This document shows positions 1-55,149 of a DNA stretch of 55,149 nt, piece by piece. A program made the translations under genes and the position numbers. The first letter of the stretch is position 1. Every line of letters begins with the position of its first letter. The notes under the pieces are model-generated. The model ran no database searches. It had not been told where the DNA came from and was given only the letters and a program-made list of their open reading frames with translations. The stretch comes from Melioribacteraceae bacterium (GTDB taxonomy: Bacteria; Bacteroidota; Ignavibacteria; Ignavibacteriales; Melioribacteraceae). The stretch is from assembly GCA_016342755.1 (NCBI GenBank), contig JAEINS010000028.1:1-55149 (forward strand), read 5' to 3'.

Positions 1-77
1 TAAATCCTAATTATACAACAAAATTAAATCGGGAAAAATAATTGTCGTTGACCGGAAATAATAGTTGTCGTTGATCA
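1..77 (+). mobile_element. end of an insertion element (left copy)
   Basis: Bases 1-51 are a perfect inverted copy of 55073-55123. Read on the plus strand, the first bases give the codons AAA TCC TAA, the same last codons as the partial reading frame at the right end of the window. They are followed by about 65 bases of non-coding terminal sequence with two near-direct copies of TTGTCGTTGA (42-51 and 65-74). The tip, TGATCA (72-77), supplies the stop codon of the adjacent gene, so the element appears inserted into that gene. Multiple terminal repeats recall IS21-like elements, but the family is a guess because the transposase body lies outside the window. Confidence 0.6.
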
Positions 78-1896
78 TCCTTTTAACATTTGTGGGGGAA
101 CTCCAAACTTCCCACCATATTTTATGCAAAGTTTGTCAATATTTATTTCTTCATCATTTATATCTTTTGCTCTTGAATAAGTTGGCAATTGTCCCTTTGA
201 AAGGAGCATACTTGGTTTTATAACATTCAATTCAATTTTGTTTGACAGTCCATTATGGTTGATTTGTAAATTCACCTTGAAGTTTTTTCCTTCTTCCCAA
301 TATCGTCCAATTAATCTAATCATGCCTAAAGGAAGTGGTTTATTATTGTTATCACTTTTATCAAACCACTTATTTTCCCAGTAAATACCAGATTTTTCTC
401 CCAAAATTTCAATTGGATTTTCTCCCCAACAATTTTCATATATTGGAAACCAATTATCATCACAAAGAATTCTAGGATGAGGTTCTTCACCATATTCACA
501 AATTGATTCTAAAATTATAACACTATCAGGTAAATTTGATTCTTCATTGATATGTAAATATGGCATGTAGTATTTAGACATTCCTAGCAAGATTTGGTTA
601 CTTGTTCCAGCAAATAATTGAAGTTTTGCCTTGATTTTTGGAAAGTCAAAATTAGTCCCTTCATCAGCAGATGTAGTTTTAGCAAGAAAGTTAGTTTTAA
701 TTTCTCCTTTATCAATATTTTGATTTTGTGAATTTTCTTCTGCCATTTTACCAATAATAATCATATCCTTAATAACAGTTGCTTCAATTTGTATTTCAGG
801 GTCATCAATATCAATAGCAGAATCAGCGATAAAAAATATTTCATTCTCACATGCAGTTAAGTAAAATAGAGAGTCGGAAATATCTCCATAGATAGATTCT
901 TTTAAAGTTCCTAAATGACTTCCTTTGGTAATTCTTATATCATCAATCATGTAGAGCCAGTTTTCAGATAAATCAATTATTCTCCCATCCCTTTCTTGCA
1001 CAAAAAAATGTAAGTTTACATTCCTGACCGGGATTAAAAGTACAAGACTCTGACTTAATAAATAACTTATTTGGATATACAGTTGTAGTATCAAAATTCA
1101 TAAAACGACCATTTACATAGGCGTTAACACCTAGTTTAACACTATCGTTTAATTCAACAACGGGTACTATATCAAATTTTCCATCAATTTCTCTAATGTA
1201 ACCGCTTATTTGCTTACCAACGAACTCTCCACTTAAAATATTTCTAAAATTAAATACTGTATCTTGGTCAAATATAGATAAAGTAACAATTTCATTTTGA
1301 CTATCCCACAAATTAGTTGCAAAGTTTGAGTTAGTTCCGCTTGTAATAATTGAATAATTATATTCAGCAAAATCCAGATCAGGATCAAAAATTTCCAATA
1401 TTAATTCTTCCTTAATTGGGTTTTGGAGATGGAAAGAAGTAACATTTAAAAAGGAATATTGATCAACTACTTTACTATATTCAGAATAATCTGCTCCATC
1501 AACCTTATACCTGTATCGAAGTAAACTAAGATCATGTTCATCAAGTTTTGGTGAAATAGAAATTCTAAAACCACCGGGTAAAACATTGTAGAGTTTTAGT
1601 GTAATTGTGTGATTACCAATATCATAACTTTTAGAAACATTACTAGATTGTGGTAAATGGAGGGAATCACTTGTAATCTTAATAAATTCTGCGATTTGTA
1701 AAAAGACTCTTGGTTCTTCTATAAATTTAAACTCATAAGTTACATTATAAGGAGAGTCTAAATTTTTAGATAAAGTTTTTATTTCAGGTTCAATCTCAAC
1801 CTTTTCTTTAATTACTACTTGTCCATAATAGCTGTTTGTAAAAAATATTGTAAACAGAAAAATAAGACAGAAATGTTTTGTAAAACGGAATCCCAT
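75..1896 (-). pseudogene. frameshifted and truncated secreted protein
   Basis: The gene starts at 1896 with a signal peptide (hydrophobic residues about 9-25, ending YYG-Q). It runs in one frame to about residue 297, then continues in another frame for about 308 residues. The switch falls on a run of seven T on the coding strand (A at 1002-1008). Removing one T joins the sequence TFF to VQERDGR without a break, giving one product of about 605 residues. The 3' end is also lost: the reading ends ...YGGKFGVPPQMLKG and the stop codon is made by the TGATCA tip of the insertion element. That last stretch faintly resembles the start of a lytic-transglycosylase-like domain (weak inference). No family was recognised for the rest. 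The frameshift could be a real mutation or a homopolymer error. Confidence 0.65.
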
Positions 1897-1992
1897 TTTT
1901 AAAGAATTAAAAAAGACGGGGGTATTATTTTATTCATGTTGCTCCTCTTTTGTTGCCCCAAAAATATTATTTAAGTTGCGGGTTTTATAGAA

Positions 1993-2027
1993 AGATCTCT
2001 CAATCGCTATGCTCATTTCGAGATGAC
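1993..2027. repeat. dispersed repeat fragment (GAGATGACA type)
   Basis: The segment starts AGATCTCTCAATCGCTATGC and ends TTTCGAGATGACAA, with GATCTC and GAGAT arms facing each other. It resembles half of the palindromic intergenic repeats whose ends read TTGTCAT/ATGACAA and which I recall as common in Bacteroidota-group genomes. The full-length relative in this window is at 16293-16386. Confidence 0.45.
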
Positions 2028-2231
2028 AATTATTATAACCCTATCCCAGTGTATTTTGAAAATATTTTATAAGAATAAAAAATATAAAATTAAGATACAA
2101 GAGTCTTAAAGAAGAAAATCCAAAATAAATAAATTCCAAAAGAGAATCATTAAATTGTAAATAAATAACAAACGACAATAAAGCAAAAAAAGTTTTGTAA
2201 GAGTAATGAAGACTCTGGTAAAGTTTGTTCA

Positions 2232-2256
2232 CTTCTCGATGAACTCGAACTGAAAT
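2232..2256. repeat. dispersed repeat fragment (CTCGA type)
   Basis: The bases CTTCTCGATGAACTCGAACT contain two inverted TCGA units and resemble the variable arm of the same class of intergenic repeats. It is short and could be coincidental. Confidence 0.3.
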
Positions 2257-2391
2257 ATCCTAATGCCGTCTGTTATTTGTCTTTTTTGAGTTTGTGATTT
2301 ATTTGGGGATTTGTATTTTGAAATTTGTTGCTTATTTGGACTTTATTTTTGTCAAATTGGTATTTGTAGATTGAAACTTATGATTTAAAAT

Positions 2392-2415
2392 ATTCCGGTT
2401 TTATTTAACCGGAAT
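2392..2415 (-). terminator. hairpin terminator of the fur-MBL operon
   Basis: Nine-base arms ATTCCGGTT and AACCGGAAT surround a TTATTT loop. The hairpin touches the stop codon of the hydrolase gene, and on the minus strand it is followed by an AT-rich stretch. Confidence 0.65.
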
Positions 2416-3137
2416 TATTTTTGCGGCATGTGGACTAAAAAATATTCTTTCGCAGTTTTACCAATTTCAATTGCTTCATCAATTGATAAATGCATTTCCA
2501 GATTATCTTTCTCTTCTGAACCGGCTTCTATAATAGCAAGATCAGAATTTTTTACCATTTCAACTAAATTATCACAATAAGCAGTATCACCACCGTAGCA
2601 GATAGATTTATTTCCATTAAAAAACTTAAACCCTAATGCCGGTACGCTTACCGATATTTCATTCCCGGAAGATTGTTCTTTATGATTAACTTTAAAGGAA
2701 ATTACTTTTATATCATCTAATTCAATTTCCTTTTCATTATCAATAGGAATTAAATTTATATTGAACTTAATTTCATGCGAATAAACTTTTTTGAAAGCGT
2801 TCTGAATAGTAATAACTTCTTCACAATTTGCCGGGAAATAAATGTTTAAAGGTTTAGTTCTTTTCATAACAGACAGATATGTTAATAGAGACCAGATTCC
2901 GCCAACATGATCATGATGCCCGTGCGAGATAAAAATATCAGAAATTTCTAATATTTTTGCCTGTCCAAGATCCTGATTCAAATCGCGCAAAATCCCGTCG
3001 CCAGGATCAACTACAATTATGGATTCTTTTGAAGTTATAACAATTCCCGTAGAAATATTAGGAATGGAACAGAATATTTTGATGAAGAGATTATCTTTTT
3101 CCCAGACTAAGGGATATTTTTGATTTATATGGTTCAT
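2415..3137 (-). CDS. MBL-fold metallohydrolase (RNase Z-like)
   Basis: This 240-residue protein has the metallo-beta-lactamase fold signature HxHxDH (HGHHDH at residues 72-77). Further metal-binding elements are NHKE near residue 150, GGDTAYCD near 190 and a final His in LVHMPQK at the C terminus. This layout is that of the RNase Z/arylsulfatase-type branch rather than true beta-lactamases, so a binuclear zinc phosphodiesterase or related hydrolase is likely. The tRNase exosite arm is not evident, so tRNA processing is not claimed. No signal peptide is seen, which suggests a cytoplasmic enzyme. The gene follows fur by 26 bases on the same strand and is probably co-transcribed with it. The substrate is unknown. 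Confidence 0.8.
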   Translation of the reverse strand: MNHINQKYPLVWEKDNLFIKIFCSIPNISTGIVITSKESIIVVDPGDGILRDLNQDLGQAKILEISDIFISHGHHDHVGGIWSLLTYLSVMKRTKPLNIYFPANCEEVITIQNAFKKVYSHEIKFNINLIPIDNEKEIELDDIKVISFKVNHKEQSSGNEISVSVPALGFKFFNGNKSICYGGDTAYCDNLVEMVKNSDLAIIEAGSEEKDNLEMHLSIDEAIEIGKTAKEYFLVHMPQK

Positions 3138-3163
3138 TATTAGTTTCTTTGTATAGTTAAAAA

Positions 3164-3628
3164 TTAGTCGAGGTTTTCATTTTGTTTTGTGCAGTTTGAT
3201 TTGTCTTTACACTTTCCAAAAATATTAAATGAATAATTGTTGAATTCAAAATTCGATTCAGTGCAGATTTTATCAATTATCGGATAAATGTCCGTATCAG
3301 TAAATTCAAATATTTTTCCGCAGTCGGTACACACCAAATGGTCATGTCTTTTTCGTTCGAAACATGATTCGTATTTAGCAATGTTATCGCCAAAATTCCT
3401 TTTTACAAGAAGTTTACATTGAACCAATAATTCAAGTGTATTATAAACTGTTGCTCTGGAAACATTTATCTTATTCATTTTAATTTGCAGATAAAGTTCA
3501 TCGGCACCAAAATGTTCTTCCATTTCTAAGGCTACATCAAGTACCTGAAATCTTTCCGGTGTAATTCTATTTTTACCGTTTTTTAAAAACTTTGTAAAAA
3601 TATCATGTGCTTTTTTATTATCTTTCAC
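3164..3628 (-). CDS. Fur-family metal- or peroxide-responsive repressor
   Basis: The 154-residue protein has the Fur architecture. A winged helix at about 20-80 includes the recognition segment NVSRATVYNTLELL, and a dimerisation and metal domain follows. HDHLVCTDC at 95-103 carries the His-x-His regulatory ligands and the first Cys-x2-Cys pair, and Cys140 and Cys146 form the second pair of a structural zinc site. Which subfamily it is (Fur, PerR or Zur) cannot be decided from the sequence alone. It precedes the MBL hydrolase gene and is divergent from the pterin operon. A near-perfect inverted repeat in the shared promoter region could be its own operator. Confidence 0.92.
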   Translation of the reverse strand: MKDNKKAHDIFTKFLKNGKNRITPERFQVLDVALEMEEHFGADELYLQIKMNKINVSRATVYNTLELLVQCKLLVKRNFGDNIAKYESCFERKRHDHLVCTDCGKIFEFTDTDIYPIIDKICTESNFEFNNYSFNIFGKCKDKSNCTKQNENLD

Positions 3629-3675
3629 GAGTCACTTTTATTTTATTTAGATTACGTCTTATTAAAATTAACGAT

Positions 3676-3693
3676 TTTGATAGAATAATCAAA
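3676..3693. promoter_or_regulatory. candidate operator between fur and the pterin operon
   Basis: TTTGAT and ATCAAA are perfect six-base inverted arms with a six-base AGAATA spacer. The site lies in the 162-base gap between the divergent fur-like gene and the PTPS gene. Fur-family operators are AT-rich inverted repeats of about this size, so autoregulation is plausible. The sequence does not match a consensus exactly. Confidence 0.3.
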
Positions 3694-3790
3694 GTATGAA
3701 ATTTTTAACTCATATTTGTGTGATGAATAATAATTTAAGTTGAACTATTTTTTATTATTTTTGTTTTTATTTGAAAGCCAGGATATTAAA

Positions 3791-4198
3791 ATGATATATG
3801 TAACAAGAAGAGAAACTTTCTGTTCCTCACACCGACTTTGTAATACAAATTTAAGTGAAGAAGAAAATGATCAGCTATTTGGAAAATGCAATAATCTGAA
3901 TGGGCATGGACATAATTATGTATTGGAAGTTACTGTTGCCGGTAAACCTGATCCTAAAACCGGTTACGTTGTTGATCTGAAATTATTGAAAAATATTATT
4001 ATTGAAAATGTTATAGATAAAGTTGATCACAGAAATCTTAATCTGGATGTGGATTTTTTGAAAAATGTAATACCAACTACAGAAAATTTAGCGGTCGGAA
4101 TTTGGGGTCAGTTAGCAGATAAAATACCAAGCGGTAAACTTACATCTGTAAAATTATATGAAACAGAAAATAATTATATAGAATACAAAGGAGAATAA
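3791..4198 (+). CDS. 6-pyruvoyl-tetrahydropterin synthase, animal-like
   Basis: This 135-residue enzyme should convert 7,8-dihydroneopterin triphosphate to 6-pyruvoyl-tetrahydropterin. Zinc ligands are His14, His39 and His41, the catalytic Cys is Cys33, and Asp79-His80 and Glu124 complete the active site. Five residues separate Cys33 from the HGH motif, as in animal PTPS; bacterial QueD enzymes have three. The segments LFGKCNN, NGHGHNY and the terminal YKGE also match the animal enzyme closely. The ATG at 3791 is chosen because AGGA precedes it and the longer frame starts with an unlikely Phe/Leu-rich stretch. It is the first gene of a three-gene operon, two bases before folE. QueD activity in queuosine synthesis remains an alternative. 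Confidence 0.85.
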
Positions 4199-4200
4199 AA

Positions 4201-4761
4201 GTGGATTTATCGAAGATTGAAAAGAACGTGTATAGTATTCTCGATGAAATTGGTGAAGATCCAAATAGAGAAGGTTTAATAAAAACTCCTTTAAGAGTTG
4301 CAAAAGCTTACGAATTTTTAACAAGCGGATATAATAAAGATATAAATGAAGTTCTTAACGGTGCCGTTTTTGAAGAAGAATATGATGAAATGGTAATTGT
4401 GAAAGATATCGATTTTTACAGTATGTGCGAACATCATATGCTGCCATTTTTTGGAAAGGTTCATGTGGCTTATATTCCAAATGGTAAAATTGTGGGCTTA
4501 AGTAAAATTCCAAGAATTGTTGATGTTTTTTCTAGAAGACTTCAGGTTCAGGAAAGAATGACTCAGCAAATTGCAGATACAATAAATGAATATTTATCGC
4601 CTAAAGGTGTAGGTGTAATTTGCAACGGTTATCACATGTGTATGATGATGCGTGGAGTTCAGAAACAAAATTCTGCTACAACAACAAGTGCAATGCGTGG
4701 AATCTTCAAGAAGGATGAACGTACAAGAATTGAATTCTTAAAACTAACTGGTGTTCAGTAA
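4201..4761 (+). CDS. folE: GTP cyclohydrolase I
   Basis: The enzyme makes 7,8-dihydroneopterin triphosphate from GTP, the first step of folate and biopterin synthesis. It is 186 residues long, typical of the bacterial homodecameric type IA enzyme. Zinc ligands are Cys76 and His79 (in CEHHMLPF) and Cys147 (in HMCM). The motif VGLSKIPR and the following QVQER segment are family hallmarks. The GTG start at 4201 is supported by AAAGGAGA six bases upstream. It lies between PTPS and a short-chain reductase, overlapping the latter by one base, so its product is probably channelled to a reduced pterin as well as to folate. Confidence 0.96.
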
Positions 4762-5468
4762 TGAAAGAAAATATTGCGTGGATAACAGGAGCAAGTTCCG
4801 GTATTGGAAAAGAATTAGCTTATAAATTTTCTAATAATGCTGATAATCTTGTTCTTACTGCAAGATCGGAAGATAAGCTGATAAAAATTAAAGACGAATT
4901 AAAAAGTAATAAGGGTAAATGCGAAATTTCTTCATTTTCAATTTCTTCAAATGAAGATGTCTTAAGTTTTAATAAAGATATTTCAAGTAAATTTAATATT
5001 GATTGCCTGATCAACAATGCCGGAATAACAGCATTTAAATTAGTTAATGATCATACCATAGATGAAATTCAGCAGATTCTCGAAGTTAATCTGCTTGGTT
5101 CAATCTATGCCACTAAAGCAGTATTACCCGGAATGATTGAAAGAAAATCCGGGACAATCATAAATATTATCTCGGTTGCCGCAGAAAAAGTTTTTACTCA
5201 CAGCAGTGTTTATGCGGCGTCAAAAGCCGGATTATTAGCCTTTACAAAATCTCTTAGAGAAGAAGTTCGCGAACATAATATACGTGTTATAAATATTATT
5301 CCCGGAGCAACAAAAACTCCGATCTGGCCCGAAAGTTCTGCCGAAAAATTTGGCGAAAGAATGATGAAATCTTCTGATTTAGCTGATATGATTTATAATC
5401 TGTATGAGAACAAATCGACAGTTGTACCGGAAGAAGTTGTATTAAGACCAATTTTAGGAGATTTATAA
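4761..5468 (+). CDS. short-chain dehydrogenase, possible sepiapterin reductase
   Basis: A 235-residue classical SDR. GASSGIG (10-16) binds NAD(P), NNAG is at 85-88, and the catalytic residues are Ser138, Tyr151 and Lys155 (YAASK). Its ATG overlaps the folE stop (TAATG), so the two are translationally coupled. The general SDR family does not fix a substrate. Position third after PTPS and GTP cyclohydrolase I makes reduction of 6-pyruvoyl-tetrahydropterin (sepiapterin reductase activity) the best hypothesis, which would complete tetrahydrobiopterin synthesis. An unrelated NADP-dependent oxidoreductase is the alternative. Confidence 0.85.
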   Translation: MKENIAWITGASSGIGKELAYKFSNNADNLVLTARSEDKLIKIKDELKSNKGKCEISSFSISSNEDVLSFNKDISSKFNIDCLINNAGITAFKLVNDHTIDEIQQILEVNLLGSIYATKAVLPGMIERKSGTIINIISVAAEKVFTHSSVYAASKAGLLAFTKSLREEVREHNIRVINIIPGATKTPIWPESSAEKFGERMMKSSDLADMIYNLYENKSTVVPEEVVLRPILGDL

Positions 5469-5539
5469 TACTAAAAATCTGAAATAGGAAGAATTCGGAA
5501 TATCTAAGACATAATTAGAATTTTATGGAATCTTCCTAT

Positions 5540-6628
5540 ATGAAAAGACTACTACTGTTTTGTTTTTTAACTTCCGTAATGTATGCACAACCTGCCAGTG
5601 TTGAAATAACCGTAGTTGTATCTGATAATTATGGATGGAGTAATATAATTCAACTTGGGGCTGATATTGATGCTTCTGATGGGATTGATTCGGCTTTTGG
5701 AGAATTTGGCTTACCACCATTTAAGCCACCAATGCCGTCAGCATTTGCCGCTTGGAGAGTAAATGCAGAGTATTCACATAAGGATATAAAGCAGGGTCCA
5801 TCATCTCCATACTCTGGGAGTTTAATATATCAATTAGAGTTACAAGCAGTTGATGATAATCCTTTAATGTTGAATTGGTCGACACCAACAGATGTTACCA
5901 CAGAAATTAGAGATGGTGTGACCGGGGGATTAATATTTGCAGAAACTTTTTTATCTGGGAATAATAACTATTCAATCAGCAATGTTAACTCTCTTCCTTT
6001 TGTACATTTTATCCTTCACTTTAATAATGTTCCACTACCGGTTGAACTAACAGATTTTTCATCAATAGTAAACCAAAATGATATCACGTTACACTGGGAA
6101 ACAGCAACAGAAGTAAATAATTATGGATTTGAAGTAGAAAGGCAGATAATAGTAAACAGTGGACAGTTTTTAGATGAAGTTTGGGAAAAAATAGCATTTA
6201 TTGAAGGAAACGGAAACAGCAACTCATCAAAGTATTATTCATTCGAAGACAAAAATGTTCTGGCTGAAAATGTAAACTACCGTTTAAAACAGATAGATAT
6301 TGACGGCGGATTTGAATACTCTGACGTAATTGAGTGTGAGATTGAGACACCAGAATTGACATTGCTAAAACAGAATTATCCAAATCCGTTTAATCCGCAA
6401 ACAGCGATTGAGTTTACACTTAATCGAAATTCTTTTGTAAAACTTAATTTATATAATAGTAACGGAGAACTGATTAGTTCGCTGGTAGATGATGATATGT
6501 CTGCCGGATATCATAAACTATTATTTGATATTAGCAGTGCCAGTATGCAATTATCAAGCGGAGTATATTATTACCAGCTAATAGCCGACAAGTTTATTGA
6601 TGTAAAAAAAATGATTTTGCTAAAATAA
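5540..6628 (+). CDS. secreted protein with type IX sorting domain
   Basis: A signal peptide (MKRLLLFCFLTSVMYAQ) leads a 362-residue protein. The N-terminal region (about 20-170) is beta-rich and unrecognised. Residues about 170-260 begin PVELTDF and contain TEVNNYGFEVER, a beta-sandwich module common next to sorting tails in this group. From about residue 280 a C-terminal sorting domain opens with NYPNPFNPQTAIEF and ends VKKMILLK. The product should cross the outer membrane by type IX secretion. An ATG 15 bases upstream (5525) is in frame, but 5540 places the signal peptide correctly. No enzymatic motif is seen. Confidence 0.85.
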   Translation: MKRLLLFCFLTSVMYAQPASVEITVVVSDNYGWSNIIQLGADIDASDGIDSAFGEFGLPPFKPPMPSAFAAWRVNAEYSHKDIKQGPSSPYSGSLIYQLELQAVDDNPLMLNWSTPTDVTTEIRDGVTGGLIFAETFLSGNNNYSISNVNSLPFVHFILHFNNVPLPVELTDFSSIVNQNDITLHWETATEVNNYGFEVERQIIVNSGQFLDEVWEKIAFIEGNGNSNSSKYYSFEDKNVLAENVNYRLKQIDIDGGFEYSDVIECEIETPELTLLKQNYPNPFNPQTAIEFTLNRNSFVKLNLYNSNGELISSLVDDDMSAGYHKLLFDISSASMQLSSGVYYYQLIADKFIDVKKMILLK

Positions 6629-6635
6629 AATCATT
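6610..6635. terminator. bidirectional terminator spanning two stop codons
   Basis: AATGATTTT and AAAATCATT form a perfect nine-base stem with an eight-base loop. It overlaps the stops of the convergent genes ending at 6628 and 6631, which are only two bases apart. Confidence 0.6.
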
Positions 6636-7053
6636 CAATAATTAGTCTGTCAATTTCTAAAGGTTTATTTGCAGGATCAGAACTATCCTCTTCAGTATTA
6701 AACTTTTCACGTATCCAATGCGGTTCAATATTATTTGAAACTGCTGTAGAATAAAGCCAGCTTTTCTCATCATCCGAAAGAATAAAATCTGACCGGGCAA
6801 TTGTAATACCGTCTAGAATAAAAGCCTTAGCTAATTCCGGATTTGAAAAGGTTGGAGGTTCATTTCCCAAATATTCGTTAATAAAAAGATTCTTAATAGC
6901 CTCTTCACAAAAAACTTTATCGAAGCCGAGAGTAATTCCTATATGTTTCATCAATTGTTTTTCAGACTGCTGAATACTTTTATTTTTTCTTATCAATAAT
7001 AGAAGCCCTTTGAAGTAATTACTTTTATCAAGCTGATTAATTGGTGCCAACAA
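6631..7053 (-). CDS. small helical protein, possibly TerB-like
   Basis: This 140-residue cytoplasmic protein has no signal peptide or membrane segment. Two similar helical halves (about 10-60 and 70-115) each have a hydrophobic helix followed by an acidic or polar turn and then a Leu/Ile-rich helix, a layout that recalls the TerB tellurite-resistance fold. The metal-binding Asp/Glu residues of TerB are not clearly conserved, so the comparison is tentative. It is convergent with the T9SS cargo gene and shares its terminator. It is divergent from the molybdenum hydroxylase operon across a 137-base promoter region. Confidence 0.65.
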   Translation of the reverse strand: MLAPINQLDKSNYFKGLLLLIRKNKSIQQSEKQLMKHIGITLGFDKVFCEEAIKNLFINEYLGNEPPTFSNPELAKAFILDGITIARSDFILSDDEKSWLYSTAVSNNIEPHWIREKFNTEEDSSDPANKPLEIDRLIIE

Positions 7054-7190
7054 AAACTCCCAAAATTTTTAATAATACTTTATAGTCGTAAATATTCAAG
7101 ATTTTTTTAGTTTAATTTAAAATATAAATTTCTTGAATCTTTTAAATTTGAAACCTATCTTAGAAAGATCACAAAAAATTAGAGAAAGAA

Positions 7191-7802
7191 ATGAGTAATG
7201 AAGAAAATAAGAAAGGAATTTCGCGTAGAAAATTTTTAAAAGGAACAGGTGCCGGAGTAATCGGGAGTTCCATACTTATTTCTAATCTGGCAAAAGCCGA
7301 TGAGAAAAATGAGCAATTGGAAAAAGATGTAGATTCTAAAAGTATTCATTCTATTTCGTTAACTGTTAATGGTAAAAAAGTTAACGCAAAAGTAAAAGCA
7401 AATACTACCCTGGTGCAGTTTATAAGAGATGAACTAAAACTTACCGGAACAAAAGCTGCTTGTAACGAGGGTCAATGTGGCAGTTGTACTGTAATAGTTA
7501 ATAACCAGGCTGTTTATTCTTGTCACATGCTTGCCGTTGATGCAAATAATAAAGAGATAATTACTATTGAAGGTTTAATGAACGGTGAGGAAATAAATCC
7601 GCTTCAGGAAGCATTTAAAGAGAAAGACGGCTTACAGTGCGGGTTCTGTTCTCCCGGGCAAATAATGGCTGCTCATGCATTATTGCTTAGAAATAAAAAA
7701 CCTACAAAAGCAGAAATTAAAGAAGCAATGGCTGGAAATCTTTGCCGGTGCGGTGCGTATCCACACATAATAGAATCAGTTTTTGAAGCAGCTAAAAATT
7801 AA
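7191..7802 (+). CDS. molybdenum hydroxylase iron-sulfur subunit, Tat-exported
   Basis: A 203-residue [2Fe-2S] subunit of the xanthine dehydrogenase/aldehyde oxidase family. A twin-arginine signal (SRRKFLK at 11-17, then a hydrophobic stretch to about 33) directs export of the folded complex. The plant-ferredoxin-type cluster is bound by Cys91, Cys96, Cys99 and Cys111. The second, all-helical cluster domain has CGFC (150-153) and CRC (185-187). This arrangement matches PaoA of the periplasmic aldehyde oxidoreductase. It is the first gene of a three-gene operon; the next subunit starts 17 bases downstream. Confidence 0.93.
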   Translation: MSNEENKKGISRRKFLKGTGAGVIGSSILISNLAKADEKNEQLEKDVDSKSIHSISLTVNGKKVNAKVKANTTLVQFIRDELKLTGTKAACNEGQCGSCTVIVNNQAVYSCHMLAVDANNKEIITIEGLMNGEEINPLQEAFKEKDGLQCGFCSPGQIMAAHALLLRNKKPTKAEIKEAMAGNLCRCGAYPHIIESVFEAAKN

Positions 7803-7819
7803 AATTGTCTGAGGTATAA

Positions 7820-10111
7820 ATGTCAACAAAATTTATTAAATCCAAGTTCTGGGTCGAAGACATAAAAGAAGAAATGATGGCTGAAGTTCCTATTTCAGTT
7901 GTAGAACCCTGGCAAAAAGATAAAGAACTAAAATATGTTGGTAAACCAGAATCGCGAAAAGATGCGTATGATAAGGTTAGCGGAACCGCGGAATATACAT
8001 TTGATAAAAGTTTTTCACAAATTGCGGTTGCCAAAACTTTAAGATCGCCCTATCCAAATGCTGTTATTAAAAAGATTGATGTTTCGGAAGCGATAAAGAA
8101 TAAAAATGTTCTCGGAATTTTAACACCCGATAATTGTAAAGACAATGACTGGTATAGCGGAACAAGTAAACTGCTTGATAAAAAAGTAAGATATAATGGT
8201 GATGAAATTGCATGTATAGTTGCGGAGACTGAACAAGATGCAGAAGAAGCTTTAAGGTTAATTAAAATAGAGTATGAAATTCTTCCGCATGTAACGGATT
8301 TAGAAAAAGCAAAATTGGATACTGCAGCTAAGATAAATGATCACGAATTAAAACCAAGAGAGTATAACAGAGGAAATTTAGAGGAAGGTTTAAAAGAAGC
8401 TGATATAATTGTAGAAGATAAATTTTCAACTTCCGTGGCCGTTCATAATCCGCTTGAACCCCATTGCAGCGTTGTTAAATGGGATGGTGAAAAATTATTG
8501 GTATTCGATTCAACTCAGGGTATTTGGGCTGTACGCGATACAGTAGCAAGTCAGCTTGGCATTCCCGCCAGTAATGTTCGTGTTATAAAAAAATATATGG
8601 GCGGCGGATTTGGTGGTAAACTAGAATGCGGTAAATATACTGTAATGGCCGCATTACTTTCTAAGAAGATTGGAAGACCGGTTAAAATTGTACTGGATCG
8701 TAAGGAAATGAATCAGGCTGTGGGAAACCGTCCTTCGTCTGTGCAGGAATTAAAAATAGGTGCTAAAAAGGATGGATCTATAACTGCAATAAGTCATAAC
8801 GCTTACGGTACAGCAGGCGCGTTTCCCGGAAGTGCGGGATGTTCATGGCCTGCCCGCAGTCTGTATAAATGCCCTAACATGAAATTAGTTGATACTACGT
8901 ATTATATAAATGCCGGAAAAGACAGACCGTTTAGAGCACCGGGACATGTGCAGGGAACATTCGCGTTTGAATCAATTATAGACGAAGCAGCGGAAAAATT
9001 AGGAATGGATCCGATTGAGTTTAGAGTTAAAAATTTTACAGCTGTTGATCCTGACTGGAACGGACCTTATACAAGTAAACTATTAAGAGAAGCTTATATA
9101 GCAGGTGCCGATAAAATCAGATGGAAAGAAAATAGAAAAAAAGCGGGATTTGGCGGAGGTATAGTTAAAACGGGCTATGGAATGGCATCACAGATTTGGT
9201 GGGGCGGCGGTGCCCCTCCATCGTACGCAATATTAAAATTGAACTGGGACGGAAGTGCCGAATTAGTAAGCGGAACACAAGATATTGGTACTGGTACTTA
9301 TACAATTCTTGCTCAGATTGTAGCCGAAGTATTAGAAATTCCTACCAGAAAAATTAATGTAGTATTAGGTGATACAGGTGTTTGTCCATTTGGAGCAATG
9401 AGCGGCGGAAGTATGACTGCACCTTCTGTTGGTCCGGCCGCAAGAGATGCCGCTGAAAAAATGTTGTCAAAATTAAAATCAGCCGCGGCGGCAATATTAG
9501 AATTATCTGAAGACAAGTTAGAATACTCAGAAGGTGTATTCAGTAGCAAAGATGATAGAAGTAAAACGGCCGATTTCTCAAAACTGTTTGGACATTTTAG
9601 AGAAGGAGTCCTGGTTACACAAGGTGCAAGAGAAGCTAATCCTGAAGGTTATGCAATTAATACTTTTGGAGCACAGTTTGCCAAGGTGGATGTAAATACA
9701 TTAACCGGAAAAGTTTGTGTTAAACATGTTGTTGCCGCCCATGATATTGGACGGGTATTAAATCGTAAAACTTTAAATAACCAGTTTCACGGCGGTATAA
9801 TGATGGGATTGGGATTTGCTCTTCTTGAGGAAAGAGTAATTGATAATTATACTGGGAAATTGCTTACTACAAATCTGCTTGATTATAAACTTCCTACAAT
9901 TATTGAAACTCCGGAAATAGATGTTATAATAGTGAGCGAAGAAGATAATAAAGTAAATAATATAGGTGCAAAGGGAATAGGAGAACCTGCAATGATTCCA
10001 ACTGCCGGGGCAATTGCTAACGCAGTTTACAACGCAATTGGTGTACGAATAAAAGATCTGCCTATAACTCCTGATAAAGTCTTAAATGCATTAGCTTCAA
10101 AAAATAATTGA
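7820..10111 (+). CDS. molybdenum hydroxylase catalytic (Moco) subunit
   Basis: A 763-residue large subunit of the xanthine oxidase family. GGGFGGK at 261-267 and GTQDIGTGTYT near residue 490 are molybdopterin-cofactor binding motifs. Glu722 in GIGEP is the expected catalytic base. The protein has no signal of its own and would be exported with the Tat-bearing small subunit, as described for PaoABC. GAGG precedes the ATG. The gene order here is FeS-Moco-FAD, whereas in paoABC it is FeS-FAD-Moco. Substrates of such enzymes are aldehydes or N-heterocycles; aldehydes are favoured by the resemblance to Pao. Confidence 0.93.
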   Translation: MSTKFIKSKFWVEDIKEEMMAEVPISVVEPWQKDKELKYVGKPESRKDAYDKVSGTAEYTFDKSFSQIAVAKTLRSPYPNAVIKKIDVSEAIKNKNVLGILTPDNCKDNDWYSGTSKLLDKKVRYNGDEIACIVAETEQDAEEALRLIKIEYEILPHVTDLEKAKLDTAAKINDHELKPREYNRGNLEEGLKEADIIVEDKFSTSVAVHNPLEPHCSVVKWDGEKLLVFDSTQGIWAVRDTVASQLGIPASNVRVIKKYMGGGFGGKLECGKYTVMAALLSKKIGRPVKIVLDRKEMNQAVGNRPSSVQELKIGAKKDGSITAISHNAYGTAGAFPGSAGCSWPARSLYKCPNMKLVDTTYYINAGKDRPFRAPGHVQGTFAFESIIDEAAEKLGMDPIEFRVKNFTAVDPDWNGPYTSKLLREAYIAGADKIRWKENRKKAGFGGGIVKTGYGMASQIWWGGGAPPSYAILKLNWDGSAELVSGTQDIGTGTYTILAQIVAEVLEIPTRKINVVLGDTGVCPFGAMSGGSMTAPSVGPAARDAAEKMLSKLKSAAAAILELSEDKLEYSEGVFSSKDDRSKTADFSKLFGHFREGVLVTQGAREANPEGYAINTFGAQFAKVDVNTLTGKVCVKHVVAAHDIGRVLNRKTLNNQFHGGIMMGLGFALLEERVIDNYTGKLLTTNLLDYKLPTIIETPEIDVIIVSEEDNKVNNIGAKGIGEPAMIPTAGAIANAVYNAIGVRIKDLPITPDKVLNALASKNN

Positions 10112-10122
10112 CCGGGATAACA

Positions 10123-11085
10123 ATGAAAAACTTTAAATATATTCAGCCTAAATCTTTAAGTGAAGTTAAAAAATATTTTTCTGATAATCATTCAGTTCTT
10201 TATGCTGGAGGTACGGATGTTTTAGGTTTAGTAAAAAAAGAAGTATATAATTATGAAAACATGATCGATCTTAAATCGGTTCCCGATCTGGATAAAGTAG
10301 AAGAGGTTAAAGGAAAAGGATTAAAGATAGGTGCATTGGTTAAGATTTCTGAGATTGCAGAAAGTGAAATTATTAAAAATAAATATACTGCTTTATCCGA
10401 TGCAGCTCAAAAAGTAGCTTCTCCGCAGATAAGAAATATGGCAACACTTGGTGGTAATATTTGTCAGAGACCAAGATGCTGGTATTATCGTGATGATTAT
10501 GCGTGTCTGCGTAAAGATGGCGATTATTGCTACGCTGAGGAAGGGGAGAATAAGTATCACGCCGTTATAGGCGGTTCTCCATGTTTTATTGTTCATCCGT
10601 CCGATACAGCAGTTGCTCTTATGGCATTGGATGCTGTTTTTAATATCTTCGATGGCAACGCCGAAAGGGAAGTTCCAATAAGTGAATTTTTTGTTCAGCC
10701 TGATGAAGATGTTTACTTAGAGAATATTTTAAAACCTTATGAGGTTCTTACAAGCGTCTTTATTCCGGAACAGAAAAACAAGGTAAGCAGATTTATAAAA
10801 TTTGCTGAAAGAGATGTCTGGGATTTTGCAATGGCAAGTGTGGCTGTAAAAGTTGAGAAAAACGGAAATAAAATAACCGGCGGTAAAATTATTTTAGGCG
10901 GTGTAGCTCCAATTCCATGGTACGATGAAAAGATTAACAAAGGAATTAGCGGATTAACACTGGATGAAAAAAGTATCGATGAATTTTCTAAGCTTGCATT
11001 ACAAGACGCAGAGCCATTAAGTAAAAACGGATATAAAATAACTCTTGCCAGAAACCTGATAAAAATGATTTTATCAGAAATTTAA
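10123..11085 (+). CDS. molybdenum hydroxylase FAD subunit with extra iron-sulfur cluster
   Basis: A 320-residue CoxM/XdhB-type subunit. FAD-binding motifs are AGGTD (28-32) and TLGGNICQ (108-115). Directly after the second motif lies a Cys-rich insert (Cys114, 119, 128, 136 and 154) as in PaoB, where it carries an additional [4Fe-4S] cluster. The ATG at 10123 is preferred over a TTG at 10108, since it lies 11 bases after the previous stop with a GGGA element between. A perfect nine-base hairpin (11056-11077) is embedded in the last codons and may help termination. No XdhC-type maturation gene is in the window. Confidence 0.92.
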   Translation: MKNFKYIQPKSLSEVKKYFSDNHSVLYAGGTDVLGLVKKEVYNYENMIDLKSVPDLDKVEEVKGKGLKIGALVKISEIAESEIIKNKYTALSDAAQKVASPQIRNMATLGGNICQRPRCWYYRDDYACLRKDGDYCYAEEGENKYHAVIGGSPCFIVHPSDTAVALMALDAVFNIFDGNAEREVPISEFFVQPDEDVYLENILKPYEVLTSVFIPEQKNKVSRFIKFAERDVWDFAMASVAVKVEKNGNKITGGKIILGGVAPIPWYDEKINKGISGLTLDEKSIDEFSKLALQDAEPLSKNGYKITLARNLIKMILSEI

Positions 11086-11092
11086 ATTTAGT

Positions 11093-12229
11093 TTATTGGT
11101 TTTGTTTGATGATATCATGAATATCATCAACAAGCCATTTAATATTTCTGTTAGTATTGTTTAATACTATTATAGTTGATTTATATTTGGGTAACTTCAT
11201 AAAACAGTTTTTGAAACTGTTCCATCTTCCATAATGATAAATAATTTTTTCATTACCTTCTTCTTTTAATCTGAAGCCAAATCCGTAGTGCCACTGATTA
11301 CCGTTCTTTAAAGTTAATCTGGTAAAGGCTTCGTCTAAAGTTTCTTTGGAAACGAGAGTGCAGCTATCAAGCGACTTATCCCACTTGTACAAATCTTCAC
11401 CCGATGTATAAACACCTTTATCGCCAACAATACCGTCGTTAATGGTTTCTAAGTTCAGACTGTTTTTTCCATGCCATTTAAAATATCCTTTTACTCTGTC
11501 CTTATAATCTTTTTCATAAGACCGGCTATAAATAAAACTATTTGTCATTTTTAAAGGTTTGAAAATATTCTTATCCATAAAATCGGAAAACAACTTGCCG
11601 GAAACCTTTTCAACAATATAGGCTAATAAAACATAGCCTGTATTAGAGTAGTTGAACTTTGTGCCGGAATTAAAATATAAATGAGGTTTATGTTTTATTA
11701 TTAAATTAACCACATCATTGTTGTAAGGAATTTTTTCGCTTGTCCAATTATTCTCGGTTAAGAACATATAATTTGGCATCCCGGAAGTATGATTCAATAA
11801 CATTCTAATTGTTATTCCTTCGTATGGAAACTCTTTAATGTATTTGCTTACATCATCATCGTAAGAAAGCAGTTTTTTTTCTTTGAGTATCATTACAGCC
11901 ATTGCAGTAAACTGTTTACTGATTGAAGCAAGTTGAAATATTGATTCGGACTTTAGTTTCTTCTTCGGTCTAAATTCAGCAAATCCAATTGACTTCTTAT
12001 AAACTGCTTCATTATTTATATTGACTAACACATTTCCGTTAAACCCTACACGTTTTGCTTTTGCGCTTATAAGTGAATCAATCTGATTATATATATTTAT
12101 AGAATTTTTTGAAATGTTTTCAGGAAAATAAAGAGTTTCAATATTATCGGTCTGGGCGTTACTCGTGCAGCCGACAATAATTAAAATAATAAAAAGTAAT
12201 AGGTAACACCGGGTTGATTTGTAAAGCAT
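11093..12229 (-). CDS. serine hydrolase lipoprotein, class C beta-lactamase fold
   Basis: The 378-residue protein begins with a lipoprotein signal (lipobox IIVGC, Cys21). The nucleophile motif SISK is at 102-105, YSN occurs near residue 194, and a YHYGRW segment near 340 fits the third family motif. This is the AmpC/EstB/D-alanyl-D-alanine peptidase superfamily. These enzymes act on peptidoglycan peptides, beta-lactams or esters, and the sequence does not decide which. It should be anchored in the periplasm or outer membrane. The gene converges on the molybdenum hydroxylase operon with only seven bases between. Confidence 0.88.
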   Translation of the reverse strand: MLYKSTRCYLLLFIILIIVGCTSNAQTDNIETLYFPENISKNSINIYNQIDSLISAKAKRVGFNGNVLVNINNEAVYKKSIGFAEFRPKKKLKSESIFQLASISKQFTAMAVMILKEKKLLSYDDDVSKYIKEFPYEGITIRMLLNHTSGMPNYMFLTENNWTSEKIPYNNDVVNLIIKHKPHLYFNSGTKFNYSNTGYVLLAYIVEKVSGKLFSDFMDKNIFKPLKMTNSFIYSRSYEKDYKDRVKGYFKWHGKNSLNLETINDGIVGDKGVYTSGEDLYKWDKSLDSCTLVSKETLDEAFTRLTLKNGNQWHYGFGFRLKEEGNEKIIYHYGRWNSFKNCFMKLPKYKSTIIVLNNTNRNIKWLVDDIHDIIKQNQ

Positions 12230-12645
12230 TTAATACCATTAAAATTAAAAGTACAAATTTAGTATTTTGAAATGATAACTGCTAAAACATAATTGGAAAA
12301 CTATTACGGGATTATTTGCACGGCTTTCAAGAAATGGTGAGGATGTCTAAAAAGTAAATATTTTAATCCCTTTTATGTGTCAAGCGAACCAGGCACTTTT
12401 TAATAAATGTAGAATTCAAATGGCAAGTTCCTATTAGAAAATAATTTTCAAAAAAAATATGATCATTCAATTAATTTGAGAGTTTAAAAAATAGAGTAGA
12501 TGTTGGTGTTTTTTCACTAAAGCATAAACTTACGGGTTCTAAAGGAGGTTTTTAAAGTTTATCATTTTAGAATGATAAATTAATTCGATAATATTAAAAT
12601 CAAATCATTATATTTATGCCGATATTTTATAATTAAGGAGTTAAG
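12230..12645. other. intergenic region, divergent promoters
   Basis: About 416 bases between two divergently transcribed lipoprotein genes. I see no open frame of note and no recognisable RNA. One perfect hairpin lies 67 bases before the plus-strand gene. Confidence 0.6.
12558..12579. promoter_or_regulatory. palindrome upstream of OB-fold lipoprotein gene
   Basis: TTTATCATT and AATGATAAA form perfect nine-base arms around TTAG, 67 bases before the ATG at 12646. It may be an operator or a hairpin in the leader. No regulator is implied by the sequence. Confidence 0.35.
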
Positions 12646-13344
12646 ATGAAAAAAGTACAAATTCAGATATTAATAATTTTAATTATTGCCGTTGTTGGCT
12701 GTCAAAAATCAGCAGATACAGATTTACCCGAAGGTGTTCATAAGGGTGTTGTATTAGAGACAAAAGCTGCAACTTCATATACATACGTTAAAGTTGAAGA
12801 AGATGGTAAAGAAATCTGGCTGGCAGTTAGAAAAAGTGAAATAGCTGATGGAACAACTATCTATTATGCAGGCGAACTTGAGATGAAAAATTTCCAGAGC
12901 AAAGATCTTGATCTAACTTTCGACTCAATATATTTTGTTCAAAATTTTGCGAGCAACCTTGATGCTTTGATAAACAAAGAACCTGAAGCAGCGGATCCGC
13001 ATATGGGTGCTGTTAAAACTGAGAAGAAAGAACTTGAAGTTGCTACAGTTAAAGATGGAAAAACTATTGAGCAGATTTATGCTGAAAAAGAAACTTTAGC
13101 AAATAAAAAAATAAAAGTTTCAGGCGAAGTTGTTAAGTATAGTGCAAGCATAATGGGTAAAAACTGGCTTCATCTTCAGGATGGCACTGGCGGCGAAAAA
13201 ACTTTTGATTTAACAATTAATACTTCGGAAGTTGTAAAGGTTGGTGATAAAGTTACTCTTGAAGGAGTTCTTGCCGTTAATAAAGACTTTGGCGCAGGTT
13301 ATAAATATGAAGTTATAATTGAAGATGCGAAGCTTGTAAAATAG
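12646..13344 (+). CDS. lipoprotein with two OB-fold-like domains
   Basis: The 232-residue product starts with a lipoprotein signal (IAVVGC, Cys19). Two similar beta-rich modules follow (about 28-105 and 140-232). The first has the pattern G-x-VLETKAA-x-YTY-x-KV, then IWLAV and a MKNFQSK-x-LD-x-TFDSI-x-FV ending. The second repeats KIKVSGEVVK, NWLHLQDGTGG and VTLEGVLAVN. This is the OB-like fold found in periplasmic lipoproteins of uncertain function. AAGGAG precedes the ATG. Its partner is unknown; no neighbour suggests a role. Confidence 0.78.
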   Translation: MKKVQIQILIILIIAVVGCQKSADTDLPEGVHKGVVLETKAATSYTYVKVEEDGKEIWLAVRKSEIADGTTIYYAGELEMKNFQSKDLDLTFDSIYFVQNFASNLDALINKEPEAADPHMGAVKTEKKELEVATVKDGKTIEQIYAEKETLANKKIKVSGEVVKYSASIMGKNWLHLQDGTGGEKTFDLTINTSEVVKVGDKVTLEGVLAVNKDFGAGYKYEVIIEDAKLVK

Positions 13345-13374
13345 TATCAACAAAATTTTAGTTCTAAATTGTGG

Positions 13375-13395
13375 GGGACGCAAATTTTGCGTCCC
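13375..13395. terminator. bidirectional palindromic terminator
   Basis: GGGACGCAAA faces TTTTGCGTCCC, a near-perfect inverted repeat between convergent genes ending at 13344 and 13416. It shares the GGGACG/CGTCCC ends with another terminator at 45473-45498. Confidence 0.65.
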
Positions 13396-13415
13396 GTTAC
13401 ATAAAATACCAAATC

Positions 13416-14330
13416 CTAAAAAATTGAAACACCAGTCTTTGTTGTAAACAACTCTAAAGTTTTTACACCGGTAAGTGAATTCCCAAACTCATCAAGTTCC
13501 GGGCTCCAAACACAAATTCCCAACTCACCTGGTATAACCGCGATAATTCCTCCGCCGACTCCGCTTTTACCAGGTATACCTACACGAAATGCAAAGTCGC
13601 CAGAAGCATCATACATTCCGCATGTCATCATCAAAGAGTTTGTTCTTTTTGCCTGACTCGTAGTTAGAATTATTTCGTCTGTATTGGGTACAACACCATG
13701 ATTAGCAAGAAATAATACAGCTTTTGAGAGATCAACGCAGGACATTGATAATGAACACTGATGAAAATAGACATCCAGAAGTTCATCCGGTTCAGAATAA
13801 ATATTGTTATAACTTTTCATGAAATGGGCTAAAGCATAATTCCGATGGCCATATTCATTTTCCGATCTGGCAATTTCTGTATTATAGTTTATCTGCTGAT
13901 TACCGGATAGTTTGCGGATAAAATCTAAGATACTTTTTTTAGGGTTAAAATTATTATGGATCAAAGAATCAGTAACAACAAGCGCGCCGGCATTTATAAA
14001 GGGGTTTCTGGGAATACCATTTTCCTTTTCCAGTTGTACAAGCGAATTAAACGGATTGCCGGAAGGTTCTTTACCAACTCTTTGCCAAAGCTTTTCTCCA
14101 ATTGATTTAAATGCCATTGCGAAAGTAAAAACTTTTGAAATACTCTGGATAGAGAATTCTTCTTCCGCGTCTCCAACAGTATAACAATTTCCGTTTATTG
14201 TTGTTATAGCAATGCCATATTTATTGTTAGGGACTGATGCAAGTGCGGGAATGTAGTTTGCAACTTTACCTTTCCCAATTAAAGGGGCAACTTCTTCTTT
14301 TATTTCTTCTAGTATTTTTGTGTAGTTCAT
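13416..14330 (-). CDS. glsA: glutaminase
   Basis: A 304-residue glutaminase that hydrolyses glutamine to glutamate and ammonia, with the serine-dependent beta-lactamase-like fold. The nucleophile motif SISK is at 63-66. EPSGNPFNS and the NAGA segment (FINAGALVV) are substrate-binding hallmarks, and the C terminus has GIPGKSGVGGGI. The length is that of bacterial GlsA without the STAS or ankyrin extensions found in some members. No signal peptide, so cytoplasmic. It stands alone between terminator-like sequences. Confidence 0.96.
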   Translation of the reverse strand: MNYTKILEEIKEEVAPLIGKGKVANYIPALASVPNNKYGIAITTINGNCYTVGDAEEEFSIQSISKVFTFAMAFKSIGEKLWQRVGKEPSGNPFNSLVQLEKENGIPRNPFINAGALVVTDSLIHNNFNPKKSILDFIRKLSGNQQINYNTEIARSENEYGHRNYALAHFMKSYNNIYSEPDELLDVYFHQCSLSMSCVDLSKAVLFLANHGVVPNTDEIILTTSQAKRTNSLMMTCGMYDASGDFAFRVGIPGKSGVGGGIIAVIPGELGICVWSPELDEFGNSLTGVKTLELFTTKTGVSIF

Positions 14331-14395
14331 TAGATTGACTCATTAAAATTCAGAAGGAAAAAATAATTACATAAGACTTAAATACAAAACTTTAT

Positions 14396-15118
14396 TTAAT
14401 AATTAGCTTTTTCCCAGCTTAGTTTTATTGGCGTTGGCTGAAGTCCGTTAAATACTAAACTATAATCATAGTTCTGATATGCAATATTAAAAAGTGAATT
14501 ATTGTTATCGTCTTTAATTTTAAAAGTAATTATAACAGTTAAAAAATCATTTAAAATAAAATCATCTTCAACAAAAAATCCGCTAATTTCTTTAACCCTT
14601 GCAAACATGCCTTCTTTATTTTCTAAAAAGAAATATGAATAACCATCCTCAAATATAATTGGTCTATATGGATTGCTTACGTTTTCGAATGTTATTTTAA
14701 AAGAAAATGAAAGTGAATCTGTCGGGATATCTGTCGGAACAATTTTACCTGCATCATTTAACTCTAATCCCGCATAATTAATGAGTTCATGATTTAACAA
14801 GTTTTTATATTCATTATTGTTTAACCTTTTTTCTATCGCGGTTTTTCTTACAAGGGCTTTTATAACAATTTCATTTAAAGGTAAAGCATCAATAAAAACT
14901 CTGTCTTTCGATATACTTAAAGCTGCTTCGTAAGAAGTATAATGATTAATGTTAGAAGAAGTCTGAGCCGCAATAATAAATTCGCATTCCTCTAAACTCC
15001 ATTCAGAAAAATGATTTGAAGTTATTTTCTCTAATTGGATTTCATCCATTATGCTTATGGGCAACGGAGCGCATGCTGAAATTATGAATAATATTATCAG
15101 TAGAAAGTATGCTTTCAT
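14396..15118 (-). CDS. lipoprotein of unknown function
   Basis: Starting at the ATG at 15118 (MKAYFLLIILFIISAC) the protein is 240 residues long with a lipobox Cys at 16. An upstream ATG at 15154 would put a charged stretch before the signal and is less likely. The mature part alternates helical (25-110) and beta-rich (140-235) segments, with SFSFKITFENVSN and TVIITFKIKDDNN suggesting a beta-sandwich. No family was recognised. It may be a single transcription unit, divergent from the next gene across 119 bases. Confidence 0.7.
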   Translation of the reverse strand: MKAYFLLIILFIISACAPLPISIMDEIQLEKITSNHFSEWSLEECEFIIAAQTSSNINHYTSYEAALSISKDRVFIDALPLNEIVIKALVRKTAIEKRLNNNEYKNLLNHELINYAGLELNDAGKIVPTDIPTDSLSFSFKITFENVSNPYRPIIFEDGYSYFFLENKEGMFARVKEISGFFVEDDFILNDFLTVIITFKIKDDNNNSLFNIAYQNYDYSLVFNGLQPTPIKLSWEKANY

Positions 15119-15237
15119 TTTAACCCTATAGTTAATTTTTGTTTTATGTTGCAATTTAAGATATTTGAAAACGTAAAGGTTATAGCTTAAAAATAGTTTA
15201 TACTCTCTACTTTATCAATTTAATTAGCGGGGGAATA

Positions 15238-16266
15238 ATGAAAAATTTGCTGTTGATAGTTTTAGTAAGTTCAATTTTATTAAGCTGTTCGGAATGTGAA
15301 AAGCAGGAAAAATCATTTCCGCTTCTTAAGGGTGAATATTTAGGACAAACTCCGCCCGGTAATGAACCAGAATTATTTGCGCCGGGAATTGTATCGGGCA
15401 GATTCTACAATCGTGATATTGCAATGACTCCGGATGGAAAGGAAATTTATTTTTGCGTTATTGCAAGCGGTTATAAGTATACCGCAATTTGTGAAACAAA
15501 ATTACTAGATGGTGTCTGGACTGAACCAGAGGTTTCAGCATTTTCAAAAGATCCGGGATACAGATATATAGAACCTTTTATATCGCCAGACGGAAAGAGG
15601 TTTTTCTTTCTGTGTAATAAACCGGATACAGCAAAAGGTGAAACTGAATTGGATACTGATATTTGGGTTATGGATAGAGAAGGTGATAAATGGGGAAACG
15701 CGTATAATTTAGGGGAACCTATAAATACAGCTGACGATGAATTTTTCCCTTCGGTAACAAATGACGGAACTATCTATTTTACCAGAGCAAAAAAAGATAA
15801 GGGCGGTGATCAAATATTCAGAGCAAAATTAGCTAATGGTAAATATCAGGGACCGGAAAAACTTCCTGTGCAGATAAATTCGGGGAAAGCCCGCTATAAT
15901 GCCTTTATTGCACCGGATGAAAGTTATTGCATTGTTCCGGTCTTTGGCAGAGAGGATAGTTATGGCGCAACTGATTATTATATCTCTTATATAAAACCGG
16001 ATGATACCTGGACTGAACCTATTAATTTGGGCTCTAAAATTAATACAAAAGGCTGGCAGGAATATTCGCCTTATGTATCACCAGATGGAAAATACTTTTT
16101 CTTTATGGCTGCAAGAGATAATAAACAGTGGGAAGATTCTTTTAAGGTTAATTCTATTGATAAAATGAGGGAATATTATGATAGTCCCACTAATGGATTG
16201 CCAAGTATCTATTGGGTAAGTACTTCTTTTATTGAAGAATTGAAACCGGATGAATTGAAGAAGTAA
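15238..16266 (+). CDS. lipoprotein with WD40-like PD40 beta-propeller
   Basis: A 342-residue lipoprotein (signal to Cys17, LLSC). The mature region contains repeated propeller blades with the TolB/PD40 signature: TPDGKEIYFC near 63, SPDGKRFFFL near 115, TNDGTIYFTR near 175, and SPDGKYFFFM near 280. Such proteins in Bacteroidota bind other envelope proteins or peptidoglycan, but the partner cannot be read from sequence. GGGGG precedes the ATG by four bases. The gene is followed by a large palindromic repeat that probably also ends transcription. Confidence 0.82.
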   Translation: MKNLLLIVLVSSILLSCSECEKQEKSFPLLKGEYLGQTPPGNEPELFAPGIVSGRFYNRDIAMTPDGKEIYFCVIASGYKYTAICETKLLDGVWTEPEVSAFSKDPGYRYIEPFISPDGKRFFFLCNKPDTAKGETELDTDIWVMDREGDKWGNAYNLGEPINTADDEFFPSVTNDGTIYFTRAKKDKGGDQIFRAKLANGKYQGPEKLPVQINSGKARYNAFIAPDESYCIVPVFGREDSYGATDYYISYIKPDDTWTEPINLGSKINTKGWQEYSPYVSPDGKYFFFMAARDNKQWEDSFKVNSIDKMREYYDSPTNGLPSIYWVSTSFIEELKPDELKK

Positions 16267-16292
16267 GTAAATGAAACTGAGTTTACTTTAGA

Positions 16293-16386
16293 AATTGTAA
16301 TTTAGAAGAAGTGAGAAATCTCTTTTTAAAAGAAGATGGAGATTCTCACTTCATTCCTAAATTCCCGGACTCCTCAGAATTACAAT
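16293..16386. repeat. full-length dispersed palindromic repeat
   Basis: The outer arms TTGTAATT and AATTACAA enclose an inner hairpin (16308-16352) with arms GAAGTGAGAAATCTC and GAGATTCTCACTTC. The right half continues CGGACTCCTCAGAATTACAA. This is the layout of intergenic palindromes I recall as abundant in this bacterial group (ends TGTCATT/AATGACA), here with a few changes. It lies between convergent genes and may act as a bidirectional terminator. Confidence 0.6.
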
Positions 16387-16411
16387 TGTAAGGAGTTAAG
16401 ATATTCTTAGA

Positions 16412-18727
16412 TTAAAATGATGTGCTTAAACCAAAATAAATAGATCTGGGTAAGCTTGGTCCATAAACATAAGCCGGATCTCTTTCAGCTCCGGTATCTA
16501 AATTATCCTGATACTCATTTGTTATATTTTTTATTCCAAGAGATAATATTGTATCTAAATTTTGGAGGAATGGAATTTTATAAGCCATACCAAGATCAAA
16601 TTCAAGATAACCATTACTTTGCTCAAGTATTAGTAAAGGATCTTCACTCCCTTCAACTGTAATTTCATGGGGAACTTCGGCATCCCCTGTAAATCTGGCT
16701 CCTAAAAAGAAATTTAAACTTTTAGCCGCTTCATAAGAAGCCCGTAAATATCCAAATGAGTTTGGTGTACGCAGGAACTTTTTTGTATTAAAATCGGGAT
16801 CAGCCTCTTCATATTCATTATCCATAAGAACAATTCCGCCTCTAATTTCCAGATCATTAGTTGGCTTTATTCCCAAATCAAGCTCGCCGCCCATTACCGT
16901 GGCGGAATTAGAATTATATCTTTCCCAAACATCCAGGTTGCCTTCTGATCTTAAATATCTTGTAGCAAAAGCATCATCAAGCTTTGTATAAAATCCGGTA
17001 AAGCCAATTAATAAGGCAACATCGCCAACAAATTCCTGATACTCAAATCCCATATTATAAGATTTGCTTCTTTCTTCTTTCAAACTTTTTGAATTTTTTA
17101 TTGTTTTTTGATCTCCTGATAATCCGCCAATATGAAGATCTTCATTATAAATTTGCGGAGCCTTAAAACCGGTTGTATAACCGGCTCTTAACTTTATACC
17201 GTTATGGAATGCGTATTTAATGTTTATTCTGGGACTTATTATTGTGCTATTTAATTCTGAATGTTTGTCTATTCTTGCACCGATAATAATTTCCAAATCA
17301 TTATGCTCACCAAAATGAAAATTATCCTGAATAAAAGCACCAAAATTTGTAAAGTTATGATCTATATGGTAAACTTCGTTTGATACAGTATTGTCTTCCA
17401 GCTTATCTTCTGAATATTGAATACCCGCTGTTATTAATTGATTTTCCAGACGATAGTTTGTCTGCATTCCGGTTACGTACATCGGATTGTTGGTTTTACC
17501 GTAAAAATTTAGAGCTTCTAACTTATCTTCCGGAGTATTACCGCCTAAGCCGCCGAAATAAGATTTTCTTTCAATTAAACTAAAAGCATAATATACTTTA
17601 TAATCTAAAAGAGCACTTAGTCTTTGTTCCCATCTAATTTTTCCGCCCCAGCGTACATGATCTAACCATTCAGAAACATCAGCTTCATGAACAGGAAGAT
17701 TAAAATCATTTCCACCTCTTCTGTCTTCATGAATTTTATGAAATGAAATAGCTAATTCTGAATTTTCTAATGCTCTGTAATACCAGTTAATTCCGAATGT
17801 GGCATTTGATAAAGTTCCTAATTCTGAAAATCCGTCACCATTATGATCATATGAATTTCTTTTTCTTGTTGATCCAAATATATAGGCTCCAGATTTTCCA
17901 TTGTTGCTAACAATTTCTGCAAATCCACCAATTTTATGATCCATTTGTCCGTCCAGAGAATGACCCGTATATGAAAACTGAGCTTTGTTAAATGCCGGTC
18001 TGCGGGTAATCATATTAATTGTTCCGGCTACCGCGCCGCCGCCATAAAGTGCCGAACCGCCTCCTTTTACAATTTCAAGCTGCTCAATCATCTCATTCGG
18101 GAAATGTTCAAGTCCGTAAACTCCGCCTAAACTGCTTATAACAGGATCACCATCAATTAGTATCTGAGTATATTTTCCGTCAAAACCTAAAATTTTAACC
18201 TGGGTAAAATTACAGTTCTGACAATCATTTTCTACACGGACTCCGGTTTGAAAATTTAGCGCGCATGCAAGGTTTACTGATTGTGTCTGCTGTATAACTT
18301 TTTGGGGAATAATTTCGGTTTTTACGGGCATATCCTCGTAAAGATGAGGTGTTCCTGTTCCCGTAATTACCACAGAACCCATTTCAAATATTCCCTCACG
18401 AAGTTCAAAATTCAGCTCAACTATTTGATCAGCGTTTAAGGTTATATCAAAACTTTCAGTTCTATACCCGACTAAAGAAGCAGTAACCGTTATTTTACCT
18501 GTCGGGACTTTCCCAATTTTAAAACTTCCGTCAATATTTGAAGCGGCTCCAACAGTTGTATGCTCAATAATTAAATTTACGCCGGGTAATGATTCTCCCG
18601 TTGATACATCTATAACTTTTCCTGTAATCTCTCCATATTCAAGGATTTTCTCTTCTGCATTTATATTTGTTAAAAAGTTTATATTAATTAAAACTATAAC
18701 CGCGAAATAAAACGATAATCGGTTCAT
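16412..18727 (-). CDS. TonB-dependent outer-membrane receptor, likely metal uptake
   Basis: A 771-residue receptor. It has a signal peptide (1-24), a carboxypeptidase-regulatory-like beta-sandwich (about 30-112, TGKVIDVSTGESLPGVNL), a plug (about 130-245) and a 22-strand barrel ending in an aromatic residue (YFGLSTSF). The plug carries DCQNCNF (Cys169 and Cys172) followed by QILIDGDPV and a second Cys at 155, a pattern I associate with a Bacteroidota receptor group linked to transition-metal uptake. A TonB box is not obvious. A small His-rich membrane protein is encoded 61 bases upstream on the same strand, which supports a metal substrate. Confidence 0.9.
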   Translation of the reverse strand: MNRLSFYFAVIVLININFLTNINAEEKILEYGEITGKVIDVSTGESLPGVNLIIEHTTVGAASNIDGSFKIGKVPTGKITVTASLVGYRTESFDITLNADQIVELNFELREGIFEMGSVVITGTGTPHLYEDMPVKTEIIPQKVIQQTQSVNLACALNFQTGVRVENDCQNCNFTQVKILGFDGKYTQILIDGDPVISSLGGVYGLEHFPNEMIEQLEIVKGGGSALYGGGAVAGTINMITRRPAFNKAQFSYTGHSLDGQMDHKIGGFAEIVSNNGKSGAYIFGSTRKRNSYDHNGDGFSELGTLSNATFGINWYYRALENSELAISFHKIHEDRRGGNDFNLPVHEADVSEWLDHVRWGGKIRWEQRLSALLDYKVYYAFSLIERKSYFGGLGGNTPEDKLEALNFYGKTNNPMYVTGMQTNYRLENQLITAGIQYSEDKLEDNTVSNEVYHIDHNFTNFGAFIQDNFHFGEHNDLEIIIGARIDKHSELNSTIISPRINIKYAFHNGIKLRAGYTTGFKAPQIYNEDLHIGGLSGDQKTIKNSKSLKEERSKSYNMGFEYQEFVGDVALLIGFTGFYTKLDDAFATRYLRSEGNLDVWERYNSNSATVMGGELDLGIKPTNDLEIRGGIVLMDNEYEEADPDFNTKKFLRTPNSFGYLRASYEAAKSLNFFLGARFTGDAEVPHEITVEGSEDPLLILEQSNGYLEFDLGMAYKIPFLQNLDTILSLGIKNITNEYQDNLDTGAERDPAYVYGPSLPRSIYFGLSTSF

Positions 18728-18788
18728 TATGTCTCCTATAATAGATAGTCTATTTTAAAATGATTTTTAAGTAAATACGTTTGTGGTT

Positions 18789-19148
18789 TTAAACTATTGG
18801 AGGTGCCCTGAGGGAATAATTAAAAATAGTGGTATTAGATGTGATATCTGAATTATATAATTTGAAATAAGATATTCTATTTGATCGGGAACCAAAATAA
18901 AAGTAATGAAATAAAATTCCGGCTAAAATAATGGTGAACATATATAAGAAAGTATATTCATTCTGATCATGTCTATGATTATTTTTTGCGTTAGTTTCTT
19001 CGGAGGAATTTGAGCCCAGGTAAAAATGACTATGAGTTATAAATTTACCATCATCAGTAAAATGTGTATGAAGAGTAGAATATTTTACTATGGAAAAGCC
19101 GATTATAGCAAAAATTATAATAGTTGAGATAAATTTATTTTTTTTCAT
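18789..19148 (-). CDS. small His-rich membrane protein
   Basis: The 119-residue protein has two hydrophobic segments (about 9-22 and 68-86). Between them lies a periplasm-facing loop with three His-x-His pairs (27/29, 39/41 and 58/60: LHTHF, THSHF, NHRH). The C terminus ends LRAPPIV. The His pattern suggests binding of zinc, copper or a similar cation. It sits directly upstream of the TonB-dependent receptor on the same strand, so an accessory or sensor role in metal uptake is likely. No named family was recognised with certainty. Confidence 0.7.
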   Translation of the reverse strand: MKKNKFISTIIIFAIIGFSIVKYSTLHTHFTDDGKFITHSHFYLGSNSSEETNAKNNHRHDQNEYTFLYMFTIILAGILFHYFYFGSRSNRISYFKLYNSDITSNTTIFNYSLRAPPIV

Positions 19149-19588
19149 TCCTTTCGTGTATAAGTCACATATAATTTTTATTTAAACATAGTCCAAATAG
19201 TATTCACTTCCAAATTCTTTTTAGAGAAAAAATTATTTATTGTTATGGCAAATTAGAACTGAAACTCTTGTTAAAAAAATTACCGGGTAAAAAAATACAC
19301 GGCTTATTAATCCGTTTCAGGTAAAAAAAAATGCCTTTTAAAATAATGTGTAACAATTGTTAAAAAAATTAACAAATCATTAATTAACAAACCATTCTAC
19401 TAAGGTGTTATAAATAAATGAGTTAATACGATTTTAGAGTTTGGTACGCAGATTGAAACTATTAGAGCAGAAGTAAAAAATGTTCTTAAAAAGAATAAAA
19501 ACTAAAAAATTATAAATATCATACGATAATAGGTTTGATATTAAAAAGTTTGATAAAAAAACAAAATTAATATCACTTGGAGGATATC
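19149..19588. other. intergenic region, divergent promoters
   Basis: About 440 AT-rich bases between the metal-uptake pair and the TonB-domain gene. A perfect 12-base palindrome TAACAATTGTTA lies at 19351-19362, followed by further TTAACAA units to about 19390. A 27-codon frame ending at about 19505 has no usable start and is not accepted. Confidence 0.5.
19351..19362. promoter_or_regulatory. palindrome with adjacent TTAACAA repeats
   Basis: The 12-base palindrome and two nearby AATTAACAAA units (about 19368-19390) could be a cluster of regulator-binding sites serving the divergent genes. The composition is very AT-rich, so chance is a real alternative. Confidence 0.25.
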
Positions 19589-19996
19589 ATGTTTACAAGA
19601 ACTACAAAAACTGTTGCAGCAATAATATTAGGATTATTTATTTTAACCAGCGGTTCTGTTTTAGCAAATTATACAGGTGGCCCAAATGCATCGGCTTATT
19701 TAGCATTTGCTGAAAAAATGCCTGCTCCGGTTGGCGGCTTAAAAGCTATTTATAGTCATATAACGTCTTACCCAAAAGTGGCGGAAAAAGCCGGGATTCA
19801 AGGAAAAGTTTTTGTTCTTGCATATGTAGATGAACAAGGTAATTGTGAAAAAGCTGATATAGTTAGAGGAATTGGCGGCGGATGTGACGAAGCTGCAGTA
19901 GAAGCGGTAAAAGCTACAAAGTTTACACCAGGTTCTCATAAAGGAGTAACATCCAAGGTTAAACTTTCACTTTCGATAGTATTTAAACTAAAGTAA
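19589..19996 (+). CDS. secreted stand-alone TonB C-terminal domain protein
   Basis: The 135-residue product has a cleavable-looking signal (residues 1-26, ending VLA-N) and then only a TonB C-terminal fold. The fold is marked by YPKVAEKAGIQGKVFV, the core AYVDEQGNCEKADIVRGIG and the closing VKATKFTPG. There is no proline-rich spacer and no permanent membrane anchor, unlike energy-coupling TonB. Two Cys (one in GNCE, one in GGCDE) could form a disulfide. A strong GGAGG precedes the ATG at 19589. The chemoreceptor gene follows 30 bases later and may be co-transcribed. The function is unknown. Confidence 0.82.
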   Translation: MFTRTTKTVAAIILGLFILTSGSVLANYTGGPNASAYLAFAEKMPAPVGGLKAIYSHITSYPKVAEKAGIQGKVFVLAYVDEQGNCEKADIVRGIGGGCDEAAVEAVKATKFTPGSHKGVTSKVKLSLSIVFKLK

Positions 19997-20026
19997 TAGT
20001 AACAAAAATTTTATGGAGGTTCAAAA

Positions 20027-22069
20027 TTGTTAACCAGCCTTAAGTTTGTACGAAAAATTCAATTTGGATTCCTGGTAATAGCAGCTATTTCGGCTGCTAT
20101 TGCTATTAACGACTTTATTCAGATAGGGCAGTTGGAATCCGACAAAAACGCAATCTTTAACGAATTTATCAAACCCGAAACCGAAATCAACAAATTATAT
20201 TCCGAATACCAGAAAACAGAATTCATAATGATGAAGTTCGCGATGGTGGAATTCGCGGATAATTTTCAGGCGGATGTTGAGCAATATAATGTATACAAAG
20301 AAAATATTGATGAACGCCTGGAGGTTTTAGAAAAATCTGATTTCCCGGAAGAAATTAAAGTTGCCTTAACTGAAGTTAAGGATATTTGGTTAAACTATAA
20401 AACCACTGTTGCCGATGCCATAATAAGTGCATCTATAACTCAGAATTATGAGTTTGCCGCAATAATTGCTGCCAGTTCGGGTAAAGAAGTTGGCGATCTT
20501 GTAAGATCAAAATTTGATGGAATTATTAAAGGATTACATGAAAAGGGTGAAATACTAAGTGATCAGATAGATAATAATGTTAAAAACTCAAGATATTTTA
20601 TAGCTGGCGGAATGTTATTTGGTACAATTATGATGCTTCTATGTGTATTCTATTTAGCTCCGGCAATTTCTAAACCAATTGAATATTTGAAAACTATAAT
20701 CAGAAAATTTGCTGATGGTGATTTTGACGTTGATATTGTAGTAAAAACAAATGATGAAATTGGAGAATTAGCATCAATGCTCCAGGAATTAAAAGAAAAA
20801 CAGAGTGAAAAAATAAGTGCTGCGCAAGATATTGCTGAGGGTAAATTTAGTCAGCTTGTACCAGCATCAGACGTGGATGCGTTAACATTTGCGTTTAATA
20901 GAGAAGTAGAAATTATTGAGAATTTGCTTTCTGAATCGGATAGTTTACTTGACGCAAATAAACGCGGCGATTTAACAGTAAGAGGAAACGTTGATAAATT
21001 CTCAGGTGACTGGAAACGGATTCTTGAAGGATTTAATTCAATTCTTGATGCAAGTTTAGCTCCAATAAATGAAGCAAATGAAGTTTTAGGAAAAATGGCC
21101 GGAGGCGATTTTACCGCCGAGATGGTTGGGACTTATAATGGTGATTATGAAAATATTAAAAATAATGTAAATCAAGTTGTAAAATCCCTTAATAACGTTA
21201 TTGGCAGAGTTGCACAAAGTGCTTCAGATATTGCCGCATCCGCTTCAGAAATTTCCGCAAGTACAGAGCAAATGGCTACAGGAGCGAATGAACAGAATTC
21301 GCAAACAACAGATGTTGCCGGTGCTGTAGAAGAAATGATTAAAACAATTTTAGAAAATTCGCGTAATGCAACTTCTGCTGCGGAAATAGCAAAACAAGCT
21401 GGTGATAAAGCTGTTGAAGGCGGACATGTAGTTGAAAAAACTATTGAAGGAATTGCCAGAATTGCAGATGTTGTTACAAAGTCTTCCGAAACTATGCAAA
21501 AACTTGGAAAAAGCAGTTCTCAGATTGGTGAAATTATTCAGGTAATTGAGGATATTGCCGACCAGACAAATCTATTAGCTTTAAATGCTGCAATTGAAGC
21601 GGCAAGAGCCGGTGAGCAGGGAAGAGGTTTTGCGGTTGTTGCTGATGAAGTTAGAAAACTTGCTGAACGTACAACCAAAGCAACTACTGAAATTGGTGTA
21701 ATGATTAAAATGATTCAAGGTGATACAGACGGTGCAATCAAATCAATTGCAGAAGGTACTAAAGAAGTTGAACATGGAAAAGAGTTAGCAAATACTGCCG
21801 GACAGGCATTAAATGAAATTATAAATTTCTCAGATGAAACTGCCGATCTTATTAGTCAGTTAGCCACAGCCAGTGAAGAACAATCAACCACTGGAGAACA
21901 AATTAGTATGAACGTTGAAAATATTAGCAGAGTAACTGAACAATCGGCTGAAGGAACTCATCAGATCAGTTTATCAGCTGAAAGCTTATATAGATTAACT
22001 TCTGAAATGGAAGAATTAACAAGGCAATTTAAATTACAAAATGTCGAAATTGTCCCATACAATGAATAA
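20027..22069 (+). CDS. methyl-accepting chemotaxis protein, four-helix sensor
   Basis: A 680-residue chemoreceptor. It has a membrane segment at about 12-30, a periplasmic helical bundle (about 34-188), a second membrane segment (about 190-212), HAMP domains in series from 213 to about 395, and a long coiled-coil signalling domain. The signalling tip reads [21 protein letters not shown], then [17 protein letters not shown], the contact site for CheA and CheW. The start is a TTG at 20027 with GGAGG eight bases upstream. No C-terminal CheR-tethering pentapeptide is present. The small TonB-domain protein is its upstream neighbour. The ligand is unknown. Confidence 0.92.
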
Positions 22070-22091
22070 ATAACTTAGTAGTTATTATGTT

Positions 22092-22123
22092 AAAAAGGCA
22101 GCTCATTGAGTTGCCTTTTTTTA
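22092..22123 (+). terminator. intrinsic terminator of the chemoreceptor gene
   Basis: AAAAAGGCAGCT and AGTTGCCTTTTTTT form a stem with one G-T pair and a short loop, followed by a T run. Confidence 0.8.
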
Positions 22124-22249
22124 TTTAAACTTATTTCTAATTATCAGATTTTCAAAAATATTTTATTTATATTAAAACAATAACCAAAATAACTTCGGCA
22201 TTAAAAGATAACTAATAGTTTTAACCTATAAATTTTTACTAACAATAGT

Positions 22250-24277
22250 ATGTCTTTAAAAACTTCATATTACTGTATCATAAAAAAGAATATTATGCTA
22301 TTGCTGTATCTGGTAATATTTTTTTCCTTCAATAATATAGTTATACCCCAAACATCAAAACTCTCACTTATAAAAAAAACTTTTTCCAAAGCCGAAATTC
22401 TAAAAAATGTTTTTCCGGATTCATCAGTTTTTCACTTTCAAAAAACAATATTAAGAATAGACAGTTGTCTCAGCTTAAATAAGTCGGAAAACACTGATAG
22501 TTTACTGATATATAAAATATTAAGTAAAGAACGTATTGGAAAAATATTTCATCAGCAGAATAAATTCTTTTTAGCTCAGAATTATTATCAGGACGCGTTG
22601 AACGCGGCAAAAGAAATTGAACATGATTCATTAACCGCTGAAAATTATTTTAATCTGGGAGAAATATGTTTAGAGAATGGAAGCTATTTAGATGCAATAA
22701 ATAATTATAAAGATGCGTTAAAATTATACAAATCTATTAAATATACAGAAGGTGTTTATTGGACTGATATTGGTCTGGGAATAATTTATCGTAAATGCGG
22801 AAATTCAGAACTCTCAAAATATTACTATGAAAAAGCAATAGAAATTGGGAAGAAGAAAAAAGATCCGTTTTATTTAGCTGTTGCTTATAATAATCTGGGT
22901 AATTTAAACCGACAGATGGGGAGCTACGAAAAAGCAAGAGAGTATTTACAAATATCACTTGAACAATGTAAGGCTGCCGGAAATCCTTTATATATAGCGG
23001 ATTGTAATCATAGTCTTGGGGATTTGTTAAAAGAATATAAAGATTATGAAAGAGCCTTAGAATATTATAAAACCGCGCTTGATCTTGCTGAAAAACAGAA
23101 TGATGAATACCGCTTATTTTCATATTATGCCAGCATTGCAAGTGTTTATCTATTACTTGATAAAAATGAAGACGCATTATTCAATTTTAGTAAATCTATG
23201 GAACTTGCAAAATCTGTTGGCGATAAAGGCAGACTAAGTGAAATTCTTTTACTGATTTCAGAATTTTTTAATAAAAACCATGAATTTGAGAGTACTAATA
23301 AAAATTTGAACAAAGCATTATCTATTGCAGAAGAAATAGGTGATTCAATAAGTATTGCGTCGGCTCTTTTAGAAATTACTAAATTGAATTATAATAAGAA
23401 AAAATATGATTTTGCCTTAAATAATGCCACAAGAGCATTTGATATTTCTACCCAAAAAGAATTTTTCAAGATCAAAGAAGAATCAGCATTGTATTTATCT
23501 AAAATATACTCTTATAAGAAAAATTATGAAAATGCTTATAAATATTTTAAAATCCATTCTGCAATAAATGATTCACTAATAAATGTAGAAAAAATTAAAG
23601 TAATTGAGGAAACAGAGGCTAAATACAATTTAGCCCAAATGGAAAAAGAAAAACTTTCGGCTGCAAATGAAGCTTTGTTATCCGAGACAAAACTAAACAA
23701 CAGAAACTTAATATTAAGCCTGCTGGCTATTTTTACAATATTTACACTGGTATATTTAATCCGCTACATTGTTAAGAGAAGAAAAGAGAAAGAGATTAAT
23801 GAACAAAAATCGAAAAGGCTAAAGCATAAAATTGATATTATGCAGAGTCAGCTTGATGCAAAAAATAGAGAACTTACAACAAAGGCAATGCTTATTTCTG
23901 ATAACAATAAAATATTTGAGGAAATTTCAGAAGTTATTGGAGATTATCTTGAAGGCGGTTCAGACGAAAAAAATGAACTGAGAAAGCTAAGAAATAATTT
24001 GAAAGATTCTTACAAAGAAAAACACTGGGAAGATTTTGTAAAACATTTTGAAGAAGTACATCCCAACTTCTATAAAAAATTATTAGAATTAAATTCACAT
24101 CTATCACCAAACGAACAAAAGATTTGCGCCTTTTTAAGAATGAATTTGAACACCAAAGAGGTTGCTCAGATTACACATCAATCAATAAAAGGTATTGAAG
24201 TTGCCCGCTCAAGAATCAGAAAAAAAATTGACCTGCCAAAAGAAGAAAGTTTAACCGGATATCTCCAAAAAATCTAG
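22250..24277 (+). CDS. TPR sensor with C-terminal LuxR-like helix-turn-helix
   Basis: The 675-residue protein has a signal or membrane segment near the start (residues 15-33) and then about eight tetratricopeptide repeats (about 70-450; examples NYYQDALNAAKE, YYEKAIEIGKK, YYKTALDLAEK). A coiled segment, one transmembrane helix (about 490-508, LILSLLAIFTIFTLVYLI), a basic coiled coil and a C-terminal helix-turn-helix (about 620-675: LSPNEQKICAFL, then TKEVAQITHQSIKGIEVARSRI) complete it. This one-piece architecture is common in Bacteroidota, with periplasmic TPRs sensing and a cytoplasmic DNA-binding end. It stands before a run of envelope-protein genes that could be its targets (inference). 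Confidence 0.82.
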   Translation: MSLKTSYYCIIKKNIMLLLYLVIFFSFNNIVIPQTSKLSLIKKTFSKAEILKNVFPDSSVFHFQKTILRIDSCLSLNKSENTDSLLIYKILSKERIGKIFHQQNKFFLAQNYYQDALNAAKEIEHDSLTAENYFNLGEICLENGSYLDAINNYKDALKLYKSIKYTEGVYWTDIGLGIIYRKCGNSELSKYYYEKAIEIGKKKKDPFYLAVAYNNLGNLNRQMGSYEKAREYLQISLEQCKAAGNPLYIADCNHSLGDLLKEYKDYERALEYYKTALDLAEKQNDEYRLFSYYASIASVYLLLDKNEDALFNFSKSMELAKSVGDKGRLSEILLLISEFFNKNHEFESTNKNLNKALSIAEEIGDSISIASALLEITKLNYNKKKYDFALNNATRAFDISTQKEFFKIKEESALYLSKIYSYKKNYENAYKYFKIHSAINDSLINVEKIKVIEETEAKYNLAQMEKEKLSAANEALLSETKLNNRNLILSLLAIFTIFTLVYLIRYIVKRRKEKEINEQKSKRLKHKIDIMQSQLDAKNRELTTKAMLISDNNKIFEEISEVIGDYLEGGSDEKNELRKLRNNLKDSYKEKHWEDFVKHFEEVHPNFYKKLLELNSHLSPNEQKICAFLRMNLNTKEVAQITHQSIKGIEVARSRIRKKIDLPKEESLTGYLQKI

Positions 24278-24513
24278 CCAATTCTTTATCTAGTAAGTAA
24301 AAAACAAGTGCTAAATTAGACCGAAAATCCACATTTTTTTTCGTGAGTGGTTTTAAGGGGTTTACTGTATGGTATTGTAAGGTTGTGAGTGTTGTTTTTA
24401 AAAAAACGCAAATTTACCTTGAAATCGAAAAATTTATCCAAAATAGTGTAATGAAAAAATTACGGATAAAAAAAATAGTAAAAAAAATCACTCAAAAAAT
24501 TAAGGAGATCGTG

Positions 24514-24930
24514 ATGAAGATTATAGGAATAGTAATGCTTTGTTTTTCATTCCTATTTGTTTCCTGTAGTAAAGATAGTGATGATAGCAATAGCAACCCA
24601 TTAGCACCCGGAATTGGAGGAAATCAGGAAAACAGTTCCGTCCGGTTCGAAGTTTCGCATCTCGAAAGTTCACAAATGGAAGGAGTAATTGAGTTTTATT
24701 GCAAACCTTCGGCAAATGTTAAAATTTCCAAAGTTGATGTAAGTGTATTACAATTTACTGACGTTTTGGATGGCGACAATCAGACAGTTTATCAGGCAAA
24801 TCAGTGGTATTTATTAGGCGGTTACGAAGGAGTTGAGGCTGGTCAGGTCTGGACCTTCAGATTTACAGGCCTGCTTGCAGAGAACAACAGCAATTTTACA
24901 GTAACATCAACATACACAGTAAATGATTAA
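24514..24930 (+). CDS. small lipoprotein of unknown function
   Basis: From the ATG at 24514 the product is 138 residues with a lipobox LFVSC (Cys20). This start is chosen over frames reaching back to 24343 because AAGGAG lies seven bases upstream and the signal peptide begins there. The mature protein has an Asp/Ser/Asn-rich linker (22-45) and an Ig-like beta-sandwich (about 48-138, with SSVRFEVSHLE and a final FTVTSTYTVND). Its stop lies 25 bases before the next ATG, and it probably forms an operon with the two beta-barrel genes. Confidence 0.75.
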   Translation: MKIIGIVMLCFSFLFVSCSKDSDDSNSNPLAPGIGGNQENSSVRFEVSHLESSQMEGVIEFYCKPSANVKISKVDVSVLQFTDVLDGDNQTVYQANQWYLLGGYEGVEAGQVWTFRFTGLLAENNSNFTVTSTYTVND

Positions 24931-24955
24931 TACAAACATTCAAAAGGAGAATGAA

Positions 24956-25624
24956 ATGAAAAAGCTATTATTATTTGTTGTTTTGTTATTAAGTTTTAAC
25001 ACATTAGTATTTGGTCAGTTTAGTATGTCTGTTGGACCAGAATTAGGACTCAATTTTAATCTTCATGGCGGCGGTGATATTGATGAAGGCGGAAGCGGAA
25101 TAGGACTTTTATTAGCCGGAACAGTCGATATGGCTTTTAACCGCAGTAGAAGTCTGGGAATTCAAACGGGATTTGCTTTTTATGATAACAGAAGCGGTTC
25201 TTCAGAACTTACAGGGCAAGAACAAAATGTTGCAATAACAACCGAAAATGATGTTAGTATTTCTTATTTTCAAATCTACACACTTTTTAAATTCCGTTTG
25301 CCTGCCGGTATATATTTTGTGTTTGGTCCACAAATAGGATTTGATCTAAGTGCTGAATTAGAGTCGACACAGACTATAATGACTCCCGGCTATTATTTCC
25401 AGGGCGGCTCAACTTCCCAGAAATCAAAAAATACAATAAAAGATACTAACTCAAGATTTGAGCTAAAAATGGGCGGAGGATTTGACATTGAACTTTCTGA
25501 TCTTATTACTCTCACTCCGCAGTTAACATTCGGGTTTGGTTTAAGCGATGTAGTTGAAGATGTTGATTATAGTATTCATACTTTTCAGTTAGGAGTTGCC
25601 TGTAAATTTAACGTGATTAGATAA
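24956..25624 (+). CDS. outer-membrane beta-barrel protein
   Basis: The product is 222 residues, with signal peptide MKKLLLFVVLLLSFNTLVFG. It then has alternating beta strands typical of the PorT/OmpA-like eight-strand barrels: SVGPELGLNFNL, GIQTGFAFYDN, YFVFGPQIGFDLS, LTFGFGLSDVV and a final FQLGVACKFNVI. AAAGGAGA precedes the ATG at 24956. No periplasmic peptidoglycan-binding domain is present. It follows the small lipoprotein and precedes a second, unrelated barrel. The role is unknown. Confidence 0.8.
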   Translation: MKKLLLFVVLLLSFNTLVFGQFSMSVGPELGLNFNLHGGGDIDEGGSGIGLLLAGTVDMAFNRSRSLGIQTGFAFYDNRSGSSELTGQEQNVAITTENDVSISYFQIYTLFKFRLPAGIYFVFGPQIGFDLSAELESTQTIMTPGYYFQGGSTSQKSKNTIKDTNSRFELKMGGGFDIELSDLITLTPQLTFGFGLSDVVEDVDYSIHTFQLGVACKFNVIR

Positions 25625-25681
25625 ACTTCCGGCTAAATTAATGTTAAAAGTGATAATTAATAACAGATAGCAGAAATTATT

Positions 25682-26500
25682 ATGAAAACAAATTTATGTC
25701 ACTCTTATATAATTTTGGTTTGTTTTGTCTACTGTTTAAGCGATGCAAACGCTCAATTAAAATTAACCAATTCTGAGATTACTTTTTACGCAGGATTAAG
25801 ATCATTTTACTGGGAAGAATATAATGATCAGGGAGCTTCAATTATTGAAGATGAAGGATTCCTATTTTGCCCGGGTGTTTCAGCAACAGTGTTTTTTAGT
25901 GAGAACATTCCGTTTTACATTTATACAAAAGGAAATATTTATTTAGGAACTGTAGATTATTCCGGATTTCTGCAAGATACAAATGGTGATGTTGAAGATT
26001 ATAATAGTGAGACAGCTTATTTTGGAACAGAAATAATGCTGAACTTTGGATACCTTTTTAAAACAGCAGATAATTTTGCAATATATCCTGAAGCGGGATT
26101 TATATATCACTATTGGTCAAGAGATATTGATAATGGCGGGCAATACGGTTATGATGAAGAATATCAGTCAGTAAGCATAAACTTTGGATTTAATTCAAAA
26201 GTAATTATTTCAGAAAATTCTGATCTTAATATGAGATTGTTGGGAACCTATCCAATAGTAATTATGGAGTCAATAGATCTGGCTTCCCGGGATCAGGGCG
26301 GGCCAGCTGATATTGAGCTTGAACCTGGCGCCGATTTAGGTATTTTGGGCGAAATTGGAATTAATGTATATGGGATTCATGCAGGATTTTATTTCAATTT
26401 AACCAACTACTTAAAATCGGATGAAGATCAAGGATACCACCAGCCGGAATCATACAGGGAAGATATTGGAATTAATCTCGGTTGTACATTAAAGTTTTAG
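25682..26500 (+). CDS. outer-membrane beta-barrel protein
   Basis: This 272-residue protein starts with a signal peptide (to about residue 24, DANA-Q). Amphipathic strands with aromatic girdles follow (ITFYAGLRSFYW, YIYTKGNIYLG, AIYPEAGFIYHYW, SVSINFGFN, INVYGIHAGFYFNLTNY), ending IGINLGCTLKF, with the terminal Phe expected by the barrel assembly machinery. About ten to twelve strands fit. Acidic loops (GGQYGYDEEYQ, DLASRDQGG) may face outward. It lies 57 bases after the previous barrel gene and is followed by a hairpin. Confidence 0.75.
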   Translation: MKTNLCHSYIILVCFVYCLSDANAQLKLTNSEITFYAGLRSFYWEEYNDQGASIIEDEGFLFCPGVSATVFFSENIPFYIYTKGNIYLGTVDYSGFLQDTNGDVEDYNSETAYFGTEIMLNFGYLFKTADNFAIYPEAGFIYHYWSRDIDNGGQYGYDEEYQSVSINFGFNSKVIISENSDLNMRLLGTYPIVIMESIDLASRDQGGPADIELEPGADLGILGEIGINVYGIHAGFYFNLTNYLKSDEDQGYHQPESYREDIGINLGCTLKF

Positions 26501-26504
26501 GAAT

Positions 26505-26530
26505 GCAGCTTCGTTTTGGAGCTGCTTCTT
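26505..26530 (+). terminator. terminator after the barrel operon
   Basis: GCAGCT and AGCTGC arms with a nine-base loop start four bases after the stop and are followed by TTCTTT. Confidence 0.6.
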
Positions 26531-26637
26531 TAAATAAGTCTTTTTTATTGAAATAGTGCAACCTTTTAATGCGGCAAAGAGTCTAAACTCCAAATTGATA
26601 ATTTTACATTAATTTAAAATAACTTTTGGAGTTGAAA

Positions 26638-27576
26638 ATGAGATCATTAAAATACGTATTTATTTTAATATTAAGCATGATTGTGATGACGGGGTCAATT
26701 TTTGCCGGGACTGAAAAAAACATAAAAAAAAGTTTTGATGTAAGTTATGGCGGAAAATTAAGTCTGGATTCGGATCTTGGTTCAATAAAGGTTAATACCA
26801 GTAATTCTGAAGTTGTAGAGGTCGAAATTAAATTATACGCAAAGGCTAATGATGAAGATGATGCAGAAGAAATTTTTGAAGATTTTGATATTAACTTTAA
26901 CCATAGTGGTGATAATGTTAAAATTGATGCTGATTATAGGAAAAGTAAATCATGGTTTGGAAACTGGAATAATAAATTAAAAGTGAAATTTATAATAACT
27001 GTTCCTTCAAATTATAATTTAGATCTGTCAACATCAGGCGGAAGTATTTCTGTTAGCGATATTAAAGGAAAAGTAGATGCAAAAACATCAGGCGGAAGTT
27101 TAGAGTTTGCGCATGTAATGGGCGAACTTAATGGTAAAACATCGGGCGGAAGTATTTCATTAGATAAATGTGATGGCGATGTTGACGTACATACATCGGG
27201 CGGCAGCATAACTATTGGTGAAGTTAAAGGAAGAGTATTTGCAAAAACTTCCGGTGGAAAAATTTCTGTTGAAGAAGTTATGGGTCAGATTAAAGCATCA
27301 ACATCAGGCGGATCAATTTCTGCCGCAATTTCGAAACAGCCCGAAGCCGATTGTGAATTAAAAACTTCCGGCGGAAGTATTAATGTTAAACTTAGTAATA
27401 ATATTAATGCTTACCTGGATGCAAGAACAAGCGGAGGTTCTGTTGATTGCGATTTCCCGGTTACTGTCAGAGGTAAAATGAAATCAAACAGACTTGAAGG
27501 GAAAATTAATGACGGCGGGCCACAGCTTTATTTTAGAACTTCCGGCGGAAGCATTATAATTAGAGAAATTAACTAG
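26638..27576 (+). CDS. secreted DUF4097-type beta-helix protein with TSGGS repeats
   Basis: The 312-residue protein has a signal peptide (1-23, SIFA-G) and a beta-rich region with an acidic patch (about 60-85). From about residue 125 to the end nine TSGG units recur every 16-27 residues (STSGGSISV, KTSGGSLEF, HTSGGSITI, KTSGGKISV, RTSGGSVDC and so on). This is the DUF4097 adhesin-like right-handed beta-helix. Each rung presents the Thr-Ser-Gly-Gly turn on the same face. The ATG at 26638 follows TTGGAG. Such proteins are cell-envelope components of unknown ligand. The codons of the repeats have diverged, so the array is old. Confidence 0.88.
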   Translation: MRSLKYVFILILSMIVMTGSIFAGTEKNIKKSFDVSYGGKLSLDSDLGSIKVNTSNSEVVEVEIKLYAKANDEDDAEEIFEDFDINFNHSGDNVKIDADYRKSKSWFGNWNNKLKVKFIITVPSNYNLDLSTSGGSISVSDIKGKVDAKTSGGSLEFAHVMGELNGKTSGGSISLDKCDGDVDVHTSGGSITIGEVKGRVFAKTSGGKISVEEVMGQIKASTSGGSISAAISKQPEADCELKTSGGSINVKLSNNINAYLDARTSGGSVDCDFPVTVRGKMKSNRLEGKINDGGPQLYFRTSGGSIIIREIN

Positions 27577-27598
27577 TATTAAATAAATTTTTAGAACG

Positions 27599-27635
27599 GC
27601 CATTCATTCTTTTATTAGGGTGAATGGCTTTTTTA
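27599..27635 (+). terminator. intrinsic terminator
   Basis: GCCATTCA and TGAATGGC arms followed by TTTTTT, 23 bases after the stop of the DUF4097 gene. Confidence 0.85.
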
Positions 27636-27708
27636 TATTCTTGATTTTACCTTCCAATAAAGATAAGTTTAGCGTTTAATTTATTCATATTATTATGGGG
27701 ATAAAAAT

Positions 27709-30051
27709 ATGAGAAGGATTCTTATATTCGTTCTAACAATTTGTTTGTTTACTTCAGTTTTTGCACAATTCGATTCACCCAAAAGAGAATTAAGAGCAGC
27801 TTGGATTTCTACTGTTGTTAATATCGACTGGCCTAATTCCCGGACAGCTTCAACTCAAAGTCAGAAAGACGCTCTTATAAATATTTTAGATTATTTAAAA
27901 GAAGCAAATATAAATGCAGTTGTGTTTCAGGTTCGTCCGGCTTGTGATGCAATGTACCAGTCAAAATACGAACCATGGTCTTATTGGTTAACCGGGAAGC
28001 AGGGAAAAGCTCCAAGTCCGTTTTACGATCCGTTAAAATTTGCGGTTGAAGAAGCACACAAACGTGGAATGGAACTTCATGCCTGGTTTAATCCATACAG
28101 AGTTGATAAAAAATACGGAATGACTTTGGCCGAGAACAATCCCGCGGTTCAACATCCGGATTGGGTTCTTACAATTGATGGGAATAAAATTCTTAATCCC
28201 GGATTGCCCGAAGTAAGAGAGCATGTTAAAAATGTTATTATGGATGTTGTAACCAGATACGATGTAGATGCAGTTCATTTTGATGATTATTTTTATCTTG
28301 AAGGAATTACAACACAGGATGATGATACGTATAAAAATTATAAAAGAGGATTTACAAGTAAAGCGGGTTGGAGAAGAGACAATGTTCATGAGCTTATTAG
28401 AGCGTTATATTCTTCCATTCAGGAAACAAAACCGCATGTTAAACTGGGAATGAGTCCGTTTGGTATTTGGAGACCGGGACAAGGCGGTCCGGCGGGAATT
28501 GTTGGCTGGGATGTATATAATACAATTTACTGCGATGCAATAACCTGGTTAGATGAACAAATTATAGATTACCTGGCTCCTCAATTATACTGGAAGTTTG
28601 GCGGCGGTCAGGATTATAGCACGCTGGCACGCTGGTGGGCTTTACAAAGAAATGGAAGACATATTTATCCCGGACTCGCATTTTATCGTGTTGGACAAAG
28701 TACGTTTGATAAAACCCAGCTAGGTAAAATGATTAAATTAAATAGAACGACTATGGGTGTTGAAGGACAGGTGTTTTTTACTGCTAATGATTTTAAAACC
28801 AATGCGGAAGGAAATACAGATACATTAAAAAATAATTATTTTAAGTATAAAGCTCTGCTTCCACAAATGGATTGGAAAGATAATGTTGCTCCTCAGGCTC
28901 CGGCTAATTTGGCGTTTGGAAGAGTTGAAGGTCTTGGAACCACCGGTATAACATGGAAAAAACCATCCGATGAAGATATTGCACGTTATGCGCTTTATAT
29001 GTTTGATGATACAAATATTGATTTAACAGACCCGACAAAAATTGTTGATGTAACTTCTGATAATTATTTTGTAGTTGATGAAAGATTTTCAAACGAAACA
29101 AAAAACTATGTTGTTACTGCATTAGATCATAATAATAATGAAAGCGTAAATAGTGCTGTTTTTACATTTCAGCCAGCTATAGCTGCTCCAAGTACACCAA
29201 GCCTAATTTCTCCAAGTATAGCTGCGGAAAATATTGGCGACACTGTTTTATTGAAATGGAATTATGCTGAACATGCAGTTTCATATAATTTGCAGATTGC
29301 TTTGAATGAAAGTTTTAATATTTCGTTTTTACGTAAAGATGGAATTGTTGATACTTCTTTTGCAGTAACTGGAATGGATGGTGAGCAAACGTATTATTGG
29401 AGAGTTAGAGCTGAAAACTCAGCCGGTGAAAGTGAATACTCTGATATTTATAGTTTTACAACTGGTTTCCCGGCTGCGCCAAGTTTGGTTTATCCGACAG
29501 ATGTTACAACCGATGTTGAATTAAATCCAACGTTTATGTGGACTGCTAAAGATGGTATAACTGAGTATGGTTTTCAGTTATACGAAGGTTTAAGTACATC
29601 GGGCAATTTTTTAGTAATTGATACAACTCTTGCTGATACAACTTTTTCTGTAAGTGATCTTAAGACAGACCAGTTATATAACTGGAGAGTTTACGCTAAA
29701 AATGATTTAGGAAAAGGAAATTGGGCTGATGTATTTAAGTTCAAAACCGGAACTGCTACCGATGTTGAAAGTTCGAATGATGTTGTTACTGAATTTAGAC
29801 TTAAACAAAATTATCCAAATCCGTTTAATCCAAGTACTACAATAGAATATTCAGTTTCAGAGGTTACTACGGTTAAACTACAAATATATGATATGCTTGG
29901 CCGCGAAGTGAAAATTTTAGTTAATGAAACTCAATCTGCGGGAAATTATTCAGTTGTGTTTGACGCGTCAAATCTTGCAAGCGGTATGTATATCTACAAA
30001 TTACAAGCCGGACAATATAATTCTACCAAAAAACTGATTTTATTGAAGTAA
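27709..30051 (+). CDS. GHL10-family glycosidase-like T9SS cargo, short paralogue
   Basis: The 780-residue protein has a signal peptide (1-19) and a GHL10/DUF187 barrel (about 22-390). The barrel is marked by ELRAAWISTVVNIDWP, MELHAWFNPYR, VDAVHFDDYFY and YLAPQLYW. Three fibronectin-III-like modules follow (about 395-685), then a type IX sorting domain (about 700-780, NYPNPFNPSTTIEY to KKLILLK). The E. coli relative DigH cleaves denuded peptidoglycan strands, so a glycosidase acting on glycan at or outside the cell surface is likely. A near-identical but longer paralogue follows. GGGGAT precedes the ATG. Confidence 0.92.
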   Translation: MRRILIFVLTICLFTSVFAQFDSPKRELRAAWISTVVNIDWPNSRTASTQSQKDALINILDYLKEANINAVVFQVRPACDAMYQSKYEPWSYWLTGKQGKAPSPFYDPLKFAVEEAHKRGMELHAWFNPYRVDKKYGMTLAENNPAVQHPDWVLTIDGNKILNPGLPEVREHVKNVIMDVVTRYDVDAVHFDDYFYLEGITTQDDDTYKNYKRGFTSKAGWRRDNVHELIRALYSSIQETKPHVKLGMSPFGIWRPGQGGPAGIVGWDVYNTIYCDAITWLDEQIIDYLAPQLYWKFGGGQDYSTLARWWALQRNGRHIYPGLAFYRVGQSTFDKTQLGKMIKLNRTTMGVEGQVFFTANDFKTNAEGNTDTLKNNYFKYKALLPQMDWKDNVAPQAPANLAFGRVEGLGTTGITWKKPSDEDIARYALYMFDDTNIDLTDPTKIVDVTSDNYFVVDERFSNETKNYVVTALDHNNNESVNSAVFTFQPAIAAPSTPSLISPSIAAENIGDTVLLKWNYAEHAVSYNLQIALNESFNISFLRKDGIVDTSFAVTGMDGEQTYYWRVRAENSAGESEYSDIYSFTTGFPAAPSLVYPTDVTTDVELNPTFMWTAKDGITEYGFQLYEGLSTSGNFLVIDTTLADTTFSVSDLKTDQLYNWRVYAKNDLGKGNWADVFKFKTGTATDVESSNDVVTEFRLKQNYPNPFNPSTTIEYSVSEVTTVKLQIYDMLGREVKILVNETQSAGNYSVVFDASNLASGMYIYKLQAGQYNSTKKLILLK

Positions 30052-30060
30052 TAAATTTCA

Positions 30061-30092
30061 AAGATGACATCTTTTTAAAAGATGTCATCTTT
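30061..30092 (+). terminator. palindromic terminator, copy 1
   Basis: AAGATGACATCTTTT faces AAAAGATGTCATCTT, a 15-base perfect stem ten bases after the stop. A nearly identical palindrome follows the paralogous gene at 33171-33204. Confidence 0.75.
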
Positions 30093-30219
30093 CCTTAACG
30101 TCAGTCTTAATACTATATCTTAACCTTGCCCAAACTCCTCCTAATTCTCCTTGATTTTGCCTCACATTAAGAATAACTTTATTTAATAAATTCTTCTAAA
30201 TATTATTGTGGGGACAACA

Positions 30220-33156
30220 ATGAAAAGAGTTTTTACTCTCTTACTTATTCTAATAATGTCGTGCAAAATATCCGCACAGACAGATTTACCAAAAAGAGAA
30301 TACCGCGGTGCATGGCTTTCAACAGTAGCAAATATCGATTGGCCGAAATCACCATCAAATTCAACAGATCAGAAAAAGGCTGACTTAATTGAAATTCTGG
30401 ATTATTTAAAAGATGTAAACTTAAATAAAGTTGTATTTCAAATAAGACCTGCATGCGATGCGCTGTATGCTTCTGAAATTGAACCATGGTCGTATTGGCT
30501 GACTGGCAGACAGGGAAAAGCTCCCAGCCCGTTTTTTGATCCATTGGAGTTTGCTATTGAAGAGGCACATAAAAGAGGAATGGAGCTTCATGCATGGTTT
30601 AATCCTTATCGTGTAGCGTATGACTCATGGAATCTAAGCCTTGATCCTAATAACGTTGCGGTAAAGTATCCTGACTGGGTTTTAAGAGTTGATGACAAAA
30701 GAATTCTGGATCCGGGATTACCGCAGGTTCGTGAACATGTTTTAAGTGTTATTATGGATGTTGTAAAAAGGTATGATGTTGACGGTATTCATTTTGATGA
30801 TTATTTCTACATTCAGGGTATTTCATCTCAGGATGATGCCACCTACGCTGCACATAATGAAAAAGGTATTACTAACAAAGGAGATTGGCGCAGAGACAAC
30901 GTAAATGAACTTATGCGAATGATATATGGGGCAATTCAGGAAGAAGATCCTCTTGTTAAGTTTGGGCAGAGCCCGGCTGGTATTTGGAAAAACGGAGAAC
31001 CAGCTGGAATTTTTGGTAATCCGGCATATTCTGCTTTATACTGCGATGCTGTTGCATGGTTAGATGAGCAGATTATAGATTACCTAACACCCCAATTATA
31101 TTGGCCTTTCGGCGGAGGAACTGATTATGGTGCATTGATGCCTTGGTGGGTGGAGCATAGAAATGAAAGACATATTCTACCAGGTCTTCCGATATATCGT
31201 GTTGGTCAATCTGGATTTGATAGTGAGCTAATGGGTGAAATGGTTGATTTAAATAGAGCTACTGAAGGCTGTTATGGTCAGACATTTTTTACTTCGGGCG
31301 ATTTCAAAGATAATCATTTAAATACTACAACCTTGTTAAAGAATAATCAATTTAAGTATAAAGCTTTGATTCCATCGATGGAATGGAAAGAACAATATCC
31401 GCCTGGTGCTCCGGGTGAGTTAAGATTTGGAAGAGTTGCAGAACTCGGTACAACCGGGTTAACATGGAATGCGCCACCTGAAGATGATGTTGCCAGATAT
31501 GTAATTTATTCATCAACTAATGCAAGTTTTGATACTGAGGATCCGAAAAATATTTTGGATGTAACTTCAAAAAACTATTATTTAGTTGGTGAAAACTTCC
31601 CGACAGAGATGAGGTATTATAGAGTTACAGCTTTAGATAGAAATAATAATGAAAGTGCGGTTAGTGATTTATTTATTTATCAGCCAACTACAACTCTTCC
31701 TTCCGTACCATTATTAGTATTGCCGGAACATGCCGCTGAAAATATTACTGATACAGTTGTGTGTAAATGGAACTATGCTTTTAACGCAACTAGTTATACT
31801 TTGCAGATTGCAGCTGATTCTGATTTTACAACCACGGTTAGTCAGTATACAGAGATTCTTGATACCGCATTTGCTGTAACTGGTCTTGATGGTATTACAA
31901 CTTATTATTGGAGAGTTAAGTCCGTTAACATAAATGGTAATAGCGTTTATTCTGATGTGTTTAATTTTACAACTGGTTTTCCTGCCGCGCCGGATTTAGT
32001 TTCTCCGGAAGATATAGCAATTGAGTTGGATCTTGATCTTTTATTTACATGGAGCGAAGTTGAAAATGCTGTAAGTTATCAGTTTCAGTTATTTGAAGGA
32101 TTATCAACAAATAGTGAAATGATTATTATAGATACAACTGTTACAGATGCCAGTCTGTCTGTAGTTAACTTAAAATCCGGTACATTTTATAATTGGCGGG
32201 TTAGAGTTACAAATATTTATGGAACCGGTAAATGGACATCATTTAAATTCAAAACAAAAATAGTTTTACCGGAGATACCGGAAAAAGTATTCCCGGTAGA
32301 AGGACAAAATGATTTAGGCGAAAGTGTTGAAATTAAATGGAATAAATCTGAAAACGCTGATAGATATGATTTTCAATTTTCGGCGGAGAGTGAGTTTGTG
32401 GATTATATGATTTCGGAAAAGGATTTAGCTGATACTTCATATACTGTAACAGACCTTTCGGGAGAAACAACTTACTATTGGAGAATTAGGGGTGTTAACA
32501 ATGGCGGAAAAAGCGACTACTCTGAAACATTTACTTTTACAACCGGATTCCCGGCTACTCCGAAAATTCTGTATCCCGGAGATTTAGCGCTTGATCTGGA
32601 ACTTGATCCGATATTGACCTGGTCTTCGACAGAAACAGCAGCAGAATATCACGTACAGCTATCTGCAGGTGTTTCGGTAAATGTGGAAAACGCAATTGTA
32701 GATACTGTAGTTTCTGATACAACATATTATGTTTTGTTATCGGGTGTAAACACAGTTTATTCCTGGAGAGTTAAAGCTCTTAATAATATTGGGGAAAGTA
32801 ACTGGACAACAAATTATAAACTAGAAAATTATAAATTCAAAACTAATTCTGAACCTATTACATCGGTTAAAAACATAGATAGTGAAATCCCGAATAAATA
32901 TGAGTTATATCAGAACTATCCAAATCCGTTTAATCCTTCTACAATTATTAAATATGATTTAGCAGAAATATCTGATGTAAATTTATCTGTTTATGATATG
33001 CTGGGAAGAAAAGTAGTTGAACTTGTAAATGAAAATAAAATGGCCGGAAAGTATAAAATTCAATTTGACGCTGAAAACCTTTCAAGCGGAATTTATTTTT
33101 ATAGATTAACGGCTGGTAGTTTTGTTTCCAGTAAAAAACTGATTTTCATAAAGTAG
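30220..33156 (+). CDS. GHL10-family glycosidase-like T9SS cargo, long paralogue
   Basis: A 978-residue paralogue of the preceding gene. It has the same signal peptide and GHL10 domain (REYRGAWLSTVANIDWP, MELHAWFNPYR, VDGIHFDDYFY, YLTPQLYWPFGGG), then five rather than three fibronectin-III-like modules, and the same sorting tail (NYPNPFNPSTIIKY to KKLIFIK). The extra 200 residues correspond to two added modules (about 690-880), so module duplication separates the pair. The ATG at 30220 is preferred over a GTG 12 bases upstream. It is probably a tandem gene duplication. Confidence 0.92.
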   Translation: MKRVFTLLLILIMSCKISAQTDLPKREYRGAWLSTVANIDWPKSPSNSTDQKKADLIEILDYLKDVNLNKVVFQIRPACDALYASEIEPWSYWLTGRQGKAPSPFFDPLEFAIEEAHKRGMELHAWFNPYRVAYDSWNLSLDPNNVAVKYPDWVLRVDDKRILDPGLPQVREHVLSVIMDVVKRYDVDGIHFDDYFYIQGISSQDDATYAAHNEKGITNKGDWRRDNVNELMRMIYGAIQEEDPLVKFGQSPAGIWKNGEPAGIFGNPAYSALYCDAVAWLDEQIIDYLTPQLYWPFGGGTDYGALMPWWVEHRNERHILPGLPIYRVGQSGFDSELMGEMVDLNRATEGCYGQTFFTSGDFKDNHLNTTTLLKNNQFKYKALIPSMEWKEQYPPGAPGELRFGRVAELGTTGLTWNAPPEDDVARYVIYSSTNASFDTEDPKNILDVTSKNYYLVGENFPTEMRYYRVTALDRNNNESAVSDLFIYQPTTTLPSVPLLVLPEHAAENITDTVVCKWNYAFNATSYTLQIAADSDFTTTVSQYTEILDTAFAVTGLDGITTYYWRVKSVNINGNSVYSDVFNFTTGFPAAPDLVSPEDIAIELDLDLLFTWSEVENAVSYQFQLFEGLSTNSEMIIIDTTVTDASLSVVNLKSGTFYNWRVRVTNIYGTGKWTSFKFKTKIVLPEIPEKVFPVEGQNDLGESVEIKWNKSENADRYDFQFSAESEFVDYMISEKDLADTSYTVTDLSGETTYYWRIRGVNNGGKSDYSETFTFTTGFPATPKILYPGDLALDLELDPILTWSSTETAAEYHVQLSAGVSVNVENAIVDTVVSDTTYYVLLSGVNTVYSWRVKALNNIGESNWTTNYKLENYKFKTNSEPITSVKNIDSEIPNKYELYQNYPNPFNPSTIIKYDLAEISDVNLSVYDMLGRKVVELVNENKMAGKYKIQFDAENLSSGIYFYRLTAGSFVSSKKLIFIK

Positions 33157-33170
33157 AAATCAAACTTCTT

Positions 33171-33204
33171 AAGATGACATCTTTTTAAAAAAGATGTCAT
33201 CTTT
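33171..33204 (+). terminator. palindromic terminator, copy 2
   Basis: AAGATGACATCTTTTT faces AAAAAAGATGTCATCTT, 15 bases after the stop. It matches the palindrome at 30061-30092 except for two added bases at the centre. Confidence 0.75.
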
Positions 33205-33399
33205 CTAAAAATCTAAATTGTATCATTTTGACTTCCATTGAAATCTTAAATTTTATTTTCTCAAAATGAGCCATCTCCATAGTTCTAATAATCCAAATTT
33301 GACCTAAATTACGCTATTTTGCCTGGCATATTAGTTGAAGTTATAGTCCCGGATGATAAAAAAGTATCATTCGCCTAGAAATAAAAAAGGGTGGTCAAA

Positions 33400-34359
33400 A
33401 TGGCATATGATTTAAAAAATCATAATGGGTTGAAGAATGACGCGCTGATTATTGAGAAGGAAAATGTTTTAAGAGTAGGTGGAACTCATGAAACAGAAAA
33501 AGATTCTCTAATTAAAAAAAGTGCGGAATATGTATCTTCATTATTAACAGAAACTAATACGGAACATACTGTTGTTAAGAACATTGTTACACATGATGAC
33601 AAACAGATTATTGTTTCGAAAAAGAATACCTCGGTTTATCCGGGAGAATCCATTCAAGATAAAGATGTAATCTCATCGATTGAAAAAAACATTGACAATA
33701 AATCTGCTATTGATCCAAATTTGATACGGTCCAGTATCGATTCTAATTTAGGATTAGAAGAAGATACGAAGTCAAGATCAATATTAGAAGCCGATGATGA
33801 TGATCTCCAATTTGATCCTTATGACTTAAAATTTGAAGAAGAAGAGGTTGAGGAAGTCAATTATAGTCAGATAATGGGATCCAATATTCCGGTTGATCAT
33901 ATACAAATTAACTCTCAGGATTTTGATGAAAAACAACTTTATAAATTTGGCAAAACCAATCTGGGTTATCCAAATAATAGTTCGGAAGATGTTTTTAAAA
34001 AAGAAAAATTTTCTACTGCCAGATTAGCTGATGTAACAATAATTAAAGTCAACTTAAAAAAATGTGCGTTACCTGTAGCGGTTGATTTTAAGGAGTTACT
34101 GGAAAAAGAAACAAGTTGTGGCTCATCTAATCTAATTATCGATCTTACTCAGGTTACACTTCTTGATTCAGCCTGTTTAGGAGCTATCTTTTATATACGC
34201 AAGAAAGTTGAGAAATCCCGCGGAAGTGTTTCATTAGTTAATTCAAAACAGACTAAACTGCCTCTTTTATTCATTCATGGTGTTGAAAAATATTTCAAAT
34301 TATTTTACAACTTAGATCATGCAATCAGTTTTTATTCTAAAAAGAATATTGCAAGTTAA
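33400..34359 (+). CDS. STAS-domain protein with long acidic N-terminal region
   Basis: The 319-residue protein has an N-terminal region (1-205) of charged, low-complexity sequence, with an acidic patch at about 130-155 (EADDDDLQFD, EEEEVEEV). A C-terminal STAS domain (about 210-315) follows, of the kind found in anti-sigma-factor antagonists. In the SpoIIAA-type motif DSSGLG the usually phosphorylated second Ser is replaced: the text here is DSACLG. A KNAME-like partner kinase gene is not nearby. It may bind another signalling protein constitutively. The ATG at 33400 is preceded by AAGGGTGG. It is followed by a bidirectional terminator. Confidence 0.75.
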   Translation: MAYDLKNHNGLKNDALIIEKENVLRVGGTHETEKDSLIKKSAEYVSSLLTETNTEHTVVKNIVTHDDKQIIVSKKNTSVYPGESIQDKDVISSIEKNIDNKSAIDPNLIRSSIDSNLGLEEDTKSRSILEADDDDLQFDPYDLKFEEEEVEEVNYSQIMGSNIPVDHIQINSQDFDEKQLYKFGKTNLGYPNNSSEDVFKKEKFSTARLADVTIIKVNLKKCALPVAVDFKELLEKETSCGSSNLIIDLTQVTLLDSACLGAIFYIRKKVEKSRGSVSLVNSKQTKLPLLFIHGVEKYFKLFYNLDHAISFYSKKNIAS

Positions 34360-34392
34360 TTAAAATTGTTGCCAGGGATGTTGAAGATTAAC

Positions 34393-34421
34393 AAAAAGGC
34401 TGTAATTATTTACGGCCTTTT
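34393..34421. terminator. bidirectional terminator
   Basis: AAAAGGCTGTAA and TTACGGCCTTTT form a stem with one G-T pair and flanking A and T runs. It lies between the convergent STAS and Kdo transferase genes and touches the stop of the latter. Confidence 0.85.
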
Positions 34422-35706
34422 ATATTTTGAGGGTGTTATAAATTTCGTGTATAATTTTTTCTGAAGCACCAAGATTTTTAGTAATATAATTGGTCGAAAT
34501 TTCACCAAGTTCATTTCTGATTTTATCGTTTCTTAAGATAGTACTAATCTTTTTATAAGCTTCTTTTTTATTTTTAACTAAAATGCCATTCTTAAGTTTA
34601 ACCATTTTTAGAGCTTCCTGAGAGTTTTCTATCTTTGGTCCAAAGAAAACAGGAATTCCGTAAACAGCGGGTTCAAGTACATTATGAATACCCTGTTTAA
34701 AACTTCCGCCAACGTAAGCAGCATCGGCATAATAATATAGAGAAAGAAGTATTCCAATCGAATCGATTATAATTACACTTTCGTTATCGTAATTATTCAT
34801 GTGCGAAAATCTGATTGACTTTATATTCTTAGATGACAATTGATTTTCTAGATTTTCAAGATGAGGAATTGTGGGTTCGTGCGGACAAAGAATAAAAACG
34901 GAATCAGAACTATATTTTTCCGATTTAATTATAACCGGCAAAAGTACTTCTTCATCGGCTTCCCAGGAGCTTCCTACAACAAAAACCTTTTTATTACTGA
35001 ATAATTCTGATTTGAAAAGTTTTTTATCTTTTGCCTGTAAACTTTTATAATGTACGCGGTCAAATCTTGTATCGCCAACTGCGCTTAATTTAGAATCATT
35101 AATTCCAAAATCTTTGAAGCTGTCTAAATCTTTTTCAGATACAGTAAGAATTTTTGTAACATTTTTATAAAGTGATTTATGAAAACTTTTAGCAAAAGGA
35201 GCTTTTCTTACAGAGTTTGGTCTCATAGTCGCATCAACAATAAAAGACGGAATTTTTAATCTGTTAAGTTGCCAGATATAATTAGGCCAAATATCGTATC
35301 TCATAAAAACCGCCATATTTGGTCTTACAAGTTTTAAAAATCTTGAAACGGCACTTGGTGTATCAAAGGGAAGATACGAAACTATATCGGCATAAGGATA
35401 GTTTTGCGAATTATTATAGCCAGACGGAGAGAAAAAGGTTACTATTATGTTAACATCCTTCTCCGATTTAATTTTTTGTATTATCGGTTTGGCTTGTTCA
35501 AATTCTCCCATAGAAGAAGAGTGAAACCAAATTAGTTTTTTCTTCCTGTCAAATCCAGTCAGATTTATAATAAGTTCTTCATAAAGTCTTCTGCGTCCAA
35601 TAAAACTTTCGCGCACTTTTTTATTGAATACAGTTACAATATTAAAGAATATTAGTAATAGCGGTAACGCAATAAAATTATAAATATAATACCAGAAATT
35701 GAGCAT
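34420..35706 (-). CDS. waaA: 3-deoxy-D-manno-octulosonic acid transferase
   Basis: The 428-residue enzyme adds Kdo to lipid A precursors at the inner membrane. It has an N-terminal membrane anchor (about 8-28), the motif HSSSMGEFE (62-70, with the catalytic Glu of the HxSS-GE signature at 68) and FMRYDIWPN near 135. In the second Rossmann domain GSSWEADEE, CPHEP and the nucleotide-binding AYVGGSFKQGIHNVLEP are visible. A second Kdo or lipid A gene is not in the window. It lies five bases after a GT9 glycosyltransferase gene on the same strand, which supports LPS core synthesis. Confidence 0.95.
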   Translation of the reverse strand: MLNFWYYIYNFIALPLLLIFFNIVTVFNKKVRESFIGRRRLYEELIINLTGFDRKKKLIWFHSSSMGEFEQAKPIIQKIKSEKDVNIIVTFFSPSGYNNSQNYPYADIVSYLPFDTPSAVSRFLKLVRPNMAVFMRYDIWPNYIWQLNRLKIPSFIVDATMRPNSVRKAPFAKSFHKSLYKNVTKILTVSEKDLDSFKDFGINDSKLSAVGDTRFDRVHYKSLQAKDKKLFKSELFSNKKVFVVGSSWEADEEVLLPVIIKSEKYSSDSVFILCPHEPTIPHLENLENQLSSKNIKSIRFSHMNNYDNESVIIIDSIGILLSLYYYADAAYVGGSFKQGIHNVLEPAVYGIPVFFGPKIENSQEALKMVKLKNGILVKNKKEAYKKISTILRNDKIRNELGEISTNYITKNLGASEKIIHEIYNTLKI

Positions 35707-35711
35707 AATAA

Positions 35712-36713
35712 TTAATTTGATTGTTGGTTGATAAACTGTGTTATATCATCTATAACAAGCTCGGGTGTCAAATCTCTCATACATTTGAAGTGCTTTTTAG
35801 GGCATTTGTTTTTACCTATATGAGAACAAGGTCTGCAATTTAACGAATTATTTTCTAAAATTAAATTTTTTGTTTTATAAGGATAAAAACCTAATTCTTT
35901 AACAGTTGAACCAAAGAATGAAATTACCGGAGTTCCAACAGAATAAGAAGTATGCATCATTCCGCTGTCGTTGCAAACAGTAACTAAACATTCCTTCAAA
36001 TTTGCGGCAATTAGGTGAAGATTATCATCATTGCTCAGGTTAATACTTCCGGCAATCTGGGTGTAAATTTCCTGGCAGATTTGTCTGTCAGAACTTCCGC
36101 CCAATAATACAATCTTAAAACCCATTGCTGTTAACATGTTTCCAAGTTGTATAAAATATTCCTTAGGCCACATCTTTGTAAAGTGTTTTGATCCGGGGCA
36201 AAATGCAATATGCTTTTCTGAATTTCTGCTAAGCTGCGGCATTATATTTTCCGGGATAAAAATTTCGGCTGAACCTTCATCAAGTTCAATATCATTAAAA
36301 CCTAAAATGTATCTGTCTGTAATCGGAATTATTTTCTTAATTAAATTAATCTTAAAATTAACAAGCATGAATTTTGCAAGATTTGGTTTTTTGTATTGAT
36401 GAAACGGAATTTTTAATACTCTTAGAATTTTATTTGTACGGAAATTATTATGCAGATCAAAAATAAAATCATATTCATTTTGTCTTAGTAATTTTGTCAG
36501 GTCTAATAAATTATCTTTTTTATTGTAAGTAATAAGCGAAGAAATATTAGGATTTTGATTTAATACATCCGCAAAGTTTTTAAAACAGAGGAAATCTATT
36601 TTTAATTGTGGATGTTTTTTTTTAATTGCTCTTAAAACCGGAGTTGTTAAAATTATATCACCAAGTGAACTTAATCTGATTATTAAAACTCTATTTGCTT
36701 TTGCTAAATTCAA
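35712..36713 (-). CDS. glycosyltransferase family 9, heptosyltransferase type
   Basis: A 333-residue GT9 enzyme that would transfer a heptose or similar sugar to the LPS core from an ADP-sugar. The N-terminal motif VLIIRLSSLGDIILTTPVLRA and the donor-binding segment CNDSGMMHTSYSVGTPVISFFGST (near 245-268) are diagnostic of ADP-heptose:LPS transferases. A Cys-rich stretch near the end (CRPCSHIGKNKC) is typical of some members. No signal peptide, so cytoplasmic face. It is the first gene of a two-gene unit with waaA. Confidence 0.88.
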   Translation of the reverse strand: MNLAKANRVLIIRLSSLGDIILTTPVLRAIKKKHPQLKIDFLCFKNFADVLNQNPNISSLITYNKKDNLLDLTKLLRQNEYDFIFDLHNNFRTNKILRVLKIPFHQYKKPNLAKFMLVNFKINLIKKIIPITDRYILGFNDIELDEGSAEIFIPENIMPQLSRNSEKHIAFCPGSKHFTKMWPKEYFIQLGNMLTAMGFKIVLLGGSSDRQICQEIYTQIAGSINLSNDDNLHLIAANLKECLVTVCNDSGMMHTSYSVGTPVISFFGSTVKELGFYPYKTKNLILENNSLNCRPCSHIGKNKCPKKHFKCMRDLTPELVIDDITQFINQQSN

Positions 36714-36844
36714 ATCCGCCTAAAAAGTATTTCAAATTGCAGTAGAATAAATTGTTGATTATCTTTATTTCAAAGATAATATTTTAATAAAGAAAAATTG
36801 CATCAAAAGCTTTGATAAAAGTAAAGGGATTTTGAAAAAAATAA

Positions 36845-37618
36845 ATGATATTAAACTTTGTAGATAAAATTGGTAATAAGACAATCCGATTCCTGGAAGA
36901 ACTTGGGCAGTTTTCAAGGTTGTTTTTTAAAATCTTAAAATTTACTCCAAAGATATTCAAGAATAGAAAACTGCTTCTTTTCCAGATGGAGCATATTGGT
37001 GTTAATTCTTTACCGCTTGTTATAGTAATAGCAATTTTTACCGGTGCCGTTGCCGCGTGGCAGGCTGCTTATCAGTTAAAAGGAATGGCGCCAATGTCGT
37101 TTTTAGGAACTGCGACAAGTAGAGCTATTATAACAGAGCTTGGTCCGGTTTTAACCGCAATAGTAATTGCCGGAAGGGTTGGTGCTTCAATTGCCGCAGA
37201 ACTTGGCTCTATGAAAGTTACAGAACAATTAGACGCATTGGAAATAATGGGAATAAGTCCTATACGCTTTTTGGCAATGCCAAGATTTTATGCCGCGGTA
37301 ATTATGATGCCGGTTTTAATTGTCTTTGCCGATATAATTGCAATTCTGGGTGCATATGTTGTATCAAATTATTTTTTGGGAATTTCCTACGAAGTATTTT
37401 TCGATTCGGTAAAACGTTTTTTTATAATGAACGATTTTATTTTTGGCATAATTAAAGGATTATTTTTTGGCGGCTTCACGGCTTTATTAGGCTGCCATAT
37501 AGGATTTTTAACCGAGGGCGGAGCAGAAGGTGTTGGGAAAGCAACAATAAGATCATTTGTTTTAAGCTCGGCAATTATTTTAACGCTCGATTATATTTTG
37601 TGGTCACTAGTTTTCTAA
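36845..37618 (+). CDS. MlaE-family ABC transporter permease
   Basis: This 257-residue permease has about five hydrophobic segments. It has the family pattern QMEHIGVNSLPLVIVIAIFTGAV, then ATSRAIITELGPVLTAIVIAGRVGASIAAELGSM and the closing GGAEGVGKATIRSFVLSSAII. MlaE forms the inner-membrane core of lipid transport systems that keep phospholipids out of the outer leaflet. The usual partners, the ATPase MlaF and the substrate-binding MlaD, are not next to it here. The next gene is a sugar transferase. It stands divergent from the LPS pair. Confidence 0.92.
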   Translation: MILNFVDKIGNKTIRFLEELGQFSRLFFKILKFTPKIFKNRKLLLFQMEHIGVNSLPLVIVIAIFTGAVAAWQAAYQLKGMAPMSFLGTATSRAIITELGPVLTAIVIAGRVGASIAAELGSMKVTEQLDALEIMGISPIRFLAMPRFYAAVIMMPVLIVFADIIAILGAYVVSNYFLGISYEVFFDSVKRFFIMNDFIFGIIKGLFFGGFTALLGCHIGFLTEGGAEGVGKATIRSFVLSSAIILTLDYILWSLVF

Positions 37619-37657
37619 TTTAGTATATTTAGCAATCGGACATAGTTTGGAAAGGGT

Positions 37658-38518
37658 TTGAACAAAACAAGTAAAATTTTGAATGCATTTTTTGCAATGC
37701 TGCTTATCGTAGTATTATCTCCTGTTTGGATAATAATAACTATGTTATTGTATATTCAGCAAAATGGGCATCCGTTTTATATTCAAACCAGAGGAATGAT
37801 ACTTGACTCAAATTTAATTGATGTAATTAAGTTTAGAACCATTAATCCTGAATCGGTAAAAGATGATAGCGAATCTGGGAAAATAGATATTTTTAAAAAA
37901 GAAAAGTTGAAAAAAGGTATTAGTCATTTTGCCGGCTGGTTACGGAAATCCGGTTTGGATGAACTTCCGCAACTTATAAATATTGTTAAAGGCGATATGA
38001 GTTTTATAGGACCAAGACCTTTAATGATCCCGGACTTAGAAGCAATGAAAATTGATTATCCCAAACATTATAGCCTTAGAAAAAATGTAAAAAGGAAACC
38101 CGGCATTACCGGATTATGGCAGGTTTTTGGTGATAGAGAAAAAGGGATTGATGATTTTATTGGCTTAGAACTTTTTTATGAAAAAGAAGTGAGCGTTTTT
38201 TTAAGAATAAAAATTGTAGTGGCAACTTTATTTTTATTGGTATTTGCAAGCAACTCAGATGCAATTTTAAACAATAAAAAAAATAAAATTAGTCAGACCG
38301 TAATTGAAAGATTGTTTAAAAAAGCAGCTCAGAAAAAACTGGCAATATTTTCCAATACTACATCGGAAGGGAAATTAGAAATAACAGAAGACGAATCTCC
38401 ATATTACAGGGTTACACTTCCATCGGACTGGTGGGAAAAATCAGATTACCATAAAGAAAAAAGAAGTAACCTGAAAAAAATTAATTTTGATGAGAAAAAT
38501 GATTCAAAAAGTGCGTAG
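37658..38518 (+). CDS. undecaprenyl-phosphate sugar phosphotransferase, short form
   Basis: The 286-residue protein starts at a TTG preceded by GGAAAGGG. One N-terminal membrane helix (about 9-31) precedes the catalytic domain of the polyprenyl sugar phosphotransferase family, with VIKFRTI near 60, GLDELPQLINIVKGDMSFIGPRPL (about 103-127) and RKPGITGLWQ near 150. This short architecture matches the PglC-like group rather than multi-span WbaP. A charged C-terminal extension (about 205-286) is unusual for the family. The enzyme would start a surface polysaccharide or O-antigen repeat. No further polysaccharide genes are adjacent. Confidence 0.9.
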   Translation: MNKTSKILNAFFAMLLIVVLSPVWIIITMLLYIQQNGHPFYIQTRGMILDSNLIDVIKFRTINPESVKDDSESGKIDIFKKEKLKKGISHFAGWLRKSGLDELPQLINIVKGDMSFIGPRPLMIPDLEAMKIDYPKHYSLRKNVKRKPGITGLWQVFGDREKGIDDFIGLELFYEKEVSVFLRIKIVVATLFLLVFASNSDAILNNKKNKISQTVIERLFKKAAQKKLAIFSNTTSEGKLEITEDESPYYRVTLPSDWWEKSDYHKEKRSNLKKINFDEKNDSKSA

Positions 38519-38649
38519 TGATAATGAACAATTTCTTTCCAGGGCAATTATTTTTTAATACACCTTTTTTAATATATTAGTACAATTTAGTATCTTTATT
38601 CAGCAAAATAATATTTAGACTTCATAACCATACGGATTTTAGATAAATA

Positions 38650-42548
<3,899 letters not shown>

Positions 42549-42619
42549 ATTTTATAATTATTATACTTGCGGTTTTTTTCTTAAAAAGATATATTAGTAA
42601 TTCTTTTTGAAAAGAACAT

Positions 42620-42693
42620 GGCGAGGTAGCTCAGTTGGTTAGAGCAGTGGAATCATAATCCACGTGTCGGGGGTTCGAATCCCTCCCTCGCTA
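42620..42693 (+). tRNA. tRNA-Met (CAT)
   Basis: A full cloverleaf of 74 nucleotides: acceptor GGCGAGG with CCTCGCT, D arm GCTC...GAGC, anticodon stem GTGGA/TCCAC around loop ATCATAA (anticodon CAT), and T arm GGGGG-TTCGAAT-CCCTC. The first acceptor pair is G-T. CCA is not encoded. A CAT anticodon could also belong to the lysidine-modified tRNA-Ile; elongator tRNA-Met is favoured. Confidence 0.92.
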
Positions 42694-42715
42694 CATTGTT
42701 TATTAGGAGAATTTG

Positions 42716-43090
42716 ATGTACGGATTATTAATTACTATATCTATTATAATAGCAGTATTTTTAGTTATTGCAGTTTTATTACAAGCAAGTAAAGGCGAAG
42801 GCTTAGCTGGAACTTTCGGCGGCGGCGGCGGTCAGATGAACTCAATGTTTGGTGCGCGCAGAACAGCTGATTTTCTAAGTAGAATTACCTGGTGGCTTGG
42901 AGGTTCTTTAATTGTTTTTGCAGTTGTTATTAATATGTTCTTTTTACCGGGACAGGCAACTCAGGAACAAAGAGAAAGTGTTATTCAAAGCTCTAGACCA
43001 ACAAGTGTTCCTTCTAACCCAACTTTACCGGATGTGCCTGCTGAAACTCCAACAGAAACTCCTGCTCCAACAGAAGGCGGAACTAAATAA
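42716..43090 (+). CDS. secG: preprotein translocase subunit SecG
   Basis: A 124-residue inner-membrane protein with two hydrophobic helices (about 3-25 and 58-78). Between them lies the SecG signature loop, LLQASKGEGLAGTFGGGGGQ, then FGARRTADFL. The C-terminal 40 residues are a Pro/Thr-rich cytoplasmic tail (VPSNPTLPDVPAETPTETPA), longer than in E. coli. The protein assists SecYE in protein translocation. The ATG at 42716 is preceded by TAGGAGA. It follows the tRNA gene by 22 bases and is ended by a strong terminator. Confidence 0.94.
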   Translation: MYGLLITISIIIAVFLVIAVLLQASKGEGLAGTFGGGGGQMNSMFGARRTADFLSRITWWLGGSLIVFAVVINMFFLPGQATQEQRESVIQSSRPTSVPSNPTLPDVPAETPTETPAPTEGGTK

Positions 43091-43114
43091 TATATTGTTA
43101 TTTTAAGTTTTTTG

Positions 43115-43148
43115 AAAAGCCTATCAATTTTTGATAGGCTTTTTTTTT
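43115..43148 (+). terminator. strong intrinsic terminator after secG
   Basis: AAAAGCCTATCA and TGATAGGCTTTTTTTT form a near-perfect stem with a short loop and a T run. Confidence 0.9.
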
Positions 43149-43186
43149 ATGCAATGGTGTGTTAGTGATTTTAAAGGGCTGTTAAA

Positions 43187-43675
43187 ATGGTTCGTGAAGT
43201 TGAACGAAAAGATGCTAAAGCAATTACAGACATCTATAACTATTATATCGAAAACACAATTATAACTTTTGAAGAAGAAGTTATAACTGCGGATGAAATT
43301 AATATTAGAATTAAAAAAGTTCTTGATTCCGGATTGCCCTGGCTTGTTGCTGTGGATAATGATGAAGTTGTTGGTTATGCTTATGCTTCTAAATGGAAAG
43401 AAAGATATTCTTACAGGTTTGCCGCCGAGACAACTATTTATCTATTGCCTTCTGCTAAAGAAAAAGGTTATGGATCAAAACTTTATAGGACTCTGTTCGA
43501 AAAATTAGCAATGACAAATATTCATATCGCACTGGGCTGTATATCATTGCCAAACGATGCAAGTATAAAATTGCACGAAAAATTTGGAATGAAAAAAGTT
43601 GCTCATTTTAATGAAGTCGGCTATAAATTTGATAAATGGATTGATGTTGGTTACTGGCAGAAAGTTTTTAAGTAA
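43187..43675 (+). CDS. GNAT acetyltransferase, phosphinothricin-type
   Basis: A 162-residue acetyl-CoA-dependent N-acetyltransferase. The sequence opens VREVERKDAKAITDIYNYYI and has EEEVITADEI, a core ETTIYLLPSAKEKGYGSKLYRTL (acetyl-CoA pyrophosphate loop KGYGSKL) and the closing DASIKLHEKFGMKKVAHFNEVGYKFDKWIDVGYWQKVF. The closing and YNYYI segments match the PAT/Pat family that modifies phosphinothricin-like amino acids or, more often, methionine sulfoximine. The actual substrate is unknown. It stands alone after the secG terminator. Confidence 0.9.
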   Translation: MVREVERKDAKAITDIYNYYIENTIITFEEEVITADEINIRIKKVLDSGLPWLVAVDNDEVVGYAYASKWKERYSYRFAAETTIYLLPSAKEKGYGSKLYRTLFEKLAMTNIHIALGCISLPNDASIKLHEKFGMKKVAHFNEVGYKFDKWIDVGYWQKVFK

Positions 43676-43892
43676 CAGATTATAAAAAGCCTAAAAATAA
43701 ATTTAAAGAACAAATTTGACCGCAAGTTGCCTGGCGACGGCTTATATAAAAATGATTAATGTATAGGGCTTTAAAGTATCTCTACAAAACATTCCTTTAA
43801 CTGCAAATAAAATTCTTCTAAACATTTTACTAAGAATTATTTATGTTTGAAACCGATTAATGTATAATTACTTATTATCATTCGAGGAAACA

Positions 43893-45458
43893 ATGCTCAA
43901 AAAGAATTTTATTGTAATATGTTTAATTTCATTTCTATTTATTTCAAATTCATTTTCCCAAACTGATCCGGTTGTTGAAAAAATTATTGAGATCGGGAAA
44001 ACTGATAATCAGACAATGAAACATCTTGATATTCTGTGTAATAGGTTTGGCGGCAGACTTATTGGTTCCGATGCTTATGAAAACGCCGCAAACTGGGCTG
44101 CAAGCAAATTTAGAGAATGGGGAATGGAAGTTGAAATGGATGAATGCGGTGAACTTCCGGTTGGTTTTAACCGCGGAGCTTGGTTCGGGCGTATGCTTTC
44201 GGATAATGGTTTGAATCTACATTTTGTTACACCTTCGTATACATCCGGTACAAAAGGGGTTCAGAAAGGTCACGTAGTTTTAGAGCCTAAAACTAAAGCG
44301 CAATTCGAAAGAATGAAAGGAAAATTAAAAGGCGCATGGGTTTTAGTTACCGGCAAAAGTGTAGGCTGGCCAATTGATCATACTTGTAAAAGTGATTCGT
44401 TGAGAGATTCTATAAAAATTGTTAATGAAGAAATTGAAAAAGAAAACAACAAAATTAGAAGCGAAAATTGGAGAAATAGAAAAAAAATCGGAATGCAGAA
44501 AGAACTTCTTCCTTATAATGAAGAGCCTGCTGTTTTCTATAAAGAAATGAAAGAGGCTGGCATTTTAGGTCTTATTCAGGCAGCTCCAAATCCTATAACA
44601 GCTTTGTACGATAGAAAAAATCTGCATGATTTAACTTTCGAAACTTTACCTACAATTCCTGATATAAAACTTGATGAACATCAGTACAAAATAATTGAAC
44701 AGATGGCAAAGGAACGCCAGCGTTTTGAGCTTGAATTTGATATCCGTAACTATTTCAAAATGGGACCGGTAAAATATCATAGTGTTATTGGAATTATTCC
44801 GGGAACTGAATTTCCAAATGAGTATGTAATTTTAGGCGGGCATCTTGACGCGTTTGATGTTGCTTCAGGGGGAGTTGATGATGGTTCCGGTGCAACACCG
44901 GCAATGGAAGCCGCACGCTTAATAATGAAGGCTGGCGGAAAGCCTAAGCGTACAATTCTTGTCTGCTTATGGAGCGGTGAAGAGTTTGGTCTTTACGGTT
45001 CTACCAGCTGGATTGAACGAAATGAAGATAAGCTTGATAAAATCTCGAATATGTTTAATCGTGACGGTGGACCTTTAGTGCCAACAGGATTAAGTGTTAC
45101 AGAAGCAATGATGAGCGATTTAGAAAAAATATGTGAACCGCTTAACAGTATAAATCAGGAGTTCCCGTTTAAGCTGACTGTTAGAAAACCGAGAAAAAAA
45201 CCAGCCGTTGCCTGGGGAACTGACAGCGGACCATTTGCTGTTAAAGGTGTTCCAACAATGGAGTTTAATAATTCTGATATAAAAGGTTATGATTTTAATT
45301 ATCGTGAGATCTGGCATACTGAAAGAGATTCGTACAATATGAGTATTCGGGAATACCAGGAACACACTTCAATTGTTACCGCTGTTGTTGTTTACGGAAT
45401 TGCTAATCTCGATCACTTACTTTCCAGAGAAGGTTATTATTTAGAGGATAAGGAGTAG
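43893..45458 (+). CDS. secreted M28-family metallopeptidase (carboxypeptidase Q-like)
   Basis: The 521-residue zinc aminopeptidase or carboxypeptidase has a signal peptide (1-23, SNSFS-Q). The catalytic domain carries the M28 ligands GGHLDAFD (His317, Asp319), GVDDGSGA (Asp329 and Asp330) and WSGEEFG (Glu363 and Glu364). An inserted PA-like module (about 115-300) lies before it. The start at 43893 is preferred over 43860 because GAGGAAAC precedes it and the signal sequence begins there. It acts in the periplasm or outside the cell. A perfect palindrome ends the transcript. Confidence 0.92.
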   Translation: MLKKNFIVICLISFLFISNSFSQTDPVVEKIIEIGKTDNQTMKHLDILCNRFGGRLIGSDAYENAANWAASKFREWGMEVEMDECGELPVGFNRGAWFGRMLSDNGLNLHFVTPSYTSGTKGVQKGHVVLEPKTKAQFERMKGKLKGAWVLVTGKSVGWPIDHTCKSDSLRDSIKIVNEEIEKENNKIRSENWRNRKKIGMQKELLPYNEEPAVFYKEMKEAGILGLIQAAPNPITALYDRKNLHDLTFETLPTIPDIKLDEHQYKIIEQMAKERQRFELEFDIRNYFKMGPVKYHSVIGIIPGTEFPNEYVILGGHLDAFDVASGGVDDGSGATPAMEAARLIMKAGGKPKRTILVCLWSGEEFGLYGSTSWIERNEDKLDKISNMFNRDGGPLVPTGLSVTEAMMSDLEKICEPLNSINQEFPFKLTVRKPRKKPAVAWGTDSGPFAVKGVPTMEFNNSDIKGYDFNYREIWHTERDSYNMSIREYQEHTSIVTAVVVYGIANLDHLLSREGYYLEDKE

Positions 45459-45472
45459 ATATATAAATTTTT

Positions 45473-45502
45473 GCAGGGACGTTATATAACGTCCCTGCTT
45501 TT
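45473..45502 (+). terminator. perfect palindromic terminator
   Basis: The 26 bases 45473-45498 are a perfect palindrome with arms GCAGGGACGTTAT and ATAACGTCCCTGC, followed by TTTT. The GGGACG/CGTCCC ends recur at 13375-13395. Confidence 0.8.
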
Positions 45503-45650
45503 GTTACCCTCCAAAACACTTCATAACAATAAAATAATACTCCGAAGTATTGATTATTCCATAAAATAGGTTATATTGCCAAGTTCTACTTTCACAACGG
45601 CATGCATAGTTTGAGGAAATGCCGTTATTTACAAATAGGAGATATGGTAT

Positions 45651-46472
45651 ATGAAAAAAGATGAACAGATATTAAAAGCCTATCACAACCTAGACTTTTT
45701 AAATTCTCACGAAGCTAGATCAATTAGAATTTTATCTGAATTGTATGAACCGCAGAAAAGATTTAAAGAAAATAACATTGTAGATACATGTGTGTTTTTT
45801 GGATCGGCCAGACTTTTATCAACACGGGACGCAAAGAAGAAATTAAATCTCGCAAAAAAAGAGGTAAAAGAGAAAAAACAAGGAGCGGCAAAAAAATTGA
45901 CAGAAGCGGAAATAATGATGAAAATGGCTCATTATTATGATGAAGCTGTTGAGTTATCGAAGCTGTTAACCGAATGGTCCATGTCTTTACCAACCGAAGG
46001 ACACAGATTTATTGTATCGAGCGGCGGCGGACCGGGTATTATGGAAGCGGCAAATAAAGGAGCTTTTCAGGCTGGCGGTAAATCGATTGGTTTGAATATT
46101 TCAATTCCGTTTGAACAGTTTGTAAACAAATATGTTAAAAACAACTTGTCATTTGAATTCCATTATTTCTTTACCCGCAAGTTCTGGTTTATTTATATGG
46201 CAAAAGCGTTAATTGTTTTTCCCGGCGGATTTGGAACTTTAGATGAAATGATGGAAGTTCTAACGCTGATTCAGACGAAAAAAATTAAGAAGGATATGAA
46301 AGTAATTGTTTACGGTGAAGATTTCTGGAAGAACATTATTAATTTTGACGGGCTTATTGAAAGCGGTGTTATAAGTAAAAATGATATGAAATTGTTCGAT
46401 TTCTGCAACACTCCGGAAGAAGCGTTCGGGAAAATAAAAACTCACTTCGAAAAACATTATTTATCAAAATAA
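45651..46472 (+). CDS. LOG-family nucleotide phosphoribohydrolase-like protein
   Basis: The 273-residue protein has the LOG motifs GGGPGIMEAANKGA (125-138) and PGGFGTLDEM (191-200), which bind the ribose-phosphate and carry the catalytic residues. Relatives cleave cytokinin riboside monophosphates or AMP into base and ribose 5-phosphate. Members were once misnamed lysine decarboxylases. An N-terminal extension (1-60) and a Lys-rich helical insert (about 68-92, KKLNLAKKEVKEKKQG) are longer than in the minimal family. No signal peptide. The gene is followed by a hairpin, then dapF. Confidence 0.9.
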   Translation: MKKDEQILKAYHNLDFLNSHEARSIRILSELYEPQKRFKENNIVDTCVFFGSARLLSTRDAKKKLNLAKKEVKEKKQGAAKKLTEAEIMMKMAHYYDEAVELSKLLTEWSMSLPTEGHRFIVSSGGGPGIMEAANKGAFQAGGKSIGLNISIPFEQFVNKYVKNNLSFEFHYFFTRKFWFIYMAKALIVFPGGFGTLDEMMEVLTLIQTKKIKKDMKVIVYGEDFWKNIINFDGLIESGVISKNDMKLFDFCNTPEEAFGKIKTHFEKHYLSK

Positions 46473-46489
46473 ACATTTCATCCCGTATA

Positions 46490-46522
46490 GTCCCGGTTAT
46501 CGATAAAGTTGATATTCGGGAC
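46490..46522 (+). terminator. hairpin downstream of the LOG gene
   Basis: GTCCCG-GT-TATC and GATA-TT-CGGGAC pair with a small internal loop. It lacks a T run, so a terminator role is only moderately supported. Confidence 0.4.
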
Positions 46523-46664
46523 ATATCATGGGGTGGTTTTATTTGTATTTTGCACTTCGCTCCATGTAACAACCCAGTTTAACATTGTAACCGCAATTTT
46601 ATGTTTCAGTTCTCCAATATTTATATTGCATCGCTCTTATTATTGCAGTAAATTTGAACTTGCT

Positions 46665-47504
46665 ATGAAAACGAACAATTTTACAAAAATGAGCGGTGCG
46701 GGAAACGATTTTGTCTTAATCGATAAAAAGATAAATCCTAAATTTGAAGCCACTCCTAATAATATTAAAAAACTCTGTGCAAGAAGAACCGGAATAGGTG
46801 CAGACGGACTTTTAATAATTGAAGATAATCCAACTCATAGCTTTTCTATGAACTATTTTAACAGTGATGGTTCAACCGGAACACTTTGCGGCAATGGCGC
46901 AAGATGTGCCATTAAATATGCAAATGTATCCGGCAGAATTAAAAATGAGAAGTCTAAGTTTTTATGTCATGATGTTGAATACACATGCCAGGTTTTTGAA
47001 ACTGGTGATGTTCAGTTTCATCTTAATGATCCGGAAGAATATAAAAGCTTAATTAAACTGGATGTTTTTAGCTGTAAAATTGATGCATCATTTATAGATA
47101 CTGGTTCACCGCATGTTGTTATCAGAGTTGAAGATATTCATAATTGTGATGAAAAAACCAGATTAAATAATCTTGATGTTCATAAAATTGGTGCTTATAT
47201 AAGACATCATAATGAATTTGCACCTGGCGGAACAAATGTAAATTTCATAGATATTGTTGGTAATAATCTTTATATAAGAACATTTGAGCGTGGTGTTGAA
47301 GAAGAAACTTTAGCCTGCGGAACCGGCTCTGTTGCCGCGGCTGTAATTGGAGCAAAGAAATATGGTTTGCTTCCTCCTGTTGATGTAATAACAAGAAGCG
47401 GAGCAAAAATAATTGTTAATTTTAATCTGCGGGGAGAAGAAGTATCGGAAGTCTCTATGATTGGTCCCGCAGAAATAATATATAATGGCGAATTTAATAT
47501 TTAA
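46665..47504 (+). CDS. dapF: diaminopimelate epimerase
   Basis: The 279-residue enzyme converts LL- to meso-diaminopimelate for peptidoglycan and lysine synthesis. The two catalytic Cys are Cys75 in LCGNGARC and Cys218 in ACGTGS. The N terminus KMSGAGNDFVLID and FAPGGTNVNFI segment are family hallmarks. The ATG at 46665 is chosen because the family starts a few residues before the GNDF motif; the open frame extends back to 46509 without homology. The next gene starts 20 bases later. Confidence 0.96.
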   Translation: MKTNNFTKMSGAGNDFVLIDKKINPKFEATPNNIKKLCARRTGIGADGLLIIEDNPTHSFSMNYFNSDGSTGTLCGNGARCAIKYANVSGRIKNEKSKFLCHDVEYTCQVFETGDVQFHLNDPEEYKSLIKLDVFSCKIDASFIDTGSPHVVIRVEDIHNCDEKTRLNNLDVHKIGAYIRHHNEFAPGGTNVNFIDIVGNNLYIRTFERGVEEETLACGTGSVAAAVIGAKKYGLLPPVDVITRSGAKIIVNFNLRGEEVSEVSMIGPAEIIYNGEFNI

Positions 47505-47524
47505 TTGAAATATATGAGGAAAGA

Positions 47525-47824
47525 ATGGGAAAGGTATTATTTTCTATAAGGTACGAGATTAATCCGGAAGAAAAAGATAATTTTACAAATGTTGTTAGAG
47601 AACTAAAAAATATAGTTGCGGCTGACGGGTTAGAAAGTTATCATGTTTATGAATGCAAAAACAAAAAAAACTGTTATGAAGAAGTTTATACCTTTGATAC
47701 AATGGAATCATTTGAAAACTTTGATGATAATAACGATGAAAGAGTGAATCTTTTAACCAACAAATTAACAGATATGGTTAAAGAACATTCTACGCAATAT
47801 AAAGTTCTAAACGAAATTTTATAA
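47525..47824 (+). CDS. small protein, ABM-like dimeric barrel
   Basis: A 99-residue protein beginning GKVLFSIRYEINPEEKDNF. It then has a helix (VVRELKNIVAA), a strand with YHVYECKNK, and EVYTFDTMESFENFDD. Strand-helix-strand-strand-helix order and the EVYTFDTME motif suggest the ferredoxin-like fold of antibiotic-biosynthesis-monooxygenase-type domains. No catalytic residue is evident. It lies between dapF and a PHP gene with 20- and 8-base gaps, so the three are probably co-transcribed. Function unknown. Confidence 0.7.
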   Translation: MGKVLFSIRYEINPEEKDNFTNVVRELKNIVAADGLESYHVYECKNKKNCYEEVYTFDTMESFENFDDNNDERVNLLTNKLTDMVKEHSTQYKVLNEIL

Positions 47825-47832
47825 TTTGAATT

Positions 47833-48876
47833 ATGTTTGAATATGTTGGAGCCGTTCATGTACATTCTGTGTACTCGGACGGTTCTGGTAAAATAGATGA
47901 GATCCTCAATTGTGCTTCCGAATCTGGTTTAGATTTTGTTCTCTTAACCGATCACAATACGTTGCGCCCTTTAGAAGAAGGTTTTGAAGGCTGGTACGGT
48001 AAAACTCTCTTATTAATTGGCTGCGAAATAAATGATAAAAATAACAGAAATCATTATTTAGCTTTTGGGATAGATAAAACTTTTTCTACAAGACTTCCGG
48101 CAAAAGAATATGTTAAATTAGTTAATGATGAAGGCGGTATTGGCTTTATTGCCCATCCTCATGAAAAAAGAGATTCCATGAAAGAACATCCTCCTTATCC
48201 ATGGACTGACTGGGATGTTGACGGATATACAGGAATTGAGATTTGGAATCACATGTCTGAATGGATGGAAGGATTAACGGAAGAAAACAAGTATAATCGT
48301 TTTATGCATCCGCTTAAATCAATTGAAAAACCTCCTGCCGAAACTCTTGAAGTCTGGGATAAACAAAGTGAAAAAAGAAAGGTTGTTGGCATTGGCGGAA
48401 TTGATGCGCACGCCCATAAAATGAATGTTTTAGGTTTTTTTGAGGTAGAAGTTTTTCCATATAAAGTATTGTTTAAATCTATTAGAACACATATTTTATC
48501 GGAGACTGAGCTAGTTAAGAATAAAAAAGAAACAGCCCTTGAAGACGGAAAAACAATTGTTTACGAAGCTCTAAAAGAAGGACGCTGTTTTGTTTCTAAT
48601 CATTATCATGGTGATGCAACCGGATTTAGATTTACAGCTTATGACGGTGATAAAATTTATCAGATGGGAGACACAGTTAAACTTAGTGATACTTTACGGT
48701 TTAACGTTATTCTGCCGGAGAAAGCGTCTGTTAGAATAATATGTAACGGCAAAACTTCTGAGATTAAAGACGGTAAAGAAGTCGAGTTTTTAGTTAAAGA
48801 AGAAGCGGTTTATAGAGTTGAAGTTTATAAAGAGAAAAACGCATGGATATTTTCAAATCATGTTAGAGTAGTTTAA
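47833..48876 (+). CDS. PHP-domain metal-dependent phosphoesterase
   Basis: A 347-residue protein with a PHP domain (about 5-220). It has HVHS (His9 and His11), DG near 16-17, LTDHN (Asp40, His41), GCEIN near 64, IAHPHE near 105 and GIDAHAH near 195, giving the set of residues that holds two or three metal ions. A beta-rich C-terminal module (about 255-347) is of the type found in CehA/McbA-like hydrolases. Such proteins hydrolyse phosphate or carboxyl esters. No signal peptide. Probably in an operon with dapF and the small barrel gene. Confidence 0.88.
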   Translation: MFEYVGAVHVHSVYSDGSGKIDEILNCASESGLDFVLLTDHNTLRPLEEGFEGWYGKTLLLIGCEINDKNNRNHYLAFGIDKTFSTRLPAKEYVKLVNDEGGIGFIAHPHEKRDSMKEHPPYPWTDWDVDGYTGIEIWNHMSEWMEGLTEENKYNRFMHPLKSIEKPPAETLEVWDKQSEKRKVVGIGGIDAHAHKMNVLGFFEVEVFPYKVLFKSIRTHILSETELVKNKKETALEDGKTIVYEALKEGRCFVSNHYHGDATGFRFTAYDGDKIYQMGDTVKLSDTLRFNVILPEKASVRIICNGKTSEIKDGKEVEFLVKEEAVYRVEVYKEKNAWIFSNHVRVV

Positions 48877-48959
48877 ATTTTAAAACAGTTATTTAATTTC
48901 TTGATAAAATAAATTATATTTACAAACTGTACAAATTTTTTGTAGAAAATGGAGTTAAA

Positions 48960-49646
48960 GTGTTAGCTAAGAAGAAAAAACTATCCAAAAAAGAAATTCA
49001 AGAAGATCAATTAGTTACTTCGTATGTAAAGAGTATGAAATTTTTTGAAGATCATCAGTCCAAAATTTTAATGGGTATTGGAGCAATTATTTTGTTTGTT
49101 GCTGCTATATTCCTGTATACAAATAAAGTTGAATCAGATAATGAAGAAGCAACTGCATTGTTAGCTAAGATAATGCCTTCATATGATTCTGGTAATTTCC
49201 AGTTGGCAATTGATGGCCAGCCGGGGACAGATGTAAAAGGATTAAAAGAAATAGCCGATGGATTTAGCAGTGTTAATCCGGGTTCAATTGCGGCATTATA
49301 TTTAGGTCATTCTTACTTTAAGCTAGGTAAATATGAAGAAGCATTAAAAGCCTATGATAGCTTTTCGGGTGGCGATGCTTTGTTAAAAGCAGCTTCTTTA
49401 GCCGGTGTTGCTAACTGTTACGAAGCCTTAGATAAGAAAGATAAAGCGGCAGATTATTTTAAAGACGCGGCTTCAGTATCAAAAAAGAATATTCAGAATG
49501 CTGAATATTTACTTAAAGCTGGTTTAAATTATCTTGCAATAGATAAAAAAGAGACAGCAAAAAAAGTTTTTATGATTATCAAAAAAGATTATGAGTCTTC
49601 ATCAGAAGGCAGGAACATTGAGCGTTATCTATCGATGGTAGAATAG
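48960..49646 (+). CDS. membrane-anchored tetratricopeptide protein, YfgM-like
   Basis: The 228-residue protein has a Lys-rich cytoplasmic start (LAKKKKLSKKEI), one transmembrane helix (about 37-56, ILMGIGAIILFVAAIFLY) and a periplasmic domain with three tetratricopeptide-like repeats (about 105-215; ALYLGHSYFKLGKYEEALKAYD, then GVANCYEALDKKDKAADYFKDA). The layout matches YfgM/Sec-associated chaperones and related type II TPR proteins. The GTG start at 48960 follows GGAG by five bases. It is the last gene before efp and ends at a hairpin. Confidence 0.85.
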   Translation: MLAKKKKLSKKEIQEDQLVTSYVKSMKFFEDHQSKILMGIGAIILFVAAIFLYTNKVESDNEEATALLAKIMPSYDSGNFQLAIDGQPGTDVKGLKEIADGFSSVNPGSIAALYLGHSYFKLGKYEEALKAYDSFSGGDALLKAASLAGVANCYEALDKKDKAADYFKDAASVSKKNIQNAEYLLKAGLNYLAIDKKETAKKVFMIIKKDYESSSEGRNIERYLSMVE

Positions 49647-49659
49647 TTTAGTTTTATTG

Positions 49660-49690
49660 AAGCCGTAAATATTTTGCGGCTTTACTTTTA
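49660..49690 (+). terminator. terminator after the TPR gene
   Basis: AAGCCG and CGGCTT arms with an eleven-base loop, followed by TACTTTTA. Confidence 0.6.
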
Positions 49691-49743
49691 TGTAAAATAA
49701 GTTTTATTAAAGTTAGTTATCAACAAAATGGATTTAGAGAAAT

Positions 49744-50310
49744 ATGGCAGATACATCAGATTTCAGAAATGGATTAATTATGCAGTTCAAAGGAGGTCTT
49801 TACTCGATTACATATTTTCAGCATGTAAAACCTGGTAAAGGCGGCGCTTTTGTAAGAACTACATTAAAAAATATTAAAACCGGAAAAGTATTAGATAATA
49901 CTTTTCGTTCGGGTGAAAAAATTGAGGAAGTAAGAGTTGAAAGAAAAAAATATCAATTCTTATATAAAGAACCAGCTGGTTATGTATTAATGGATAATGA
50001 TACTTACGATCAGTTAACTGTTGCTGAAGAATATTTTGGCGAAGAAAAAAGATTTATTAAAGAAGGTACAGAAGTAGATATGTTAGTTGATGATAAAGAT
50101 GCTATTGTACTTGTGGAACTTCCAATTTTTGCCAATTTAGAAGTTACTGAAACAGAGCCTGGTTTTAAAGGTGATACAGCAACAAACGCTATGAAACCGG
50201 CAATTTTAGAAACCGGAGCAACAATAAACGTACCTTTATTTGTTAGCGAAGGCGATTTATTAAGAGTTGATACTCGTACCGGCGAGTATATGGAAAGAGT
50301 TAAAAAGTAA
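49744..50310 (+). CDS. efp: translation elongation factor P
   Basis: The 188-residue protein has the three beta-barrel domains of EF-P, which relieves ribosome stalling at polyproline. Lys32 in KPGKGGAF is the position of the post-translationally modified residue, and the C-terminal signature GATINVPLFVSEGDLLRVDTRTGEYMERV is intact. The EpmA and EpmB or other modification genes are not nearby. It starts 97 bases after the TPR gene and is likely its own unit. Confidence 0.97.
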   Translation: MADTSDFRNGLIMQFKGGLYSITYFQHVKPGKGGAFVRTTLKNIKTGKVLDNTFRSGEKIEEVRVERKKYQFLYKEPAGYVLMDNDTYDQLTVAEEYFGEEKRFIKEGTEVDMLVDDKDAIVLVELPIFANLEVTETEPGFKGDTATNAMKPAILETGATINVPLFVSEGDLLRVDTRTGEYMERVKK

Positions 50311-50359
50311 TATCTAAATACAATTAAGTAATTAAATTCTTAAGTATATTGAGGTGATT

Positions 50360-50737
50360 ATGAACGTACCAGAAAATTTGAAGTACACAGAAGATCATGA
50401 GTGGATTAAAATTGAAGGTAACATAGGTACAATAGGAATTACTGATTATGCACAAGGTGAACTTGGCGATGTAGTTTTTGTTGATATTGACCCTGATCTT
50501 GAAGAAATGGAAAAAGGTGAATCTTTCGGTACTATTGAAGCTGTTAAGACTGTTAGTGATCTTTTTGCTCCATGTTCCGCAAAAATAGTAGAAATAAATC
50601 CTAATCTTGAAGATGATCCATCTTTAATAAACTCCGATCCTTATGGTGAAGGCTGGTTAGTAAAAGTTGAGATTGAAGATATGGAAGTAATAGAAGCATT
50701 ATTAGATGCTGCTGCTTATTCTGCTCAGATTGGTTAA
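50360..50737 (+). CDS. gcvH: glycine cleavage system H protein
   Basis: A 125-residue lipoyl carrier of the glycine cleavage complex. Lys63 in GTIEAVKTVSDL is the lipoylation site, and YTEDHEWI near the start and PYGEGWLVKV near the end are conserved. GAGGTG is six bases before the ATG at 50360; a GTG at 50354 is less likely. No P, T or L protein genes are adjacent. No glycine riboswitch is seen in the 49-base leader. The next gene is separated by a strong terminator. Confidence 0.95.
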   Translation: MNVPENLKYTEDHEWIKIEGNIGTIGITDYAQGELGDVVFVDIDPDLEEMEKGESFGTIEAVKTVSDLFAPCSAKIVEINPNLEDDPSLINSDPYGEGWLVKVEIEDMEVIEALLDAAAYSAQIG

Positions 50738-50747
50738 TTAGTTTTAA

Positions 50748-50771
50748 GCGCAGTTTTATACTGCGCATTTT
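50748..50771 (+). terminator. intrinsic terminator after gcvH
   Basis: GCGCAGT and ACTGCGC arms with a five-base loop, followed by ATTTTT. Confidence 0.85.
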
Positions 50772-50836
50772 TACCTCAAGATATATTTCTTTTCTTCTGC
50801 CTAAATAAAAATTAAATTTATAAAATTGGAATACAG

Positions 50837-52378
50837 ATGATACATCTAAATGATATACTTATACTTGATTTTGGATCACAATATACTCAGTTAATTGCAA
50901 GACGAATTCGTGAGAGCAAGGTATACTCCGAAATTCACCCGCATAGTTTTTCTATCGAAAAAATTAAAGAATTAAATCCAAAAGGGATTATACTTTCCGG
51001 CGGACCAATGAGTGCTTTTGAAGAAGACTCGCCTCAGGTAAATTCTGAAATTTTTAAACTTGGTGTTCCTGTATTGGGTATTTGTTATGGAATGCAGCTG
51101 GTAACTTTAGAATATGGCGGAGTTGTTGAACCTGCGGAACATCGCGAATACGGTAAAGCTTCTCTTCAGATTGCCGGCGAATCTAAATTGTTTGAAAATG
51201 TTAAGGATAATTCTACCGTATGGATGAGTCATGGCGATTATATAACAAAGCTTCCTGAAGGATTTAAAGTTGACGCAAAATCTGAAAACTCGCCTATATG
51301 TGCTATTTCAAATCCGGCGAAAAATATTTATGGTGTTCAGTTTCATCCGGAAGTAGCGCATACATTAGAAGGCAAAGCTATAATTGATAATTTTTTATTC
51401 AACATTTGTAAGTGCAAAGCTGACTGGACCCCGGAGAATTTTATTCAAAGTAGTGTTGAAGAGATCAAAAATAAAATTGGTGGAAAGAAAGCTATATGTG
51501 CTTTAAGCGGTGGTGTTGATTCTTCGGTAGCCGCAATACTTGTAAAAAAAGCAATTGGCGAAAATCTTATTTGTATTCATGTTGATACAGGCATGATGCG
51601 TAAAAATGAAAGCGCTGATATTGTTAAGATGTTCAATGATAACTACGATCTGCACATTATTAGCATTGATGCCTCAGAAATGTTTTTGTCCCGTTTAGAA
51701 GGTGTAACTGAACCTGAGAAAAAACGTAAAATTATTGGCAATACTTTTATAGATGTATTTGAAGAAGAAGCAAAAAAATATGGCGAGATCGATTATCTAA
51801 TTCAGGGTACTTTATATCCGGATGTAATTGAGTCTGTATCGGTAAAAGGTCAGTCAGTAACTATTAAAACTCATCATAATGTTGGTGGTTTACCCGAAAA
51901 AATGGATATGAGTCTTATTGAACCATTCAGAGAACTGTTCAAAGATGAAGTTCGTGCAATAGGTTATGAGCTGGGATTACCTAAAGAATTTATCGCTCGT
52001 CACCCGTTTCCGGGTCCTGGTTTAGCTGTAAGAGTTTTAAGTGATATAACTAAAGATAAGCTTGACGTTCTTAGAGAGGCTGACGCAATTTATATAGATG
52101 AAATGCAAGCTGCCGGAATTTATGACGATATCTGGCAGGCTTTCGCGGTATTACTTCCGGTTCAGACAGTAGGTGTAATGGGCGATAAAAGAACGTACGA
52201 AAATGTAATTGCGCTTAGAGCAGTAACTTCAACCGATGGAATGACAGCCGACTGGTTCCGTTTTGATTACGACTTCCTTGAGAATGTTTCTAATAAGATT
52301 ATAAGAAGTGTCCGTGGTGTAAACAGAGTATGTTATGATATAAGCTCTAAACCGCCTTCCACCATAGAATGGGAATAA
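50837..52378 (+). CDS. guaA: GMP synthase, glutamine-hydrolysing
   Basis: The 513-residue enzyme makes GMP from XMP with glutamine and ATP. The class I amidotransferase domain has Cys83 in GICYGMQ with His170 and Glu172 (FHPEV). The ATP pyrophosphatase domain has the P-loop SGGVDSS (224-230), and the C terminus carries the dimerisation segment ending PPSTIEWE. Full length, no missing part. It is the last intact gene before the IS256-like remnant and the second chemoreceptor. Confidence 0.97.
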
Positions 52379-52439
52379 TTTAGTAAAAGTTCTGTACTTT
52401 AAAAGTCTAAAAACATCTTTAGTTATAATTTTGTTTTAT

Positions 52440-52745
52440 ACTTTTTTTTGCGCAGATTAAACTGATTTTAATTCGTTTGAAGACGATGTTGCAATATCAC
52501 AATAAGGGGGATAAAGCATTTTGGTTGAAGAGTCCTCATTTGGGAACTCCATTTTTTGTTACTTTATTAAAATGTCTGTGTAGGTTCTCAACAGCGTTAG
52601 TTGTGTAAATCATTTTTCTAATTTCCCGGGAATACTTAAAAAACACTGATAAGTTTGCCCAGTTGTTTTTCCATGATTTAACAGGATAAGGATATTTCTA
52701 TTCCCATTTTACATTGCCACTTCTTGCTGCTAGTTTTAACAAAAC
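52440..52745 (-). pseudogene. decayed IS256-family transposase fragment
   Basis: Read on the minus strand, the sequence gives K-W-E, a stop, K-Y-P, then SWKNNWANLSVFFKYSREIR, KMIYTTNAVENLHRHF and NKVTKNG. The W-x2-KYP, SW-x2-NW and IYTTNA-E-N-R motifs are the C-terminal third of mutator/IS256 transposases, where the second catalytic aspartate region precedes and KVTK follows. At least three in-frame stops and loss of the N-terminal two-thirds show it is dead. It marks an old insertion between guaA and the chemoreceptor. Confidence 0.8.
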
Positions 52746-52784
52746 TCAGTATAAATAGTTTTACAAAATTTTTATTTTTATGAA

Positions 52785-52823
52785 ATCTCACAGTAAGCAC
52801 GTTTAACTTCCTTACTGTGAGAT
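52785..52823. terminator. hairpin ending the chemoreceptor transcript
   Basis: ATCTCACAGTAAG and CTTACTGTGAGAT form a perfect 13-base stem with a 13-base loop, eight bases past the chemoreceptor stop. No T run follows on the minus strand, so it could instead be a remnant repeat end of the IS256-like element. Confidence 0.55.
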
Positions 52824-52830
52824 AAATAAT

Positions 52831-55035
52831 TTATGAGAGTTTTTTAACATCACACGGATTTTCTGCCATTGTAAATTGTTCAATCAAATTCCGCAGGTGT
52901 TGTGTAAGTTGATTCATTTCGTTCGCAAAATCTGAAATAATCTGTACTCCAGCCAATGATTCCATGCTCACAGAATAAATCATTTCAATGTTTTTGCTTA
53001 CTTCTTCCGCAGTAGTAGACTGTTCTTCACTAGCAGTTGCAACCTGACTAATTTGCTCAATAACGGTATCCGTTTTTTCCATGATAAGTTTTAATGAATA
53101 ACCGGCTTCGGAGGCATAGCCACGACCTTTTTCCGCTTCCCCTTTTCCAACTCTAATCGATTCAACTGCTTTCTTAGTTTCAAGTTGGATGCTATCAATA
53201 GTTCTTGAAATTTCTTTTGTTGCATTCATTGTTCTGTCAGCAAGTTTGCTAACTTCATCAGCAACAACAGCAAAACCTCTTCCATGTTCACCAGCTCTTG
53301 CAGCTTCAATAGCGGCATTTAGTGCAAGCAGATTAGTTTGTTCCGCAATATCATTAATAACCCCAACTATTTCTCCAATTTTTTCACTGCTGTTTCCAAG
53401 AAGTTCAACTGCATCAGCAGCTTCAGTTACAACCTCAGAAATACTTTCAATGCCGTTTATAGTATTGCCAATAACTTTTCCGCCGTTTTCTGCTGTATCA
53501 CCAGCTTCTTGTGCTGAATCCGCAGCCACACTTACATTCTGAGCCGATTCAAGAATAGTTGTAGTCATTTGTTCAATAGCTTTGGAAACATCAGCAGTTT
53601 GCTCACTTTGTTTTTTAGAACCATGTGATAATTCTTCTGCTCTGGATAAAATTTGCAAACTGGCATTAGATGTTGCAAGAATCGCAGATTTAACTTCGCC
53701 CACCAACGCATTTATCTGCCTTACCGTTTCATTAAAACCCTTAAATAATTTTCCAACATCATCATCTTTTTCAACTTTAAGATTAACAGTTAAGTCTCCT
53801 GATGAAAACCTACCCATAGCAGATAGCAGTTCAGAAGTTTTAGTTGACAAATACTCTTTACTTGCTTCTGATTGAGCGACAGCTTCTTCTATTCTTGCTA
53901 ATATACTTCCCTTTTCTTCTATAAGCTGTTTCTTTTGATAAGCAATGTTTTCTACCATTTTATTAATACTCGCTCTAACCTCACCTATTTCATCATCTTT
54001 TCTCACCGATAATCTAATATCATAGTTGCCATCAGCAATTTCATGGGCAGTTCTACTAACAGCTTTTAATGGTGTTAACAAACTTTTTTTCATGAAGAAA
54101 AATGAAATTAAAGCGACAAAAACTGCTGAAATTAAAACAATTACAATAGAACTGTATAGTGAAGATTTTACATTATCATAAAACTTGGTAATATCTTTAT
54201 AAAGTGTTATGCATCCAACTTTTTGACCGCTGTAATCCATAATTGGAATTGAAGCAACTGAATAGTTTTTATCTTCAAATACAATATCTTTTGTAATAGT
54301 CGAGATATCAATCTCATTTAAGAGACTTTTAAATCTATCATCAGAAAAATAATAATAAACCTTGTCAGCCTTTTCCACATCTTCCCGCCCAATTTTACCA
54401 CCAGCATTTTTTAAGGTCTCTTTATTTATTCCAATTGAATAATCCATCTTTAATGCAGTACTAATACCATCTAGCAAACCATAAATACTTCCGCTAAACT
54501 CCAAACTACCAATATGGTTTCCATTATTAAAAACAGGCGCAACATTTCGTAAACCCGTGCCATACTTGCCAACTTCAATTCCCTGAATAATCTTTTTTTC
54601 AGTATTAGCACGAACAACTGTTTTTCTAAATGCACTCAGATTATCCCCAAATTTAGAAGGTTGATGTAAACGCAAGAAGGAGTGATTATCCTCAGTATGG
54701 AAATGAACCTGAGCTATTTTATATTTAGGTTTTAAAGTATTTGTAAAAAGGGATAATAAATAATTACTCAATTCATCTCTTTTTCTTTCTTCAAATAATG
54801 TTAATAGTTTTTCATCGTGAAGAAGTACTTCTAAAGTGGCTGCCTGATCTGTTGCCTTATTTTCAGTTTCTGTCTTGAACAACTCATTGAATTGTGCAAA
54901 TTCTTGAGTTATTGTTAACTCGTTATCAGAGATTGTTGTGTTATAATCTAAAATCAATAAAATTAAAGCAATTGTAAAAATTGAGGAAAGTAAAATTAAT
55001 GTAACTTTTGCCCTCAAAGTATGAAAATAAGCCAT
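52831..55035 (-). CDS. methyl-accepting chemotaxis protein with double-Cache sensor
   Basis: A 734-residue receptor with a membrane segment at about 9-28 and a large periplasmic domain (about 30-285). The phrases [15 protein letters not shown] and [16 protein letters not shown] fit the dCache_3-type sensor of small-molecule ligands. A second membrane segment (about 290-315), HAMP domains (about 316-450) and the signalling coil follow, with tip [21 protein letters not shown], then [17 protein letters not shown]. The ATG follows GGAG. No CheR-tethering tail. Only 34 bases separate the start from the tip of an insertion element, so its native promoter has probably been displaced. Confidence 0.92.
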
Positions 55036-55069
55036 AAAAATTCTCCGTAACTATGTAAATAAAATTTGC

Positions 55070-55149
55070 TGATCAACGACAATTATTTTTCCCGATTTAA
55101 TTTTGTTGTATAATTAGGATTTACTTTTCATTTTAGATTCCTCCAGCCT
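55070..55149 (-). mobile_element. end of an insertion element (right copy)
   Basis: From the tip TGATCA (55070-55075) outward, 55073-55123 is the perfect inverted copy of bases 1-51. Beyond it, reading inwards on the minus strand from 55149, the frame R-L-E-E-S-K-M-K-S-K-S-stop (ending at about 55114) looks like the last codons of the element's transposase or helper gene. The end lacks the 23-base unit that separates two TTGTCGTTGA copies in the left-hand element. The element body is outside the window. Confidence 0.6.

Follow-up and report, generated by a model that had tools for sequence, protein, structure and literature searches.

A probable de novo tetrahydrobiopterin operon in the Ignavibacteriales and its association with peroxide-defence genes

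In a 55,149-nucleotide stretch of DNA from a Melioribacteraceae bacterium (contig JAEINS010000028.1; hereafter the window), three neighbouring genes very likely constitute an operon for the de novo synthesis of tetrahydrobiopterin (Table 1). They encode a 6-pyruvoyl-tetrahydropterin synthase (PTPS) of the animal type, a GTP cyclohydrolase I (FolE) and a short-chain dehydrogenase/reductase (SDR) whose closest characterized relative is the sepiapterin reductase (SR) of Chlorobium tepidum. A bacterial tetrahydrobiopterin pathway of this kind is already known from other bacteria, and Kong and co-workers reportedly described the FolE/PTPS-II/sepiapterin reductase route in 2006. A later report likewise names FolE, PTPS-II and SR as the bacterial pathway and puts the number of predicted members at about 50 (PMC5041015); these are the three enzymes and the paralogue subtype found here, the tetrahydrobiopterin branch of COG0720.

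Table 1. Positions of the operon genes and of the adjacent putative regulatory features in the window
Feature	Position	Strand	Remarks
PTPS, 6-pyruvoyl-tetrahydropterin synthase, PTPS-II (animal) type	3791..4198	+	PF01242; C-X5-HGH; ATG start
FolE, GTP cyclohydrolase I	4201..4761	+	PF01227; TIGR00063; GTG start
Sepiapterin reductase, Chlorobium tepidum type (short-chain dehydrogenase)	4761..5468	+	PF00106; 2bd0 match; ATG start
Fur-family regulator	3164..3628	-	PF01475, 98 bits; divergent, upstream in 19 of 41 loci including the window
TTTAGATTNNGTCT element, putative operator	3646..3659	+	between the Fur-family gene and the operon

Results

Organization and conservation of the operon

The preliminary description of this DNA had proposed three tightly packed genes with gaps of +2 and -1 bases, and the start and stop positions bear this out: two bases separate the PTPS gene from folE, and the reductase gene overlaps the end of folE by one base (TAATG). 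The longest open reading of the first gene begins at a TTG at position 3740; alignment with relatives favours the ATG at 3791, which is also the start that had been noted at the outset. All three products score above the curated Pfam cut-offs, with 127 bits for PTPS, 273 bits for FolE and 174 bits for the SDR.

The comparison drew on the loci of 40 relatives, selected among 57 that matched, in part according to the space on their contigs; with the window this makes 41 loci. Since the order PTPS-FolE-SR is the same in every one of them, the grouping is not due to chance. Where all three open reading frames are listed (39 loci), the gaps measure at most 14 bases between PTPS and FolE and at most 39 bases between FolE and the SDR, the large apparent overlaps in these loci being an artefact of the longest readings. 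Of the 58 genomes of the order, 57 contain a PTPS of the operon kind (E <= 8.2e-44), the one without it being 68% complete; FolE was likewise found in 57, and an SR beside FolE on the same contig in 54. An adjacent SR is missing from four genomes, namely the incomplete one (G018), G029, whose contig stops 334 bases past FolE, G007, in which the contig continues on the expected side of FolE with no SR match at E <= 1e-30, and G033. The reductase varies more outside the order: 45 of 80 named loci have a match (E <= 1e-8) on the downstream side of PTPS, although several of these matches are only 25-33% identical and some contigs are cut short.

Assignment of FolE and PTPS

FolE exceeds the cut-off of the equivalog model TIGR00063 (269.5 versus 181.6 bits) and matches the solved structures PDB 1wm9 and human 1fb1. 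As it is the only match to PF01227 in the genome of the window, where cyclohydrolases of this type were searched for, it probably feeds folate and queuosine synthesis as well.

The PTPS shares 53% identity with human 3i2b over 133 columns and 51% with rat 1b66 over 131. Its best solved relatives are the human, rat and worm PTPS (E 1e-40, 7e-39 and 2e-30), and the other six solved chains, labelled QueD or of unstated role, match at just 6e-12 to 5e-9. All the motifs reported for it in the preliminary description are present, namely LFGKCNN, Cys33 (codon 3887-3889) with five residues before HGH, and the terminal YKGE. The C-X5-HGH pattern recurs in 84 of 86 PTPS-family rows, the remaining two being QueD-type rows with three residues, and seven residues, which we take to be zinc-binding or catalytic from the roles and numbering of the rat enzyme, are kept in the window and all 13 relatives aligned (14/14 rows). 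With C-X5-HGH, the zinc His and the Asp-His dyad, as we understand the roles of these residues, the protein has the sequence features of PTPS-II, and we predict that it very probably converts dihydroneopterin triphosphate to 6-pyruvoyl-tetrahydropterin. It stays below the cut-off of NCBIfam TIGR00039 (95.7 versus 125.5 bits), a model that spans PTPS and QueD jointly and cannot tell the subtypes apart.

A PTPS tree of 86 rows and 135 columns was built with a quick method. Of the phylogeny against animal, chlorobial and QueD sequences that had been proposed as a check, it covers the animal and QueD-type rows, with chlorobial PTPS left out. The window groups within a set from Ignavibacteriota (SH-aLRT 93; drawn open) that is separate from the one holding the animal rows; the deep forks lack resolution, and among these rows there is no sign of a recent transfer from animals. 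By PTPS, the nearest named organisms are Ignavibacteriales, Melioribacter and unclassified Bacteroidetes bins. In the phylum as a whole, a PTPS model built for this analysis matches in 370 of 392 genomes, a count that does not split PTPS-II from proteins possibly serving queuosine. The hydroxylase family PF00351 matches in 132 of the 392, many of these matches being pairs of partial hits within reading frames of about 585 amino acids.

Assignment of the reductase

Among 615 solved sequence matches, the best for the reductase is 2bd0, the sepiapterin reductase of C. tepidum (E 4e-34, 35% identity), followed by the next at 8e-29. An AlphaFold model made from 17 sequences (pLDDT 93.9) again retrieved 2bd0 at the top, both with Foldseek (E 8e-22, TM 0.94) and with VIA-align (Z 34.0, rmsd 1.5, 232 aligned). 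Because general SDRs have nearly the same fold, the next reaching Z 32.9, the substrate cannot be read from the fold by itself.

More telling are individual residues. According to a review, the C. tepidum enzyme cannot bind its substrate without Phe-99 and Trp-196, owing to a swivelled binding mode, and a title cited there ties the two residues to L-threo-tetrahydrobiopterin (PMC7520308). Their equivalents in the window are F92 (codon 5034-5036) and W189 (codon 5325-5327), and both are found in 40 of 40 operon reductases (the window and 39 relatives). A further set of the window and 16 named loci, drawn partly from the same genomes, has Trp in 17 of 17 and Phe in 16, with one Tyr. The SDR triad Ser-Tyr-Lys is present in the window; Tyr and Lys are kept in 40/40 operon reductases and Ser in 39/40. 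A second SDR gene, 31-39% identical to the window reductase, directly follows the sepiapterin reductase gene in 15 of 40 loci (L050 and 14 others). This tandem copy has Phe in 11 of 15 cases and Trp in none, and it lacks the C-terminal Gly-Asp of 2bd0 throughout (0/15), of which the operon reductases have the Gly in 40/40 and the Asp in 36/40.

By analogy, the reductase most likely holds its substrate between F92 and W189 as the C. tepidum enzyme does. Since these sepiapterin-stacking residues are kept, we predict that the product is most likely L-threo-tetrahydrobiopterin and not the L-erythro form of animals. The preliminary description had likened the operon to the three enzymes that make tetrahydrobiopterin in animals. 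The likeness holds for the enzyme set, with close counterparts of GCH1 and PTS, but it does not extend to SPR, as the reductase is of the chlorobial kind and the isomer expected from it is not that of animals.

The established scheme of tetrahydrobiopterin synthesis can be laid over the three genes as follows. FolE would convert GTP to 7,8-dihydroneopterin triphosphate; PTPS would remove the triphosphate and rearrange the side chain to give 6-pyruvoyl-tetrahydropterin; and the reductase, with NADPH, would reduce the side-chain ketones to tetrahydrobiopterin, most likely as the L-threo isomer. FolB and QueD would branch from the same intermediate as PTPS. It is from this general knowledge of the pathway that we infer both the reactions and the isomer.

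Genomic neighbourhood

In 40 of the 41 loci the gene immediately upstream of PTPS encodes a thiol peroxidase (BCP), the window being the sole exception. Other neighbours recurring among these loci are a second peroxiredoxin (26), dodecin (19) and a divergent Fur-family gene (19), whose names, like that of the thiol peroxidase, were checked by family search on one example each; feoB is near the operon in 10. In the genome of the window, the nearest homologue of the thiol peroxidase (56% identical) is encoded on contig C29 and not beside the operon. There it belongs to a peroxide cluster, apart from the pterin operon, with genes for an AhpC-type protein, a Fur-family protein of its own, a redoxin and a thiol peroxidase.

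The Fur-family gene next to the operon, for which no NCBIfam subtype was obtained at cut-off, possibly regulates it. Between the two lies the element TTTAGATTNNGTCT, nearer to the Fur-family gene than to the operon, which was picked by eye after seeing the data and only then counted: it occurs with at most one mismatch in 11 of the 19 loci that have an adjacent Fur-family gene and with at least three mismatches in the other 8. At the former level it is found once in the window, and we regard it as a probable operator. Consensus sites of PerR, Fur and Zur were also tried on 18 Fur-operon regions and fitted no better than shuffled sequences (mean mismatches for PerR 3.72 versus 3.72).

The Fur-family gene adjoins a gene for a protein of the metallo-beta-lactamase fold (2415-3137), whose cluster is found in 16 of 41 loci. 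On the other side, directly 3' of the operon, the window encodes a protein that carries a C-terminal sorting domain for type IX secretion (PF18962; 5525-6628), and further on three genes of a molybdenum hydroxylase of the xanthine dehydrogenase type (2Fe-2S, MoCo and FAD subunits; 7191-11085), the first of which has a twin-arginine-like start as judged by eye.

Potential users of the pterin

A hydroxylase of family PF00351 is present in 11 of the 58 genomes of the order, all from one family (f3, 11 of 19 genomes), and no match was found in the 39 genomes of the other two (f1 and f2), to which the window's genome belongs. In all 11 genomes the hydroxylase gene lies 1.3-2.2 kb upstream of PTPS on the same strand, which links the operon to a user of tetrahydrobiopterin where one exists; in these relatives the pterin presumably serves as the cofactor of the hydroxylase. 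As neither PF00351 nor the NO synthase family PF02898 has a match in the window's genome, the two best-known kinds of tetrahydrobiopterin user, and with them a further part of the animal system, are missing there.

A pterin-4a-carbinolamine dehydratase is nevertheless present. This protein was matched in 41 genomes; its neighbourhoods were fetched for 20 of these, genomes without a PF00351 hydroxylase, and could be placed in 19. With names assigned by eye, its gene follows immediately after a clpC-like one in 16 of the 19, often near PduS-like and microcompartment genes, and in the window's genome between a beta-galactosidase-like and a transporter gene; no pterin user is indicated by these 19 neighbourhoods.

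Discussion

One may ask whether the operon could serve queuosine or folate instead of tetrahydrobiopterin. In the window's genome both of these routes have enzymes of their own, as there is a FolB (119 bits) as well as a separate QueD beside QueE. The latter is a second PTPS-family gene (G000:C37:87328) with a C-X3-HGH motif that overlaps the QueE gene; QueD and QueE score below the NCBIfam cut-offs (85.4 versus 89.25, and at best 293.4 versus 300). The operon PTPS is of the same fold family and agrees with this QueD in all seven residues examined, but has five residues before HGH in place of the three of QueD (PTPS-I), and the que linkage sits at the other locus. The motif, on which the preliminary description had relied, is present as claimed but would not have settled the matter by itself: because the seven residues are shared, they do not decide the subtype, and it is the genomic context that does. 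The idea of a second QueD, and hence of an operon devoted to queuosine, strikes us as very improbable. It could draw on these shared residues, on FolE being the first step to queuosine too, and on the abundance of PTPS matches in the phylum, where single copies may serve queuosine; however, a dedicated QueD overlaps QueE, inspection by eye of the sequences of recurring operon neighbours brought up no que gene, and a sepiapterin-type reductase is found in each of the 41 loci. The earlier preference for tetrahydrobiopterin over queuosine is supported by this separate QueD together with an SDR that is closest to a proven sepiapterin reductase. A folate-bypass enzyme (PTPS-III) that replaces FolB is hardly credible at all: FolE is shared with folate synthesis, but FolB is present, and the PTPS keeps the catalytic Cys where PTPS-III has Glu.

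The remaining alternatives concern the end of the pathway. One could argue that the SDR, though a neighbour of folE, is an unrelated reductase, so that the product stops at 6-pyruvoyl- or lactoyl-pterin, given its 35% identity to 2bd0, the nearly tied folds of other SDRs and the second SDR that follows in 15 of 40 loci. We consider this improbable, as the operon copy always has the equivalents of Phe-99 and Trp-196 whereas the tandem copy never has the Trp, and as the two copies differ in the same sense in the C-terminal Gly-Asp. Rather unlikely, too, is an end product of the tepidopterin kind. Glycosylated pterins have been described in Chlorobium and cyanobacteria (PMC5683033; PMC3546692). 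In its favour, the nearest match of the reductase comes from C. tepidum, a producer of such a glycoside (PMC5683033), and a 41% identical glycosyltransferase is encoded in G037, another genome of the order. By eye, a glycosyltransferase-like gene is also seen in the neighbourhood of the operon in L062, and SR is immediately followed by a sugar-transferase-like gene in L077 and L078, which belong to one genus. Against this, 56 of the 58 genomes of the order, including that of the window, have nothing that matches the C. tepidum pteridine glycosyltransferase (CtPGT) at E <= 1e-30, and no glycosyltransferase was recognized by eye among the neighbours that recur across genera. The glycosylated pterin that had been put forward as an alternative to reduced biopterin has thus found no support, even if a glycosyltransferase different from CtPGT could still make a pterin glycoside.

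If tetrahydrobiopterin is the product, as we think very likely, its purpose in genomes without a hydroxylase calls for comment. The steady company of peroxidase genes and the Fur-family regulator in 19 of 41 loci suggest redox or iron stress. We tentatively propose, while considering it rather doubtful, that in the hydroxylase-free families tetrahydrobiopterin serves a purpose different from amino acid hydroxylation, with peroxide or iron stress as the foremost candidate, and that the pterin would act there either as a redox-active antioxidant or as the cofactor of an unrecognised enzyme. Such a role, if true, would explain the linkage to thiol peroxidase, peroxiredoxin, dodecin, the Fur-family gene and feoB, and also why a carbinolamine dehydratase is kept without a PF00351 hydroxylase.

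In the open-access literature, with most subscription journals lying outside it, we found no paper that joins tetrahydrobiopterin with Ignavibacteri, and in the open-access literature likewise none on a bacterial tetrahydrobiopterin biosynthesis gene cluster with peroxiredoxin. Judged by titles and the beginnings of abstracts, papers on tetrahydrobiopterin, Bacteroidetes and phenylalanine hydroxylase deal with human or animal health or the microbiome, and the accessible part of a structural-colour paper that mentions pterins contains nothing on the operon genes (PMC12758843).

Overall, which bacteria make tetrahydrobiopterin, and for what purpose, is poorly settled. For the stereochemistry of the product, F92 and W189 offer a prediction at the level of single residues, namely the L-threo isomer. 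Nearly every genome of the order retains the pathway, no hydroxylase was found in the searched genomes of two of its three families, and peroxide-defence genes accompany the operon; the order thus provides a clear test case for a hydroxylase-independent role of the pterin.
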